DNA of 64,000 nt from Lacibacter sp. H375 (GTDB taxonomy: Bacteria > Bacteroidota > Bacteroidia > Chitinophagales > Chitinophagaceae). The stretch spans positions 2,666,001 to 2,730,000 of the forward strand of contig NZ_JBBKTT010000001.1 in assembly GCF_037892425.1 (NCBI RefSeq), read 5' to 3'. Shown here one piece after another: positions 1-64,000 of this stretch. Positions within the stretch are counted from its first letter, which is position 1. The number at the start of each line of letters is the position of its first letter. Both the position numbers and the translations under genes were made by a program. Below the pieces are notes generated by a model. It was not told where the DNA came from. It searched no databases and saw nothing but the letters and a program-made list of their open reading frames with translations.

Positions 1-1
1 A

Positions 2-895
2 GGAAACTTTAAGCCACCGGTTGAGAATTGGGAAGATGTGATCCATCTCAACTTTTATAATGCTGCATTGCGCAGAGCAATGATTGATGCGATGAAGTTT
101 TGGGTAAATGATTGCGGCATTGATGGTTTTCGTTGCGATATGGCTATGCTGGTGCCTGTCGATTTTTGGAAAGAGGCAAGAACTGAATTAGATATGATTC
201 GTCCTCTTTTTTGGTTGGGTGAATTTGATCAATGGAATGATGAAGCCTATGCTCATGTATTCGACATCAGCTATACCTGGCACTGGATGCATATATCAGA
301 AGAATTTTACAAGAATCATCGAAGAATGGTTGAATTAGATAAAGCGCTGACCGGTTACAAGCAAAAGCAACCTTCACATCACCTGCATTCTTTTTTCACA
401 AGCAATCATGATGAGAACAGTTGGAATGGATCTGAATATGAAAAGTATGGAGCTTTTGCTTTACCATTGGCGGTATTCAGTTGCACATGGGATGGCGTTC
501 CGTTATTATACAGCGGCCAGGAACTGCCAAATAATAAAAGATTGGCATTTTTTGATAAGGATGAGATTGAATGGACAGATCAACCCGTATTGCATACATT
601 CTATCGAAAACTGCTTGGGCTTCGTAAAGACTATCCATCTTTATTGGGCCACGATGAACATAGTTTTACGTGGCGAATTGCCACAGACCGCCCAGATGAA
701 GTGTTTTGTTTCGTGAGAAAGAATAAAGAAAAGGAACTTTTGGTGTTGTTGAACTTTTCCGAGAAGCCTATGAACTTTGTTTTACATGATTTGCGGGTTA
801 GGGGTGAATTCAACGATATCTTTTCAACCGACAAAAAAGATGCAGCCGATACATTTACACTTGAACCGTGGGGTTATAAAGTAATGATCAAATAA
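2..895 (+). CDS. GH13 alpha-amylase family glycosidase, C-terminal part (5' end outside window)
   Basis: Reading frame is open from base 2, so the gene begins upstream of the window; 297 codons plus stop are visible. It carries the conserved GH13 regions: GFRCD with the nucleophile Asp at bases 137-139, a GEF motif for the acid/base Glu, and SNHDEN with the transition-state-stabilising Asp. After the barrel comes a short beta domain of the kind that closes GH13 enzymes (LLVLLNFS). The family hydrolyses or rearranges alpha-glucans; whether this is an amylase, a maltogenic enzyme or a branching-type enzyme cannot be told without the N-terminus. No signal peptide can be judged. A bidirectional terminator follows the stop directly. 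Confidence 0.88.
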   Translation, partial: GNFKPPVENWEDVIHLNFYNAALRRAMIDAMKFWVNDCGIDGFRCDMAMLVPVDFWKEARTELDMIRPLFWLGEFDQWNDEAYAHVFDISYTWHWMHISEEFYKNHRRMVELDKALTGYKQKQPSHHLHSFFTSNHDENSWNGSEYEKYGAFALPLAVFSCTWDGVPLLYSGQELPNNKRLAFFDKDEIEWTDQPVLHTFYRKLLGLRKDYPSLLGHDEHSFTWRIATDRPDEVFCFVRKNKEKELLVLLNFSEKPMNFVLHDLRVRGEFNDIFSTDKKDAADTFTLEPWGYKVMIK

Positions 896-900
896 AAAAA

Positions 901-930
901 ATCCCTCGCTTTTAAACGAGGGATTTTTTT
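901..930. terminator. Bidirectional intrinsic terminator
   Basis: An 8-bp stem (atccctcg at 901-908 with cgagggat at 917-924) has an 8-base loop. It is followed by a T run (923-930) and preceded by an A run (894-900), so it can end transcripts of the glycosidase on the plus strand and of the HtrA gene on the minus strand. Confidence 0.85.
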
Positions 931-951
931 ATGAGGTATCTGCGTTTTTAT

Positions 952-2451
952 TTATGGCTCATTACGCAGATCGTTAATTGCATATTGGTAAACACCTTCA
1001 TATCCGGGATAAATACCTTCAATGATGATGCTGTTACCTGCATTATCAATTGCTTTCTTGAGATCATCTACAGACTTAACAGCTTTGCCACCTGCACGAA
1101 CAATAATAAATCCTTTTTTGATCGTTGTTTGTTCTGCAATTAAACCATCGCTTAAAGCCTGCACAACCACACCGCCTTCAACACCATACTCTTTTGCTTT
1201 CTTAGCATCGAGTGTAGATAAATCTGCACCTAAACGATCGATTGCAGATGTTTTAACGATCTCTGTATTACCGCTGCTGTTTTTTAATGTAAGTACAGCT
1301 GTTCCTTCTTTACCATTTCTCAGGTAAGTAACATTTATTTTCTGACCAGGACGATAGCTCGCAACAGTACCGGTTAATTCATACCAGGTAGCAACTGTCT
1401 TGTTATCAAGTTTAATAATCTTATCTCCTTTCTTTAAACCTGCATCTTCAGCTGCGCTATTACTCATTACTTCACCAACAACAACACCATCGCCTTCTTT
1501 AATTTGTGAATCAGTATTCTCGTCTGCATTTGCTTCGGGGCGAATACCAAGAAATGCACGTTGTACAGTACCGAACTTAATTAAGTCATCAACTACTTTC
1601 TTTACAATGTTTACTGGAATTGCATAAGAATACCCTGCGTATGTTCCGGTAGGTGATGCGATTGCTGCGTTAATACCAATCAGCTGTCCGCTTGTATTTA
1701 CCAATGCGCCACCACTGTTACCTTGGTTTACAGCAGCATCTGTTTGAATAAAGCTTTCAACCACATTTGCATTACGTCCTGCTTTACGTTGATTGATACC
1801 AAGGAAGCGATATTTGGCACTAACAATACCCGCAGTAACAGTAGTTTCTAATGTCAAGGGATAACCAACTGCTAATACCCATTGGCCAAGTTTCACTTCA
1901 TCAGAATTTCCATATAATAAATAAGGGAAACTAGTGCCTTCAATTTTTACAACAGCCAGATCAGTATTTGCATCTGTTGCAATTACTTTCGCTTTGTATT
2001 GTTTTTTGTTATGTAGTGTAACCGTTACTTCATCAGCACCATCAACCACATGGTTGTTGGTCACAATATATCCATCAGCTGAAATAAACACACCACTACC
2101 ACTTGCCATCTGCGGACGGTTGCTTTGAGGACCTCCGAAAAAATCATCAAAAAATTCGTCGCCAAAAATATCTCCAAATGGGCTACGGCGTTTTTGTTGA
2201 TTATTGGTTTGCGTAGGGTTTGTTTTTGTTTTTATATGCACTACTCCCGCAACAGTAGAGTTTGCTGCCGCTTCAAAATCAACAGGGCCGGGCGCTCCAC
2301 CACCATCAAATAATCCTGCGTAATTAACAGGTAACTGACCTTGACTTTGAGCCACAGAATTACTCCTTGTGAGTTTTGCATAGATGAAAACACTTGAGAG
2401 AGCTGTAACGGCACTCACAAGTACGGTTACAATAATGTGTTTTGCTTTCAT
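952..2451 (-). CDS. HtrA/DegP-type periplasmic serine protease with two PDZ domains
   Basis: 499 residues. It has a hydrophobic N-terminal segment (about 5-24, signal anchor or signal peptide), a trypsin-like domain (about 60-295) with the catalytic triad His134 (TNNHVVDGAD), Asp164 (NTDLAVVK) and Ser246 (GNSGGAL), then PDZ1 (about 300-390) and a more diverged PDZ2 (about 405-490). Length and layout match the DegP/DegQ (Do) family, which degrades or chaperones misfolded envelope proteins. A Gly/Asp/Phe-rich stretch at 91-107 corresponds to the LA-loop region. It is a single gene with the glycosidase convergent downstream. Symbol left open because DegP, DegQ and HtrA cannot be separated here. 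Confidence 0.95.
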   Translation of the reverse strand: MKAKHIIVTVLVSAVTALSSVFIYAKLTRSNSVAQSQGQLPVNYAGLFDGGGAPGPVDFEAAANSTVAGVVHIKTKTNPTQTNNQQKRRSPFGDIFGDEFFDDFFGGPQSNRPQMASGSGVFISADGYIVTNNHVVDGADEVTVTLHNKKQYKAKVIATDANTDLAVVKIEGTSFPYLLYGNSDEVKLGQWVLAVGYPLTLETTVTAGIVSAKYRFLGINQRKAGRNANVVESFIQTDAAVNQGNSGGALVNTSGQLIGINAAIASPTGTYAGYSYAIPVNIVKKVVDDLIKFGTVQRAFLGIRPEANADENTDSQIKEGDGVVVGEVMSNSAAEDAGLKKGDKIIKLDNKTVATWYELTGTVASYRPGQKINVTYLRNGKEGTAVLTLKNSSGNTEIVKTSAIDRLGADLSTLDAKKAKEYGVEGGVVVQALSDGLIAEQTTIKKGFIIVRAGGKAVKSVDDLKKAIDNAGNSIIIEGIYPGYEGVYQYAINDLRNEP

Positions 2452-2697
2452 GTTTATACTTCGTTTTTGTTTTTAATTATCAAAGGATGTGCCTTTCGTT
2501 TTGTAAAATAACAAAGCTGACATCATTTCAGATCTACCAAGAAGCCACATTTAACAAACAGTTATGAAGACCTTCGTAGTTCTGCTAAAGTTACAGATTT
2601 CTTGTCTCAGAGTTGTAGTTGAAACGTCAAACCTACTGTCATTTAACGTTACGTTCTGTCATTTGGTATTAATGAAATGGCGAAGCGGAAATAAAAA
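2452..2697. other. Intergenic region upstream of the HtrA gene
   Basis: About 250 bases without a credible gene. It must hold the HtrA promoter on the minus strand; an ATCCTTTG sequence about 40 bases upstream of the start resembles the Bacteroidota -7 box (TAnnTTTG) imperfectly. I see no further repeat or RNA structure worth naming. Confidence 0.4.
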
Positions 2698-2721
2698 ATC
2701 CCGTTGAAAAACCAACGGGAT
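2693..2721 (-). terminator. Intrinsic terminator of the glutamate dehydrogenase gene
   Basis: Stem tcccgttg (2699-2706) with caacggga (2713-2720), loop of six bases. On the minus strand it is followed by a T run (A6 at 2693-2698 on the plus strand), about 25 bases after the gdhA stop. Confidence 0.82.
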
Positions 2722-2745
2722 GGGGGAATAAGCAAGTAGCTGATG

Positions 2746-4164
2746 TTACGGGAAAATGCCAAGCTCAACATAGCTCGTAGCTACTTTGTTGATGGCAACC
2801 ACATAAGCAGCAGTACGCATGTCAGGAATTGAAGGATTTTGTTTCCAGCAATCCATCACTTCATTTACAGCTGTGATCATGGTTTCTTCCAATCCACTAT
2901 AAACAAGATCTACTTCATCAGGACCATGCGTAATAATATCTCTGTGCTCTTTCTTAACTTTTTTACCGCTTAAGAATTCCATCTGACCAAGAATATTGGT
3001 GTTCAGGTTTTCAGTAAAACGTTTTTCCAAACGGCCATAGCGAACATGGCTCAGGTTTTTCAACCATTCGAAATAAGATACGGTTACACCACCGGCATTC
3101 AGGAACATATCAGGAACAACCAACACACCTTTTGATGCAAACACTTCATCAGCTTCAGGAGTTAAAGGTCCGTTTGCGGCTTCGCCAATTATTTTTGCTT
3201 TAACACGTGGAGCATTGTTTCCATTGATCACGTTTTCCAAAGCAGCAGGAATTAAAATATCGCAATCCAATTCCAATGCATCAGTTGTATTTGTAATTGT
3301 AGTTGCGCCTGGAAAATTGATGATCGATCCGGTCTTTTTTCTGAACTCGATCAACTCGTCTTCATGCAAACCTTCAGGATTAAAAACAGCGCCATCATGT
3401 TCAGAAATAGCGATGATTTTTGCACCATTCTCTCTGAAAAATTTGGCGGTGTGATAGCCTACGTTACCAATACCTTGTACAACTACCCGCTTGCCTTCAA
3501 CGCCGGTTGTTAAGCCAAGTTTGCTCATAACCTCAGGCATGTTACAAACCTCACGGATGCCGTAAAAAACACCAAGACCAGTTGCTTCACGACGGCCTCT
3601 AACGCCGCCTTGTGTTATAGGTTTACCTGTTACGCAACCTGCAGCATCAATTTCGCCCGGGCGAAGTGATGAATAGGTATCGACGATCCAGGCCATTTCT
3701 CGTTCGCCAGTACCATAGTCAGGTGCAGGTACGTCAATGCCGGGGCCAATGAAATTTTTCTTTACGAGTTCAGATGTATAACGTCGTGTGATCTTTTCAA
3801 GTTCATAAGCAGTGTGGTTACGTGGGTTGATCTTAATGCCACCTTTAGCACCACCGAATGGAACATTTACAATGGCACATTTATAGGTCATCAAGGATGC
3901 AAGAGCCATTACCTCATCCTGGTTCACTTCTTCACTGAAACGAATACCACCTTTACAAGGTGATTTGTGTTGAGAGTGTTGCACACGGTAAGCTTCAATT
4001 ACTTCAATGCTTCCATCATCCATTTTAACGGGGAAACGCATCTGGTAAACACTGTTGCATTGCTTGATCTGTTCAAGGATACCTTTATCCCATTTTGTAA
4101 AGGCTGCAGCTTTATCAAAGCTCTGTTCTACTGCACCGAAGAAACTGTAATTCGTAGTTGACAT
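2746..4164 (-). CDS. gdhA: Glu/Leu/Phe/Val dehydrogenase (glutamate dehydrogenase)
   Basis: 472 residues. It catalyses reversible oxidative deamination of glutamate to 2-oxoglutarate and ammonia. The N-terminal dimerisation/substrate domain has the KGGIRF motif (71-76) and the active-site FGGAKGG with catalytic Lys107; the C-terminal Rossmann domain has [12 protein letters not shown]. Coenzyme choice cannot be settled by eye. The gene starts 34 bases after the ccmD stop on the same strand, so it may be read through from the ccm genes; no clear separate promoter fits in that gap. It ends at its own strong terminator. Confidence 0.93.
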
Positions 4165-4198
4165 ACAATCGTTTTTTTAATTAAGTATATAGCAATCG

Positions 4199-4426
4199 TT
4201 AATCTTTCTGTTGTTTTTCAAGTTTGGTGAGTTTCCTGTCGATACGAAACACATAACCAATAAGACCAAATAAGATGATGAGACAAACCACCACCACCAC
4301 GTAAATTTTTCCATTACTGCGCATGGAATCAGCCATTTCTGCCTGCTCTGTTTGTGCAGCGGCAGAAAATGAGATCAACAAGAGGTTGATGATAAGAAAA
4401 AGAATAGTTGCGAAAACTTTGTTCAT
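4199..4426 (-). CDS. CcmD-like small membrane protein
   Basis: 75 residues: an N-terminal hydrophobic segment (about 5-23, probable signal), a short Gln/Glu/Met stretch, one transmembrane helix (about 43-64) and a charged cytoplasmic tail ending in KLEKQQKD. Small size, single helix and position directly after ccmC fit the CcmD family, which helps release heme-loaded CcmE in cytochrome c maturation. The start codon overlaps the ccmC stop by one base (TAATG), which suggests translational coupling. Sequence identity to proteobacterial CcmD is too low to judge by eye; the call rests on context and topology. Confidence 0.72.
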   Translation of the reverse strand: MNKVFATILFLIINLLLISFSAAAQTEQAEMADSMRSNGKIYVVVVVCLIILFGLIGYVFRIDRKLTKLEKQQKD

Positions 4427-5118
4427 TACAAAAGTGATTTATCGGCCAATAACCGGGTTCTGATTTTGAGTGTAGTGATCCAGACAGCTAACAATGTCCA
4501 ACCGATAACTGCCGGGTAAAATACCATACGTAATCGGCTATCAATATCATTAAAGTTGAGTGCAGGGTTTCCGCTATCGCTACCGGGTGCACCGGGGTGT
4601 AAGCTACCAACCAGTCTTGGAATGATCCAGATAGTTGGGAAGAGCATAACAAAAGCAAATACGTTATACACTGCGGTTACCCTTGCCTTTTTATCCATAT
4701 CAGTAAAGCTCCCCCGCAAAACAAAATAAGCGCAGTAAATAAGGATGGCGATACCTGCACCTAACAGTTTTGGTTCTTTAAGAATATTGCTGAGCGACTG
4801 GCCCTGGTCTGTTACCCAGGTATAATTTGCCCAAACGGCGCCTGTTGCATACCCCAACAAACCGAGAAACGTGCCTGTCCCTGCAAACGCAGACGCATAA
4901 ATGTCGTGCCTATACTGCTGTTTACTGAGGTATTTAATGCTGTACACCAGGCTTACTCCAAACAAAATCATCATGGCAAACCACATACTTACATGAAAGT
5001 AGAGGTTACGAATTGATTCATTTAAAATAAAAAGACGGGGTACATCCATCAAGAAACCACCAACAATGGTGTAAACGAGTAAAATAACTGACGCTATCTT
5101 CCACCAGGATTTATGCAT
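4426..5118 (-). CDS. ccmC: Cytochrome c biogenesis protein CcmC (heme handling)
   Basis: 230 residues from the start chosen at base 5118 (MHKSWWK); the open frame extends nine codons upstream, but these are polar and Cys-rich and unlike the family. About six transmembrane helices; a WANYTWVTD segment lies where CcmC proteins carry the Trp-rich heme-binding loop. CcmC presents heme to CcmE in system I cytochrome c maturation. It is preceded by ccmB and overlaps ccmD. Other ccm genes (ccmA, ccmE, ccmF) are not in the window. Confidence 0.87.
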   Translation of the reverse strand: MHKSWWKIASVILLVYTIVGGFLMDVPRLFILNESIRNLYFHVSMWFAMMILFGVSLVYSIKYLSKQQYRHDIYASAFAGTGTFLGLLGYATGAVWANYTWVTDQGQSLSNILKEPKLLGAGIAILIYCAYFVLRGSFTDMDKKARVTAVYNVFAFVMLFPTIWIIPRLVGSLHPGAPGSDSGNPALNFNDIDSRLRMVFYPAVIGWTLLAVWITTLKIRTRLLADKSLL

Positions 5119-5192
5119 ATAATCAGCTTTACAAAACAAACACAAACATTTGTTTTGCTTGTTTAAAGTGCGGCAAAGTTAGTGGTTGGATA

Positions 5193-5855
5193 TTAATCTT
5201 TCCATAAAAAGGGAAACAAAATCATGCAGAGTGCAAGCACCAGAACATCGAGTCCACCCAACAATAAAACCATCTGAAAAACAGCACCTTCTTTAAAAAT
5301 TTCACCAAAAGCAGACTTAGAAATACGAATTAGCAGCAATAGCTGAGGGATAATAACCGGGAATCCCATGATGACCATGATTGCTGCATTTTGATTAGCC
5401 CTTGAAGCAATGGCGGCCATCAATGTAAATACAAGACTCATACTGATGCCGCCAAGTATAGTCATGCCGATAAACTCAATGGCATGTAAAAAAGGGGCAC
5501 CGAGAAAGAAACTGAATGTTGTGACGCTGAGTAAACTCATCACCAACATCAACAATATATTGTACAAAAGCTTGGCAAGAATAAATTCCTGCGCACTGGT
5601 AAGTGAATAGTAATAGAGCATGCGGCCACGGCTTTCCTGCAAAAAACTTTTAGCCACGGCATTTATGCTGATGAACAACATGTTTACCCAAAACAAAGCG
5701 TTCCATGTGCTTCCATCCGGTTCATTTATAGCTAAGAATAATACATACACTGTACAGGCGATATACAATACAATACCATAAAAAGTGTACTGCTGCCTTA
5801 TTTCAAGCAACAGGTCTTTTTTAAAGAGTGCAATTATTTTTTTTGAGGATGCCAA
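5193..5855 (-). CDS. ccmB: Heme exporter protein CcmB (ABC transporter membrane subunit)
   Basis: 220 residues, about six transmembrane helices, with the N-terminal cytoplasmic FKKDLLLEIRQQY segment typical of CcmB. CcmB forms the membrane part of the CcmAB ATPase complex that recycles CcmE. The ATPase CcmA is not adjacent and must be elsewhere if the complex is complete. It is 74 bases upstream of ccmC on the same strand and 37 bases downstream of the thymidine kinase gene. Confidence 0.88.
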   Translation of the reverse strand: MASSKKIIALFKKDLLLEIRQQYTFYGIVLYIACTVYVLFLAINEPDGSTWNALFWVNMLFISINAVAKSFLQESRGRMLYYYSLTSAQEFILAKLLYNILLMLVMSLLSVTTFSFFLGAPFLHAIEFIGMTILGGISMSLVFTLMAAIASRANQNAAIMVIMGFPVIIPQLLLLIRISKSAFGEIFKEGAVFQMVLLLGGLDVLVLALCMILFPFLWKD

Positions 5856-5892
5856 CGTGAATGGGATAATTTACAAGTTAATATTCCATATT

Positions 5893-6456
5893 TTAAAAAT
5901 GATAACAATGTCTGCATCTCGGCTCATACTTATCTTTTTCACCAAGCACCACTTGTCCGCCTTCACTTGAGGTACGATAAGAGTAGTTGGCAATATTGCC
6001 ACACACCACACAGATCGCATGAAGCTTAGTTATATAATCAGCAACAGCAAGGAGGTTGGGCATTTGGCCAAAAGGTTGCGCCTTATAATCCATATCAAGC
6101 CCGGCAACAATTACCCTTGTTCCACTGAGTGCTAACTTTTCGCACACGTTGGTTATTTCAGGATCGAAGAACTGGGCTTCATCAATACCAACAACTTCTA
6201 CACCCTGTGCCAGCAATAAAATTTTCTGTGAATTATCAATTGGAGTTGATTGAATGGCGTTCTCATCATGCGATACAATTTTTACCTCATCATAACGGAT
6301 ATCAACAGCTGGTTTAAATATCTCCACCTTTAGGTTGGCTATGCGTGCCCGTTTTAAACGGCGGATAAGTTCCTCTGTTTTTCCACTGAACATGGAGCCA
6401 CAGATCACTTCAATCCAGCCTCTCCGGTCGCCTTTTATATTCGGTTCAATAAACAT
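5893..6456 (-). CDS. tdk: Thymidine kinase (type II)
   Basis: 187 residues from the start at base 6456 (MFIEPN); the 25 upstream codons in frame are not family-like. It phosphorylates thymidine to dTMP in nucleotide salvage. It has the P-loop GSMFSGKT (20-27), the catalytic Glu93 region GIDEAQFF, and a zinc-binding lasso domain with Cys149, Cys152, Cys181 and Cys184. Length matches the family. It probably leads the minus-strand tdk-ccmB-ccmC-ccmD group; the gene on the other side is divergent, 73 bases away. Confidence 0.95.
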
Positions 6457-6529
6457 TATCAATATTTTATGCCAAACTGTTTGTAACTTAACGGCAAATT
6501 TCCAATACCGCCAAAAGTAAGCACTATTC

Positions 6530-7339
6530 ATGGAACGAATTGCTTCTCTTATTGAACAATTACAGCAGGCTCTTCAAAGAAACGCCGATGCAACACAAAT
6601 GCTGATACTTACCAATATGCTTCGTGCAGAATTGGAACAGCAATCTCAACAAAAACAAGAAACAACAGGTAGTAACCGTGTAGCGGTTGTGTTACCAGCT
6701 TCAAGAGTATCCTTGCCGGTGCAAGAGGTACCTGAACCTGTTACTGCAACAAGACTTGTTCCGCCATCAGTGGTTAAAGTTGAAGAGAAACCTGTAGAAA
6801 AAATTCTGGAAGTATTACAAATCGACGAAAGCGAAGTAGAAGCTGAACTCGAAGAAATACGTCAAAAAGCGGAGTTTGCAAAAAAAGTAGAAGCACAGCA
6901 ACATCAGCACAAACCTGTTTTGTTGTTTGATGAAGAACCTGAAATTCCTACTCTTGTTCATCAGCCCAACTATGTAGAGCCGAAGAAACCAGCGGCCAGT
7001 TCAAAGGAAGTGAACGAGATGAACAATGGCAAACAATTATCTCTTAACGAACAATTGGGTGAACATAAAACAGAAGTAGCACACAAACTGAACGAGGGCT
7101 CTTCTATTAAAGACCTGAAAAAAGCCATCGGCATCAACGATCGTTTTGTGTTCATCAATGAATTATTTCGTGGCGATGAAGTGATGTACGAACGCAGCAT
7201 TAAAACCATCAACAATTTCTCTATCTATCCCGAAGCACAGTACTGGATGGAGCGTGAATTGAAAATTAAATTGGGCTGGGACAACGATCGTCCTGCAACA
7301 CAGGAGTTTTATGCATTGGTGAAAAGACGTTTTTCCTGA
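6530..7339 (+). CDS. Conserved hypothetical protein with coiled-coil N-terminus
   Basis: 269 residues; I do not recognise a named domain. Residues 1-45 form a predicted amphipathic helix or coiled coil rich in Gln and Leu. Residues 50-170 are low-complexity, rich in Val, Glu, Pro and Lys and probably disordered. The last 90 or so residues (from LNEQLGEHK) look like a compact helical domain with [11 protein letters not shown] and a Trp-rich end ([13 protein letters not shown]). No signal peptide or membrane helix, so it is probably cytoplasmic. Its last 31 bases overlap the convergent waaA gene. A regulatory or scaffolding role is only a guess. Confidence 0.8.
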
Positions 7340-8556
7340 AGCCAATCGATTATAGTTGCGGTTGCTCCCGCATTTTCCTTTACATAGTTTTCTGCAATTG
7401 TTCCTGCCGCTGCAATATCCATCTTAAGCATAACTTCTTTTAGCTCTACAGCATTAATGATTGTAAAACTTGCACCGAGTTTTTTCAAGTCAACACTTTC
7501 TTTAAACTTTTCAAAATTTGGTCCTGTAATAACAGGATTGCCATACACAGCAGCTTCTAAAATGTTATGATGGCCACTTTTGTTGAAACCTCCACCAACA
7601 TAACATATCGAAGCGTATTTGTAAAGACGTGAGAGGTAACCAATGTTGTCTACTATAAGACAATTATGAGTTATGAGGTGTGCGTTATGAGTGGATAGTT
7701 GGGAGAACGTAATTGAATTGTTAAATAATGTTTTTAAACGTTTGATATTTTCTGTCTTGATCTCGTGCGGCGCAATAATCAGCTTATATTTTTCATTGCC
7801 CTTCATCCATTCAGCAAGAATTGTTTCATCTTCTGTCCATGTACTGCCAGCTACCATCACTGGATCAGTCCCACAAAAAGTGTCAACAATTTCTATGGGT
7901 TTCCAATGCTCAGCAGCAGTTATTACACGATCAAAACGTGTATCACCGGCAACAGTTGTTTTATCACTCAGTCCAATTCCATCCAACAATGCTTTTGAAG
8001 CTGCGTTTTGTACAAACAATTGCGAAAACAGTTGCAGCATGTTTCTATTAAAACTTCCCCACCATTGAAAAAATGCCTGCGAAGGACGAAAGATACCCGA
8101 CACCAGAATTGTTTCGATCTTCCTGTTGTTCAGTTCGGCCAGGTAGTAATGCCAGAGCTCGTACTTCACAAAAATGGCGAGCTTCGGTTGAACAATATCA
8201 AGAAAGGCAGCCGCATTTCCTGCTGAATCGAATGGCAGGTACATCACATGATCTGCGCCTAAGTAATTCTTACGCACTTCATAACCCGAGGGAGAGAAGA
8301 AAGTAACCAGGATTTTGGAATTTGGATATTGGGTCTTGATCTGTTCAATAATGGGTCGTCCCTGTTCAAATTCGCCGAGGGAGGCACAATGCATCCACAC
8401 CACAGGTTTTCCCGGCGCTACATTCCATTTGGCGTTTAATTCCTGCTGCCAGTTTTTACGGCCATCAACCCAATTTCTAGCTTTTTGGTTCCAATTTGCG
8501 GCAAAGCCTATGGCTGTTTTGTATGCAACCCGGAATATGTTGTAAAAGAAGATCAT
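7309..8556 (-). CDS. waaA: 3-deoxy-D-manno-octulosonic acid (Kdo) transferase
   Basis: 415 residues from the start at base 8556 (MIFFYNIF); the frame is open 33 codons further upstream, but family members begin with this hydrophobic anchor helix. GT30 enzyme that moves Kdo from CMP-Kdo to lipid A precursor at the inner membrane. Visible: N-terminal anchor; WMHCASLGEFEQGRP, the conserved acceptor-site segment with the catalytic Glu; a C-terminal GT-B fold with YVGGGFNKSGHHNILEAA, which binds CMP-Kdo. With the heptose-7-phosphate kinase at 60 kb it indicates LPS core synthesis. It converges on, and overlaps by 31 bases, the hypothetical gene before it. Confidence 0.94.
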   Translation of the reverse strand: MIFFYNIFRVAYKTAIGFAANWNQKARNWVDGRKNWQQELNAKWNVAPGKPVVWMHCASLGEFEQGRPIIEQIKTQYPNSKILVTFFSPSGYEVRKNYLGADHVMYLPFDSAGNAAAFLDIVQPKLAIFVKYELWHYYLAELNNRKIETILVSGIFRPSQAFFQWWGSFNRNMLQLFSQLFVQNAASKALLDGIGLSDKTTVAGDTRFDRVITAAEHWKPIEIVDTFCGTDPVMVAGSTWTEDETILAEWMKGNEKYKLIIAPHEIKTENIKRLKTLFNNSITFSQLSTHNAHLITHNCLIVDNIGYLSRLYKYASICYVGGGFNKSGHHNILEAAVYGNPVITGPNFEKFKESVDLKKLGASFTIINAVELKEVMLKMDIAAAGTIAENYVKENAGATATIIDWLQEKRLFTNA

Positions 8557-8674
8557 GCGCCACAAATCTAAGAGGAAAGGAATTGGTGAGAAAAACTTAA
8601 CTCTTTCAACCTGTGTTTCAGAGGCTAAACGCCTTTTTTGCCGTACTTTCGCCACCGTTTAAACAAGCTTATTT

Positions 8675-9826
8675 ATGCGGCCTATACAGATGGTTGATCT
8701 TAAGCAGCAATACCTTGCAATTAAGCAGGAAGTAGACACTGCAGTTCTTGATGTTTTAGATAGTTCAGCTTTTATTAATGGTAAACCCGTGCAGGAACTG
8801 GCCAGCGACCTGAGCCAATACCTCGGATCAAAAAATACAATTCCCTGTGCCAACGGAACTGATGCCTTGCAGATTGCGATGATGGCACTTAACCTGCAGC
8901 CAGGTGATGAAGTAATTACTGCTTCGTTCACCTACATTGCCACAGTTGAAGTGGTGGCATTGCTCCGTTTAAAACCTGTGTTTGTGGAAGTTGATCCAAA
9001 AACATTTTGCATTGATCCGGATGCGATCCGCAAAGCCATTACACCAAAAACAAAAGCGATTGTTCCGGTTCACTTGTATGGTCACGCTGCCAATATGGAT
9101 GAGATCATGAAGATTGCTGCAGAACATAACCTGTATGTAATTGAAGATAATGCGCAGGCCATTGGTGCAGATTATATTTATCCCGATGGAACAAAAAAGA
9201 AAACAGGATCAATTGGTACCATTGGTTGCACATCATTCTTCCCATCTAAAAATTTAGGTTGTTATGGCGATGGTGGTGCGATGTTTACCAACGATGATGC
9301 ATTGGCGGAGCAATTGAAGATGGTGGCGAACCACGGACAAAAAGTGCGTTACTATCATGAAGTAGTAGGTTGTAATTCCCGTCTTGATACGGTACAAGCC
9401 GCTGTATTAAAGATCAAACTCAAAAAACTTGACGAATATATTGCTGCACGCCGCAAAGCGGCAGATTATTATGATGCGGCATTTGCAGGCCATAAAAACA
9501 TTACTACACCTTATCGTGCGCCATACAGTAATCATGTGTTTCATCAATACACATTAACACTCGATGGTTTTGACAATGTAGCAGATGTAAGAAATGGATT
9601 GAATGCTTATTTAGCTGAGCAAAAAATTCCATCGATGATCTATTACCCCGTACCGGCGCATCGTCAGCAAATGTTTGCTTCATTTGGTGGAGCAGATTAC
9701 AATTTACCAATAACAGACTGGTTGACGGATCGTGTAATTTCTTTACCGATGCATACGGAACTGGAAGAAGAGCAATTGCAGTTGATCACAAGTAAAGTGT
9801 TAGAATATCTTAATACAAAATCATAA
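8675..9826 (+). CDS. DegT/DnrJ/EryC1/StrS-family PLP aminotransferase
   Basis: 383 residues. The family transaminates keto-sugar nucleotides to amino sugars using PLP. Visible: NGTDAL (60-65) for PLP phosphate binding, EDNAQAIGA (157-165) for the pyridine-ring Asp, and the Schiff-base lysine Lys192 in FFPSKNLGCYGDGG. It heads the plus-strand sugar-nucleotide operon; ugd starts 14 bases downstream. Its substrate could be a keto sugar made from the UDP-HexNAc or dTDP-glucose branches, but nothing in the sequence fixes which. A TACTTTCG sequence at 8644-8651 is a candidate -7 box. Confidence 0.92.
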   Translation: MRPIQMVDLKQQYLAIKQEVDTAVLDVLDSSAFINGKPVQELASDLSQYLGSKNTIPCANGTDALQIAMMALNLQPGDEVITASFTYIATVEVVALLRLKPVFVEVDPKTFCIDPDAIRKAITPKTKAIVPVHLYGHAANMDEIMKIAAEHNLYVIEDNAQAIGADYIYPDGTKKKTGSIGTIGCTSFFPSKNLGCYGDGGAMFTNDDALAEQLKMVANHGQKVRYYHEVVGCNSRLDTVQAAVLKIKLKKLDEYIAARRKAADYYDAAFAGHKNITTPYRAPYSNHVFHQYTLTLDGFDNVADVRNGLNAYLAEQKIPSMIYYPVPAHRQQMFASFGGADYNLPITDWLTDRVISLPMHTELEEEQLQLITSKVLEYLNTKS

Positions 9827-9840
9827 ACAGAAATTAACAG

Positions 9841-11151
9841 ATGAAAATCGCAGTAGTAGGAACAGGTTATGTAGGTCTCGTAACAGGAACGTGTTTTGCC
9901 GAAACAGGCAACCAGGTTACCTGTGTTGATATTGATAAATCAAAAGTTGATAAACTTTCAAACGGGCAGATCACTATTTACGAACCCGGACTTGAAAAAA
10001 TATTTCTCCGTAACCTCAAAGAAGGTCGGTTGCATTTCACCACCAACCTTGCTGAAGGTGTGAAAGATGCAGCGATCATATTTCTTGCGTTGCCAACACC
10101 TCCCGGTGAAGATGGCAGTGCTGATCTGAAATACATTTTAGGTGTGGCCAATGATCTCGGAAAAATTCTTACCGATTATAAAGTGATCGTTGATAAGAGC
10201 ACAGTGCCGGTTGGCACAGCCGATAAAGTGCAGGCTGCAATTGCGAAAAATTTCAAAGGCGAATTTGCTGTGGTGAGTAACCCGGAATTTTTGCGTGAAG
10301 GTGTGGCCGTTGAAGATTTTATGAAACCCGATCGTGTGGTTGTTGGTACAAGTGATGAGCGTGCAAAAAAAGTTATGACTGAGTTGTATGCTCCGTTTGT
10401 ACGTAGTGGTAACCCGGTGATTTTCATGGATGAGAAAAGCGCTGAGCTTACAAAATATGCAGCCAACTCTTTTTTAGCAGTTAAGATTTCATTTATGAAT
10501 GAGATTGCACGCTTATGCGAACGTCTTGGCGCAGATGTTGATATGGTGCGTAAGGGTATAGGTAGTGATGAGCGTATCGGTAAGCGTTTTCTTTTTCCGG
10601 GTATTGGCTATGGCGGAAGTTGTTTCCCGAAAGATGTGCAGGCATTGGTGAAATCATCCAGCGAAGTGGAATATGATTTTGAAATACTGAATGCAGTGAT
10701 GAAGGTGAACGAAGAGCAGAAATTATTCCTCATGCCAAAGATCAATTCATATTTCAATGGTGATTTGAAAGGAAAGCGTTTTGCATTGTGGGGATTAGCC
10801 TTTAAGCCTAACACGGATGACATTCGTGAAGCACCGGCTTTATACATGATTGATGCGTTAACAGAAGCAGGTGCAACCGTACATGCATACGATCCCGAAG
10901 CGATGCCGAATGTAAAGCAAGTAGTGGGCGATAAAATTGATTTCGCACAAAGTCAATACGATGCGTTGGAAAATGCAGATGCATTGATCATTGCAACGGA
11001 GTGGAGCGAATTCCGCACACCTGAATTTGAAAAAATTTCTTCCATGCTGAAGAACAAAGTGATTTTCGACGGACGGAATGTGTACGACAGAGAACAAATG
11101 AAGCAACTTGGTTTCTTCTACGAAAGTGTAGGAAGAGAAGCAGTGAAGTAA
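9841..11151 (+). CDS. ugd: UDP-glucose 6-dehydrogenase
   Basis: 436 residues. It oxidises UDP-glucose twice to UDP-glucuronate with NAD. N-terminal Rossmann motif GTGYVGLVTG (7-16), central helix domain, and the catalytic Cys261 in GGSCFPKDVQAL, the hallmark of the Ugd branch (the second dehydrogenase of this operon has GGHCIGVDPYY instead). Its product is the substrate of the UDP-glucuronate decarboxylase encoded 32 bases downstream, so the pair would make UDP-xylose. Confidence 0.94.
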   Translation: MKIAVVGTGYVGLVTGTCFAETGNQVTCVDIDKSKVDKLSNGQITIYEPGLEKIFLRNLKEGRLHFTTNLAEGVKDAAIIFLALPTPPGEDGSADLKYILGVANDLGKILTDYKVIVDKSTVPVGTADKVQAAIAKNFKGEFAVVSNPEFLREGVAVEDFMKPDRVVVGTSDERAKKVMTELYAPFVRSGNPVIFMDEKSAELTKYAANSFLAVKISFMNEIARLCERLGADVDMVRKGIGSDERIGKRFLFPGIGYGGSCFPKDVQALVKSSSEVEYDFEILNAVMKVNEEQKLFLMPKINSYFNGDLKGKRFALWGLAFKPNTDDIREAPALYMIDALTEAGATVHAYDPEAMPNVKQVVGDKIDFAQSQYDALENADALIIATEWSEFRTPEFEKISSMLKNKVIFDGRNVYDREQMKQLGFFYESVGREAVK

Positions 11152-11183
11152 TTCTAATTAACGAATAGCATAATAACAATATA

Positions 11184-12167
11184 ATGGATTGTAAACGAAT
11201 ATTAATTACAGGTGCTGCAGGTTTTCTCGGTTCGCATTTATGCGACCGTGCAATCAAAGAAGGCTATCATGTAATTGCAATGGATAATCTCATTACCGGT
11301 GATTTGAAAAATATTGAACATCTGTTCAAGCTGGAGCAATTTGAGTTCTATCATCACGATATAACCAAGTTCATTCACATTCCGGGTAAGCTGGATTATA
11401 TCCTGCACTTTGCATCGCCTGCAAGCCCGATCGATTATTTAAAAATCCCGATTCAGACATTGAAGGTTGGTGCGCACGGAACTCATAACTGTTTGGGTTT
11501 GGCAAAAGCAAAAGGTGCACGCATTCTTGTTGCTTCAACTTCTGAAGTATATGGGGATCCGTTGGTGCATCCTCAAACAGAAGAGTATTGGGGAAATGTA
11601 AATCCTGTTGGTCCACGAGGTGTGTACGATGAGGCTAAGCGTTTCATGGAAAGCATTACGATGGCGTATAACCGCTTTCATGGTGTTGAGACAAGGATCA
11701 TTCGCATCTTTAACACATACGGCCCACGTATGAGACTCAATGATGGTCGTGCTTTACCTGCTTTCATTGGTCAGGCTTTGCGTGGGGAAGACTTGACGGT
11801 ATTTGGTGATGGTAGTCAGACACGAAGTTTTTGTTATGTGGATGACCTCGTTGAAGGTATTTATCGTTTGCTTATGAGCGATTATGATATGCCCGTGAAT
11901 ATTGGTAACCCAACAGAAATAACGTTGAAAGAATTTGCAGAAGAAGTGATTAAGTTAACAGGCACATCACAAAAAATTGTTTACAAAGATTTGCCTGTAG
12001 ACGATCCTAAACAACGCAAACCGGATATTACAAAAGCAAAAGCATTGCTTGGCTGGGAGCCAAAAGTAAGTCGTGCGGAAGGATTGAAGATCACTTATGA
12101 GTATTTCAAAAACTTGCCGCAGGAAGAGTGGAGCAAATTGCCGAAAGAGTTTGTGAGCATGAAATGA
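11184..12167 (+). CDS. UDP-glucuronate decarboxylase (UDP-xylose synthase), SDR family
   Basis: 327 residues, extended short-chain dehydrogenase. NAD-binding GAAGFLGSH (10-18), catalytic Tyr148/Lys152 in YDEAKRFME, and the UXS-type segment [10 protein letters not shown]. Converts UDP-glucuronate to UDP-xylose. Position right after ugd supports the substrate. Distinguished from RfbB-like dehydratases by the STSEVYGD and GVYDEAKR motifs. Confidence 0.92.
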
Positions 12168-12204
12168 TGAGTAAAGAGAAATAAGTTTAAATCAGAAATC
12201 GAAA

Positions 12205-13494
12205 ATGTATCAATCATTAATTAATAAAGAAAAGAAAGTAGCAGTCGTTGGGTTAGGCTATGTGGGATTGCCATTGGCATTGGAACTGGCTGTGCACATG
12301 CAGGTGATCGGTTTCGATATCAATAAGAAACGCATTGAAATGATGCAGCGCAATGAAGATCCCAGTAAGGAAGTTGAGGCGGACCGTTTTGCAGGAAAGG
12401 ATATTGTGTTTACGGATGATAGTAATGTATTAAGAGAAGCTTCCTTCTTTATTGTGACTGTGCCAACACCGGTAGATGATCATAAAGTTCCTGACCTCAC
12501 CCCATTGGAGAAAGCAAGTGAAACTGTGGGTAAGGTGTTGAAGAAAGGTGATTATGTGATTTATGAAAGCACCACCTATCCCGGTTGTACAGAAGAAGAT
12601 TGTATGCCGATCCTGGAACAGTTCTCCGGCCTGAAAGGAAAAATTGATTTTAAGATTGGCTACTCACCTGAGCGGATTAATCCGGGTGATAAACATCATA
12701 CATTAAGCAACACCATCAAGATTGTTTCCGGTTGCGATGATGAATCATTGCAGGAAATTGCTGCGGTGTATGAAAGTGTAGTAAAGGTTGGAGTACATCG
12801 TGCACCAAACATTAAAGTAGCAGAAGCAGGAAAGATCATCGAAAATGCGCAGCGTGATCTGAATATTTCATTGATGAATGAACTCTCGATCATTTTCGAT
12901 CGCATTGGCATTAACACATTTGATGTGGTGGAAGCTGCAGGAACAAAATGGAACTTTCATAAATACACACCGGGCTTAGTAGGCGGCCATTGCATAGGTG
13001 TGGACCCTTACTATTTAACTTACAAGGCACAGCAGCTTGGTTATAATTCAAAAGTAATTGCCAGTGGTCGTTTTGTGAATGATGAAATGCCCCGCTATGT
13101 AGCAAAGAAAATTATTCAGCATATTATTAAGCATGCACCAAATCCTGCTACTGCAAAAGTGTTGGTGCTGGGTGCAACGTTTAAAGAGAACGTAGCAGAT
13201 ATCCGCAATTCGAAAGTGGCTGATATGGTAAAAGAGTTGCTGGAGTATAATGTAGCTGTAGATTTTGTTGATCCGCATGCTGATGCAGAAGAAGTACATC
13301 ATGAATATGGTTTAACGATTGCTGGTGAAATTGGAACAGGATATGATGCAATTGTATTGGCAGTAGCGCATCATCCCTATACTGCATTTACAGAAGAGTA
13401 CTTGTTGTCTATTGCCAATGAGAAAGCCATGTTTGCTGATCTAAAAGGTATCTATCGGAATAAAATTTCAAAACTCAAATACTGGAGTTTATAA
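12205..13494 (+). CDS. UDP-N-acetylhexosamine 6-dehydrogenase (TviB/WbpO/WbpA type)
   Basis: 429 residues, UDP-glucose/GDP-mannose dehydrogenase superfamily. Rossmann motif GLGYVGLPLA (16-25), SPERINPGD (154-162), and the catalytic Cys263 in GGHCIGVDPYY, which marks the branch acting on UDP-GlcNAc or UDP-GalNAc (Vi antigen and O-antigen uronic acids). GlcNAc versus GalNAc cannot be decided by eye. Its stop and the rfbB start share one base (TAATG), suggesting coupled translation. Confidence 0.9.
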   Translation: MYQSLINKEKKVAVVGLGYVGLPLALELAVHMQVIGFDINKKRIEMMQRNEDPSKEVEADRFAGKDIVFTDDSNVLREASFFIVTVPTPVDDHKVPDLTPLEKASETVGKVLKKGDYVIYESTTYPGCTEEDCMPILEQFSGLKGKIDFKIGYSPERINPGDKHHTLSNTIKIVSGCDDESLQEIAAVYESVVKVGVHRAPNIKVAEAGKIIENAQRDLNISLMNELSIIFDRIGINTFDVVEAAGTKWNFHKYTPGLVGGHCIGVDPYYLTYKAQQLGYNSKVIASGRFVNDEMPRYVAKKIIQHIIKHAPNPATAKVLVLGATFKENVADIRNSKVADMVKELLEYNVAVDFVDPHADAEEVHHEYGLTIAGEIGTGYDAIVLAVAHHPYTAFTEEYLLSIANEKAMFADLKGIYRNKISKLKYWSL

Positions 13495-14558
13495 TGAGCA
13501 CATTCGATAAAACAATATTGGTGACTGGTGGCGCAGGCTTTATCGGCAGTCACGTAATTCGTCTTTTTGTAAATAAATATCCCAATTACAAAATTGTAAA
13601 TGGTGATGCTTTAACCTACGCAGGCAACCTGGAGAATCTGAAAGATGTACAGGATCAACCAAACTATGCGTTTGCAAAAATTGATATTACAGATGAAGCA
13701 GCTGTTGAACAGCTCTTCAATCAATATCATTTTGATGCTGTAATTCATTTGGCAGCAGAAAGTCATGTTGATCGTAGTATTCTTGATCCATTGGCATTTG
13801 TAAAAACAAATGTGTTGGGTACTGCAATTTTGCTGAATGCATGTCGCAAGCATTGGGCCGGTAATCTTGAAGGCAAGCTGTTCTATCATGTTTCAACAGA
13901 TGAGGTATACGGTTCATTAGGCGAGTCTGGTTTCTTTACAGAAGAAACACCGTACGATCCACATTCTCCATACTCAGCTTCAAAAGCTGCGTCTGATCAT
14001 TTTGTAATGGCTTATTATGATACTTATGGTTTGCCGGTGGTAATGAGTAACTGCAGCAACAACTATGGTTCACATCATTTTCCGGAAAAATTGATTCCGT
14101 TAATGATCAACAATATCAAAAACAACAAGCCATTGCCTGTGTACGGTAAAGGTGAAAATGTTCGTGACTGGTTATTTGTAGAAGATCATGCAAGAGCGAT
14201 CGATACTATTTTCCATAATGGAAAACAGGGACAGAGTTATAATGTAGGTGGATTCAACGAATGGAAAAATATTGACCTGGTTCATTTGCTCTGCAGCATC
14301 ATGGATAAAAAACTTGGTCGTGCAGAAGGGGAAAGCGCCAAGCTCATCACTTATGTAAAAGACCGTGCCGGTCATGATCTGCGTTATGCCATTGATGCAA
14401 CAAAACTCAATAAAGAATTAGGCTGGAGTCCGTCGCTTCAGTTTGAAGAAGGACTAGAGAAAACAGTCGAATGGTATTTAAGTAACGAAGAGTGGATCAA
14501 CCATGTAACCAGTGGTGATTACCAGAAATATTACGATGTGCAATACGAAAAAAGGTGA
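13494..14558 (+). CDS. rfbB: dTDP-glucose 4,6-dehydratase
   Basis: 354 residues, extended SDR. NAD-binding GGAGFIGSH (12-20), the dehydratase triad Thr135-Asp136-Glu137 in HVSTDEVYG, and Tyr160/Lys164 in YSASKAASDH. Makes dTDP-4-keto-6-deoxyglucose, second step of dTDP-L-rhamnose synthesis. It overlaps the previous gene by one base; rfbC follows after 52 bases. The first-step enzyme rfbA is absent from this operon. Confidence 0.95.
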   Translation: MSTFDKTILVTGGAGFIGSHVIRLFVNKYPNYKIVNGDALTYAGNLENLKDVQDQPNYAFAKIDITDEAAVEQLFNQYHFDAVIHLAAESHVDRSILDPLAFVKTNVLGTAILLNACRKHWAGNLEGKLFYHVSTDEVYGSLGESGFFTEETPYDPHSPYSASKAASDHFVMAYYDTYGLPVVMSNCSNNYGSHHFPEKLIPLMINNIKNNKPLPVYGKGENVRDWLFVEDHARAIDTIFHNGKQGQSYNVGGFNEWKNIDLVHLLCSIMDKKLGRAEGESAKLITYVKDRAGHDLRYAIDATKLNKELGWSPSLQFEEGLEKTVEWYLSNEEWINHVTSGDYQKYYDVQYEKR

Positions 14559-14610
14559 GTGGTCAGTAGTTAAAATCAGAAATCATACATCATAAATCAG
14601 ACATATCGTA

Positions 14611-15165
14611 ATGGCTTTTTTACAAACAGGATTCCCGGGCTTAGTAGTGTTTGAACCAAACGTATTTGGCGACGACCGGGGTTATTTCTTTGAATCATAC
14701 AACCAACAGACTTTCGAGAAGGAAGGATTGTTTTATAACTGGGTGCAGGATAATCAATCGAGTTCTACTTACGGCGTTATCCGTGGGCTGCATTTTCAAA
14801 AAGGCGAACATGCACAGGCAAAGTTGGTTCGTTGCTTAAGTGGAAAAATCCTGGATGTAGTAGTTGATCTGCGTAAAGATTCACCCACTTTCAAAAAGGT
14901 GTATGCTGTTGAATTAACATCAGAGAAGAAAAATGCATTACTTGTGCCACGTGGATTTGCACATGGTTTTTCTGTATTAAGCGAAACGGCTGAAGTGTTG
15001 TACAAATGCGATAATTTCTACAGTAAACAAAGTGAAGGCGGTTTGTTGTACAAAGATCCAACTCTGAATATTAATTGGCGAATTGAAAGCGGTAGAGAAA
15101 TCGTTTCAGGGAAAGATCTGCTCAATTCATCATTTACTGATCTGGGCGAAGACAGCCTCTTTTAA
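14611..15165 (+). CDS. rfbC: dTDP-4-dehydrorhamnose 3,5-epimerase
   Basis: 184 residues, the usual size of this cupin-fold epimerase. Motifs: FFESYNQQTF near the N-terminus, GVIRGLHFQ with catalytic His61, VVVDLRKDSPTF, and PRGFAHGFSVL. Third step of dTDP-rhamnose synthesis. Eight bases separate it from rfbD. Confidence 0.94.
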   Translation: MAFLQTGFPGLVVFEPNVFGDDRGYFFESYNQQTFEKEGLFYNWVQDNQSSSTYGVIRGLHFQKGEHAQAKLVRCLSGKILDVVVDLRKDSPTFKKVYAVELTSEKKNALLVPRGFAHGFSVLSETAEVLYKCDNFYSKQSEGGLLYKDPTLNINWRIESGREIVSGKDLLNSSFTDLGEDSLF

Positions 15166-15173
15166 TAATTGAT

Positions 15174-16040
15174 ATGGAAAAGCCGGTTATACTTGTTACA
15201 GGTAGTAATGGTCAGCTTGGGAAAGAGTTGCAACAACTTGCAGATACTTATCAGCAATATAGTTTTGTATTTGCTTCAAGAGAAGACCTGAAGCTTCACC
15301 ACTTTGGGTTAGTTGAGAACTTTTTTATTGCAACGAAGCCGAAGTATTGTATTAACTGTGCAGCTTATACGGCAGTTGATAAAGCCGAGAACGAACAGGA
15401 AATGGCCATGCTAGTAAATGGAGAAGCTGTTGGTCACCTTGCATCTGTTTGTAAAAAATATAAAACGAAGTTCATTCATATCTCTACTGATTATGTGTTT
15501 GATGGCGAAAGTGAAACGCCTTACAAAGAAGATGGTGCGACTGGTCCCATCAACACCTATGGTAAATCAAAACTTTTAGGTGAGCAGTTGTGCATGAAAG
15601 AAGATGAAGATGCCATCATTATTCGTACTGCTTGGGTGTATTCTTCATTTGGTCACAACTTTGTGAAAACAATGATGCGGTTAATGAATGAACGCAATGA
15701 ATTAAATGTTGTAGCTGATCAAATCGGTTCTCCAACCTATGCTGCTGATCTTGCAAAAGCAATTCTCGATATCATTTCTTCCGGCAAATGGGTGAGTGGT
15801 ATTTATCATTATAGCAACGAAGGAAAGATCAGTTGGTATGAATTTGCTCAGGCTATTAAAGAAATAACCAGTAGTAAAGCCATTGTGCATCCAATTGAAA
15901 CAGCTCAATACCCAACACCCGCACGTCGCCCTCATTATTCTTTGCTTAATAAAGAAAAGATCAAATCAACCTTTAATGTGGCCGTTCCGGAGTGGAAAGA
16001 GAGCTTGCAAAAATGTATCGGCATCTTGCAGGATGCCTGA
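15174..16040 (+). CDS. rfbD: dTDP-4-dehydrorhamnose reductase
   Basis: 288 residues, SDR fold. Starts with the nucleotide-binding GSNGQLGKEL, then CAAYTAVDKAE, STDYVFDG and YGKSKLLGE with the catalytic Tyr/Lys pair. Reduces dTDP-4-keto-rhamnose to dTDP-L-rhamnose, last step of the pathway and last gene of the operon. A terminator follows about 30 bases after the stop. Confidence 0.94.
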   Translation: MEKPVILVTGSNGQLGKELQQLADTYQQYSFVFASREDLKLHHFGLVENFFIATKPKYCINCAAYTAVDKAENEQEMAMLVNGEAVGHLASVCKKYKTKFIHISTDYVFDGESETPYKEDGATGPINTYGKSKLLGEQLCMKEDEDAIIIRTAWVYSSFGHNFVKTMMRLMNERNELNVVADQIGSPTYAADLAKAILDIISSGKWVSGIYHYSNEGKISWYEFAQAIKEITSSKAIVHPIETAQYPTPARRPHYSLLNKEKIKSTFNVAVPEWKESLQKCIGILQDA

Positions 16041-16068
16041 AAATACTCCCGGAATGGTCTTTAAAATC

Positions 16069-16097
16069 AAAAACCCTCCACAATGTGGAGGGTTTTT
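16069..16097. terminator. Bidirectional terminator between rfbD and tRNA-Gln
   Basis: Stem accctccac (16073-16081) with gtggagggt (16085-16093), extended by A:T pairs on both sides, three-base loop. T run on the right, A run on the left, so it can stop both the rfb operon (plus) and the tRNA-Gln transcript (minus). Confidence 0.85.
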
Positions 16098-16098
16098 G

Positions 16099-16169
16099 TT
16101 GGCCTACCTGGATTCGAACCAAGACAAACAGAACCAAAATCTGTCGTACTACCATTATACTATAGGCCA
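16099..16169 (-). tRNA. tRNA-Gln (anticodon TTG)
   Basis: Read on the minus strand: acceptor TGGCCTA (16169-16163) pairs with TAGGCCA (16106-16100). The anticodon stem acaga/tctgt encloses the loop ttTTGgt; the T arm has GGTTCGAATCC. CCA is not encoded. 71 bases. Confidence 0.95.
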
Positions 16170-16235
16170 ATCTCCCTTTCGGGGCTGCAAAAATAAGGTG
16201 CAACAGATGATCAACCAAAAAATTTATCAAATTGA

Positions 16236-18857
16236 TCAACTCTTGCTTTCCCGATCTTTCAGTTCTTTGATCTTATCGAGCGCTCCGGCCACCACATCGC
16301 ACATAATGGTGTAAAGGGCACCTTGCTTCGGATTAGCGTAAATATATTCCAACGCCTCATTTTCATTCGCAATTTTCATCACCGGAATGGTTTTATTCAC
16401 CTTCCGAATGCCTTCTTCAAGCAAGTCCATGATTTCTTCTGCTGTGCGGCCACGCAGGTTTTTATCGCATCGCATGATGATCTCATCAAAATACTTACCG
16501 CTGATTTCACCAAGTTCACGGATATCTTCATCTCTCCGGTCGCCTGTACCACTAATAACGCCGACTTTATACTTGTAATCGAGTTTGTTTACAAATTCGC
16601 AAAGCAATTGAAGTCCGTGTGGGTTGTGCGCAAAATCGGCGAGGAACGTATAATTTTTAAAGTGAAAGAAATTCAAACGACCGGGCGTTAAGCTTTCGCC
16701 TGGTATAAACGTGAGTAACCCCTGGCGAATATCATCAATGCTGATGTCACGATAAAGATATGTGGCAAGTACTGCTGGTAAACAGTTGGCGATATTATGC
16801 ACCGCTTTGCCTTCGTAGGTAAGCGGAATATCTTTTGCAGGAAGCACTCTTATTTTCCATGTGCCTTTCATGATGCTGATAAAACCATTTTCAAAAACAG
16901 TCGCTAATCCGCCACCAGCACAATGTTCTTTAATGCGTGGATTGTTTTCGTCCATACTGAACAACGCAACATTACACTTCAGATCATTTTTCATTTTATA
17001 AACGAGCTCATCTTCTGCATTAAGAATCGCATAGCCATGCGGAAAAACCGTTTCAGGAACAACTGCTTTTACTTTCGCCATTTGTTCAACAGTGTTGATG
17101 CCGCCAAGGCCAATATGATCTGCAGCAACATTTGTAACAATGGCCACATCACAATTTTGAAATGCCAGACCTGATTTTAAAATACCACCTCTTGCACATT
17201 CCAATACTGCAAAATCAACGGTGGGATCTTTTAATACAAATGTTGATGAGATTGGCCCGGTACAATCGCCCTTCATCATTAAATGATTCTGAATATAAAC
17301 ACCATCACTTGTTGTGTAACCAACTTTCTTACCTGCGCTTTTTGCAATATGTGCAGTTAACCGTGTTGTAGTTGTTTTGCCATTTGTTCCTGTAATGGCG
17401 ATAATGGGAATACGACCAACACTTCCTTTTGGAAACAACATGTCGATCACGGGTTCTGCTACATTACGTGGCAATCCTTCAGCTGGGTCAATATGCATAC
17501 GGAAACCCGGTGCTGCATTTACTTCGAGAATGGCTCCTCCGTTTTCACTCACAGGAGTACGTAAGTCTGTTGCCATAATATCAATACCGCAAATATCAAG
17601 ACCAATAATTTTGCTGATGCGTTCGCACATGAACACATTTGCAGGATGTACCTCATCGGTTACATCTGTTGATGTACCACCTGTTGAAAGATTTGCTGTT
17701 GTTTTTAATAAAACCAATTCGCCTTTTGGCGGAACTGTCTCTAATGTATATCCTTTCTCTTCCAGCATTTTCATAGTGCTGCCATCAACAGTAATTTGTG
17801 TCAATACTTTTTCATGACCATAGCCACGACGGGGATCTTTATTGGTTTCATCGATCAGCCATTGAATGTTATGTTCACCATCTCCAATTACACTTGCAGG
17901 CGTGCGCAACGCAGCACAAATAAATTTATGGTTGATGACGAGTATGCGAAAATCAAAACCTGTAATAAAGCGTTCAACAATTACACTACGGCTATATGCT
18001 TTCGCTGCTTCAAATGCTTTTAATGCCTGTTCTTTATTGGTAATGTTGGTGGTATTCCCTTTTCCGTGATTGCCGTCAATTGGTTTGATCACTAAGGGGT
18101 ATCCGAATTTTTCAATGGCTTCATCTAAACCAACTTCAGTGCGAATCACCGTTCCTCTAGGTACAGGAATTTCAGCAGCTTCGAGCAATAGTTTTGTTTC
18201 TTCTTTATCGCATGCAATATCTACTGCAATATTTGATGTGGTTGATGCAATAGTTGCACGAATGCGTTTTTGATGAACACCATAACCCAACTGCACCAAA
18301 CTTTGTTTATTCAATCGTATGTAAGGAATGTTTCGTTTGGCTGCTTCATCAACAATACAGCCGGTTGAAGGGCCTAGTCTTGTATCTTCTCGTATTTCTC
18401 TCAGCTTTTGAATATCTTCTTCCAGGTTATATTCTTCTCCTGCAACCAACGCTTCAGCAATACGCACAGCAGCTTTGGCTGCATATACACCCGCATCTTC
18501 TTCGAGATAAGTAAACACTACATAATACACACCTTCTTTTTCATTGGCGCCACGGGTTCTTCCGAATCCTGTATCCATACCTGCCAATGTTTGCAGTTCT
18601 AATGCTACATGTTCTATCACATGGCCCATCCATGTGCCTTCATCAACCCGTTGAAAAAATCCACCTGGTTTGCCCACACTGCAACGATGTCCGTAAAGGC
18701 TGGGAAATAATTTTTCCAATCGTTCACGGAAACCTGGAATGTGGTTAGTGGGGCGTTGTTCAAGTTCTTCGAGGTCGAGTTTCATTTGTATGAGTTTGGT
18801 CCGGCGCACACTCCAATAGTTTGGACCACGAAGAATTTTAATTTCAAGAACTTTCAT
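16236..18857 (-). CDS. cphA: Cyanophycin synthetase
   Basis: 873 residues, the normal CphA length. It builds cyanophycin, an Asp backbone with Arg side groups, without a ribosome, using ATP. Visible: N-terminal domain (about 1-160) opening with the family-typical KILRGPNYWS; an ATP-grasp domain (about 215-475; PLVIKPIDGNHGKG, LEVNAAPGF); and a Mur-ligase-like domain (from about 485) with P-loop GTNGKTTTT (490-498) and a C-terminal FAHNPHG motif. All three parts are intact. The cyanophycinase gene lies divergently 216 bases away, and an isoaspartyl peptidase that could finish degradation is encoded at 61 kb. A MurC/Mpl-type ligase is excluded by the fused ATP-grasp domain. Confidence 0.96.
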   Translation of the reverse strand: MKVLEIKILRGPNYWSVRRTKLIQMKLDLEELEQRPTNHIPGFRERLEKLFPSLYGHRCSVGKPGGFFQRVDEGTWMGHVIEHVALELQTLAGMDTGFGRTRGANEKEGVYYVVFTYLEEDAGVYAAKAAVRIAEALVAGEEYNLEEDIQKLREIREDTRLGPSTGCIVDEAAKRNIPYIRLNKQSLVQLGYGVHQKRIRATIASTTSNIAVDIACDKEETKLLLEAAEIPVPRGTVIRTEVGLDEAIEKFGYPLVIKPIDGNHGKGNTTNITNKEQALKAFEAAKAYSRSVIVERFITGFDFRILVINHKFICAALRTPASVIGDGEHNIQWLIDETNKDPRRGYGHEKVLTQITVDGSTMKMLEEKGYTLETVPPKGELVLLKTTANLSTGGTSTDVTDEVHPANVFMCERISKIIGLDICGIDIMATDLRTPVSENGGAILEVNAAPGFRMHIDPAEGLPRNVAEPVIDMLFPKGSVGRIPIIAITGTNGKTTTTRLTAHIAKSAGKKVGYTTSDGVYIQNHLMMKGDCTGPISSTFVLKDPTVDFAVLECARGGILKSGLAFQNCDVAIVTNVAADHIGLGGINTVEQMAKVKAVVPETVFPHGYAILNAEDELVYKMKNDLKCNVALFSMDENNPRIKEHCAGGGLATVFENGFISIMKGTWKIRVLPAKDIPLTYEGKAVHNIANCLPAVLATYLYRDISIDDIRQGLLTFIPGESLTPGRLNFFHFKNYTFLADFAHNPHGLQLLCEFVNKLDYKYKVGVISGTGDRRDEDIRELGEISGKYFDEIIMRCDKNLRGRTAEEIMDLLEEGIRKVNKTIPVMKIANENEALEYIYANPKQGALYTIMCDVVAGALDKIKELKDRESKS

Positions 18858-18894
18858 GTGTTATTTTTTATTTGATTTTGGCCACATGCTATTC

Positions 18895-18945
18895 GCCATA
18901 AAATTTTCATCGGTGCGATGTGAGTTACCTCGAAAATTTTATGGC
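18895..18945. repeat. Perfect 14-bp inverted repeat between cphA and cphB
   Basis: GCCATAAAATTTTC (18895-18908) is exactly repeated in inverse as GAAAATTTTATGGC (18932-18945). The 23-base spacer contains a second small palindrome, ATCG-GTG-CGAT (18909-18919). There is no T run after either arm, so it does not look like a simple terminator. It lies 38-88 bases upstream of the cphA start and could be an operator or a leader RNA structure. Confidence 0.7.
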
Positions 18946-19042
18946 TCATTTCATAACCGTCGATTGATGTTGTTTCCGAATATATCAAAATTTATCCGAT
19001 GCTGTTGATAAAAGCAAGGCAACACAGGAAATATTTTACCCT

Positions 19043-19050
19043 TAATTTTG
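19043..19050 (+). promoter_or_regulatory. Candidate -7 box for cyanophycinase
   Basis: TAATTTTG matches the Bacteroidota TAnnTTTG box, 23 bases before the chosen TTG start. No convincing TTTG -33 element sits 19-20 bases upstream, so this is tentative. Confidence 0.45.
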
Positions 19051-19073
19051 TTTGGAACTAAAAATCACAATCA

Positions 19074-19970
19074 TTGCAGTATCCAAAAGGAAAGCTGATC
19101 GCTATCGGCGGTGCAGAAGATAAAGGGACCGATCTTGAAGCGGGAGAAATAAACCGCAATAATCTTAACTTTTTTGAGCTGGGTATTCTCAGGCGGGTGG
19201 TGGAAGAAGCCGGTGGTATTGATGCCCGTATTGAAGTAATAACAACTGCTTCAACTATTCCATACGAAGTAGGGGATAATTACATGAATGCATTTGGAAA
19301 GATCGGCTGCACCAATATTGGCGTGCTGCATATCCGCAACAGGCAGGATACAGCTAATTCTGAATATCTTGAACGTATCAAAATCTGCAATGCAGTGATG
19401 TTCTCTGGTGGTAATCAAATGCGTTTAAGCGTAACCGATGGAGGAACAGAGTTTTTAGCCATTTTGAAAAAGCGTTACCAGGAGGAAGCCGGTTTTGTGA
19501 TTGCTGGCACGTCTGCAGGTGCAATGGCTATGAGCAAAACAATGATCTATGAAGGAAATGCTGCACGTGCTTATTTGAAAGGCGAAGTAAAAATGACTGC
19601 AGGCTTAGGGTTTATTGATAATGTTATTATTGATAGCCATTTTGAAAAGCGTGGGCGTTTTGTTCGGTTAACGCAAGCTGTTGCAACAAACCCTTCCTGC
19701 ATTGGTATTGGTTTGGGTGAAGATACTGGCATGCTCATCACCGAAGGAAATAAAATGGAAGCAATTGGAAGTGGTTTGGTGATCATCATTGATGGGCATG
19801 ACATGATGCATTCCAATATTGCTGACATTCCCGATGGTAATCCAATCAGTATCGAAAATCTTAGAGTACATTTCTGTGAAAAAGGAAATGGCTACATGGT
19901 AAAAGAGCGTCAGTTTTTAATGGAGGCAAAAGATGGTGCACTCATCAAAAAGCAAGTACACGTAGAATAA
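19074..19970 (+). CDS. cphB: Cyanophycinase
   Basis: 298 residues, S51 peptidase family. It cleaves cyanophycin to beta-Asp-Arg dipeptides. The nucleophile Ser147 sits in the AGTSAGAMAMS elbow; GGAEDK near the N-terminus and SGGNQMRL (111-118) are typical of bacterial intracellular CphB. There is no signal peptide, so it acts in the cytoplasm. The start is a TTG: an in-frame TAA lies only 15 bases upstream and no ATG occurs before the conserved IAIGGAED. It is divergent from cphA, so making and breaking of the polymer are controlled separately. Confidence 0.95.
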   Translation: MQYPKGKLIAIGGAEDKGTDLEAGEINRNNLNFFELGILRRVVEEAGGIDARIEVITTASTIPYEVGDNYMNAFGKIGCTNIGVLHIRNRQDTANSEYLERIKICNAVMFSGGNQMRLSVTDGGTEFLAILKKRYQEEAGFVIAGTSAGAMAMSKTMIYEGNAARAYLKGEVKMTAGLGFIDNVIIDSHFEKRGRFVRLTQAVATNPSCIGIGLGEDTGMLITEGNKMEAIGSGLVIIIDGHDMMHSNIADIPDGNPISIENLRVHFCEKGNGYMVKERQFLMEAKDGALIKKQVHVE

Positions 19971-20008
19971 ATAATTGATCTAGTCAAATCATCGATTCAA
20001 AAAGCTGT

Positions 20009-20674
20009 ATGAAAAAAATAATTCTTTTCGCAATTTCCGTTCTAATGCTTTTGGCATTCACTCGTCAGGATAAAATCAAAGTCATCTTTTTTGGTGATTC
20101 TATAACACAGGCAGGCGTTAATCCCGGCGGATATGTTAAACGCATCGACAGTATGGCACGTGCACAAGGAAAAATGAATTATGATTTTATTGGTGCCGGT
20201 ATTGGTGGTAATAAAATTTACGATCTGTATTTAAGAATGGAAGATGATGTGCTTGCAAAAAATCCAAATGTAGTAGTGCTCTATATTGGGGTAAATGATG
20301 TGTGGCATAAAGCTTCATCAGGTACAGGAACTGATGCTGATAAGTTTGCGAAATTTTACCAGGCAGTGATTGATAAGATCAAAGCAAAAAATGCAAAGAT
20401 CATTTTATGTACACCTGCAGTGATAGGAGAGAAGACCGATGGTAGTAATCAACAAGACGGGGATTTAACAGAGTACAGCAAAATCATTCGTGGACTTGCG
20501 CAAAAGAATGGATTGCCATTGGTGGATCTGCGTAAATCATTTATCGATTACAACAACAAGAACAACAAAGAGAATAAAGATCGTGGCATTTTAACCACTG
20601 ACCGTGTTCATTTAAATGCAATCGGCAACCAATTGGTCGCCGATGAAATATGGAAAGCTATACAGGCACTTTAA
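20009..20674 (+). CDS. SGNH/GDSL-family hydrolase, secreted
   Basis: 221 residues with an N-terminal signal peptide (about 1-18, no lipobox Cys). SGNH blocks: FFGDSIT with nucleophile Ser31, a Gly in block II (GAGIGGNK), YIGVNDVW for block III Asn, and [10 protein letters not shown] for the Asp-x-x-His pair. Esterases, lipases and sugar-acetyl esterases share this fold; the exact substrate is not visible. It follows cphB by 38 bases and may be co-transcribed. Its TAA stop overlaps the tyrS stop on the other strand (shared TTAA). Confidence 0.9.
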
Positions 20675-21948
20675 ACAGCCGATACTAAATAATAATTCTT
20701 CTTTCCTTTTTGTACCAGCAGATATTTTTCATGAAGGAGTAACGAAACGTCGATCTTCATATCGATTGTTTCTACTTTTTTACGGTTGATGCTTACGCCA
20801 CCGCCTTGCACAGTTTTGCGTGCCTCACCTTTGCTTGGGAAAATGGTTGTTTCAGCTAAGAAAGAAACCACATCAATTCCAACTTGTAATTTATCTGCTG
20901 CAAAATCAAACTTCACCACACCTTCCATTCCTTCAAGATCATCAACACTCAGACTTTCCGCTGATGCTGTTTGATTGGCAAATAATTTAGCTGTTGTTTC
21001 AACTGCATTCTTCAGTTCTTCTTCACCATGAACAAATTTTGTTACTTCTTCAGCCAAGCGTTTTTGAAGGATGCGTTTGCCGGGATCGCTATGATGTTCG
21101 CTGATCAAACCATCAACTTCTTCTTTTCTAAGAAATGTGAAGATTTTGATCCATCCTTCAGCATCAGCATCACTTGCATTTAACCAAAACTGGTAAAACT
21201 GGTACGGTGTTGTTTTGGTTGAATCTAACCACACATTACCCTGTTCGGTTTTGCCAAACTTGGTGCCATCTGCTTTTTTGATCAATGGACAAGTGAACGC
21301 AAAGGCTTCTCCATTCACTTTTCTGCGGATGAGTTCCGTGCCGGTGGTGATATTTCCCCACTGATCACTTCCGCCCATCTGGAGTTTGCAATTCTTATTT
21401 TCGTACAACCAATAGAAATCGTAGCCCTGCATCAGCTGGTAAGCAAACTCGGTGTAGCTCAAGCCAACTTCACTTTCAATGCGCTTCTTCACACTATCCT
21501 TCGCCATCATGTAGTTGATGGTAATGTGTTTGCCGGTATCACGCAAAAAATCGATGAATGAAATACTCTTAAACCAATCGTAGTTATTGGCCATTTCAGC
21601 TGCATTGACTTTTGAAGCATCAAAATCAAGGAATTTTTCCAACTGGGCTTTTACACCAGCTATATTTTTGTTGAGCGTTTCTTCATTCAGCAAATTTCTT
21701 TCCTGGCTTTTACCGCTGGGGTCGCCAATCATACCGGTAGCACCGCCCACCAAAGCAATTGGTTTGTGGCCCGCCTTCTGAAAATGAACAAGCAATAAGA
21801 TCGGTACAAGACTGCCAATATGCAGACTATCAGCCGTAGGGTCAAAGCCGATATAAGCCGTAGTCATCTCTTTTTTCAGTTGTTCCTCCGTTCCGGGCAT
21901 GATATCCTGTATCATCCCTCTCCATCGTAATTCGTCGATCAAATGCAT
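20671..21948 (-). CDS. tyrS: Tyrosyl-tRNA synthetase
   Basis: 425 residues from the start at 21948 ([11 protein letters not shown]); the longer open frame runs back through a promoter-like TACTTTTG and is rejected. Class I synthetase: HIGS (43-46) is the HIGH signature, KFGKT (230-234) the KMSKS-type loop, and SDQWGN (194-199) part of the active site. A C-terminal S4-like RNA-binding domain (about 355-425) has [15 protein letters not shown]. It converges on the SGNH hydrolase gene with overlapping stop codons. Confidence 0.95.
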
Positions 21949-21969
21949 GTTTTTTAGCAATATTTTTCG

Positions 21970-21977
21970 CAAAAGTA
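21970..21977 (-). promoter_or_regulatory. Candidate -7 box for tyrS
   Basis: On the minus strand the sequence TACTTTTG followed by CG fits TAnnTTTG. It sits 21 bases upstream of the chosen ATG, giving a leader of about 15-18 bases, and supports the shorter start. Confidence 0.6.
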
Positions 21978-22061
21978 GGGCAGCGGAGGGCATTTTACTA
22001 AAAAGGAGCAATAAACACTGAAAATCAGCGTTTCGAGAAGCTGGTACTTTCTTAAACAGAG

Positions 22062-22092
22062 TTTGCTTTCGGCAATAGAATGTTTACTTTTG
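22062..22092 (+). promoter_or_regulatory. Bacteroidota-type promoter of the porV-porU2 unit
   Basis: TTTG at 22062-22065, a 19-base spacer, then TACTTTTG at 22085-22092: a full match to the TTTG / TAnnTTTG promoter. It falls over the first possible ATG of the frame (22080), so translation must start further down, at 22170. Confidence 0.75.
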
Positions 22093-22169
22093 TCAATGCC
22101 TTGAGCAGCTTTCGAAAGGAAGTATGTCTCTTTAATAAGAAACTAATTGTTTATCAGAATACTGACCAG

Positions 22170-23288
22170 ATGATAACCCGAGCAACCCTGATCCTATCTG
22201 TTACCCTTTTGTATAGCGCAAACAGCTTTGCGCAAATCCGTATTTATTCCAACGAATTTTTAAATATTGGTGCTGGTTCCCGTGCTTTTGGTATGGGGGG
22301 CGCTCAAGTGGCATCTGTAAGCGATGCTACTGCTGGTTATTGGAATCCTGCAGGATTAACAGCTGTAAAAAATGATCCTTCTCTTTCCTTAATGCATGCT
22401 GAATATTTTGCCGGCATAGGCAAATATGATTTTGGAGCTTTAGCAATTCCTGTTGCAAATAATAAGCGTACGATCGGTCTTTCTTTCTTACGTTTTGCAG
22501 TAGATGATATTCCCAATACACTTTATCTGATCGAGCCTGATGGCAGCGTGAACTATGCCAATCTTCGTTCTTTTTCTTCGGCCGATTATGCAGTGATACT
22601 ATCTGTTGCTCAAAAAATTAAAGAGACTGAAAATAAATCGATGAGCGTGGGTGTAAATGCAAAAGTGATCCATCGTAAAGTTGGAAGTTTTGCAACAGCC
22701 TGGGGGTTTGGTTTAGATGTTGGCTTCCAGATGAAAGGAAAGAACTGGTCGGTTGGTGCTGCTGCAAGAGATATTACTACAACATTCAACGCCTGGTCGT
22801 TTAGTTTTACTGAGAGGGAGAAAGAAGTTTTGTTTCTCACCAATAATGAGATACCTGTTAAATCAACAGAGTTAACAGCCCCACGTTTAGTCATTGGTGG
22901 TGCTTATGATTTTCGATTCAGAAAAAATCTTTCACTAAAAGCTGAAGTAAATCTCGATCTCACGTTTGATGGACAGCGTAATACTGTGATCAGTTCTGAG
23001 GTGATCAATGCCGATCCAAGAATTGGAGCTGAGTTAAATATCAAAGATGTGTTCTTCCTGCGTGGAGGAATTTTTAATTTTCAGAAAACACTGGCTGATG
23101 GTGATACACTTAATCAAAAGAAAGTGTGGATCTATCAACCGGGAGCTGGTGCCGGTTTCAAACTCGGCAATTCTTTTTATGTAGATTATGCATTTACAAA
23201 TCTGGCCAACCAGTCAAATCCGTTATATACACATATAGTATCTCTTCGTCTCGACCTTATGAAGCCTAAAAACCAAAAGAAAAAATAA
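22170..23288 (+). CDS. porV: PorV-family type IX secretion outer-membrane protein
   Basis: 372 residues from the start at 22170, where a signal peptide begins (MITRATLILSVTLL, ending near SFAQ). The more upstream ATG at 22080 overlaps the promoter and is rejected. The mature protein starts with NIGAGSRAFGMGGAQ and SDATAGYWNPAGL, the FadL/PorV-family signature, and continues as a beta-barrel. PorV shuttles T9SS cargo to the sortase PorU at the outer membrane. The next gene, six bases downstream, encodes a PorU-type sortase. It could be a PorV paralogue rather than the main PorV. Confidence 0.88.
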   Translation: MITRATLILSVTLLYSANSFAQIRIYSNEFLNIGAGSRAFGMGGAQVASVSDATAGYWNPAGLTAVKNDPSLSLMHAEYFAGIGKYDFGALAIPVANNKRTIGLSFLRFAVDDIPNTLYLIEPDGSVNYANLRSFSSADYAVILSVAQKIKETENKSMSVGVNAKVIHRKVGSFATAWGFGLDVGFQMKGKNWSVGAAARDITTTFNAWSFSFTEREKEVLFLTNNEIPVKSTELTAPRLVIGGAYDFRFRKNLSLKAEVNLDLTFDGQRNTVISSEVINADPRIGAELNIKDVFFLRGGIFNFQKTLADGDTLNQKKVWIYQPGAGAGFKLGNSFYVDYAFTNLANQSNPLYTHIVSLRLDLMKPKNQKKK

Positions 23289-23294
23289 CTAGCA

Positions 23295-26200
23295 ATGAAA
23301 CGCTTTTTACTCTCCGTTACCATATTGCTTTGTGCAGTTGCAAGTATTACCGCTCAGTCGTATATGAATGAGTGGATTGATTTTAATAAAACCTATTACA
23401 AGTTTAAAGTTGGCGCAACAGGCGTTTATCGTATATCGCAGGCTCAGTTAAGTGTAATGGGCATTGCCAATGCAGATGCATCGCATTTCCAATTGTGGCG
23501 TAATGGCCAGCAGGTGCCGGTTTATACATCTGCTGCAAGCGGAACATTACCAGCAAATGGGTTCATAGAGTTCTGGGGGCAAGTGAATGACGGTAAATGG
23601 GAAAAACGAATGTATCTCGATCCGGGATACCAAATCAACGATAACTGGAGTTTGTACACAGATACATCTTCTTATTTTCTCACTGTAAATACAACGACTG
23701 CACAGAATAAGCGATTTGTTGAAACCCCAAATGATCTCTCCTCTGGATTGCCGGCAGAGCCCTATTTTACCCATAAAGCTTCACTTTATTATCGCAATAA
23801 TTTGAATCTTGGTTTTGCGGCTGTTGTTGGGAGTTATGTTTACTCATCTTCATTTGACAGAGGTGAAGGTTTTACAAGTGCGGAATTTAGATCAGCTAAC
23901 CCTTTGGTTTCTTCACAAACAAATTTATATGTTGCGCCTTCAGGTCCAAATGCAAAACTAAAATTTTCAGCTGTTGGCAGGGCATTAAATATCCGTACAG
24001 TTCAGGCTTATATCAATGGAACGTTAGTTGCTGATCGTGAAATGAATTATTTCAATTCAATTATTGATGAAAATGCGAATAATATTCCTCTTTCACTAAT
24101 TTCCGGCAATACTGCAAATGTTGAGTTTCGTGTGAATGTTCTTGATCCGGCAGCTGTGGCAACAGACCGGATTGTTGTAGGGATGTATGAATTAAGCTAT
24201 CCAAGACAATTTAATTTTGGTGGTCAAACAAATTTTGAGTTTGACTTACCCGCCAGTGCAACAGGCAACAATCTAATTATTGATAATTTTAATTTTGGAG
24301 GTTCTATTCCTCCTGTGATGTACGATCTTACAAATGGTCTTCGCATAACAGCAAGTATTGTTTCTCCAACACAGATACGAGTTGTATTACCTGCTTCTGC
24401 TTCTGATCGAAAACTTGTACTTGTAAGCCAGGATGGAGGGAATATCCGGTCTGTATCAAGTTTCATTTCACGCAATTTTACCAATTACGCATTACCAGCC
24501 AACCAAGGAAATTATATTATTATTTCAAACCCTCGCCTGTATTCAGACGCAAATGGAGTGAATCAAGTAGAACAATATCGCTTATATCGTAGTAGCACAA
24601 CTGGCGGCGGTTATAATGCAAAAATTTATGATGTACAGGATATTCTTGATCAGTTTGGATATGGTGTAAAAAACAATGGTTATGCGATCAAAAATTTCCT
24701 CCGCTTTGCATACTCAGGTTTTGCTCAGAGACCTTCTTATTGTTTAATAATTGGGAAAGGAGTTGTTTATACAAACTATCGTGCGGCGGAATCTACTCCA
24801 ACAATCGACCAACTTAATTTGGTACCAACTTTTGGGAACCCGGCGTCAGATATGTCTCTCGCTTCTGCAGATGGTAGTATTGTTCCCAAAATACCAATAG
24901 GTCGATTGACGGTTGTAAATGGTAACGAGGTTAAGGCCTATCTCGATAAAGTAAAGACTTACGAAACATTTTATAACAGTAATTCCTGTGTTATTAATGA
25001 TGAGTTATGGAAGAAAAACGTTATTCACGTGGCAGGTGCTAATGATTATTTAGGTGAGCAAATTCGGTTTTATCTTAATCAATACGGTAACGTATTGAAA
25101 GATACTTCTTTTGGTGCAAGTATTTATTCCTTGCAAAAAACAGGTGTGGCAGCTATTCAAACGATTGCTAGCGCAAATATTACCAGGCTGTTTGAGGAAG
25201 GTTTTTCCCTTCTCACTTATTTTGGGCACTCCTCTCCATCAACACTTGAGTATAATTTATCTGACCCCACAAGCTATCCGTCAATTGGCAAGTATCCCAT
25301 TCTTTTGGTGAATGGATGTCAGGCAGGTAATATGTTTTTATCTGATGCTACAAGGCTTACTGGAAACATGATCATTACGGAGAAATGGGTATTGACTCCC
25401 AATAGGGGTTCTGTTGCATTTATTGCATCAACACACTTAGGGATAGTTAACTACCTGCATATCTATAGCGAAGAATTTTATAACCAGTTGTCTAAAACAG
25501 ATGGTTATGGTGAGTCAATAGGCAGAATAATGGCGAACGTGAACGATACTTTATCACGAACTTATTCTTTTAATGACTTCTATGTTCGTATGCACATGGA
25601 GGAAATTACCCTACATGGCGATCCTGCAATTCGTTTCTATAGTCAGAGAAAAGCAGATTATGCTATTGAAGCTCCAATGGTAAAAATTGCTCCCGAGTTT
25701 ATTTCAATTGCAGAAACAAAGTTCGATGCAAACATTAAAATTGTCAATATCGGGAAAGCAACCGAGGATTCAGTACGTATAAAAATTACGAGAATATTTC
25801 CCAGCGGTAATTCAACTGTGGTTTATGATCAAAAAAATAGACGGGTGCCTTACGCCGATTCAATACTTCTGCAATTGCCTATCGATCCTTTCCGGGATAA
25901 AGGAGCCAATAAGCTCAAGGTAGAAATCGACCCTGATAACCTTATAGAAGAATCCTGTGAAACAAATAATACAGTTACCAAAGAATTCTTCATTTTCGAA
26001 GATGAGTTAAGACCTGTTTATCCATTTAATTACTCCATTATCAACAAACAGAATATTACCTTCTATGCTTCAACGGCTAACCCGTTAGGCACATCAAGAA
26101 AATATTATTTCGAATTGGATTCCACACAGAAATTCAATTCAGGCTTGCGAAAAGCCGACTCGGTTACCTCGATTGGAGGATCAATTTCATTTAAACCAAC

Positions 26201-28358
26201 AGGGTTTACCTTCACAGATAGTACAGTCTATTACTGGCGTGTGGGTATGAGACCTGAAGCAAATTCTGGTATACTTTGGAATGATTTCAGTTTTGTATAT
26301 ATACCGGGTTCAGAAACTGGGTTTAATCAATCTCATTTCTTTCAGCATAAACAAAGTGCATATAAGTATTTGGTGCTTGATCCTGCAACTCGTTTGATGA
26401 CCTTTGACTCAACAATCAGAAAGGTGCAAATCAGAACAGGAATTCATCCATTTCACATTGAGGCAAGCATTGATGTAGCAATAGATTTCACCAATATTGA
26501 GCGATACGGTTGTCGTTATGGATCATTTCAAATTTATGTCTTTGATGGGAAAACACTGGAACCTATGCGTAACACGTTTGGAGGCGCACCAGGTTTATAT
26601 AACAGTTTGGCCACTTGTGGCGAAGCTCCACGTATTTTCTTTGAGTATTCATATACACAGCAGACATCAAGAATAAATGCCATCAACTTCCTTAAGAATA
26701 TTGTCAAGGATGGCGATTATGTTGTCGTTACAAATCTTGGCTCAAATCAACTCGGAATAACTGATACAGCCGCTCTTAAATCCGATGAATCTGTTTTGGG
26801 TGTTGGTAATTCGCTTTATCATACATTAAAAAATGCAGGGTTTACAGAAATTGATAATTTCAAGAGTAACCTTCCAATGATATTTGCCTATAAGAAAAAC
26901 AACCCAATGTTTATTCCTCAGCAAAAAATTGGCTTGGTGAACGAAGCAATTAGTGATGTACTTGAAGTACCTGGCTATTTCACATCAGGCGCCGTTGAGT
27001 CGCCTTGGTTTGGACCAGCAAAAACATGGAAAGATCTGAAATGGAAAGGATATCCTCTTGAAACATCACCTATAACAGACACTACGAGTCTTGACATCAT
27101 CGGGAAAACAAGCACAGGAATTGAAGTGCTCTTGTCAACAATTACTGAAGCAAGAGATACAAGTCTGTCGTTTATTAATCCTTTAGCATTCCCTTATCTT
27201 AAATTGCGTTTGAATAATAAAGACGATAAGAAAATTACGCCTTACCAACTAAGCAAATGGAAGTTGTATGCAGATTACGTACCGGAAGGAGCCATTGCTC
27301 CTAACGTAGCATTCAGTTTTAAAGATACTCTTGAATTAGGTGAGCCACTTAATTTTGCGATCGCTTTCCGAAACGTAAGTGAAACCGCATTTGACAGCCT
27401 TAAACTGAAGCTGGTTGTAACCAATCAAAATAACGTACCCATTACAATTGACCTTCCTAAAAAGAAACCGTTAGTTTCTGGCGATTCAATTGTTGTGTCG
27501 TATAGATTTGATAGTAAAGATTTTGTTGGCCTCAATACACTCTATCTGATGGTTAATCCGGATGAAGATCAACCAGAGCAATTCCTGTTTAACAACTTTA
27601 TTTTTAAGAGTTTTTACGTTAAGCCAGATAATTATAAGCCATGGCTTGATGTTACTTTCGACGGTTCACATATTCTTAACAGGGATATTGTTTCTTCGAA
27701 ACCGCATATTTTCGTCCAGTTGAAAGATGACAGCCGCTTTCTTGCGTTGGATGATACAACGGGTATGAAAATACAGATACGTTATCCTGATAATACTTTA
27801 CGTGACTATAAGCCGCAGTCAGATTCAGTGAAGTTTACACCTGCGAATCTTACAACAGGAAATAATTCTGCAACAATTGATCTGTATCCGAAATTTATGC
27901 AGGATGGAGAATATGAACTGATTGTAACGGGTATGGATAAGAGTGGAAATAAAGCCGGAGAGTTGGAATACAAAGTGTCATTCCAGGTGATCAATAAACC
28001 AATGATCTCAAATCTGCTGAACTATCCTAATCCATTTACAACATCTACCGCTTTTGTATTTACCATTACGGGCTCAGAAATCCCTCAGAATATGCGTATC
28101 CAAATCCTGACGATCACTGGTAAAGTTGTAAGAGAAATAACAAAAGCAGAGCTCGGTACACTTAGAGTGGGAAGAAATATTACAGATTTTAAATGGGATG
28201 GAACTGACCAGTTTGGCAATAAACTGGCAAATGGTATTTACCTCTACAGAGTTATTACGAACCACAACGGTAAGGCGTTGGATAAATACAAGGCGGAAGG
28301 CGATAACACAGATCAGTATTTTAACAAAGGGTATGGTAAAATGTACCTGATGCGTTAA
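23295..28358 (+). CDS. Giant PorU-type (PorU2-like) T9SS sortase, C25 gingipain-fold peptidase
   Basis: 1687 residues, clearly longer than classic PorU (about 1100-1200). A signal peptide (1-20) is followed by beta-rich regions and a caspase-like C25 catalytic domain with His645 (YFGHSSPS) and Cys675 (LVNGCQAGN). Then come CARDB-like domains (about 790-890, EIDPDNLIEESCETNN; and again around 1340-1430) and a FlgD-Ig-like C-terminal module (about 1580-1687; NYPNPFTTST, WDGTDQFGNKLANGIYLYRV). PorU cleaves the C-terminal signal of T9SS cargo and attaches it to surface lipid. Pairing with porV, six bases upstream, supports this. I assign PorU2 by size and domain order, not by database match. Confidence 0.85.
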   Translation: MKRFLLSVTILLCAVASITAQSYMNEWIDFNKTYYKFKVGATGVYRISQAQLSVMGIANADASHFQLWRNGQQVPVYTSAASGTLPANGFIEFWGQVNDGKWEKRMYLDPGYQINDNWSLYTDTSSYFLTVNTTTAQNKRFVETPNDLSSGLPAEPYFTHKASLYYRNNLNLGFAAVVGSYVYSSSFDRGEGFTSAEFRSANPLVSSQTNLYVAPSGPNAKLKFSAVGRALNIRTVQAYINGTLVADREMNYFNSIIDENANNIPLSLISGNTANVEFRVNVLDPAAVATDRIVVGMYELSYPRQFNFGGQTNFEFDLPASATGNNLIIDNFNFGGSIPPVMYDLTNGLRITASIVSPTQIRVVLPASASDRKLVLVSQDGGNIRSVSSFISRNFTNYALPANQGNYIIISNPRLYSDANGVNQVEQYRLYRSSTTGGGYNAKIYDVQDILDQFGYGVKNNGYAIKNFLRFAYSGFAQRPSYCLIIGKGVVYTNYRAAESTPTIDQLNLVPTFGNPASDMSLASADGSIVPKIPIGRLTVVNGNEVKAYLDKVKTYETFYNSNSCVINDELWKKNVIHVAGANDYLGEQIRFYLNQYGNVLKDTSFGASIYSLQKTGVAAIQTIASANITRLFEEGFSLLTYFGHSSPSTLEYNLSDPTSYPSIGKYPILLVNGCQAGNMFLSDATRLTGNMIITEKWVLTPNRGSVAFIASTHLGIVNYLHIYSEEFYNQLSKTDGYGESIGRIMANVNDTLSRTYSFNDFYVRMHMEEITLHGDPAIRFYSQRKADYAIEAPMVKIAPEFISIAETKFDANIKIVNIGKATEDSVRIKITRIFPSGNSTVVYDQKNRRVPYADSILLQLPIDPFRDKGANKLKVEIDPDNLIEESCETNNTVTKEFFIFEDELRPVYPFNYSIINKQNITFYASTANPLGTSRKYYFELDSTQKFNSGLRKADSVTSIGGSISFKPTGFTFTDSTVYYWRVGMRPEANSGILWNDFSFVYIPGSETGFNQSHFFQHKQSAYKYLVLDPATRLMTFDSTIRKVQIRTGIHPFHIEASIDVAIDFTNIERYGCRYGSFQIYVFDGKTLEPMRNTFGGAPGLYNSLATCGEAPRIFFEYSYTQQTSRINAINFLKNIVKDGDYVVVTNLGSNQLGITDTAALKSDESVLGVGNSLYHTLKNAGFTEIDNFKSNLPMIFAYKKNNPMFIPQQKIGLVNEAISDVLEVPGYFTSGAVESPWFGPAKTWKDLKWKGYPLETSPITDTTSLDIIGKTSTGIEVLLSTITEARDTSLSFINPLAFPYLKLRLNNKDDKKITPYQLSKWKLYADYVPEGAIAPNVAFSFKDTLELGEPLNFAIAFRNVSETAFDSLKLKLVVTNQNNVPITIDLPKKKPLVSGDSIVVSYRFDSKDFVGLNTLYLMVNPDEDQPEQFLFNNFIFKSFYVKPDNYKPWLDVTFDGSHILNRDIVSSKPHIFVQLKDDSRFLALDDTTGMKIQIRYPDNTLRDYKPQSDSVKFTPANLTTGNNSATIDLYPKFMQDGEYELIVTGMDKSGNKAGELEYKVSFQVINKPMISNLLNYPNPFTTSTAFVFTITGSEIPQNMRIQILTITGKVVREITKAELGTLRVGRNITDFKWDGTDQFGNKLANGIYLYRVITNHNGKALDKYKAEGDNTDQYFNKGYGKMYLMR

Positions 28359-28380
28359 TAATAATTTTAAATTAAGTTGC

Positions 28381-28412
28381 ACCCGGCAGTAAAATATACC
28401 TGCCGGGTTTTC
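28381..28412 (+). terminator. Terminator after the PorU2-like gene
   Basis: Stem acccggcag (28381-28389) with ctgccgggt (28400-28408), ten-base loop, then TTTTCTTT. It lies 22 bases after the stop. Confidence 0.85.
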
Positions 28413-28427
28413 TTTAGATGAAAGTGT

Positions 28428-29909
28428 ATGGATGTTGTCGTAAAATCATTAAACAGGTTAGGAAGCCAATTTCTATTTATTGGATTGATTGCTTTTTTTA
28501 CGTTGCATGCTAAGAACATTTTTTTCGAAGTACTGCCATTCTCAATTGTGGCAAAAACAATGGTTGCATTGTGTACAGCTTCATTTATCTATTGGGCAGT
28601 TTCGACAATCGTTTTTAGAAGTAAGATCAAGGCGTCATTGTTTACAGCAGTATCGTTTTTCCTTTTTCTCTTTTACAACATTGTGCAATCATGGGCAACA
28701 GCGGCGAATAAGATTGGGGTTCAGATAAGCGATAAGTTTTTATTGGCTACTTGTTTACTCCTTGCTCTTGTTATTGTATTGCTCGCCAAAATAACAGGCA
28801 GTCGGTTTCTGTTGTTTCTTAAGTCTGCTTTGGTTATTCTTGTTTGCTATGAATGTATAATGATCTGTATCCAATCGCTTACTCATAAAGAACCGCCAAA
28901 ATCTTTCATGTCGGCTAGTAGACAAAATGTCCCTAATGCCAACCTCCCGTCCGTTTATTTTATAGTACTCGATGAATATGCAGGCAGTGAAACGCTCGAA
29001 AAATATTTCAAATATTCAAATGCTGGTTTTGTAAATACACTTGACAGCCTGGGGTTCAAAGTGATAAGGAATGCCAGTAGTAATTATCACTATACTGTTC
29101 TTTCCATGGCTTCTACTTTAAATGGTGAGTATATCGAAACTCACAAAAACAAACCTGTATACACACAAGAAAGCTTTCGTAACGGAATGAATGCTATCTA
29201 TTACAATAAAGCTTTTGCAACTTTTGAAGAACTTGGTTATTCGGTATTTAACTATTCGCCATTCAGGATGAAGGAACATGCGTCTCGTTATTCTAACCGG
29301 TTTCTACCTACTGATTATTGGCTGATCCTTCATCCCACTTTTTTTGATCGGGTCATTGAGTCGTTCCCATATTTTTTTGCAAGGAAGTCAGGGAACAAGA
29401 ATCTTTTGAAGAATCTATTCACCAGGCAAGTTGATGTGAGCCGTAATGTGTTGAATGATGTGCTCAATAAAAGTGGAGAGAATTTAAATGCCCCCACTTT
29501 TTCGTATATCCATTTGATGATGCCTCATGCTCCTTATGCAACTGATAGTACAGGGATGATTAATATGGCGTTTCTTACTTCAGAAGCTATTACTAAGAAA
29601 CAGCGAATGGATGCCTATCTGCAGTATCTTGTTTATGCAAATCGGGTTGTATCTGATTTTTTAAGAAAGATAAAAACCAAAACAAATGGAAATGCTGTGG
29701 TAATGTTAATGAGCGATCATGGTTTGCGGGATCAACTTAATCCTGAAGATACAATATCAAAGTTCAACTCGTTGAATGCAGTTTATTTGCCTGCAGGAAT
29801 GCCAAATAAATGGTATGATAATATGAGTAATGTTAATCAGTTCAGATTGTTGTTTTCATTACTCTCACAACAGCAGATTGAATACAAACAAGACTTACAA
29901 GTTCATTAA
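28428..29909 (+). CDS. Membrane-anchored alkaline-phosphatase-superfamily protein (sulfatase/phosphotransferase-like), copy 1
   Basis: 493 residues. The N-terminus has four or five transmembrane helices (about 12-150), then an extracytoplasmic catalytic domain with the superfamily metal and nucleophile landmarks: Asp182 in VLDEYAG, a candidate nucleophile Thr223 in SSNYHYTV, His367 in MPHAPY, and Asp430-His431 in MSDHGLRD. This layout is that of LtaS/EptA-like transferases and arylsulfatase relatives, which move or remove phospho- or sulfo-groups on envelope lipids and glycans. The exact reaction is unknown. A related gene follows in tandem; their landmark motifs match one to one. Confidence 0.82.
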   Translation: MDVVVKSLNRLGSQFLFIGLIAFFTLHAKNIFFEVLPFSIVAKTMVALCTASFIYWAVSTIVFRSKIKASLFTAVSFFLFLFYNIVQSWATAANKIGVQISDKFLLATCLLLALVIVLLAKITGSRFLLFLKSALVILVCYECIMICIQSLTHKEPPKSFMSASRQNVPNANLPSVYFIVLDEYAGSETLEKYFKYSNAGFVNTLDSLGFKVIRNASSNYHYTVLSMASTLNGEYIETHKNKPVYTQESFRNGMNAIYYNKAFATFEELGYSVFNYSPFRMKEHASRYSNRFLPTDYWLILHPTFFDRVIESFPYFFARKSGNKNLLKNLFTRQVDVSRNVLNDVLNKSGENLNAPTFSYIHLMMPHAPYATDSTGMINMAFLTSEAITKKQRMDAYLQYLVYANRVVSDFLRKIKTKTNGNAVVMLMSDHGLRDQLNPEDTISKFNSLNAVYLPAGMPNKWYDNMSNVNQFRLLFSLLSQQQIEYKQDLQVH

Positions 29910-29928
29910 GCAAAGAGAATATCAAGAA

Positions 29929-31452
29929 ATGGTTATACAAGGTGCAAATACTTTCACTTCGATAAAGAAGGTTATTCAGGCAGTTAGGAAACATTCTGTT
30001 CTTGCTACGTTACCCTTGTACTTTGTACTCGATGCAACAAATCAGTTTTGGGGATTGATCCCTTTTAGTTCCGGGATTGTAGCTTTTGCCAGTATAAGCG
30101 GTTCGATGCTTCTTTTATTTTTAGGGCTTAAGATTTTTTTACAAAAAGAGAAAGCATTGATTTTCCTGGTATGGGTCACGATATGTTATCTGTTTTTTAA
30201 AACAATCAAGGATTGGCTTGTTGTAACAGTAGGCCTAAAAATGCTTTCATCATATAGTTTTTATCTCTCTTTTCTTTTTCTGCTTGCGCTCTTAGTTCTG
30301 TTTATTGTCTTCAAACTTTCAGTGCAAAATGCCAGGAAATTGAGTGCTTATCTGAACTTATTGGTTTTTATTCTTATTGTCATTGAAGTTGGCAAGTCAG
30401 TATATCATTCGGGGAAAACGAAAGTTCAGCCATATGTAACAGCAGACATACAGCTTACAGATCTATCAAGCAAGAAATATCCTGATATATATATTCTTCA
30501 GTTTGATGAATATGCAGGGCTATATACATTAAACAGTGGGTATGGAATTGATAATAGCAAATTTGTTGAGGATTTAAAGAAAAGATCATTTCATGTAGCT
30601 CAAAACTCAAATAGTAATTACAATGGTACGCCCTTTTCTGTTTTATCCTTACTGAACATGTCATATATCGATGGTGTAAGTAAAACAGAGGTTTCGTCCG
30701 CAATTGGATATAGCAAAAGCGCTGATGCAATTAAGGAAAATAAATTGACGCATTTTTTTCGTAACAATCAGTATAAGATTGTGAATCATAGTTTCTTCGA
30801 AGTTGAGCAAACAGAACCACTTAATTATCTTTTTCTGCCTATTAAGAAGCGTTTAATGTTGGACAAGACATTTGGGAGCGTATTGATAAATGATCTTTTG
30901 TGTTCGGTCAACTCAAATTCATTTCATTTCTTCATTAACGATTTCCCAGCCCGTATTGATAATTATAACCAGGAGGTTATAAAAAGATCATTTGAAACAA
31001 TCGAAAGTGAAATTGGTCCGGTGTTTATGTATTCGCATTTCATGATGCCACATAGCCCGTTTCTGCGTGACAGCAGTGGCAGACTGCGGAGTATGGGTAT
31101 GGCGTACGTAGAATCGAATAAAACGAGAAATATTGAATCTTATATTCAGTACCTTAAGTATTGCAATATCGTGTCTTTAAAAATGATTGATTCAATACAG
31201 GCAAAAAAACCAAATTCAATCATTGTCTTGTTGAGTGATCATGGCCTTCGTAATTCAAAATTGGAGAACAGAAAATACATTGAGTTTAATAATTTCCTGG
31301 CAATTTATTCTCCAAGCAAAGAAGATTTTCAAATGCCTGATTCCGTTTGCACTGTTAACACATTTAGGTTGATAATGAATGCTCACTATGATCAAGCATT
31401 TCCTATGCTTGATAACAGAATGATAAATGTAAATATGGGGTTAATTGAATAG
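29929..31452 (+). CDS. Membrane-anchored alkaline-phosphatase-superfamily protein, copy 2
   Basis: 507 residues from the start at 29929 (MVIQGAN), 19 bases after copy 1 stops; the frame is open further back into copy 1, but that overlap would encode unrelated polar sequence. Five or so N-terminal helices, then Asp193 (FDEYAG), candidate nucleophile Thr234 (SNSNYNGTP), His375 (MPHSPF) and Asp437-His438 (LSDHGLRN). Paralogous to copy 1 but with strongly diverged membrane parts, so it is an old duplication or a separate acquisition. Probable role: modification of envelope lipid or glycan by a phospho-group; substrate unknown. Confidence 0.82.
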   Translation: MVIQGANTFTSIKKVIQAVRKHSVLATLPLYFVLDATNQFWGLIPFSSGIVAFASISGSMLLLFLGLKIFLQKEKALIFLVWVTICYLFFKTIKDWLVVTVGLKMLSSYSFYLSFLFLLALLVLFIVFKLSVQNARKLSAYLNLLVFILIVIEVGKSVYHSGKTKVQPYVTADIQLTDLSSKKYPDIYILQFDEYAGLYTLNSGYGIDNSKFVEDLKKRSFHVAQNSNSNYNGTPFSVLSLLNMSYIDGVSKTEVSSAIGYSKSADAIKENKLTHFFRNNQYKIVNHSFFEVEQTEPLNYLFLPIKKRLMLDKTFGSVLINDLLCSVNSNSFHFFINDFPARIDNYNQEVIKRSFETIESEIGPVFMYSHFMMPHSPFLRDSSGRLRSMGMAYVESNKTRNIESYIQYLKYCNIVSLKMIDSIQAKKPNSIIVLLSDHGLRNSKLENRKYIEFNNFLAIYSPSKEDFQMPDSVCTVNTFRLIMNAHYDQAFPMLDNRMINVNMGLIE

Positions 31453-31465
31453 AGAGAACTTTCGA

Positions 31466-32584
31466 TCATTTCCTCATTCTTGGCCATACCGCTGTTAAAA
31501 TGTAGTTGAATGAAAGGACAGAAAGTACAATTAGAAAAGGGAAAATTGCTAACGTAAATCTGTAATGCCATTCATTATAAGTTAAGGCAGTAAGGTTGGC
31601 AATTAAAAGCATGACTACGAGGAAAAAGATAAGCAATTGCATTTTGTTTCTCAAAAGGAACAAGCCTCCTATTGCAAGGAAGTAAAGTAAATAGTGAAGC
31701 GACAGAATGCTGTTGTTAAGTTTCGAATAATACGGTCTTGTTAATGTAAAGAATGAACCGAGCTTACGAAAGTATAAACCTAGTGTTTGGGAAAAGCCTT
31801 TGTGCTCAAATAGATAGGAATATGCTGCACTTAGGGTACTCTTTTCAAGTCCATTAAATTCCGGAACATCGTAATCCGGTTTATTAACGATGATAGCACC
31901 TGCTGCAATAGGTTTAATATACCCACTTGTTTCAACAGGTATAAAAAAGAGAATTGAAAATAAAAAAAGGAATAGAATCACTACTAATGCCCAAAGTCTT
32001 GAAGTTGAAACAATTTTTTCCGTGTAGAGATAGTAACATCCAAATACAGTTGATAAAAAAACACCTGGAGGACGGGAAAATACCTGGATAAGTAAAAGAA
32101 ACAACCAGAAAATTTTTTCTGGCATTGTCTTTTTCTTTATTGTGTAATAGAGGCAAATACTGATAAGACATACAAAAAAGTTATCGCTAAAAAGGGTTAA
32201 TGTCCAGTATTGAATTGGATAACTGAATAAAAAGATCAAAGAGCCAAGTGTAGAAACTTTATTGCCGGGTAATATAAGATCAATTGATTTTTTTAAGCAG
32301 ATTGCGGCAAGGATATTAAATACAACCTGTGCAATAACAACCCCGATAACGCCTCCTAGAGCGTAAAAGGGAGTGATAAATAAAACATAGCTACTATAAA
32401 ATAAATGATGCTCAAACGTATAGGCAATGTTGCCCTTTAGAAATTCCTGCGAAGCCACAATATATTTTTCTGCTTCATTCACAGTAATAATGCCGGTGTG
32501 CCGGTAAAGTAGATACAGAAAGAACACGTAAGCGATGCTGATCAGCAGGTATTTTATTTTATACGAGTGAGGTAGGCTTATCAT
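31466..32584 (-). CDS. Polytopic membrane protein, GT-C glycosyltransferase-like (GT39/PMT type)
   Basis: 372 residues with about nine or ten transmembrane helices. The first extracytoplasmic loop (NEAEKYIVASQEFLKGN) resembles the acidic loop of GT-C enzymes that use polyprenyl-phosphate sugars. No strict DxD is seen, so the enzyme class is inferred from topology. It overlaps the yfhO-type gene upstream by four bases (ATGA), so the two are almost surely translated together. The end lies 13 bases from the convergent copy-2 gene, with no terminator between. Confidence 0.6.
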   Translation of the reverse strand: MISLPHSYKIKYLLISIAYVFFLYLLYRHTGIITVNEAEKYIVASQEFLKGNIAYTFEHHLFYSSYVLFITPFYALGGVIGVVIAQVVFNILAAICLKKSIDLILPGNKVSTLGSLIFLFSYPIQYWTLTLFSDNFFVCLISICLYYTIKKKTMPEKIFWLFLLLIQVFSRPPGVFLSTVFGCYYLYTEKIVSTSRLWALVVILFLFLFSILFFIPVETSGYIKPIAAGAIIVNKPDYDVPEFNGLEKSTLSAAYSYLFEHKGFSQTLGLYFRKLGSFFTLTRPYYSKLNNSILSLHYLLYFLAIGGLFLLRNKMQLLIFFLVVMLLIANLTALTYNEWHYRFTLAIFPFLIVLSVLSFNYILTAVWPRMRK

Positions 32585-34689
32585 TGCAGCAATGCTTTAA
32601 AAGTAAAACGATTTATGCGTGGCCACAATAATAGAGTGATGAAAATAATAAACGTTATCCCCGAAAGGAATAGCGCAGCTTTTATTCTTACAGGGTTAAA
32701 AAATATTGTCAAATCGTTTTCGCCTTTATCAAGCGGCACGCCAATAAAGTTTATACCCGCTTGTTGAACTGAGAACACTTTGCCATCCTTTTTATAGCAC
32801 CAGTGCGGAAAGAAATTTTGTAACATCACTATATAACTTGCTGTATCGGTGGCGACCTTTAAATGCAATTCTCCTGTTTTATAAGAAACGATATTTTCTT
32901 GATCAACATCTCTTGTTTTCTTTGGTTTTTTTTCTGCAATCGAATTCGTAATATACACAAATGGCATGTCAGTTATGCGAAGGGTTGTGTCTTTTGCTGC
33001 TTCGTAGTAGTAAGTATAGTTGTTAATAAGTTTAACCGGGTATAATGCTGGTTTGGCAGCGCCAGGCTGCTTACTGTAAAAGCTCCAATCGCCAATTAAC
33101 TTCACTTCGTCATAGGGTATTGTATCATTATCTCTTACAGCTTGTAAGGTTGGTGCAGGAATGCCAACGGGTGATTTTTTTTGAATGGATGAAATGGTGG
33201 ACACTGGCACTTTGCCAACACCTGTAAAGGGCAAGTTTAGCAAAGTGGCAAGAATAATGTCCAGCGATGCGATCATAAATATTTTCTTCAGCTGGTTATA
33301 TTTGAATGCTCTTATTAAAAGGAGTAGAAGAAGGATTTGTATAATGCATTGAACAAATAGTGTATCGTAAATACTGATTTTATCAAGCAGCTGCTTAACT
33401 GTGTCACGGGAAAACAGGCTTCCATTAACCTTATTCATAAAGTGAATAACACTTTCCCCGCCTGATAAAAGATTTATAGCACTAAATAGTAAAAGGCCTG
33501 ACAATATTCCAACGAAAACAAAAAAGTATGGTTTCAGTTTCTTTAAGTAGCTTTCTTTTGTTTCTGTTAATCGATCAAAGAAAATAATGGTTGCAATAAT
33601 GAAACATAGCACTGCAAAAATCCGGAATTCGGCATTTACTCTTACATAACCAAGAAGGGGTATAAATTTTCCAGTAAATAGTTTAAGCAAACCTCCCAGT
33701 GAGATCAATAAAAAAAGACTCCCGGTTACAAGAAAGAAAATTTGTTGTTTTGATTTTGCAGTAAACAGCGAAGCGAGAAACAATAAGAACATGATCAGGC
33801 CAAAGTAAATATTCCTGAATGCAGGATCATTTTTAAAGAAGTTATCTCCACTGGTTGTTGCAAAAGGTAATATACTGCTTATCCAACTTTTTAAGCCTGT
33901 ATTTTGATTTAAACTAAGCGATAGGTCAACAGTCTGGTTTCTGTCGAAGTAGGGGATGATATCACTATACCCGGCAATTAAGCCGACAGAAAGTAATAAC
34001 AAGCAACCAATAAATAATGAGTATAATTTTGTGTTTTTAAGTAAGCCAGCCGTGCCGGTTAATTTAAAATCAGTATAGAGTTTTAAGATAACATAGGCAG
34101 TAAAAAAATAGATAGTGCCAATGATGATGCCAGGATGCGAGGAAGAGATAAGTAGGTAAAAAGATAAAGATGAAAGTAGAAGTGATTTCAAATTACGTTC
34201 CCGATGCAGTTTTTCTAATGCCCACAAACTCCATGGGAGAAAGGCCGCACCACTTAACCAATTAAGATGTTGCAGGTGCCCCACAATGTAACCATTGCAC
34301 ATGTAGGAAATTGCGGCAATCAGTCGCACATATTTATTCTTTGAATAATGCCCACTCAGGCAATACATACCCACACCACTCAATAATAAATAAATCAGTA
34401 CTTCAATTGTTAATGTATACGGGTTATATCCTGTTGTTGAAGCGATGAGCCAGGTAAGCGGGCTCCAATAAGACGAACTCATATCTCCATAAAATGGTAA
34501 ACCAAAAGAGATGTAGGGATTCCATAATGGGAGCTGATAACTGTGTATTGCCTCACCCATTAAAAATCGGGGTGGCAAATACCCTATGAACATGTCGTTT
34601 TTTAAAGCAAAAAGAAACGAAGCAAGAGGAGAATAGGCAATGAGAAAAACAATTGAAATCAGTAAAATGGATTGAAATGTTTTTTTCAA
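32581..34689 (-). CDS. YfhO-family polytopic membrane protein
   Basis: 702 residues with about 12-14 transmembrane helices and a C-terminal extracytoplasmic domain. The N-terminal signature (RFLMGEAIHSYQLPLWNPY, then FYGDMSSSYWSPL) is that of the YfhO family, large GT-C-fold proteins linked to glycosylation of lipoteichoic acid or other surface polymers in Firmicutes and common in Bacteroidota. The donor would be an undecaprenyl-phosphate sugar such as the GT2 enzyme encoded at 37.5 kb could make; that link is inference. Four-base overlap with the downstream GT-C-like gene. Confidence 0.82.
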   Translation of the reverse strand: MKKTFQSILLISIVFLIAYSPLASFLFALKNDMFIGYLPPRFLMGEAIHSYQLPLWNPYISFGLPFYGDMSSSYWSPLTWLIASTTGYNPYTLTIEVLIYLLLSGVGMYCLSGHYSKNKYVRLIAAISYMCNGYIVGHLQHLNWLSGAAFLPWSLWALEKLHRERNLKSLLLSSLSFYLLISSSHPGIIIGTIYFFTAYVILKLYTDFKLTGTAGLLKNTKLYSLFIGCLLLLSVGLIAGYSDIIPYFDRNQTVDLSLSLNQNTGLKSWISSILPFATTSGDNFFKNDPAFRNIYFGLIMFLLFLASLFTAKSKQQIFFLVTGSLFLLISLGGLLKLFTGKFIPLLGYVRVNAEFRIFAVLCFIIATIIFFDRLTETKESYLKKLKPYFFVFVGILSGLLLFSAINLLSGGESVIHFMNKVNGSLFSRDTVKQLLDKISIYDTLFVQCIIQILLLLLLIRAFKYNQLKKIFMIASLDIILATLLNLPFTGVGKVPVSTISSIQKKSPVGIPAPTLQAVRDNDTIPYDEVKLIGDWSFYSKQPGAAKPALYPVKLINNYTYYYEAAKDTTLRITDMPFVYITNSIAEKKPKKTRDVDQENIVSYKTGELHLKVATDTASYIVMLQNFFPHWCYKKDGKVFSVQQAGINFIGVPLDKGENDLTIFFNPVRIKAALFLSGITFIIFITLLLWPRINRFTFKALLQ

Positions 34690-34763
34690 GTGAACTTCGT
34701 TTTACTATAATTTTAATGCTAAATTACAATTATTATAACAGGACCTAAACTGATAGTTACAAA

Positions 34764-35669
34764 ATGGATGCTTATAGTTGTTGCTTTTGTAAAAGCAGCC
34801 ATTTGATATTAAAATACAAAGATCAATTTCATCCCTCTAATAAAGAAATTGGAAGCTACGATATTTATGAATGCAGTAATTGCGGTTCTGCGGTAACGAA
34901 TCCTGTTCCAGATACAGAGGAATTAAAGCGATTGTACAATTCTTTCAACGGCGGTATTCAGTCTTCAACGGCTGCTTTACGTAAAGAGTCTCCTTTACAT
35001 GCGCTTTATGTTCAATTGTTAGACCATGCTATCAGGAAAATGAAAAAGAAGATTGCTATGGATTCTGTTTTTACGTGGGTAGATATTGGCGCAGGTAACG
35101 GGACGCTTTCTGCTTTAATTAAACAGCGCTTCCCTAATTCGATGGGTGTGGCGATAGATTTTCATGAAAGGCCAGCACTTATTGAGCATCTGACTGGCAT
35201 TGATTGGATAAGTGCTGATTTTAACCAGGAAGATTTAACTAGGGTATTGAACGGTCGTTCTTTTGACCTTGTTATCACTTTAGCGGTTTTAGAGCATGTA
35301 CAGGATCCATCCATTTTTATAACAAAGCTATTGCCTCTGATAGAGCCCCAAGGTTTATTGTTTCTTGCATGCCCGGATTATTCTTCCTTCGCAAGGAAGG
35401 CGTTGAAAAAAAAATGGCCCTATTTTATACCGGGTGAACATATTAATATTCCCTCTATTGAAGGAATGGGATTGATGCTTGAACATGCACTTTCAATAAA
35501 AAGCCCTAAACAGTCAAAAAAATTTGTAAAAGGAATATGGGTTCACTATCCTCTACGGTATTTTTTTAACTATTTTGGAATGCGGTTAATTGGTAACCTT
35601 TTACCACCTTCCTTTTCATTAAAATTACCGGCAGGAGCATTAGAGGCAGGTATTATCAACGATCAATAA
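34764..35669 (+). CDS. SAM-dependent methyltransferase with N-terminal zinc-ribbon-like region
   Basis: 301 residues. The N-terminus has two Cys pairs (CCFCKSS and YECSNCGSA, within 1-41) forming a likely zinc knuckle, as in sugar and small-molecule methyltransferases of the Methyltransf_23 group. The SAM site is VDIGAGNGTLSAL (about 108-120), followed by an acidic strand end and LAVLEHVQDP. The target could be a sugar or lipid precursor. First of three plus-strand genes (methyltransferase, YdjC deacetylase, GNAT protein) with 5-base spacing and then an 8-base overlap, a probable operon divergent from yfhO. Confidence 0.82.
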   Translation: MDAYSCCFCKSSHLILKYKDQFHPSNKEIGSYDIYECSNCGSAVTNPVPDTEELKRLYNSFNGGIQSSTAALRKESPLHALYVQLLDHAIRKMKKKIAMDSVFTWVDIGAGNGTLSALIKQRFPNSMGVAIDFHERPALIEHLTGIDWISADFNQEDLTRVLNGRSFDLVITLAVLEHVQDPSIFITKLLPLIEPQGLLFLACPDYSSFARKALKKKWPYFIPGEHINIPSIEGMGLMLEHALSIKSPKQSKKFVKGIWVHYPLRYFFNYFGMRLIGNLLPPSFSLKLPAGALEAGIINDQ

Positions 35670-35674
35670 AAAAG

Positions 35675-36529
35675 ATGAAGATTTATTATCATTCCGATGA
35701 TGCTTGTTTAACAAAGAGCTCAACAGAAAAAATTCTTTCCTGTTGGGAGAATGGTTTTATTGATGGATTTAGTGTACTAGCAAATGCTTCATTGCTTCCA
35801 ATTGTTCAGCAATCAATTCGACAAAACACTCATCTTCCAGTACGTTTATCTATTCATTTAAATCTAACCGATTTTAGTGCTGTGTCATCACCCGACAATG
35901 TATCCCTATTGACTGATAAGCAAGGAAGATTTAAAGTGGGATTTATAAAGGCATTACAGATTCATCTTTGGGGCGGCAAGCGAAGGGAAATTTTTATTGA
36001 GCAGGTTTGGCGTGAATGGGATGCACAGATCAACCTTGTGAAAAGCCAACTTAGGCCGAGTCATATAGTGGCTTTAGATAGCCATAATTACATCCATATG
36101 GTGCCATGCCTGTTTAGAGTAATTTCAGATTTATCAGAAAAACACGACGTGCCTTTTATTCGTGTGCCAAATGAACCTTTTTATATTTCGGAATGGAAAC
36201 ATTTTTTTCATGGGTACTTCGTTGGCAACCTCCTAAAATTCACTTTAATGAAATTATTGGTAAAGATGAATAAAGCGAATAAATACAATAAGAGACAAGA
36301 ATCAATGGGAATTCTTTATTCAGGAAATATGTTCCATGAAAATATTATAAGTGGGTTAGAAAAAGCTGCAAAGAGAAACTTTGCTTCAATTGAAGTGGTG
36401 TTGCATGTTGGCAAGAGTCATACAGAAGAATTACTTGGTAACATTGAAAGACAATCAGCTTTCAGATTTTTTACGTCTGAAAAAAGAGATAAAGAATTAG
36501 ATGCAGTTAAACAAATGAAGCATGAGTAG
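35675..36529 (+). CDS. ChbG/HpnK (YdjC)-family carbohydrate deacetylase
   Basis: 284 residues. YdjC-family enzymes remove acetyl groups from N-acetylated sugars or glycolipids with a divalent metal. Visible: the N-terminal HSDDA (Asp8-Asp9), His61 in SIHLNLT, and DSHNYIHM (His137, His141), which fit the metal/catalytic sites. There is no signal peptide, so it would act on a cytoplasmic precursor. It overlaps the next gene by eight bases. Confidence 0.82.
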   Translation: MKIYYHSDDACLTKSSTEKILSCWENGFIDGFSVLANASLLPIVQQSIRQNTHLPVRLSIHLNLTDFSAVSSPDNVSLLTDKQGRFKVGFIKALQIHLWGGKRREIFIEQVWREWDAQINLVKSQLRPSHIVALDSHNYIHMVPCLFRVISDLSEKHDVPFIRVPNEPFYISEWKHFFHGYFVGNLLKFTLMKLLVKMNKANKYNKRQESMGILYSGNMFHENIISGLEKAAKRNFASIEVVLHVGKSHTEELLGNIERQSAFRFFTSEKRDKELDAVKQMKHE

Positions 36530-37490
36530 CGAACATATTACTGTATCTACATTCGAAGAAATTGACAAGGAGCAGTTTTGCATGCTTCATTCTATAGCAT
36601 TTAAAGAATTGATTCAACAAAGTAAGATCAGTGAAGAATTATTTACAGTCGAGCATTACACATGGAAATACAACAGCCCGGCAGGGAAAGCAAAGATAGC
36701 GGTGATTCAGCAACATGATAAACTCGTGGGTTCTGTATCAATGTTCCCAGTTACTCTAATAAAAGGGAATAGGCTGTTTACAGCATGGAATGCGGGTGAC
36801 GTAGCTGTACTGCCTGAATACAGAGGCAAGTTCTTTTTTAATCAATGTATGAATGCGCTTAAGAAAAGTAGCGGTGAAAATGATTTCCTCTTTGGATTTC
36901 CCAACCATAATAATCTTGCCGGGGCAACACGGTCTGGATTTAAGTATATAAAAGATCTGCAGTTTTATATTAAACCTTATTTTTTTACTAATGGTAAAAG
37001 ACTTGAAAATCAAGGGGAATTATTTTCGGCGTTACAAGATCAGTATGCTGAAACTTTGGCTAGAGGTCGAACAATGATCCTGCGGTCTTCTGCTTATATG
37101 AAGTGGCGATATCTGAAGAAGCCGGGAACAAATTATTTGTGCTATACTTACAATGAGGGAACAAGGATTTTAGGAAATGTAGTGGTAAGAGTTGTGAAAA
37201 GAAAAAGCATAAAAGTTCTGGTGGTGATGGAATATCATTATATTGATCGTAAAGCAATTTCTTTTCTAAATCGGTTTATTGGTCAAAGTGCAATAAAAAA
37301 CAAGTGTGTGACTGTGGTAATGCTGTCTGCAAGAGATCAATTTAATTCTGACCGAACAGGTTTTTTTCGATTGCCTGAATTATTTCAGCCGAAGAAAATG
37401 GTATTCTATGGAAATCCATTAAAGGAAGAAGACAAAGCATTGCTTAATGTTAGTTGGTTTATTCAAACCGGCGACTGGGATGCTTTCTAA
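36522..37490 (+). CDS. GNAT-fold acyltransferase
   Basis: 322 residues. A GNAT domain is visible in the first half: beta strands KLVGSVSMFPV and AWNAGDVAVLPEYRGK (the R/Q-x-x-G-like acetyl-CoA loop is the PEYRGKFFF segment), followed by FLFGFPNHNN and ATRSGFKYIKD. The second half is less typical and contains the segment RTMILRSSAYMKWRY seen in double-GNAT sugar N-acyltransferases. A plausible job is re-acylating the amino group exposed by the deacetylase encoded just upstream. Its stop overlaps the stop of the convergent GT2 gene (CTAA). Confidence 0.75.
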   Translation: MSSEHITVSTFEEIDKEQFCMLHSIAFKELIQQSKISEELFTVEHYTWKYNSPAGKAKIAVIQQHDKLVGSVSMFPVTLIKGNRLFTAWNAGDVAVLPEYRGKFFFNQCMNALKKSSGENDFLFGFPNHNNLAGATRSGFKYIKDLQFYIKPYFFTNGKRLENQGELFSALQDQYAETLARGRTMILRSSAYMKWRYLKKPGTNYLCYTYNEGTRILGNVVVRVVKRKSIKVLVVMEYHYIDRKAISFLNRFIGQSAIKNKCVTVVMLSARDQFNSDRTGFFRLPELFQPKKMVFYGNPLKEEDKALLNVSWFIQTGDWDAF

Positions 37491-38410
37491 TCAACATTGA
37501 TCATCTCATCAATAATATACAATGGTCGCCGTTTACTTTCTCTGAACAGACTGGCAATATATTCGCCCATCAAACCAATTACTAGTAACTGAATGCCTCC
37601 CATAAACGTTACAACCGTCATTAACGAAGCCCAACCTGGAACTGTTTTGCCCTGGAAATAACTGATGATGGTGACCGTAAGTAATCCAAATGAAATAAGG
37701 GAAACAATGGTACCTATCAATAGTGAAATGCGTAATGGTTTAAAGCTGAATGAGGTCGTTCCTCTCAACGCCAATTTCATCATGGCAGCAAAACCATATT
37801 TACTTGCTCCATGTAAACGAGAAGGTGCATCAAAAGGGATCGTCACTTTTTTAAAGCCCACCCAACTGAAAATGCCTCTCAGGAATAAGTCTCTTTCTTC
37901 AAACTTCCGGATGGCAATCAAAACTTTTCTGTTAAACCCTCGGAAGTCTGAGACATTTTCTTCAATCGGTATGTCTGATAAAAAATTAATAAAACGATAA
38001 AATAAACGTGTGAATACTCTCTTAAAAAAACCGAGGTCTTCGGTTTTCATCCTTTTAGTAAGAACAATATCATATCCTTTTTTTAACTGTTCAAGAATAA
38101 CGGGCAGGCATGAGGGTGGATGTTGTAAATCGCCATCCATTGTAACGATGTAATCACCATTTGCATAATCCATTCCAGCCATCAATGCATGTTGATGACC
38201 AAAATTCCGTGAAAACGAGATGCATTTTACCCGGTCGTCTCGTAATGCTAATAGCTGTATCTCTGTAAAAGTTGTATCAGAGCTTCCGTCATCAATGAAC
38301 AGCAGTTCAAAATTTTCTGGTACATATTTTTTTACTTCATAGAACAGCGGAAGAATGTTTTCAGCTTCGTTCAGTACAGGTATAAGAATGGAGACTTGCT
38401 GCATTCGCAA
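37487..38410 (-). CDS. GT2 glycosyltransferase, polyprenyl-phosphate type (GtrB/ArnC-like)
   Basis: 307 residues. GT-A fold with SILIPVLNEAENI at the N-terminus, LLFIDDGSSD (nucleotide binding), the metal-binding TMDGDLQHPP, and two C-terminal transmembrane helices (about 230-290), the arrangement of undecaprenyl-phosphate glucosyl or aminosugar transferases and DPM1 relatives. Likely makes Und-P-sugar at the inner membrane, the donor that GT-C enzymes such as the neighbouring YfhO-like protein use. The sugar is unknown. Confidence 0.88.
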   Translation of the reverse strand: MRMQQVSILIPVLNEAENILPLFYEVKKYVPENFELLFIDDGSSDTTFTEIQLLALRDDRVKCISFSRNFGHQHALMAGMDYANGDYIVTMDGDLQHPPSCLPVILEQLKKGYDIVLTKRMKTEDLGFFKRVFTRLFYRFINFLSDIPIEENVSDFRGFNRKVLIAIRKFEERDLFLRGIFSWVGFKKVTIPFDAPSRLHGASKYGFAAMMKLALRGTTSFSFKPLRISLLIGTIVSLISFGLLTVTIISYFQGKTVPGWASLMTVVTFMGGIQLLVIGLMGEYIASLFRESKRRPLYIIDEMINVD

Positions 38411-38424
38411 AAAGTAGTTTTGGT

Positions 38425-38532
38425 TTAAGTGTGGTTAAGAGCAATATGTTTGCCCTCTTTTGGTTTCACAATAATAACACAAGTAAAGGCATCATTGGGG
38501 TTTTCGTATAATTGTTTTTTTGCATTGGTCAT
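38425..38532 (-). CDS. Candidate 35-residue small ORF after ribE
   Basis: ATG at 38532-38530 lies one base after the ribE stop codon and the frame ends at 38425, before the GT2 gene. The product (starting MTNAKKQLYENPNDA) is mixed charged/hydrophobic with no signal or membrane helix; I recognise no family. Close spacing to ribE allows coupled translation, but at this length it may be chance. Confidence 0.3.
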   Translation of the reverse strand: MTNAKKQLYENPNDAFTCVIIVKPKEGKHIALNHT

Positions 38533-38533
38533 T

Positions 38534-39130
38534 TTAGCTCTTTGCATGAAGCTGGGCGTTTCGCAAAACATATTTACCAATAATGTCAAATTCGAGGTTA
38601 ACAGTTGTGCCTTCTTCTACAGCCTGCATGTTGGTGTGTTCATATGTGTAGGGAATAATAGCCACACTAAAACGATCGTTGCCAACATCAAACACAGTGA
38701 GGCTGATGCCATTTACAGCTACAGAACCCTTTTCAACAAGTAATCCTGCAAATTGTGTAGGGAATTGAAAGGTATACTCCCAACTGCCATCAAGTTCATT
38801 TAACCGTGTACAGGTTCCAGTGGAATCAACATGGCCCTGTACCATGTGTCCATCCAGCCGGGCATTCATCAACAGGCAGCGTTCAATATTGATGCGATGA
38901 TCATTTTGCCAGCTTCCCAGATTGGTCTTCTCCAGCGTTTCAGCAATTGCTGTAACTCTATGGGCCCCGTCTTTTACCTCTTCTACGGTAAGGCAAACTC
39001 CATTATGGGCAACACTTTGATCAATCTTTAGTTCTTTTGAAACCGGCGAACTTATCCAAAAGGTTTTATTGGTTCCATTTGTTTCAATGCTGGTAATTGT
39101 ACCAGTTGTTTCAATAATTCCTGTAAACAT
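38534..39130 (-). CDS. ribE: Riboflavin synthase alpha subunit
   Basis: 198 residues, standard length. Two tandem lumazine-binding barrels: the first opens with the diagnostic MFTGIIETTG and has NGVCLTVEEV; the second has VQGHVDSTGTC and VNGISLTVFDV. Converts two 6,7-dimethyl-8-ribityllumazine molecules to riboflavin. No other riboflavin gene is nearby, and I see no FMN riboswitch in the short upstream region. Confidence 0.95.
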   Translation of the reverse strand: MFTGIIETTGTITSIETNGTNKTFWISSPVSKELKIDQSVAHNGVCLTVEEVKDGAHRVTAIAETLEKTNLGSWQNDHRINIERCLLMNARLDGHMVQGHVDSTGTCTRLNELDGSWEYTFQFPTQFAGLLVEKGSVAVNGISLTVFDVGNDRFSVAIIPYTYEHTNMQAVEEGTTVNLEFDIIGKYVLRNAQLHAKS

Positions 39131-39251
39131 GGCTGCAAATTAGATGGTTTTTTGTCTTTTGCAAGATTCAAAGACGTGATTGAGACCTCGAAAACCCTCA
39201 TTAATGCAATAATTTGGGGTTGAAGGAAATCTAAAAGAAAAATTAAATTGA

Positions 39252-39285
39252 ATTGCGTGAATAAATGAGGATTCCCTTATCTTTG
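39252..39285 (+). promoter_or_regulatory. Promoter of rpsU
   Basis: TATCTTTG (39278-39285) matches TAnnTTTG; ATTG at 39252-39255, 22 bases upstream, is a weak -33 candidate. Transcription would give a leader of about 30 bases carrying the strong Shine-Dalgarno site. Confidence 0.6.
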
Positions 39286-39301
39286 CGCCTCAAAATTCCT
39301 T

Positions 39302-39310
39302 AAAGGAGGT
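39302..39310 (+). promoter_or_regulatory. Strong Shine-Dalgarno sequence of rpsU
   Basis: AAAGGAGGT is a full anti-16S match, with nine bases between GGAGG and the ATG. Other highly expressed genes here (tuf, rplK, rplL, rpoB) have no such site. In Bacteroidota the ribosome hides the anti-Shine-Dalgarno with bS21 and partner proteins, and an SD on rpsU is known as a self-control device. Confidence 0.85.
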
Positions 39311-39318
39311 ATCAAATT

Positions 39319-39516
39319 ATGCTGATTATCGATTCAAAAGATTGCGAAAATATTGACAAGGCACTGAAAAAGTACAAGAAGAAGTTCGAAAAGAGCAAAG
39401 TATTACTTCAGTTGCGTGAGCGCCAGTCTTACACAAAACCATCTGTTCGTCGTAGAGGTGATGTGTTGAAAGCAATCTATAAGCAACAGATCGCAAGCGG
39501 TAAGATAGAATTGTAA
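39319..39516 (+). CDS. rpsU: 30S ribosomal protein bS21
   Basis: 65 residues, very basic, with the bS21 core KKYKKKFEKSKVL and the C-terminal RRRGDVLKAIYKQ. In Bacteroidota bS21 helps sequester the 3' end of 16S rRNA. Its own message has a perfect Shine-Dalgarno, so free ribosomes lacking bS21 would translate it best (known of the group; inferred here). The strong hairpin downstream separates it from xerC. Confidence 0.95.
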   Translation: MLIIDSKDCENIDKALKKYKKKFEKSKVLLQLRERQSYTKPSVRRRGDVLKAIYKQQIASGKIEL

Positions 39517-39539
39517 GATTCTCTTTTGCAAGAATATAG

Positions 39540-39577
39540 CGAATAGCCGTAAGGTTTCATAACTTTACGGCTATTCG
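39540..39577 (+). terminator. 17-bp hairpin between rpsU and xerC
   Basis: CGAATAGCCGTAAGGTT (39540-39556) pairs with AACTTTACGGCTATTCG (39561-39577) with a single G:T wobble and a four-base loop. It lacks a clean T run and ends five bases before the xerC ATG, so it may act as terminator, attenuator or 3'-end protector and would also cover the xerC ribosome site. Confidence 0.7.
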
Positions 39578-39582
39578 TATTT

Positions 39583-40488
39583 ATGCCTGTCAACGATCAT
39601 CCACATATCCTTTCTTTCCTGGAGTATCTCAAATTCGAGAAACGTTATTCGCCTCATACCATCCGTTCTTATCAGGATGATCTTACCTTTTTCTTCGATT
39701 TTCTTTCGTCGACATTTGGTGAAGTTCAATTACAAGAAATCAAATCTACATTTATACGCAGCTGGCTTGCCAAACAAAAAGAGGAGGGGGCGTCTTCAAA
39801 AACGCTCAACAGACGTATTTCTTCATTGCGTTCCTTTTTCAAATATCAATTAAGACAAGAGCAAATAGTTGTTTCTCCAATGACAACAATCGTAACTCCT
39901 AAACAAAGCAAGCGCTTGCCGGTTTTTGTAGAGCAGAAGGATACGGAAGTGTTATTTCAACATGTAGAGTTTCCGGATAATTGGGAAGGACTAATGAACA
40001 GAATGATCATGGAGCTGCTTTATTGTTCAGGTATGAGGTTGAGCGAACTTATTTCTTTGAAGCACACTCAGGTTGATACTGCAAAAGGTCAGCTGAAAAT
40101 ATTGGGGAAAGGGAATAAAGAGCGAATTGTTCCTTTATCAGTTGAGATGAAAATGAACTTAAACGACTATCTCAAACAGAAGAAAGAGCAATTCACGGGC
40201 GAGATTGTGTTTGAGTATTTGCTGGTAAATGAAAAGGGGAAAAAACTTTATCCAAAATATGTGCAGGCAGTTGTTAAAAGATACCTGTCGCTTATTACCA
40301 CTATTGAGAAAAAGAGCCCTCACGTGCTAAGGCACACATTTGCCACCCATTTAATGAACAATGGTGCAGAACTGAATGCAGTAAAGGAATTGCTGGGACA
40401 TAGCAGCTTAGCGGCAACACAGATATACACGCATAACACCATTGAAAAGCTTAAGGATATTCATAAAAAAGCTCATCCGAAAGCTTAG
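39583..40488 (+). CDS. Tyrosine recombinase XerC/XerD
   Basis: 301 residues. N-terminal SAM-like DNA-binding domain (about 8-95) and C-terminal catalytic domain with Arg152 (SGMRLSEL), Lys175/177 region (LGKGNKER), His247-x-x-Arg250 (HVLRHTFATH), His273 (LLGHSS) and nucleophile Tyr282 (IYTH). Length and motifs fit the chromosome-dimer resolvases rather than a mobile-element integrase, and no attachment site or element is nearby. XerC and XerD cannot be told apart here. Confidence 0.92.
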   Translation: MPVNDHPHILSFLEYLKFEKRYSPHTIRSYQDDLTFFFDFLSSTFGEVQLQEIKSTFIRSWLAKQKEEGASSKTLNRRISSLRSFFKYQLRQEQIVVSPMTTIVTPKQSKRLPVFVEQKDTEVLFQHVEFPDNWEGLMNRMIMELLYCSGMRLSELISLKHTQVDTAKGQLKILGKGNKERIVPLSVEMKMNLNDYLKQKKEQFTGEIVFEYLLVNEKGKKLYPKYVQAVVKRYLSLITTIEKKSPHVLRHTFATHLMNNGAELNAVKELLGHSSLAATQIYTHNTIEKLKDIHKKAHPKA

Positions 40489-40689
40489 TTTAGTGCCTAC
40501 ATCAGTTGATACATATACTACTACAATTTGGTCAGGAATCAGTGTTAAAAAATCCCCTTATTTACACAAGAAATATTTTGATAAGTCGGCCTCCTGATGT
40601 AACTTGTTAGCACTGGAAATACCTGTACCCAAAATCAGAAAAACCAGTTCTTTCACATTTATTATTCACTAGCTAAAATTTGGAATGCT

Positions 40690-40992
40690 ATGACCGTTAA
40701 GATCCAAACCGTACGTTTTGACGCAGATGCGAAATTAATTGAGTACGTAAAACAGAGAGTAGAGAAACTTTACAACTTTCACGACAGGATCACGAAGGTT
40801 GACGTGTTTTTAAAACTCGACAATGTGGTACACAACATTAAAGACAAAGTAGCCGAGATTAAAGTACACGTACCAAGGCAGCACTTATTCGTAAAACAAA
40901 CATCCAAATCATTTGAGCAGAGTTTTGATGAAGCATTAGATTCACTCATCACCCAACTAAAACGAAAAAAAGAAAAGCAATACGACTTGTAA
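40690..40992 (+). CDS. hpf: Ribosome hibernation-promoting factor, short form
   Basis: 100 residues, the size of short HPF/YfiA. Beta-alpha-beta-beta-beta-alpha pattern with FDADAKLIEYVKQRVEKL, VFLKLDN and the basic C-terminal helix TQLKRKKEKQYD. Binds the 30S decoding region and inactivates ribosomes in slow growth. A TAAAATTTG sequence about 20 bases before the ATG is a loose -7 candidate. It ends at a strong terminator. Confidence 0.92.
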   Translation: MTVKIQTVRFDADAKLIEYVKQRVEKLYNFHDRITKVDVFLKLDNVVHNIKDKVAEIKVHVPRQHLFVKQTSKSFEQSFDEALDSLITQLKRKKEKQYDL

Positions 40993-41003
40993 ACACACTT
41001 TAA

Positions 41004-41032
41004 ATCCCCCGAAATATCGGGGGATTTTTTTT
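41004..41032 (+). terminator. Terminator after hpf
   Basis: Stem atcccccga (41004-41012) with tcgggggat (41017-41025), four-base loop, followed by a run of T to 41033. Confidence 0.92.
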
Positions 41033-41101
41033 TGCCCATGACTGATTGATATTTTCTTTAGAAAAATTTTTACAAAAATTTTTCGATTTCGTGTTTTCCG
41101 T

Positions 41102-41109
41102 TACCTTTG
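41102..41109 (+). promoter_or_regulatory. -7 box of the tRNA-tuf operon
   Basis: TACCTTTG followed by CC fits the Bacteroidota -7 element; a TTTTTCG at 41079-41085 may serve as a weak -33 element. It lies about 130 bases before the first tRNA. Confidence 0.6.
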
Positions 41110-41238
41110 CCTTCCCAAAAAACGGGGTGTATCTCTGTGTACATCAAAAAGTTCTTTACAGTATTGACTTTTAGCTAATAACGCAGTATTTGCTTTTTGC
41201 AAATCTGATGGGTTCATTTTTAGTGAAAGTGTATAATT

Positions 41239-41311
41239 GCCACTTTAGCTCAGTTGGTAGAGCAGCTGATTTGTAATCAGCAGGTCGTTGGTTCGAGTCC
41301 GACAAGTGGCT
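41239..41311 (+). tRNA. tRNA-Thr (anticodon TGT)
   Basis: Acceptor GCCACTT (41239-41245) pairs with AAGTGGC (41304-41310). Anticodon loop tTTGTAA gives TGT; T arm GGTTCGAGTCC. 73 bases, CCA not encoded. Confidence 0.95.
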
Positions 41312-41322
41312 CTTGGTTTTTA

Positions 41323-41405
41323 GGGCAGGTTCCAGAGCGGCCAAATGGGGCGGACTGTAAATCCGCTGTCTTTCGACTTCAGAGGTTCGAATCCTCTCCT
41401 GCCCA
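41323..41405 (+). tRNA. tRNA-Tyr (anticodon GTA)
   Basis: Acceptor GGGCAGG (41323-41329) pairs with CCTGCCC (41398-41404). Anticodon GTA in the loop CTGTAAA; long variable arm as expected for bacterial tRNA-Tyr; 83 bases. Confidence 0.95.
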
Positions 41406-41484
41406 CAAGACAAGTCGAAAATGTGCTGATTTGAAATATTGATAATTGGCCATAGATAGTTCTTTTGCATCTGAAGCTTTGAGA

Positions 41485-41508
41485 GAAATGATTCAAAAAT
41501 CATTTCTT
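41485..41508 (+). other. Hairpin in the tRNA-Tyr/tRNA-Gly spacer
   Basis: AGAAATGATT (41485-41494) pairs perfectly with AATCATTTCT (41499-41508), four-base loop. It sits in the unusually long 124-base spacer of the tRNA operon; a processing site or partial terminator is possible. The T run after it is weak. Confidence 0.5.
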
Positions 41509-41529
41509 CTTAAATTTTCAAATTGCTTT

Positions 41530-41602
41530 GCGGGAGTAGCTCATTTGGTAGAGCGATAGCCTTCCAAGCTATAGGTGGCGAGTTCGAGCCTCGTCTCCCG
41601 CT
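41530..41602 (+). tRNA. tRNA-Gly (anticodon TCC)
   Basis: Acceptor GCGGGAG (41530-41536) pairs with CTCCCGC (41595-41601). Anticodon TCC in loop CTTCCAA; T arm AGTTCGAGCCT. 73 bases. Confidence 0.95.
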
Positions 41603-41659
41603 CAGAGAGAAAAGTTCTTTTACCGGTTGATGTGAGAAAATCTCATTGATACTCTGCCA

Positions 41660-41731
<72 letters not shown>

Positions 41732-41791
41732 CAGATTGTTTAAACACGGCTTTAAACAGGTGAGTAAAGAAAAAACGATGAAGTGTGCGAC

Positions 41792-41820
41792 GCAACAACA
41801 GCTCAGCAGAGTTTTGTTGC
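41792..41820 (+). other. Hairpin in the tuf leader
   Basis: GCAACAA (41792-41798) pairs with TTGTTGC (41814-41820), with an inner CTC/GAG stem. It lies 55 bases before the tuf ATG and may be a processing site between the tRNAs and the tuf message. Confidence 0.45.
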
Positions 41821-41874
41821 CGATAACATAAAAGAGTTTAACAGTTTTTGTAAACACAATTAAAACAAAATAAG

Positions 41875-43062
41875 ATGTCTAAAGAGACCTTTAAGCGGGA
41901 AAAACCCCACGTAAACGTTGGAACTATTGGTCACGTTGATCATGGTAAAACAACTTTGACTGCAGCCATTACAGACATCCTTTCTAAGAAAGGTCTGGCG
42001 CAGGCAAAAAAATATGATGAAATTGATGGTGCACCTGAAGAGAAAGAGCGTGGTATCACTATCAATACTGCACACGTAGAATATCAAACAGCTAACCGTC
42101 ACTACGCACACGTAGATTGTCCGGGTCACGCTGACTACGTAAAAAACATGATCACTGGTGCTGCTCAAATGGATGGTGCTATCCTGGTAGTAGCTGCAAC
42201 AGATGGTCCTATGCCACAAACAAAAGAACACATCCTTTTGGCACGCCAGGTAGGTGTACCTAAGATCGTTGTGTTTATGAATAAAGTTGACTTGGTTGAA
42301 GATGCTGAGTTATTGGAACTGGTTGAAATGGAAATTCGTGAACTGTTGAGCTCTTATGGCTTTGATGGTGACAACACTCCAATCATCCAAGGTTCTGCTA
42401 CCGGCGCTTTGGCTGGTGAACCACAATGGGTTGCTAAGGTTGAAGAATTGATGGAAGCAGTAGATACTTTCATTCCTCTTCCTCCACGCCCGGTTGATAT
42501 GCCATTCCTGATGAGTGTTGAGGATGTATTCTCAATCACTGGTCGTGGTACTGTAGCAACTGGTCGTATTGAGCGTGGTATCGTTAAAGTAGGTGAAGCT
42601 GTTGAGATTGTAGGTTTGATGGAAGCTCCAATGAGCTCTACTGTAACTGGTGTTGAAATGTTCAAAAAACTTCTTGATCAAGGTCAGGCTGGTGATAACG
42701 CAGGTTTACTCCTCCGTGGTATTGAGAAAAAAGATATCCGTCGTGGAATGGTTATCTGTGCTCCAAAATCAATCACTCCTCACACTGAGTTCAAAGGTGA
42801 AGTTTACGTATTGAGCAAAGAAGAAGGTGGACGTCACACTCCGTTCTTCCAAAAATACCGTCCTCAGTTCTACTTCCGTACAACTGACGTAACTGGTGAA
42901 GTTGAATTACCTGCAGGAACTGAAATGGTTATGCCTGGTGATAACACTAACCTTACTGTAAAACTTATCCAGCCAATTGCGATGGAGAAAGGTTTGAAAT
43001 TTGCGATTCGTGAAGGCGGTCGTACAGTAGGTGCCGGTCAGGTAACTGAAATTTTAAAATAA
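41875..43062 (+). CDS. tuf: Elongation factor Tu
   Basis: 395 residues. GTPase that brings aminoacyl-tRNA to the ribosome. G1 GHVDHGKT (19-26), switch region [13 protein letters not shown]3 DCPGHADY, G4 NKVD, G5 SATGAL, then two beta-barrel domains ending in [13 protein letters not shown]. Codon use is that of a highly expressed gene. It follows tRNA-Thr(GGT) as in the ancient thr-tyr-gly-thr-tuf arrangement. No Shine-Dalgarno sequence precedes the ATG. Confidence 0.98.
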
Positions 43063-43116
43063 GCTAAGGCAAGGCTTTTAGCTTACGCAAATGTTTTACA
43101 TTTGCAATACATAAAA

Positions 43117-43155
43117 CTAAAAGCTGTCCACCATTTGGCGGATAGCTTTTAGCTT
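43117..43155 (+). terminator. Hairpin between tuf and tRNA-Trp
   Basis: CTAAAAGCTGTCCACCA (43117-43133) pairs with TGGCGGATAGCTTTTAG (43136-43152), with one G:T and one A:C; followed by CTTTCT. Probably a partial terminator or processing stem, since the essential secE-nusG genes lie downstream. Confidence 0.65.
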
Positions 43156-43158
43156 TCT

Positions 43159-43229
43159 ACGGGCATGGTGCAACGGTAGCATACGGGTCTCCAAAACCTT
43201 TGATCTGGGTTCGAATCCTAGTGCCCGTG
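43159..43229 (+). tRNA. tRNA-Trp (anticodon CCA)
   Basis: Acceptor ACGGGCA (43159-43165) pairs with TGCCCGT (43222-43228). Anticodon CCA in loop CTCCAAA; T arm GGTTCGAATCC. 71 bases; immediately upstream of secE as in many bacteria. Confidence 0.93.
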
Positions 43230-43262
43230 CTGATTAATCTGAAATTAAATCAGAACGAAACA

Positions 43263-43460
43263 ATGAACAAAGTATCCGCTTATTTCAGAGACTCTTACAG
43301 AGAACTCCTCGAAAAAGTAACCTGGCCAACCTGGCAACAGCTGCAGCAATCAACTATGATTGTGCTGATTGCCACAATCATCATTACTGCTATTGTGTGG
43401 CTAATGGATTTTGGAATTGCCAGCGGTCTTCAAGCCTTTTATTCATTCTTCAAAAAGTAA
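43263..43460 (+). CDS. secE: Preprotein translocase subunit SecE
   Basis: 65 residues from the ATG at 43263 (MNKVSAYFRDS); longer frames run back into tRNA-Trp and are rejected. Single-helix short SecE: amphipathic segment SYRELLEKVTWPTWQQL, then one transmembrane helix (about 32-52). Clamp of the SecYEG channel. nusG starts three bases after the stop. Confidence 0.94.
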   Translation: MNKVSAYFRDSYRELLEKVTWPTWQQLQQSTMIVLIATIIITAIVWLMDFGIASGLQAFYSFFKK

Positions 43461-43463
43461 CAT

Positions 43464-44030
43464 ATGTCTGAAACTGCCAATGTGGAAACCAGTAAGTGGT
43501 ATGTGCTTCGTGTCGTGAGCGGCAAAGAGAAGAAAGTGAAGGAATATCTTGATAAAGAAATTTCACGCAACGGTTGGGATAATATCGTTAAACAGGTATT
43601 TCTTCCTGTTGAAAAAGTTTACAAAGTAGCCAATGGTAAGAAGGTAGTACGTGAACGTAACTTCTATCCTGGATACGTAATGATTGAAGTTGAAAACGGA
43701 AAGATGGGTGATGATATTCGTGAAACAATTGCAAACACCAGCAACGTTATTCACTTCCTTGGTAAAGAAAATCCTATTGCTTTACGTAAGGCTGAAGTAA
43801 ATAAAATGCTTGGTAAGGTCGACGAAATGGCTGATGCAAGCGGTATGACCATGAGTGAGCCGTTTATTGTTGGCGAGACCATCAAGATCATTGATGGACC
43901 TTTCAACGATTTTAATGGTGTAATTGAAGAAGTAAATGATGAGAAGAAGAAACTGAAAGTTGCCGTAAAAGTATTCGGTCGTGCTACCCCGGTTGAATTG
44001 AATTACATGCAGGTTGAAAAGCTTTCATAA
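43464..44030 (+). CDS. nusG: Transcription termination/antitermination factor NusG
   Basis: 188 residues: NGN domain (about 10-120; KWYVLRVVSGKEKKVKEYL, FYPGYVMIEV) that binds RNA polymerase, and a C-terminal KOW domain (about 130-185; GETIKIIDGPFNDFNG). A terminator hairpin follows 20 bases after the stop, so the operon is broken here and does not run on into rplK. Confidence 0.96.
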   Translation: MSETANVETSKWYVLRVVSGKEKKVKEYLDKEISRNGWDNIVKQVFLPVEKVYKVANGKKVVRERNFYPGYVMIEVENGKMGDDIRETIANTSNVIHFLGKENPIALRKAEVNKMLGKVDEMADASGMTMSEPFIVGETIKIIDGPFNDFNGVIEEVNDEKKKLKVAVKVFGRATPVELNYMQVEKLS

Positions 44031-44049
44031 GCTGACTAAAGGATAAAAG

Positions 44050-44085
44050 AAAGTCCCCATCTCAAATGAGTGGGGACTTTTTATT
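44050..44085. terminator. Terminator between nusG and the histone-like gene
   Basis: agtcccca (44052-44059) pairs with tggggact (44071-44078), with an inner ctca/tgag stem; T-rich sequence TTTTTATTTT follows. The A-rich left side may let it also serve the convergent histone-like gene. Confidence 0.82.
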
Positions 44086-44101
44086 TTCAGATAACATCAG
44101 C

Positions 44102-44557
44102 TTATGATTGTGCTTCATCAGTTGTTGAAACTTCAACTACTGGAGCTTCAGCTAAAGGAAGTTCGGCCTGAACGGGAGCTGGTGCCGGAGCTTCAACAGG
44201 AGCAGGAGCTGGTGCAGCTTTTGGCTTTGGAGTTGCTTTTTTCTTTGGAGCAGCTTTTTTCGGGGCAGCTTTTTTAGGAGCCGGCTTTTTTGCCGCTGGT
44301 TTTTTAGCAGCAACTTTTTTCTTGGCTGGAGCTTTTTTAGCAACCTTTTTCTTAGCAGCTTTTTTCACCACTTTCTTGATGGCTTTTTTCGCAGCTTTTT
44401 TAACGGCTTTCTTAGCAGCCTTCTTTTTAGGGGCAGCTTTCTTCGCCTTTTTAGCTACTTTTTTCTTAGGAGCAGCTTTCTTCGCTACTTTCTTCTTTGC
44501 CACCTTTTTTACTGGTTTCTTGGCAGCCTTGGCAGCTTTCTTTTTTGCTTTTGCCAT
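44102..44557 (-). CDS. Lys/Ala-rich histone H1-like DNA-binding protein
   Basis: 151 residues of extreme composition. Residues 1-110 are repeats of the type AKKA, PKKKVAKK and KKAAPKK; residues 111-151 form a Pro/Ala-rich, then acidic tail (APAPVEAP, VEVSTTDEAQS). Bacterial H1-like proteins (Hc1/Hc2, AlgP-like C-termini) bind and compact DNA or RNA through such tails. It is convergent with nusG and divergent from rplK, an unusual spot between two genes that are adjacent in most bacteria. The opposite strand also reads open as a Phe/Ala-rich frame, but that is a shadow of the repeat. Confidence 0.82.
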   Translation of the reverse strand: MAKAKKKAAKAAKKPVKKVAKKKVAKKAAPKKKVAKKAKKAAPKKKAAKKAVKKAAKKAIKKVVKKAAKKKVAKKAPAKKKVAAKKPAAKKPAPKKAAPKKAAPKKKATPKPKAAPAPAPVEAPAPAPVQAELPLAEAPVVEVSTTDEAQS

Positions 44558-44871
44558 GTGATTGATTTTTAAAGTTGTTTTTGGAGTTTTTTAGAATTGA
44601 GTTGAAAAATTAAATCAAATTATGCAGTCAATAAAAAATAAATCTCTTTTTTTTAAATGATTACTGTAAGCGAACATTGAATGATGATGAAAATAATACT
44701 GAAACAATCGTTTTTGATTGGCATTTCGGAAGGCAAAATACTTGCTGAAAACCTTTGCCGGTAAGGAAATGAGCCTTACCTTTGCAATCCCAAAAAGTTC
44801 TTTAGAAGAATTTATTTGTTTGGGAGTTGTTCACAAAAGTGAATGACGCTATCACCAAAAAAACTTTTACA
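44558..44871. other. Intergenic region between the histone-like gene and rplK
   Basis: 314 bases without a gene. The left, AT-rich half should hold the promoter of the minus-strand histone-like gene; an ATAATTTG at 44623-44616 (minus strand) is a weak -7 candidate. The right part holds the strong rplK promoter and a leader of about 80 bases. Confidence 0.5.
44754..44784 (+). promoter_or_regulatory. Promoter of the rplKAJL operon
   Basis: TTTG (44754-44757), exactly 19 bases, TACCTTTG (44777-44784), then CAATCCC: a textbook Bacteroidota sigma-ABfr promoter. Confidence 0.85.
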
Positions 44872-45315
44872 ATGGCAAAAGAAATCACAGGATTTGTGAA
44901 GCTGCAGGTAAAAGGCGGACAGGCAAACCCTGCGCCTCCTGTAGGTCCGGCCCTCGGTTCAAAGGGTCTTAACATCATGGAGTTCTGCAAGCAGTTCAAT
45001 GCAAGAACTCAAGACAAAATGGGTAAAGTAGTACCTGTTTTGATTACTGTTTACTCCGACAAGTCGTTCGACTTCGTTATTAAAACTGCACCAGCATCTG
45101 TTCAATTATTAGAAGCAGCAAAACTTCAAAAAGGTTCTAAAGAACCAAACCGTGCTAAAGTTGGTAAAGTAACATGGGCACAGGTTGAAGAAATTGCTAA
45201 AGACAAAATGCCCGACCTCAACTGCTTTACACTTGATAGTGCAATGAGCATGGTTGCAGGAACAGCTCGCAGTCTTGGGCTTACTGTTGATGGTAAAGCT
45301 CCTTGGGAAAATTAA
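44872..45315 (+). CDS. rplK: 50S ribosomal protein uL11
   Basis: 147 residues from the ATG at 44872 ([12 protein letters not shown]); an in-frame GTG 45 bases upstream would add non-family residues. N-terminal domain with [18 protein letters not shown] and C-terminal rRNA-binding domain ending [10 protein letters not shown]. Part of the GTPase-associated stalk base. rplA follows after 24 bases. Confidence 0.96.
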
Positions 45316-45339
45316 TTATTCACCTCAAATTTTTGAAAC

Positions 45340-46032
45340 ATGTCTTTGACTAAGAAAAGAAAAGTAGCAGAAGCCAAGGTGGATAACAACAAAATTTATT
45401 CCCTGAAAGAAGCTTCTACACTTGTAAAAGAAATTAACTGTACAAAATTCGATAGCTCTGTTGACGTTCACGTTCGCTTAGGTGTAGATCCTAAGAAAGC
45501 TGATCAGGCTATTCGTGGTACTGTAACCTTACCACACGGTACGGGTAAAACAAAAAGAGTTCTCGTTCTCTGTACTCCTGATAAAGAAGCCGATGCAAAA
45601 GCTGCGGGTGCTGATTTTGTTGGTTTAGATGAATTTATTGCTAAGATCGAAGGTGGCTGGACTGATGTTGACGTTATCGTTGCAACTCCTGCTGTAATGC
45701 CTAAGATCGGTAAGTTAGGTAAAGTGTTAGGTCCTCGTAACCTGATGCCAAACCCTAAAACAGGAACAGTAACAAATGATGTTGCTGCTGCTGTAAATGA
45801 AGTAAAAGGTGGTAAGATTGCATTCAAGGTTGATAAAGCAGGTATCGTTCACGCTTCTGTTGGACGTATAAGTTTTGCTCCTGAGAAAATTGCAGAAAAT
45901 ATCACTGAGTTCTTAAATGCAATTGTAAAAGCAAAGCCTTCTACTGCAAAAGGAACTTACCTGAAGAGCATTTACATGGCAAGCACCATGAGTCCCGGTG
46001 TTGCTGTTGACACTAAATCATTCATGAACTAA
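45340..46032 (+). CDS. rplA: 50S ribosomal protein uL1
   Basis: 230 residues with the uL1 signatures [35 protein letters not shown] and [14 protein letters not shown]. Forms the L1 stalk and in many bacteria represses its own operon by binding the mRNA. Second gene of the rplKAJL group. Confidence 0.97.
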
Positions 46033-46060
46033 TCCTTTCAGGGTTATAAAAACTAAAATC

Positions 46061-46588
46061 ATGACAAAAGAACAAAAGAATGAAGTGATTGAAGTGCTGA
46101 AAGGCAAGTTCAGTCAATACAATAACTTCTACATTACAAATACAGAATCGTTAAGTGTAGAGCAGGTTGGTAAATTGCGCCGTGCATGTTTCGACAAGAA
46201 TGTTGAAATGAAGGTTGCAAAAAACACCCTTATTAAAAAAGCATTGGAATCAATTGATGCAGAACGTTACACTGGTGTATTTGATGCACTGAATAATGTA
46301 ACAGCTTTGTTGTTTTCTGAGAATCCGAAAGAACCAGCTTTGATCATCAGCTCATTCCGTAAAGCAAGCAATGGTGAAAAACCAGAATTGAAAGCGGCTT
46401 TCATTAATGGTGATGTTTACAGCGGCGACAATCAATTGAAAGCATTAACACAAATCAAGACAAAGAACGAGCTTATCGGCGAAGTTATTGGCTTGTTGCA
46501 GTCTCCTGCAAAACGTGTTATTGCTGCCTTGCTGCATAACGCTGAAACAAAAGGAGAAGCTACTGTTGAAGCAGCTCCTGCAGAGTAA
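46061..46588 (+). CDS. rplJ: 50S ribosomal protein uL10
   Basis: 175 residues. Starts TKEQKNEVIEVLKGKF, then the FYITNTESLSVEQVGKLRRACF core and VAKNTLIKKAL; the C-terminal helix that binds L7/L12 dimers is near the end (IGEVIGLLQSPAKRVIAALL). Stalk base protein. It is followed by a 137-base structured gap before rplL. Confidence 0.95.
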   Translation: MTKEQKNEVIEVLKGKFSQYNNFYITNTESLSVEQVGKLRRACFDKNVEMKVAKNTLIKKALESIDAERYTGVFDALNNVTALLFSENPKEPALIISSFRKASNGEKPELKAAFINGDVYSGDNQLKALTQIKTKNELIGEVIGLLQSPAKRVIAALLHNAETKGEATVEAAPAE

Positions 46589-46599
46589 TTTGGTGTAAG

Positions 46600-46633
46600 T
46601 AAAAGATCAGTGATCTTTTATCAAACATAAAAG
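46600..46633 (+). promoter_or_regulatory. Alternative-hairpin element between rplJ and rplL
   Basis: taaaagatca (46600-46609) pairs with tgatctttta (46611-46620), while cttttat (46615-46621) can instead pair with ataaaag (46627-46633). The two stems share the middle segment, so only one can form. It begins 12 bases after the rplJ stop. Confidence 0.5.
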
Positions 46634-46725
46634 CCCAGGCCTGAGGGTATTAATTAAAGGCGAATTTTTTTAAACCGCCGTCGGAGCAAAGCAAAAGCAG
46701 TGAAGACGGTAAAAATTAAAACAAA

Positions 46726-47100
46726 ATGGCAGACATTAAAGTATTAGCTGAATCATTAGTAAGCTTAACAGTTAAAGAAGTACAAGAATTAGCAGACGTT
46801 CTGAAAGCAGAATACGGCATTGAACCAGCTGCTGCTGCAGTTGTAGTTGCTGCAGGTGGTGGCGAGGGTGCTGCTGCTGTAGAAGAAAAAACTGCATTCA
46901 ATGTAATCTTGAAGAGCGGTGGTGCTTCTAAACTGAACGTAGTTAAGATCGTTAAAGACTTAACTGGTCTCGGTTTGAAAGAAGCGAAAGACTTAGTTGA
47001 CGGTGCTCCTAAGCCTGTTAAAGAAGGTGTATCTAAAGCAGAAGCTGATGAAATTGCAGCTAAACTGAAAGATGCAGGTGCTGATGTTGAGATTGCTTAA
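46726..47100 (+). CDS. rplL: 50S ribosomal protein bL12 (L7/L12)
   Basis: 124 residues: N-terminal dimerisation helices (1-35), an Ala/Gly-rich hinge (36-55) and the C-terminal domain [40 protein letters not shown] in pieces matching the family. Multi-copy stalk protein recruiting translation GTPases. A strong terminator follows, so the operon ends here instead of continuing to rpoB. Confidence 0.96.
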
Positions 47101-47122
47101 TGCATTCTTTATAGAATTTTCG

Positions 47123-47150
47123 AACCCCGGTAATACACCGGGGTTTTTTC
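47123..47150 (+). terminator. Terminator after rplL
   Basis: aaccccgg (47123-47130) pairs with ccggggtt (47138-47145), seven-base loop, six T. Confidence 0.9.
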
Positions 47151-47227
47151 ATAGGCAACGTTTTACAGGCGGTGATTGTCTAGAGGTTATTAGATTTAAA
47201 TTGCATCAGTAAGTAAAAATCTGTTAG

Positions 47228-49267
47228 TTGAAAAATCGCTTATTTTTTATCGTTAGTAAATATCTCGCTGTTGTTATTCTATTGATAACAGGTGTAGCCA
47301 ATACGCAGGCTCAGTGTACTACGCTTGGTCAAACTCCTGCAACGGCATTTCCTGTTTGTGGTACCAGTGTTTTTTCGCAAGCGAATGTGCCCAGTTGTGT
47401 CAACAAACAAATTATTGTACCTGGGTGCGGCACAGAAAACACCTATTACGATGTAAATCCATTTTGGTACAGGTTCACTTGTTTTACTTCCGGAACATTA
47501 GGTTTTTTGATTGACCCGATAAGTGCCAACGATGATTATGATTGGCAGATATGGGATATTACCGGAATTGATCCATCAACTGTTTATAACAACACATCAG
47601 CAGCAATTGCAGCTAACTGGTCGGGGTTAAAAGGACAAACAGGAACTAACGCAGGCGCAGCAAAGTTGTTTGAATGTGGATCATTCGGCAATAATAATCC
47701 TCCTAAATTCAGCAAACTGCCAAATCTAATTGCAGGTCATACATACATTCTCATGATCAGCAATTTTTCTAATTCACAACAGGGATATAAATTATCATTT
47801 GGCGGAGGTACAGCCGTCATTACCGATCCAAAAGCACCATTGATGCAGGAAGTAAGAACGAATTGTGGAGGTGATGAATTACGATTGAAGTTGAATAAGA
47901 AAATGAAGTGTGCAAGTATTGCTGCTAATGGCAGCGACGTTCTTGCATTTCCCGGAAATATTACGGCAACCAATATGCGGCCGATTGGTTGTAACAGCAG
48001 TTTCGAAACAGATTCTATTGTGATCACGTTATCACAGCCATTGCCTCCCGGCAATTATTCATTGCAATTGAAAAATGGAACTGATGGAAATACAATTCTT
48101 GATTTATGCGACCGGGCTATTCCAACTACAGATGCAGCAAATTTCACAGTGCTTCCGCTACAGCCAACTCCATTCGATAGCATTGTACCATTAACCTGTT
48201 CACCAAACAGTGTTCGTTTTGTATTTAAGAAATTGATACGTTGTAATTCAATTGAACCTTCAGGATCTGATTTCGCAATCAACGGAACATATCCAGTAGC
48301 AATTACGAATGCAAGAGGTAACTGTAATGCAAATGGTTTAACATCCGATATCATTGTTACATTTTCTCAACCTTTACAACAGGCAGGTACATTCACTATC
48401 AATTTAAAACAAGGTCTTGACGGTAATACAATTATTGATGAATGTAATCAGCAAACGCCTCCATCTCAATTAATATTTACAGTAAAAGATACTGTGAATG
48501 CAGACTTCACATACAATATGAGCTATGGTTGTACAGCAGATACAGTTAATTATATTCATCCTGGAGGTAATGGAATCAATAGTTGGTTATGGAACTTTGG
48601 AACGAACGGAACAGGTACAGATCAATCTGAAGAAGTTATCTACAATTCATTTGGAAATAAAACCACAACACTCATTGTGTCGAATGGCTTTTGTTCAGAT
48701 ACAACAACTAACACACTGCGTTTAAATAATTTTCTGAAAGCTGATTTTATTGTCAATCCATTTCTTTGCCCTGATAGTTTATTATATGTTGAACCAACGC
48801 CAACAACAGAACGACCTTTGACTTTCTTATGGGAATTTGGCGATGGCGCTACAAGCACCGATTCAATTCCAGCACCACATTTATATTCATCGGCCACTAA
48901 CGAAACAAAATACACGGTTGCATATACAGTTACAAATGATCTCGGCTGTACTGATAAGATCGAGAAAACAGTTACACAATTAAGCACCTGTCGTATTGAT
49001 GTGCCAACTGCATTTACACCCAATGGTGATGGTTTAAATGATTTCTTCGGTCCACTGAATGCTTTAGTTGCAGAAAACTTTCTTTTCAGAGTTTACAACC
49101 GTTGGGGTGGGCTGGTATATGAATCAAAAGACTGGACCAAACCCTGGGATGGAACAGTTAAGGGTGCACAACAACCGGCAGCTAACTATGTTTGGACTTT
49201 GAGCTATCGTGATCTTGTGACCGGCAGAGATATAAACAGAAAAGGAAGTTTTATCTTGATTCGTTAA
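47228..49267 (+). CDS. Secreted PKD-domain protein with gliding-motility-type (T9SS type B) C-terminal domain
   Basis: 679 residues. The start is a TTG directly after an in-frame TAG; it is needed because the signal peptide (KNRLFFIVSKYLAVVILLITG, cut near TQAQ) begins there. Domains: Cys-containing N-terminal beta domain (30-200); two tandem copies of a ~105-residue module (about 203-308 and 312-418) sharing KCASI/RCNSI, NGSDVLAF/SGSDFAI and LKNGTDGNTI/LKQGLDGNTI; two PKD domains (about 425-495 and 505-585; WNFGTNGTG, WEFGDGATS); and the type B sorting domain (590-679; PTAFTPNGDGLNDFFGP, YNRWGG, WDG). Probably a cell-surface adhesin or matrix protein exported by T9SS. Its place between rplL and rpoB is unusual. 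Confidence 0.9.
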   Translation: MKNRLFFIVSKYLAVVILLITGVANTQAQCTTLGQTPATAFPVCGTSVFSQANVPSCVNKQIIVPGCGTENTYYDVNPFWYRFTCFTSGTLGFLIDPISANDDYDWQIWDITGIDPSTVYNNTSAAIAANWSGLKGQTGTNAGAAKLFECGSFGNNNPPKFSKLPNLIAGHTYILMISNFSNSQQGYKLSFGGGTAVITDPKAPLMQEVRTNCGGDELRLKLNKKMKCASIAANGSDVLAFPGNITATNMRPIGCNSSFETDSIVITLSQPLPPGNYSLQLKNGTDGNTILDLCDRAIPTTDAANFTVLPLQPTPFDSIVPLTCSPNSVRFVFKKLIRCNSIEPSGSDFAINGTYPVAITNARGNCNANGLTSDIIVTFSQPLQQAGTFTINLKQGLDGNTIIDECNQQTPPSQLIFTVKDTVNADFTYNMSYGCTADTVNYIHPGGNGINSWLWNFGTNGTGTDQSEEVIYNSFGNKTTTLIVSNGFCSDTTTNTLRLNNFLKADFIVNPFLCPDSLLYVEPTPTTERPLTFLWEFGDGATSTDSIPAPHLYSSATNETKYTVAYTVTNDLGCTDKIEKTVTQLSTCRIDVPTAFTPNGDGLNDFFGPLNALVAENFLFRVYNRWGGLVYESKDWTKPWDGTVKGAQQPAANYVWTLSYRDLVTGRDINRKGSFILIR

Positions 49268-49349
49268 GAGAACGATTATGCCAGGTATCCTTTTTTCTGC
49301 CAACTTTTCCCAATCCTGACAAAACGGGGACAAAAGCCGGCAATCAAAT

Positions 49350-49380
49350 TTTGTTCCAACACACAATATCACTAACTTTG
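49350..49380 (+). promoter_or_regulatory. Promoter of rpoBC
   Basis: TTTG (49350-49353), 19 bases, TAACTTTG (49373-49380), followed by CCTCCC. A full match to the Bacteroidota consensus, 133 bases before rpoB. Confidence 0.85.
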
Positions 49381-49513
49381 CCTCCCTAAATTTAGGCTGA
49401 ATAGCAAGTTGGCGCCCAATTACAGTCATAAATAACTGAAAATCAATTTACTTGTCTTTGCATAAAGACGGTGAGCTATTCGTGTGCACAAACTTAAAAA
49501 CCGGTAAGAACAT
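49381..49513 (+). other. rpoB leader
   Basis: About 125 transcribed bases with two small structures: the palindrome ctaaatttag (49386-49395) and a hairpin GTCTTT-gcat-AAAGAC (49454-49469). No Shine-Dalgarno sequence before the ATG. Function not known. Confidence 0.45.
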
Positions 49514-52500
49514 ATGTCTTCATCAAGAGTTGCAGCAAACAAGAGAATTAATTTCGGAAAAGTAAAACACCTTGCAGAGATTCCAGACCTGTTGGGTATC
49601 CAGATTCAATCTTTTAAAGAGTACTTCCAGCTAGAAACTACTCCTGACAAACGTAACATTGAAGGGTTATTCCGTGTATTCAAGGAAAACTTTCCTATCA
49701 CTGATACACGTAACATTTTCGTTCTGGAGTTCCTCGATTATTTTATTGATCCACCCCGTTACTCCATCGATGAGTGTATGGAGCGTGGATTAACATATGC
49801 GGTTCCCCTCAAAGCCAAACTCCGTTTGAGCTGTAATGATGAGGAACACGTAGATTTCCAAACCATCGTTCAGGATGTATTCTTAGGAAACATTCCTTAC
49901 ATGACTCCCCGTGGTACATTCGTGATCAACGGTGCTGAGCGTGTGGTGGTATCTCAATTACACCGTTCACCTGGTGTATTCTTCGGTCAATCAATTCACC
50001 CTAACGGAACTAAGATTTACTCTGCAAGGGTAATTCCTTTCAAAGGTGCGTGGATGGAATTTGCAACAGACATCAACAATGTGATGTATGCTTACATCGA
50101 TCGTAAGAAAAAATTCCCTGTAACAACTCTCTTACGTTCTATCGGCTTTGAAACAGATAAGGATATCCTTGAACTGTTTGGTATGGCTGACGAAGTAAAA
50201 GCAGATAAGAAAGCGTTGGAGAAATACGAAGGCAAGCGTTTAGCTGCACGTGTACTCCGTAGCTGGGTTGAAGATTTCGTAGATGAAGATACCGGTGAAG
50301 TTGTGAGCATTGAGCGTAACGAAGTGGTATTAGAGCGTGATTCAATTCTTGATGCTGAAGCAATCGAAATGATCAGCGAAATGGAAGTGAAGAGCGTATT
50401 CGTTCAGAAAGAAGAAGTGAGTGGTGACTTCGCTATCATCTACAATACATTAAATAAAGATACTTCTAACAGTGAGTTGGAGGCGGTACAGCACATCTAT
50501 CGCCAATTGCGTGGTGCTGATGCTCCTGATAATGAAACTGCACGTGGTATTATTGATAAATTATTCTTCAGCGATAAGCGTTATGATCTCGGTGAAGTTG
50601 GTCGTTACAAGATTAACCGCAAACTTGGATTAAACTTCCCGATTGAGAAAAAGGTATTAACGAAAGATGACATCATTGCCATCATCAAATACCTGGTGAA
50701 GTTAACAAACGCAAAAGCTGAGATCGATGATATTGATCACCTCAGTAACCGTCGTGTGCGTACAGTGGGCGAGCAGTTATATGCTCAGTTCGGTGTAGGT
50801 CTTGCACGTATGGCCCGTACAATTCGTGAAAGAATGAACGTACGTGACAACGAGGTGTTTACTCCGGTTGATCTGATCAATGCAAGAACACTTTCTTCTG
50901 TGATCAACTCATTCTTTGGTACATCACAGTTGTCTCAGTTCCTCGATCAAACAAACCCTCTGAGTGAGATCACGCACAAGCGTCGTATCTCCGCACTCGG
51001 ACCCGGTGGTTTGAGTCGTGAAAGAGCTGGTTTCGAGGTACGTGACGTACACTACTCCCACTACGGCCGTCTTTGTACAATTGAAACGCCAGAAGGTCCA
51101 AACATTGGTTTGATCTCTACACTTTGCGTACATGCTACTGTTAACGATATGGGCTTTATTGAAACGCCTTATCGTAAAGTAGAGAATGGTAAGGCTGATG
51201 TAAAAAACCTTACTTACCTCAGTGCCGAAGAAGAAGATACAGCGAAAATTGCGCAGGTAAATATCGCTATTGACGATAAAGGAAACATTACTGAAGATAA
51301 AGTTCGCTCACGTGAAAGTGGCGACTTCCCGATTCTTGAAAGAGCAGAGGTGGAATACATGGACGTTGCGCCAAACCAGATCGTTGGTTTGAGTGCGTCT
51401 TTGATTCCATTCCTTGAGCATGATGATGCCAACCGTGCATTGATGGGATCGAACATGCAACGTCAGGCGGTTCCGCTTGTACGTCCGCAGGCTCCGATCG
51501 TGGGTACTGGTCTGGAAGCAATGGCAGCTCGTGACAGTCGTATTCAGTTGAATGCTGAAGGAAAGGGTGTTGTTGAGTATGTTGATGCAAATGAAATTCA
51601 TGTTCGTTACGATAGAAATGAAGAACAACGTTTGGTAAGCTTTGAAGAAGATCTGAAGATCTACAAACTCACCAAGTTCATCAAAACAAACCAAAGCACT
51701 TGTATTAACCTGAAGCCTGCTGTTAAGAAAGGTCAGGCAGTAAAAGAGGGCGACTTCCTTACTGAAGGTTATGCAGTGAAAGATGGTGAATTAGCATTAG
51801 GTCGTAACCTGAAAGTGGCATTCATGCCTTGGAAAGGTTACAACTTTGAGGATGCGATCGTAATCAATGAGAAAGTTGTGAAAGAAGATCTTTTCACTTC
51901 TGTACACGTTGAAGAATACGAACTTGAAGTACGTGATACTAAACTCGGTGAAGAAGAATTAACGCCAGATATTCCAAACGTAAGTGAGGAAGCAACAAAA
52001 GACCTGGATCAAAACGGTATTATCCGTATTGGTGCAGCAATTAAAGAAGGCGATATCCTCATTGGTAAAATCACTCCTAAAGGTGAAAGCGATCCAACTC
52101 CTGAAGAGAAGTTGTTACGTGCCATCTTTGGTGATAAAGCCGGTGATGCAAAAGATGCTTCATTGAAAGCTCCAAGTGGAACTGAAGGTGTTGTTATCGA
52201 CAAGAAACTTTTCCAACGTGCTAAGAAAGATAAGAATGGTAAGATCCGTGAAAAAGCATTGTTAGAAAAAGTTGAGAAGATTCACGAAAAGAATACAGCT
52301 GATTTGTTAGATGTATTGCTCAGCAAATTATTATCACTGCTGCAAACAAAAACTTCAGCTGGTGTTAATAACAACTTCGGTGAATCATTGATTGGTAAAG
52401 GTGCTAAGTTCAACCAGAAGAACCTTGCAACAATTGACTATGCAAACGTTAACCCGTTAGGCTGGACAGGCGATGCAACAACTGATGAATGGATCAACCA

Positions 52501-53326
52501 ATTGTTACACAACTATAACATTAAGTATAACGAAGAACTCGGCCGTTACAAGCGTGAGAAATTCAACATCTCTATTGGTGATGAATTACCGGCTGGTGTA
52601 TTGAAACTCGCGAAGGTTTACTTAGCTGTGAAGCGTAAACTGAAAGTGGGTGATAAAATGGCGGGTCGTCACGGTAACAAGGGTATCGTTGCGAAAATCG
52701 TTCGCCAGGAAGATATGCCGTTCCTCGAAGATGGAACTCCTGTTGACATCGTATTGAACCCATTGGGTGTACCTAGTCGTATGAACCTTGGACAGATCTA
52801 TGAAACTGTTCTTGGCTGGGCTGGTGAAAAACTCGGTGTTAAGTTCGCAACACCAATTTTCGATGGTGCTACAGTAGAAGAAATTGCAGGACATATTGCT
52901 GATGCAGGTTTACCATTGTTTGGTCATACATTCCTTTATGATGGTGAAACAGGTGAGCGCTTCCACCAGAAGGCTACAGTTGGTATCATTTACATGATCA
53001 AACTGCACCACATGGTTGATGATAAGATGCACGCCCGTTCGATCGGACCATACAGCTTAATTACGCAACAGCCGTTGGGTGGTAAAGCACAGTTCGGTGG
53101 TCAGCGTTTCGGTGAAATGGAGGTGTGGGCATTGGAAGCATACGGTGCTTCTAACATCCTGCAGGAATTACTTACACTCAAATCAGATGACATCATGGGT
53201 CGTGCAAAAACCTATGAAGCCATTGTAAAAGGTGATAACATTCCTCGCCCTGGTATTCCTGAATCATTCAATGTATTGGTTCATGAATTAAGAGGCTTGG
53301 GCTTAGACCTGAAGTTTGAAGAATAA
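49514..53326 (+). CDS. rpoB: RNA polymerase beta subunit
   Basis: 1270 residues, full length. Recognised by the fork and rifampicin-pocket region ([30 protein letters not shown]), [16 protein letters not shown]-type active-site segment [26 protein letters not shown] and the C-terminal [21 protein letters not shown] (clamp part). The rifampicin-pocket residues visible look like the sensitive type. Transcribed from its own promoter after the T9SS gene; rpoC follows after 121 bases. Confidence 0.98.
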
Positions 53327-53333
53327 TTCTGTT

Positions 53334-53377
53334 ACCGGTTGCCAGTAAAATGGTTACCGGTTTCCTGTTTAACCGGT
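53334..53377 (+). repeat. Three ACCGGT palindromes in the rpoB-rpoC spacer
   Basis: ACCGGT occurs at 53334-53339, 53356-53361 and 53372-53377. Neighbouring copies can pair with each other (for instance CCGGTT with AACCGG), giving alternative small hairpins, possibly RNA-processing sites. Confidence 0.45.
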
Positions 53378-53447
53378 GAACAATTGAAGTACAATAGCCG
53401 GGATGTAGCAAATCGTACTTCGTAAATCTAAAATCGAAAATTAAAAT

Positions 53448-56400
53448 ATGGCATTCAGAAAAGACAACCGTCAGAGGCCTACGTTTTCAAAGATCACCAT
53501 TGGTCTGGCTTCTCCCGATACAATCCTGGAGCGTAGCTTTGGTGAAGTATTAAAGCCGGAAACAATTAACTATCGTACTTACAAACCTGAACGTGATGGT
53601 TTGTTTTGCGAAAGAATTTTCGGACCAGTAAAAGATTTCGAATGTGCCTGCGGTAAGTACAAGCGTATCCGTTACAAGGGTATTGTGTGCGACCGTTGTG
53701 GTGTTGAAGTAACAGAAAAGAAAGTGCGTCGTGAGCGTATGGGTCACATCAAATTGGTGGTGCCTGTTGTACACATCTGGTATTTCAAATCATTACCTAA
53801 TAAAATTGGTTACCTGTTAGGTGTAAGCTCTAAGAAATTAGAGACAATTGTTTACTACGAGCGCTATGTGGTTATTCAACCCGGCGTAAAAGAAAATATG
53901 GCGATGGGTGATCTTCTTACTGAAGAAGAGTACCTCGATCTGTTAGATACATTGCCAAAAGATAACCAGTACCTGCCTGATGAAGATCCTCAGAAATTCA
54001 TTGCAAAGATGGGTGCTGAAGCAGTGCATGATATGTTGCAGCGTATTGATCTCGATCAATTAAGCTACGACTTACGTAATGCTGCTGCAACTGAAACTTC
54101 ACAACAACGTAAAGCAGATGCGTTAAAGCGTTTGAGCGTTGTAGAAGCTTTCCGTGATGCAAACCTCCGCATTACAAACCGTCCTGAATGGATGGTTATG
54201 CAATACATTCCTGTTATTCCTCCGGAACTGCGTCCGTTAGTTCCTTTGGATGGGGGTCGTTTTGCATCATCTGATCTGAATGATCTTTATCGTCGTGTAA
54301 TTATCCGTAATAATCGTTTGAAAAGATTATTGGAGATCAAAGCTCCTGAAGTAATCCTTCGTAACGAAAAACGTATGCTACAGGAAGCGATCGATTCGTT
54401 ATTCGATAACTCAAGAAAATCAAATGCAGTGAAAGCCGAAGGCGGTCGTGCATTGAAATCATTGAGTGATGTATTGAAAGGTAAACAAGGTCGTTTCCGT
54501 CAGAACTTGCTTGGTAAACGTGTTGACTATTCTGGTCGTTCGGTTATCGTGGTAGGTCCTGAAATGAAATTACATGAATGTGGTCTTCCAAAAGATATGG
54601 CTGCTGAATTGTTTAAACCATTCATCATCCGGAAACTGATTGAAAGAGGTATCGTTAAAACAGTGAAGTCTGCACGTAAACTCGTGGATAAGAAAGAAGC
54701 CATTGTTTGGGATATCCTTGAAAATATATTGAAAGGTCACCCAATCATGTTGAACCGTGCCCCCACGCTTCACCGTTTGTCGATCCAGGCCTTCCAACCT
54801 AAATTGATTGAAGGTAAAGCCATTCAACTTCACCCGCTCGTGTGTTCTGCGTTCAACGCCGATTTCGATGGTGATCAGATGGCGGTACACGTTCCGTTAA
54901 GCAATGCTGCTGTATTGGAAGCACAATTATTGATGCTTGCATCACACAACATTCTTAACCCGCAGAACGGTCAACCAATTACCCTTCCTTCTCAGGACAT
55001 GGTACTCGGTCTGTACTACATTTCTAAAGGAAAGAAAACAACTGATACTGAAACTGTAAAAGGTCAGGGTAAAGCATTCTATTCTGCAGAAGAGGTGATC
55101 ATTGCTTACAATGAGAAGCAAGTTGATCTTCATGCATGGATCAGAGTAAGAGCTAATGTACGTGATGCAGAAACAGGACAGTTAACTTACAAGTTGATTG
55201 AAACAACTGTAGGTCGTGTGATCTTTAACCAGTTTGTACCGAAAGAAGTTGGTTTCGTAAACGCTTTATTAACGAAGAAGAACCTTCGTGAAATCATTGG
55301 CGATATTATTGAAATCACCAACGTTCCAAAAACGGCTAAGTTCCTTGATGATATCAAGACACTTGGTTTCCGTACAGCCTTCCAGGGTGGTTTGTCGTTC
55401 AACATCAACGATCTGATCATTCCTGAAGTGAAAGAACAATTGGTTGAAAATGCACAAGGTGAAGTAAACGAAGTTTGGGATAGCTATAATATGGGTCTTA
55501 TCACCAACAACGAACGTTACAACCAGATCATTGATATCTGGAGTCGTGTGGATACACGTGTAACTGAAACGTTGATCCGTGAAATGGCTTCTGATAAGCA
55601 AGGTTTCAACTCTGTGTACATGATGCTTGATTCAGGTGCCCGTGGTAGTAAGCAGCAGGTAAAACAGCTCGCCGGTATCAGGGGTCTGATGGCCAAGCCT
55701 CGTAAGAGTGGTTCTACAGGAAGCGAGATCATCGAGAATCCTGTATTGAGCAACTTTAAAGATGGCTTGAGTGTATTGGATTACTTTATCTCGACGCACG
55801 GTGCCCGTAAAGGTCTTGCCGATACTGCCTTGAAAACTGCGGATGCAGGTTACTTAACCCGTCGTTTGGTTGACGTTGCGCAGGATGTTGTTATTAAAGA
55901 TGAAGATTGCGGAACATTACGTGGTATTGCAACAAGTGCATTAAAAGATAACGAAGATATTATTGAACCATTGAGCGATCGTATTGAAGGACGTACATCA
56001 TTACATGATGTGTATGATCCGATTTCAGACGAACTCATTGTTGCAGCTGGCCAGGAAATTTCTCCTGCTATTGCAAAGAAGATCGAAGACAGAGGTATTG
56101 AAACTGTTGATATCCGTTCAGTACTTACCTGCGAAAGCAAACGTGGTGTGTGTGTGAAGTGTTATGGTAAAAACCTTGCTACAGGTGTGGTTGCACAAAA
56201 AGGTGATGCAGTAGGTATCATCGCTGCGCAATCAATTGGTGAGCCTGGTACACAGCTTACACTGCGTACCTTCCACGTGGGTGGTGTTGCGGGTTCTGCA
56301 TCAGTAGAATCAACATTACCGGCTAAGTTTGACGGAACAATCCAGTTCGATGGTTTACGTACTGTAACAACTACTAATAACGAAGGTGAGAAAGTACAGT

Positions 56401-57737
56401 TGGTAATCGGTCGTACAGGTGAGGTGCGTATCATGGATGTGAAGAATGATCGCTTATTGATCACCAACAACGTTCCTTACGGTTCAACATTGGCGGTTAA
56501 AGATGGTCAGCAGGTGAAGAAAGGTGATGTGCTTTGTACATGGGATCCGTTCAACAACGTAGTAGTTGCTGAAATTGCCGGTACAATTAAGTTTGAAAAC
56601 ATTCTTGATGGTATCACATTCCGTGAAGAGGCTGATGAACAAACAGGTCACCGTGAGAAAGTGGTTATCGAAACAAAAGATAAAACCAAGATCCCTGCAT
56701 TGCTGGTTGAAGGCAAAGAGATCAAATCTTACAACTTGCCTGTTGGTTCACACATCGTGATCGAAGAAGGTGAAGAAGTAATTGCCGGTCAGGTGTTGGT
56801 GAAAATCCCACGTGTACTTGGTAAGCTTCGTGATATCACCGGTGGTCTTCCACGTGTAACTGAATTGTTTGAAGCACGTAACCCCGGTAACCCTGCTATC
56901 GTTTCTGAAATTGATGGTGTGGTAACCTTCGGAAACATCAAGCGTGGTAACCGTGAGATCATTGTAACAAGTAAGGATGATGTTGTGAAGAAGTACCTCG
57001 TACCTCTTACACGTCAGATCCTTGCACAGGAAGGTGATTTCATTAAAGCGGGTGTGCCGTTGAGTGACGGACAAATTGCTCCTGCAGATATCCTCACCAT
57101 CAAAGGTCCGTTTGCAGTACAAGAGTATGTTGTGAATGAGATCCAGGAAGTATACCGTTTACAAGGTGTAAGAATTAACGATAAGCATATCGAAACCATC
57201 GTTCGTCAAATGATGAAGAAAGTGGAGATCATTGATGCAGGTGATACGAAGTTCCTTGAAGAGGACCTGGTTGATCGCTTTGAATTCAATGAAGAAAACG
57301 ATCGCATCTTCGATAAGAAAGTGGTTACAGAACCAGGCGACAGTCATAAGTTCCGCCCGGGTCAGATTGTTACACTCCGTGAGTTCCGTGAAGAGAACAG
57401 CGTACTCCGCCGTGCTGATAAGAAGCTGGTGGAAGTAAGAGATGCACATCCTGCAACAGCACAACCGGTATTGCTTGGTATTACCAAAGCATCATTGGGT
57501 GTACAAAGCTGGATATCTGCTGCATCGTTCCAGGAAACAACGAAAGTGTTGAGTACTGCTGCAATTGAAGGTAAAACTGATGATTTATTAGGCTTGAAAG
57601 AGAACGTAATCACAGGTCACCCGATCCCTGCAGGTACAGGCTTACGTGAATTCGAAAACATGATCGTAGGTAGCAAGGAAGAATATGAATTGCTCCTTAC
57701 AACCAAAGAAGCTATGAGCTTCGACGAAGAAGAATAG
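53448..57737 (+). CDS. rpoC: RNA polymerase beta-prime subunit
   Basis: 1429 residues, typical for Bacteroidota. N-terminal zinc site ([19 protein letters not shown] in part), the catalytic Mg site NADFDGDQ with Asp472, Asp474 and Asp476, bridge-helix and trigger-loop region (second zinc site [30 protein letters not shown]) and the C-terminal [15 protein letters not shown]. Ends at a strong terminator. Confidence 0.98.
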
Positions 57738-57759
57738 GCATTAGCTGAATGATAAAATC

Positions 57760-57795
57760 AAAGTCTTTCCGCCTTGGCGGAGAGACTTTTTTATT
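57760..57795 (+). terminator. Terminator after rpoC
   Basis: aaagtctttccgcc (57760-57773) pairs with ggcggagagacttt (57776-57789) with one G:T, two-base loop core, then a T run. About 23 bases after the stop. Confidence 0.88.
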
Positions 57796-57895
57796 GATGC
57801 ATGCTTATCTTGAAGATGTTCATGTTAACGCTTTCTTAAAAAGCATTTCGTTTTTTTACACTCACCCGAAATCCTTTACTTTGCCCACCTAGATT

Positions 57896-58507
57896 ATGAA
57901 AAGTATACAAAGCATATTATTGTGGATAGTGGCAGCTGCAGTAGCTGTACTTTATGTGTTGCATTTCAGCGGTAAAAAGCCAAAGGAAACAACGAGTGGT
58001 GTAGTTAAGAAAGATAGTGCTGATGCAAAGGAGCAACATATCAGGGTTGCCTATATCGATCTTGATACCATTCAGAAATATTATGAATTCTTCAAATTGA
58101 AGAATGATGATATTGAGCGTGAAAAAACACGTTACGATAACCAGATACAAAGTGAGTTGAACAAACTTGAACGTGACCGTATCGAGTTCCTCAAGAAGGG
58201 ACAAGCCATAACGCAAGTAGAAGCAGAAAAGTTTCAACAGGAGTACCAGACTCGCTATCAGCAGATCGGCCAACGTCAGCAAACGTTGCAGGGACAGCAT
58301 CTCGAGAACCAGGCAAAAGCTATCGACGATATTCAAAAACGCATCAACGAATACCTGAAAATTTATAACAAGGAAGGCAAGTATAACTTCATCTTTTCTA
58401 CACAGGAGGGTAACCCAACTCTCTATTTTAAGGATACAGCTTTCAACATTACCAACGAAGTGCTGAAAGGTCTTAACGACACTTACAAGCAATCCAAGAA
58501 GCAATAG
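57896..58507 (+). CDS. OmpH/Skp-family periplasmic chaperone
   Basis: 203 residues. N-terminal signal or anchor helix (about 5-23), a short linker, then VAYIDLDTIQKYYEFF, the strand typical of OmpH, and a long coiled coil (about 70-160) rich in Gln, Glu and Arg, ending in a small beta part (YNFIFSTQEGNPTLYFKD). Skp holds unfolded outer-membrane proteins in the periplasm. Upstream TTTACTTTG (57875-57883) is a possible -7 box one base short of consensus. Confidence 0.85.
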   Translation: MKSIQSILLWIVAAAVAVLYVLHFSGKKPKETTSGVVKKDSADAKEQHIRVAYIDLDTIQKYYEFFKLKNDDIEREKTRYDNQIQSELNKLERDRIEFLKKGQAITQVEAEKFQQEYQTRYQQIGQRQQTLQGQHLENQAKAIDDIQKRINEYLKIYNKEGKYNFIFSTQEGNPTLYFKDTAFNITNEVLKGLNDTYKQSKKQ

Positions 58508-58566
58508 CGGTTTCAAATTAATCCTTATCTTCCGTTTCATTATTTTTTTGAAACGAAACCAATGCT

Positions 58567-59982
58567 ATGACTTCAACTCAGCAGGAATTTAAACCGTCTT
58601 TAAGTTTACTGGATGCAACGATGGTAGTTGCAGGCTCAATGATCGGTTCAGGTATCTTTATTGTTAGTGCCGATATTACACGAAACGTTGGCAGTGCAGG
58701 TTGGTTACTGGTAGTGTGGCTTGTTACAGGTTTTATGACTTTAACGGCAGCACTTAGTTATGGCGAATTGAGTGCCATGTTTCCAAAGGCAGGTGGCCAG
58801 TATGTTTACCTGAAAGAAGCATTTAATAAACTTGCAGGCTTTCTTTACGGTTGGAGTTTCTTCACGGTTATTCAAACAGCAACCATTGCAGCAGTAGGCG
58901 TTGCGTTCTCAAAATTCACCGGTTATTTTATTCCTGCATTGGATATTAATGATGAGAACATCCTGTTCCAGATCGGAGTATTTAAATTATATCCTGCACA
59001 GATCGTTTCAATACTTGTTATCGCTTTACTTACTTATATCAACACAAGAGGTATCAATGGTGGCAAAGCAATACAAACTGTATTTACGATCACAAAACTC
59101 CTTTCACTTTTTGGTTTGATCGTTTTCGGATTAATGATGGCTGCAAAGGCAGACGTATGGAATGCCAACTGGAGTAACGCATGGGAGATGAATAAACTTT
59201 CTGAAGGAGGAATGATTGCGGGTGTGGCAGGCAGTGCAGTATTGGGCGCTATTGCGGCATCCATGGTTGGTTCAATTTTCAGTAGTGATGCATGGAACAA
59301 TGTTACATTCATTGCAGGTGAAATAAAAAATCCAAAACGAAATATTGGTTTAAGTCTTTTCCTGGGCACATTGATCGTTACACTTATTTATGTGGCAGCG
59401 AATGTGATGTACATCAGTGTACTGCCGATGAATGAAATAGCTTTTGCAAAGCAAGACAGAGTAGCAGTTGCTGCTGCGAATGAAATTTTTGGTAATGTGG
59501 GCACTTATGTAATTGCAGCTATGATCATGGTCTCGACATTTGGTTGTATCAATGGGTTGGTATTAGCAGGAGCAAGGGTTTATTACACTATGGCGCAGGA
59601 TGGTTTGTTTTTTAAACAAGCCGGCACACTAAATAAAAACGCTGTACCACAATGGGCTTTATGGGCACAATGTGTGTGGGCATCTTTACTTTGTTTAAGT
59701 GGACAGTATGGCGATCTGTTAGATATGATCTCATTTGTGGTAGTGCTCTTTTATGTGCTTACCATCATCGGTATATTTGTACTGCGTGCAAAGCGTCCCG
59801 ATATTGAACGTCCTTACAAAGCGTTTGCTTATCCGGTATTGCCAATCATTTATATTATTCTCGGATTGACATTTTGTTTCTTCCTGATCACCATGAAGCC
59901 GTTATATGCAGGTATTGGATTTGGAATTGTTTTATTAGGTATACCTGTTTATTATATTGCAGTCGCAAATCAAAAGAAGTAG
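58567..59982 (+). CDS. APC-superfamily amino acid permease
   Basis: 471 residues, about 12 transmembrane helices. Helix 1 has the APC motif VAGSMIGSGIFIVSADI (substrate-backbone binding), followed by ALSYGELSAMFPKAGGQYVYL; helix 6 region IFSSDAWNNVTFIAGEIKNPKRN is also typical. Imports amino acids or exchanges them; substrate unknown. Six bases before the heptose kinase gene and in the same probable operon as the isoaspartyl peptidase, which makes an Asp/Arg- or peptide-related substrate conceivable but unproved. Confidence 0.92.
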   Translation: MTSTQQEFKPSLSLLDATMVVAGSMIGSGIFIVSADITRNVGSAGWLLVVWLVTGFMTLTAALSYGELSAMFPKAGGQYVYLKEAFNKLAGFLYGWSFFTVIQTATIAAVGVAFSKFTGYFIPALDINDENILFQIGVFKLYPAQIVSILVIALLTYINTRGINGGKAIQTVFTITKLLSLFGLIVFGLMMAAKADVWNANWSNAWEMNKLSEGGMIAGVAGSAVLGAIAASMVGSIFSSDAWNNVTFIAGEIKNPKRNIGLSLFLGTLIVTLIYVAANVMYISVLPMNEIAFAKQDRVAVAAANEIFGNVGTYVIAAMIMVSTFGCINGLVLAGARVYYTMAQDGLFFKQAGTLNKNAVPQWALWAQCVWASLLCLSGQYGDLLDMISFVVVLFYVLTIIGIFVLRAKRPDIERPYKAFAYPVLPIIYIILGLTFCFFLITMKPLYAGIGFGIVLLGIPVYYIAVANQKK

Positions 59983-59988
59983 GTCGTT

Positions 59989-60984
59989 ATGAGCGTTTCT
60001 AAATTTGATCAGTTGTTTCAGCAGTTCTCACAACTAAAAGCCGGCGTGATTGGTGATGTGATGCTTGACACCTATATGTGGGGACATGTTGAACGTATTT
60101 CACCTGAAGCTCCTGTACCCATTGTTGCATTAGATAAAACAGAATACCGTGTTGGTGGTGCATCAAACGTTGCATTGAATATTGCTTCGTTAGGTGCTTC
60201 AGTTTCTATCCTGAGTGTAATTGGTAATGATGATGATGGTAAACAGTTGCGTCAGTTGCTGGAACATCAACAGATCAAAACAGATTTTTTACTTGGAAGT
60301 GACAAGCGTGCAACAACAAGTAAAACAAGGATCATCAGTCGCAATCAACAAATGATGCGTCTTGATAAAGAAATTGCAACTGATCTTGGTTATGAAGATG
60401 AGAACAGGTTGATCCTTGCATTGCAAACATTCATTGCACAGGAAAAACCTGATGTGATCATTTTTGAAGATTACAATAAAGGTGTGTTGACTGAACTGGT
60501 AATACAAAAAGCAATTGCTCTTTGCAAGCATCATGGAATTCTCACAACGGTTGATCCAAAGCGAAAGAATTTCTTTTCTTATAAAACAGTAGATGTATTT
60601 AAACCGAATCTGAAAGAGGTAAAAGATGCATTGAATCTTTTAGTTGAGCAGGTGAATGAAGAAGCGCTCCGGCATATTCATGCAGAATTAAAAGCTCAGT
60701 TGCAACATCATATTTCATTCATCACTCTCTCTGAGAAAGGTGTGTTTTATCAGAATGATGAACAGGCGGGCGTCATTCCATCACACTTGCGCAGCATTGC
60801 GGATGTGAGTGGTGCAGGTGATACAGTAATTGCTGTTGCTTCATTGGTATATGCTGCTACAAAAGATGTTGAGCTGATGGCTGAAGTGGCAAACATTGCA
60901 GGTGGACTGGTGTGTGAAGAAGTAGGAACTGCAGCCATTAACCGTGAGCGTTTGATACAGGAGTGTAAATTATTACTGAATTAA
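59989..60984 (+). CDS. D-glycero-beta-D-manno-heptose-7-phosphate kinase (RfaE domain I)
   Basis: 331 residues, PfkB/ribokinase fold. GDVMLDTYMWG near the N-terminus, RVGGASNVALNIASLGA, and the catalytic ADVSGAGDTV with Asp278. It is the kinase half only; the ADP-transferase domain of the fused enzyme HldE is absent and must be elsewhere. Supplies ADP-heptose for the LPS core. Two bases upstream of the isoaspartyl peptidase gene. Confidence 0.92.
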   Translation: MSVSKFDQLFQQFSQLKAGVIGDVMLDTYMWGHVERISPEAPVPIVALDKTEYRVGGASNVALNIASLGASVSILSVIGNDDDGKQLRQLLEHQQIKTDFLLGSDKRATTSKTRIISRNQQMMRLDKEIATDLGYEDENRLILALQTFIAQEKPDVIIFEDYNKGVLTELVIQKAIALCKHHGILTTVDPKRKNFFSYKTVDVFKPNLKEVKDALNLLVEQVNEEALRHIHAELKAQLQHHISFITLSEKGVFYQNDEQAGVIPSHLRSIADVSGAGDTVIAVASLVYAATKDVELMAEVANIAGGLVCEEVGTAAINRERLIQECKLLLN

Positions 60985-60986
60985 GC

Positions 60987-61916
60987 ATGGGTGATTTTTC
61001 AATTGCAATACATGGCGGTGCAGGTACGATCCTTAAAATAGATCTGACTCCCGAACTGGAAGAAGCCTACACAAAAGGTCTTGCTGATGCAGTGGCAACC
61101 GGCTACGAAGTATTGGCTAAAGGTGGAAGTGCTATAGATGCAGTAACAGCTGCAGTTATTTCTCTTGAAGATTGTATTCTTTTCAACGCAGGCAGAGGTT
61201 CTGTATTTACAAGAAAAGGCGGGCATGAAATGGATGCAGCCATCATGAATGGTATTTCATTGGAAGCAGGTGCAGTTGCCGGTGTGAGTAGTGTAAAGAA
61301 TCCTGTGCTGCTTGCAAAAACGATCATGGAAAAAAGTGAACATGTGATGTTGAGTGGCGACGGTGCGTTGCAGTTTGCTAAACAACAAGAACTACAACTG
61401 GAGCAAGAAGATTATTTCTTTTCACAATTCCGCTACGATCAGTGGCAGTTGGTGAAGAATGAGAACAGTTCAGCCCTTGATCATAATATTCAACTCGAGA
61501 AAAAGTTCGGAACAGTTGGTGCAGTGGCTTGTGATGCAAATGGAAATGTAGCGGCTGCAACAAGTACCGGCGGCATGACGAATAAGAATTTCAATCGCAT
61601 TGGCGATACTCCTGTGATAGGTGCAGGCACATACGCCAACAATCAAACATGTGCTATATCATGCACCGGTCATGGCGAATTATTTCTGCGTGCTGTTGCA
61701 GCTTATGATGTGAGTTGCCTGATGGAATACAAGGGGATGAACCTTCAGCAAGCAATGGAAATTGTTACACTTGATAAGTTAGTTAAGATCAATGGTGAAG
61801 GCGGTATGATTGGCGTGGATGCACGTGCAAACACTGCCATGGTCTTTAACAGCGAAGGCATGTACCGTGCCACGCAAAACAGCAGAGGCGAAAAGCAGAT
61901 CGCTATTTACAAGTGA
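60987..61916 (+). CDS. Isoaspartyl peptidase / L-asparaginase (plant-type, Ntn hydrolase)
   Basis: 309 residues. Starts IAIHGGAGTI; the autocleavage site and nucleophile is Thr176 in KKFGTVGAVACD; the beta subunit continues with STGGMTNK and GDTPVIGAGTYAN, all family signatures. It hydrolyses beta-aspartyl dipeptides, including beta-Asp-Arg, the product of cyanophycinase, and also asparagine. No signal peptide, so cytoplasmic. It is in the permease-kinase operon, not next to cphA/cphB, yet would complete cyanophycin breakdown. General repair of isoaspartyl peptides is the alternative role. Confidence 0.94.
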   Translation: MGDFSIAIHGGAGTILKIDLTPELEEAYTKGLADAVATGYEVLAKGGSAIDAVTAAVISLEDCILFNAGRGSVFTRKGGHEMDAAIMNGISLEAGAVAGVSSVKNPVLLAKTIMEKSEHVMLSGDGALQFAKQQELQLEQEDYFFSQFRYDQWQLVKNENSSALDHNIQLEKKFGTVGAVACDANGNVAAATSTGGMTNKNFNRIGDTPVIGAGTYANNQTCAISCTGHGELFLRAVAAYDVSCLMEYKGMNLQQAMEIVTLDKLVKINGEGGMIGVDARANTAMVFNSEGMYRATQNSRGEKQIAIYK

Positions 61917-62030
61917 TGTTACATTGATCTGTTACGTAATGCAACGGATTGCATTTAATTTTCAGATTGAAACAGGCCTCAATCTAAAACTTTCAGCTGC
62001 ATAATCTGTAAGCAGTATAAAACTCTCTCT

Positions 62031-62038
62031 TATCTTTG
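62031..62038 (+). promoter_or_regulatory. -7 box of ispD, very close to the start codon
   Basis: TATCTTTG matches TAnnTTTG and ends only five bases before the ATG at 62044, so the transcript would have almost no leader. A TCTG at 62005-62008 is a weak -33 candidate. Confidence 0.6.
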
Positions 62039-62043
62039 AAGCT

Positions 62044-62709
62044 ATGCAAACATATGTTGTAATTGTGGCCGGTGGTGCCGGTAAACGAATGGGTTCTGTA
62101 CTCCCCAAACAATTTTTACTATTAAAGAATAAGCCTGTCTTGTATTATACCATCGATGCTTTTTTAAAAGCCTTGCCTGATTGTAAAGTGATCGTGGTCT
62201 TGCCGGAAGAGCATCTTGAATTAGGGAAGGAGATAATTGACGGTTTCTTTGATGCACAGCGTATACAGCTGACCGTTGGTGGCGAAACACGTTTTCATTC
62301 TGTACAAAACGGGTTAAAGCTGATCGAAGAAGAGTCCATCATTTTTGTGCATGATGGTGTGCGATGTTTGGTGAGTGAAGAATTGATTCAGCGTTGTTAT
62401 TCAGCTGCATTGGAAACCGGCAGCGCTATTCCTGCAATTGAATGCCGTGACAGTGTGCGTATGATCACGGAGGAAGGAAATGATCCTATTGACAGAAGCA
62501 AACTACGGTTGGTACAAACACCCCAAACTTTTCATAGTAAGATATTACTTCCTGCTTTTGCTATTGATTATAAAGCATGGTTTACCGATGAAGCAAATGT
62601 TGTGGAAGCATTTGGTTTAAAGGTAACACTTGTGCAAGGCGAAGAAACAAATATTAAGATTACAAACCCGATGGATTTGGTAATTGCCGAGAAGATACTT
62701 GAGGGATAA
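62044..62709 (+). CDS. ispD: 2-C-methyl-D-erythritol 4-phosphate cytidylyltransferase
   Basis: 221 residues. MEP-pathway enzyme that joins CTP to methylerythritol phosphate for isoprenoid synthesis. Motifs: VIVAGGAGKRMGSVLPKQF (nucleotide loop), VHDGVRCLVS, RLVQTPQTF and the closing GEETNIKITNPMDLVIAE. Length is typical. Monocistronic by appearance, convergent with the next gene. Confidence 0.95.
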   Translation: MQTYVVIVAGGAGKRMGSVLPKQFLLLKNKPVLYYTIDAFLKALPDCKVIVVLPEEHLELGKEIIDGFFDAQRIQLTVGGETRFHSVQNGLKLIEEESIIFVHDGVRCLVSEELIQRCYSAALETGSAIPAIECRDSVRMITEEGNDPIDRSKLRLVQTPQTFHSKILLPAFAIDYKAWFTDEANVVEAFGLKVTLVQGEETNIKITNPMDLVIAEKILEG

Positions 62710-62741
62710 TAACTTATCATTGATTACGTATCATTCATCGC

Positions 62742-63659
62742 TCATTCCTTCAGCCACTTCAATAATTTCGGTAAGCGATTCATGCGTAATGCAGGGTATC
62801 GTTCCTCTGTAGCACCATAACTACTATAGAAAAAAGCAAGATTGCGAATATCACTTCCTTCAAAATCAAGTATTGCATCTGTACCGGCATGTGCAGCAAT
62901 AAAGCGATCAATTAAGTAGTGCGAAGCGCCTAACGTTTTGCCATTTGGATGATTTCCGACCAGGATATAATACCAACGTTTATGCGAAAAAAGAAATACG
63001 GCTGATGCCAGAAGTTGGTTATTGTTGTTATAAATGCCAAGCGTTTCTGCAAGCTGCTTTTCTTTTGCAATAGAAAACAGGTTCTTAAAACGATCCATTT
63101 GTTCATCACTGATTGCTGAAACACGTTGAATGGTTTCTTTGGCTAATGTAATAATGTCTGCTACAGGAATATTTTGTTTTGCAACCAAACCGGTTTGCTC
63201 AGCTTTCCTGATGTTTCGTTTCAGGTTTGTGCGGTATAGTTCTGCTATTTCGTTGTACGGGTTATGTAAAGCAAGTATATAGTTTACCCGTTCTGTTAAT
63301 GCGAATCCATCAACAGGGAACAGGTTGTTGTGGTTAAGATAAATATCGATATATCTAAAACGTTTTGGTATTTTTTTCAGGAATGCCTCTGTTACTGCTG
63401 CATTGATTTTGCTTCGGGAAAAAATACCAAGACTGGCGCAGAAGTAAGGTTGAAAAAGATAATGAATGCCATATTTTTTATTCCATGTAAGTGGCATGAT
63501 GGCTTCGTAGTCATTCAGCACTAAGGCATCCCAATGATCGGCCATTGCATCAAGATACCAGGAGTAGGCGTAGATCAAGCCATTGTCTGCATGTTGAACA
63601 CAATCATCCCATTTTTGCTTATCAATTTCAGCATGTGATATGTATTTGATCTGTTGCAT
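62742..63659 (-). CDS. FemAB/GNAT-like acyltransferase family protein
   Basis: 305 residues. No signal peptide or membrane segment. It has a double-GNAT look: an N-terminal half with WDALVLNDYEAIMPLTW and YLFQPYFCASLGIF, and a C-terminal half with LYRTNLKRNIRKAEQTGL and KTLGASHYLIDRFIAAHAG, which resemble FemAB-type peptidoglycan or peptide acyltransferases. Specific substrate unknown. Its ATG overlaps the stop of the upstream gene by one base (TGATG). Confidence 0.75.
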   Translation of the reverse strand: MQQIKYISHAEIDKQKWDDCVQHADNGLIYAYSWYLDAMADHWDALVLNDYEAIMPLTWNKKYGIHYLFQPYFCASLGIFSRSKINAAVTEAFLKKIPKRFRYIDIYLNHNNLFPVDGFALTERVNYILALHNPYNEIAELYRTNLKRNIRKAEQTGLVAKQNIPVADIITLAKETIQRVSAISDEQMDRFKNLFSIAKEKQLAETLGIYNNNNQLLASAVFLFSHKRWYYILVGNHPNGKTLGASHYLIDRFIAAHAGTDAILDFEGSDIRNLAFFYSSYGATEERYPALRMNRLPKLLKWLKE

Positions 63660-64000
63660 CAGAAAGGCATGCGGCGGTCGATCTTTTTCAAACTGAAGTT
63701 CTGTATATCGATCGTAAATGAAATGTTTTTCAGGAAACGTTTTTCAGTGATCGTTGATAAGAAATAATCTTTGTAAGGTTTGCTGTAAAGCAACGGCGCA
63801 TAAATGTTGATTGTGTTCTTGAATAGTGATAATTGCAAACCTGCATTGTATAATACTTTGCTTCCTTCTGCATTTGCTTTCCATGCATCGGCATAAGTGC
63901 CGATATCCATGTATACTTTCAATGGAACACGAAAGGGTAGTATGTTCAGGATATTGATCTGATCAGGAATATCAGTTGAGAAATTTAATGCCATCAGCCA
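63659..64000 (-). CDS. C-terminal end of an unidentified large protein (5' end outside window)
   Basis: The frame is open through the window edge, so only the last 113 codons are seen. The segment has alternating hydrophobic strands (VPLKVYMDIGTYADAWK, LQLSLFKNTINIYAPLL) and ends LKKIDRRMPF. This strand pattern could be a beta-barrel or the tail of a surface metallopeptidase as found in this phylum; the domain cannot be named from this piece. Coupled by a one-base overlap to the FemAB/GNAT-like gene. Confidence 0.6.
   Translation of the reverse strand, partial: WLMALNFSTDIPDQINILNILPFRVPLKVYMDIGTYADAWKANAEGSKVLYNAGLQLSLFKNTINIYAPLLYSKPYKDYFLSTITEKRFLKNISFTIDIQNFSLKKIDRRMPF

Follow-up and report, generated by a model that had tools for sequence, protein, structure and literature searches.

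The synthetase gene cphA and the cyanophycinase gene cphB lie head to head in Lacibacter sp. H375, within the 64,000 nucleotides analyzed here (the window), and the locus raises the question of which enzyme completes the breakdown of cyanophycin in such bacteria. A sequence-only reading of the window had proposed that cphA makes cyanophycin, that cphB degrades it and that an isoaspartyl peptidase encoded elsewhere in the window finishes the degradation to Asp and Arg. It had also presented cyanophycin in Bacteroidota as little described, a mark of novelty that three publications do not support. A survey from 2023 counted 86 Bacteroidota genomes with CphA1, 100% of them with a cyanophycinase and with the pairs clustered (PMC10206079). 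For a Dyadobacter, cphA and cphB were reported together with an isoaspartyl aminopeptidase (PMC11573002), and for a Flavobacterium co-expression of cphA was reported (PMC9723704). With 86 cphA1 genomes in the survey the pair is not new, and it is an already recognised trait of Bacteroidota. The same survey found IadA or IaaA in just 22.1% of these genomes, assayed both enzymes as promiscuous and called the dipeptidase undiscovered. The new part of the present work is comparative evidence for the gene of this third step, which the survey left unsolved in these bacteria. No experimental demonstration of cyanophycin in Bacteroidota was found in the open-licence literature, and PMC10687191 contains none of five Bacteroidota terms.

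Table 1. Positions of the cyanophycin-related features in the window
Feature	Position	Strand	Basis or remark
cphA: type-1 cyanophycin synthetase (CphA1), 873 aa	16236-18857	-	N + ATP-grasp (G) + Mur-ligase (M) domains
cphA-cphB divergent intergenic region, 216 bp	18858-19073	.	from gene coordinates
TAATTTTG, probable cphB promoter -7 box (TAnnTTTG type)	19043-19050	+	31 nt 5' of start codon
cphB: cyanophycinase, peptidase family S51, 298 aa, TTG start	19074-19970	+	TIGR02069, 7uqv, 3en0, GTSAGA
APC-type amino acid permease, two genes upstream of iaaA	58567-59982	+	PF13520, 192.6 bits
iaaA-like: presumed cytoplasmic isoaspartyl peptidase, Asparaginase_2 (Ntn hydrolase), 309 aa	60987-61916	+	PF01112, 2zak

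On re-check, the coordinates and strands of the three genes and the divergent arrangement of cphA and cphB were exactly as first described (Table 1). CphA was found to match TIGR02068 over its full length in an unbroken frame (1248.2 bits against a cut-off of 850, with positions 1-861 of the 862 in the profile aligned), with all three domains in place. Its best solved relatives were 7lg5 (959 bits, residues 1-864) and then 7wac (925 bits), which we take to be the CphA1 proteins of Synechocystis and Trichodesmium, respectively (partly borne out by PMC9427784); the other solved CphA1 proteins, 7lgm and 7lgn, were weaker matches (616 and 599 bits). Closeness was judged among solved proteins and plasmid copies; the 19 plasmid copies with a query coverage of 80% or more, which were 40.8-44.6% identical, were more distant than 7lg5 and 7wac.

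Catalytic residues were placed by alignment to the solved relatives. The reference set for the G and M domains was H267, K220, K261, R309, R323, N394, S396, D431 and E450, the P-loop, and D585/H586. In the window CphA we found K218, K258, H264, R304, R318, N389, S391, D426 and E445, the P-loop GTNGKTTTTRL, and D580/H581. The matching active-site residues have been studied by mutation or structure (PMC9262961 and PMC9427784). The N-domain site C59-x19-H79xxE82H83 was intact, and the motif Cx19HxxEH was kept in 86 of 86 CphA proteins compared. This is the primer-generating site of the N domain, described as missing from CphA2 (PMC9262961). The earlier claim that all catalytic motifs can be seen was confirmed directly, for the three active sites of CphA as well as for GTSAGA in CphB and FGTVG in the peptidase.

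Asp213 of the window CphA takes the place of Glu215, a G-domain residue that in Trichodesmium CphA1 touches the primer Arg and is required there (PMC9427784). Among the 86 CphA proteins examined, 58 had a readable motif and 47 of these carry Asp at this position. The exchange could point to a polymer that resembles cyanophycin but bears different side chains (e.g., part Lys), or to an enzyme that mainly re-polymerises scavenged dipeptides in the manner of CphA2. However, the N-domain motif that CphA2 lacks and both ligase sites are intact, and TIGR02068 is exceeded by approximately 400 bits, so that we consider such a product or activity improbable and retain the assignment to CphA1.

The cphB gene was found to be intact, as claimed before. 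Its unbroken frame encodes a protein that passes TIGR02069 (224.5 bits, cut-off 126.6), matches the solved cyanophycinases 7uqv (1.1e-52) and 3en0 (3e-39) and carries the S51 catalytic serine motif at position 145. Among 147 genomes of the family (Chitinophagaceae), CphB-kind cyanophycinases, called at TIGR02069 E <= 2e-55, were present in 60 of 62 genomes with cphA and in 2 of 85 without it. Family, motifs and co-occurrence thus give good support to the predicted roles of cphA in making and cphB in degrading cyanophycin.

In 61 of the 80 loci compared, cphB lay on the 5' side of cphA and was oriented divergently. The motif TAnnTTTG, presumably the Bacteroidota-type -7 promoter consensus, pointed towards cphB in 40 of 45 simple divergent regions of relatives and towards cphA in 2 of 45. 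Of 41 motif-bearing regions, the window among them, 36 had it 26-43 nt ahead of the point where the CphB match begins, and TAATTTTG is probably the -7 box of the cphB promoter. Where the window cphB starts with TTG, ATG is found in several relatives.

The locus might also serve to scavenge the cyanophycin of other bacteria instead of storing it. Cyanophycin-utilisation loci are known in Bacteroidota (cited in PMC10206079), and asparaginase-2 and S51 genes lie side by side in family genomes without cphA such as G021, G028, G087, and G109. With an intact synthetase present, and with no evident signal peptide read from the N-terminal sequences of the window CphB and IaaA, we give this explanation very little chance compared with storage.

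The phylogeny of CphA had been suggested as a check for acquisition of the gene. Distances in the CphA and rpoB trees of 45 family genomes gave a Spearman coefficient of 0.52, which rose to 0.80 without G015, G095, G131, and G030, which were removed for their odd appearance; in either case none of 2000 permutations reached the observed value. The CphA tree held 45 of the 46 cphA-carrying rows of the rpoB-tree set, G051 with its partial rpoB being left out. The window CphA grouped with its genus mate. This grouping and the agreement of CphA with rpoB speak against recent acquisition of the window cphA as the main picture. In the family cphA appears to have been inherited mostly vertically, with what look like numerous losses and a few foreign copies, and the four genomes removed seem to carry a foreign or a replaced gene.

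The product of the third gene belongs to Asparaginase_2 (356.5 bits, cut-off 27) and carries the autocatalytic Thr motif FGTVG(AVA). Its closest solved protein was 2zak (2.4e-90, residues 5-297 aligned), presumably E. coli IaaA. Against the NCBI beta-aspartyl-peptidase model PRK10226 it reached 344 bits, below the cut-off of 567, and it was therefore filed as IaaA-like and not as an E. coli-type equivalog. The gene lies outside the cph locus, 42 kb from cphA and about 8 kb past rpoB in a housekeeping region. The APC permease upstream of it is a possible partner; in some relatives such a permease is found near cphA.

Asparaginase_2 genes taken as one class were uninformative, being present in 144 of the 147 family genomes, and the signal was confined to the cytoplasmic kind. 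The cut for this kind was set by hand at a break in the scores (E about 1e-102); G131 (7e-102) was counted in because of its tree and gene place, and G006 (4e-102, 360-codon frame) was counted out. The 62 genomes with cphA include G143, with a CphA match of 1-442 that is under the cut-off, while 61 pass. Cytoplasmic IaaA-like genes were present in 58 of 62 genomes with cphA compared to 28 of 85 without (Fisher p 1e-14). The rpoB tree covered 109 of the 147 genomes, as 4 had no rpoB match and 34 second genus members with the same cphA/IaaA state were left out. In 20 independent pairs on this tree, cytoplasmic IaaA changed the same way as cphA in 13.4, the opposite way in 0.0 and was tied in 6.6 (median p 2.4e-4). 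Switching the borderline G006 and G131 resulted in 57-58 of 62 versus 28-29 of 85, and in pairs of 12.3-13.4 to 0.0. The presumed-secreted paralogues, recognized by their lower scores and longer frames and represented by 6 rows in the IaaA tree, were the negative control and showed no association (17 of 62 versus 25 of 85, p 0.85; pairs 2.9 versus 3.3). When both forms are counted, 60 of the 62 family genomes with cphA have an IaaA-like gene (normal form in 58, short form in 2). No cytoplasmic IaaA was found in the cphA-carrying G037 and G086, which are assemblies of 400 and 900 contigs. The isoaspartyl peptidase gene is not a chance neighbor; its presence follows cphA-cphB. Its proposed part in degradation began as a guess from the family name and now has independent comparative support.

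Could this gene encode only a housekeeping isoaspartyl peptidase, with CphA and CphB acting as described and another enzyme splitting beta-Asp-Arg? The window-type IaaA (clade H) is kept in 28 of 85 genomes without cphA, so IaaA also has another role, and its location after rpoB would fit with this. Among 53 clade-H rows in genomes with cphA, 16 were on the cphA contig, at 34-53 kb in 13 and at 142 kb to 1.4 Mb in 3, and never adjoining. Moreover, 13 of the 18 family genomes with a grade-C IaaA retain clade H too. Against a housekeeping role alone, clade H followed cphA even when the grade-C genomes were removed (40 of 44 versus 28 of 85; pairs 11.4 to 0.0), and it grouped in the tree with cphA-adjacent IaaAs from other families; IadA was present in 0 of 62 family genomes with cphA. 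We therefore find it unlikely that the gene is only a housekeeping one, and the IaaA-like protein is probably the beta-Asp-Arg dipeptidase of the cycle.

Other candidates for the dipeptidase were rejected. IadA, the other dipeptidase known, was found in 1 of 147 family genomes, and that one has no cphA. Among the genes interposed near cphA in relatives, 19 loci had one for a class-V aminotransferase-like protein that begins with a Tat-like sequence, and 12 loci had one for an APC permease; neither was a peptidase by Pfam, and both are absent from the cph locus of the window. In one distant genome, G381, IadA adjoins cphB (398 bits, cut-off 331).

Outside the family, the gene was located 1.0-6.6 kb from cphA in 8 of the best 10 IaaA genomes, including the first six; the remaining two (G270 and G373) have no cphA. 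In the phylum sample outside the family, 24 of 33 genomes with cphA had an IaaA-like gene close to cphA or cphB. In 16 of these 33 the gene beside cphA-cphB was of a short (about 280 aa), divergent form, which only 3 of 263 other genomes have. Judged from sequence comparison, the normal and short forms are good candidates for the missing cyanophycin dipeptidase of Bacteroidota. We somewhat favor the view that two dedicated IaaA-type Ntn hydrolase forms finish the breakdown. The normal-length form would be found beside cphA-cphB in several lineages and would have been relocated to the vicinity of rpoB in a large part of the family studied here. The short subfamily, beside cphB in other families and carrying no curated name, would hydrolyze cyanophycin dipeptides specifically.

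The genome carries genes for a synthetase, a cyanophycinase and a candidate dipeptidase, and we are fairly confident that it encodes a complete intracellular cyanophycin cycle. The metal site in the N domain of CphA1 would generate the enzyme's own primers, the ATP-grasp domain would add Asp to the backbone, and the Mur-ligase domain would add Arg to the side chain. CphB, with its gene read divergently from a separate promoter with a short leader, would cleave the backbone and so yield beta-Asp-Arg dipeptides. These would be split to Asp and Arg by the IaaA-like Ntn hydrolase, which may also handle general isoaspartyl peptides. The sequence shows the protein families, the intact catalytic residues and the co-occurrence; the polymer, its granules, the regulation and the in vivo substrate of the third enzyme are inferred. 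Given the gap left by the survey, there is value in naming testable dipeptidase candidates by a signal that survives the removal of kinship while the control shows nothing. If true, many of the Bacteroidota with a synthetase and a cyanophycinase would possess the whole cycle, and the patchy occurrence of cphA, present in 62 of the 147 genomes sampled from a single family, would be a useful system for studying when nitrogen storage pays.

Compared to cyanobacterial CphA1 (7lg5, 7wac), the window CphA has the same three domains at full length and the same catalytic and N-domain primer residues, but differs by Asp213 and by its Bacteroidota host. CphB shares the S51 serine hydrolase family and catalytic motif with 7uqv and 3en0; its gene is head to head with cphA and uses a TTG start. 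Both E. coli IaaA (2zak) and the window protein are Ntn hydrolases with a self-cleavage Thr motif, whereas the window protein falls below the PRK10226 cut-off and its type of gene tracks cphA in its family. E. coli itself is described as having no cyanophycin genes (PMC10206079). The clustered cphA1-cyanophycinase pair in the window is the same as in the Bacteroidota of that survey. In contrast to the 22.1% with IadA or IaaA given there, 60 of the 62 family genomes with cphA also have an IaaA-like gene, and in the phylum sample 24 of 33 genomes have one close to cphA or cphB.

The sequence-only reading had placed a cyanophycin synthetase gene (cphA), a cyanophycinase gene (cphB) and an isoaspartyl peptidase gene in the window, and the coordinates, strands and intactness it described were found to be correct; the third gene is called IaaA-like here, a member of the Asparaginase_2 family. 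CphA and CphB passed their curated models and each aligned to solved enzymes across most of its length. Whole-genome searches of the Lacibacter assembly (5.08 Mb, 3 contigs, 100% complete) found one CphA above cut-off and one S51 peptidase. The closest named relatives of the window CphA came from a Ferruginibacter MAG (89%) and further Bacteroidota, many of them titled Chitinophagaceae. Judged by sequence, the two proteins belong to CphA1 and cyanophycinase, and cphA-cphB is a genuine but ordinary pair of genes whose function is well supported.

Coordinates of features in the window and in stretches (L) of relatives
Feature	Location	Strand	Remark
cphA, cyanophycin synthetase, 873 aa	window 16236-18857	minus	curated model passed with ease
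cphB, cyanophycinase, 298 aa	window 19074-19970	plus	curated model passed with ease
IaaA-like gene	window 60987-61916	plus	intact
APC permease	window 58567-59982		two genes ahead of iaaA; differs from that near cphA in relatives
Class-V aminotransferase-like gene	L022 8283-9578	minus	adjoins cphA; 18 more loci
APC amino acid permease	L037 6226-7560	minus	close to cphA; 11 more loci
Short IaaA-like gene	L412 2501-3340	plus	cphA+ Bacteroidota, several families; one of several examples
Short IaaA-like gene	L408 567-1406	minus	as above
Short IaaA-like gene	L418 2458-3297	plus	as above
cphA/cphB/IaaA-like cluster	L199 (genome G131) 5842-11464		divergent cphA, flanked on each side by a cphB
cphA	Chryseobacterium plasmid NZ_CP041688.1 25199-27682		44.6% identity to window cphA

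In PMC9262961 a metal site of the N domain, Cx19HxxEH, is described as cleaving the polymer to yield primers. This site is present in the window CphA (C59-x19-H79-VI-E82-H83) and kept in all 86 CphA proteins compared (those of 80 named loci, of the window itself and of five additional stretches). The residues of the G domain described in PMC9427784 are retained with one conservative exception, Glu215 to Asp213; Asp occupies this position in 47 of the 58 proteins of this set with a readable motif. In the M domain, the P-loop and the Asp-His pair are preserved. The best reading of the window CphA is a type-1 synthetase, predicted from these motifs to be probably primer-independent.

cphB was found divergent on the 5' side of cphA in 61 of the 80 loci from named genomes and on the 3' side in two; it was absent from the available stretch in 17, three of which had less than 1.5 kb of room. 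In the window the two genes diverge around a 216-bp region. The sequence TAnnTTTG, the -7 box type of Bacteroidota, is located at 19043 and directed at cphB. It faces cphB in 40 of 45 simple divergent regions of relatives (cphA in two), and in 36 of 41 box-bearing regions, window counted, it lies 26-43 nt ahead of where the CphB match starts. From this recurrence, cphB is very likely transcribed from a promoter of its own; a cphA promoter was not found in the 216-bp region. The class-V aminotransferase-like protein, which has a Tat-like N terminus, is encoded between cphA and cphB in most of the 19 loci of relatives where its gene adjoins cphA, and is missing from the cph locus of the window.

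Among 147 Chitinophagaceae genomes, each at least 90% complete, 62 carried cphA (61 above cut-off). A cyanophycinase of the CphB kind (TIGR02069, E <= 2e-55) was found in 62, of which 60 were cphA+; at E <= 1e-20, which includes other S51 kinds, 76 genomes matched. The other known isoaspartyl dipeptidase, IadA, was found in one genome, and a cytoplasmic IaaA in 86. The latter was present in 58 of 62 cphA+ and 28 of 85 cphA- genomes (p 1e-14). In two of the four cphA+ exceptions (G030 and G113) a short IaaA-like gene adjoins cphB; the other two, G037 and G086, showed no cytoplasmic IaaA.

The association was also found when kinship was accounted for. The distribution of cphA over a 109-genome rpoB tree required 27 changes, and in 20 independent pairs (means over 200 pairings) IaaA changed in the same direction as cphA in 13.4, in the opposite direction in 0.0 and showed no difference in 6.6 (median p 2.4e-4). 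The positive control, cphB, gave 18.4 vs 0.0 and the negative control, the presumed-secreted paralogues, 2.9 vs 3.3. Reassigning two borderline genomes altered the association and pair results little. By sequence the window gene is an intact member of the isoaspartyl peptidase family, though not the E. coli equivalog, and it tracks cphA.

In a 117-row IaaA tree (quick method, SH-aLRT support) the window protein fell in a clade of 81 cytoplasmic rows, clade H (support 100; 53 cphA+, 28 cphA-). The other cytoplasmic IaaAs, grade C, comprised 30 rows, all from cphA+ genomes, 12 of them cphA+ by construction as they were recruited by the cphA search; those from the family sample were cphA+ in 18 of 18. 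Eight of these 18 genes lie within 9 kb of cphA, and one (G107) adjoins a cphB on a contig other than that of cphA. Of the remaining nine, four share the contig of cphA, at 33 kb to 3 Mb from it, and five do not. Clade H never adjoins cphA where both share a contig (16 of 53 cphA+ rows); the linear distance is 34-53 kb in 13 and 142 kb to 1.4 Mb in three. A 59-row phylum tree grouped clade H with near-cphA IaaAs of other families (support 90), nested with grade C in a clade of support 95. From these trees and positions we infer that an iaaA formerly linked to cphA-cphB relocated toward the rpoB region in part of the Chitinophagaceae, the direction being a proposal as tree roots were not inferred.

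An IaaA-like gene shared the locus in 12 of the 80 cphA loci, all within the 16 most distant (~66% identity). In the phylum sample 36 of 296 genomes had a CphA match (33 above cut-off), and a window-like IaaA of normal length was missing beside cphA in most cphA+ genomes of other families. We read the regions flanking cphB (matched in 21 of the 24 genomes searched) and found an Asparaginase_2 protein of ~280 aa next to cphB in 15, G030 being the sixteenth. This short form is ~32-36% identical to the window IaaA. One tested member matched the solved isoaspartyl peptidase 2zak at 2.5e-38; the five members tested scored 119-145 bits against the beta-aspartyl-peptidase model PRK10226 (cut-off 567) and reached no curated NCBI cut-off. 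The short-form rows made up a single clade (21/21, support 100; G030 entered twice). Six failed at least one of four search patterns; by eye, Thr, TSTGG, R-x-x-D and TGxGE were present.

The short form was found in 16 of the 33 cphA+ genomes of the phylum sample and in 3 of the 263 others (E <= 1e-100; p 9e-15), with two further weak matches (39-41% identity) outside the clade; one of the three had a distant cyanophycinase-like match nearby. Because a normal-length IaaA lies at 1.0-6.6 kb from cphA in eight more cphA+ genomes, 24 of the 33 carry an IaaA-like gene in the vicinity of cphA or cphB. Among the other nine, an IaaA-like gene adjoins a cphB remote from cphA (G305), IadA adjoins cphB (G381), and the three own-family cphA+ genomes, the window's included, have an unlinked clade H gene. 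No dipeptidase candidate was found in G188, G215, G238 and G370 within about 1.5 kb read per side.

Some loci differed in other respects. The G131 cluster, a divergent cphA with a cphB on either side plus an IaaA-like gene, looks like a recently gained cassette: the rpoB of this genome is nearly identical to that of the cphA-less G065. In G021, G109, G094 and G119, two of which lack cphA, asparaginase-2 genes have an S51 gene on both sides; these may be cyanophycin-scavenging loci. The Chryseobacterium plasmid cphA is about as distant from the window cphA as Deinococcus and Rhizobium plasmid copies. Sub-cut-off CphA-like proteins of G269, G320 and G368 matched the model from position 114-196 onward only, and these genomes had no cyanophycinase match at E <= 1e-20.

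The view that cyanophycin is little described in Bacteroidota is not supported as a mark of novelty: the pair is not novel, since PMC10206079 reports 86 complete Bacteroidota genomes with CphA1, all of which have cyanophycinase and 22.1% IadA or IaaA, and PMC11573002 and PMC9723704 also mention cphA in this phylum. None of the candidate dipeptidases was encountered in the open-licence literature searched. The comparative case for the pathway's final enzyme extends past the original finding, and the main value lies in the dipeptidase question: PMC10206079 calls the isoaspartyl dipeptidases still undiscovered in both Firmicutes and Bacteroidota.
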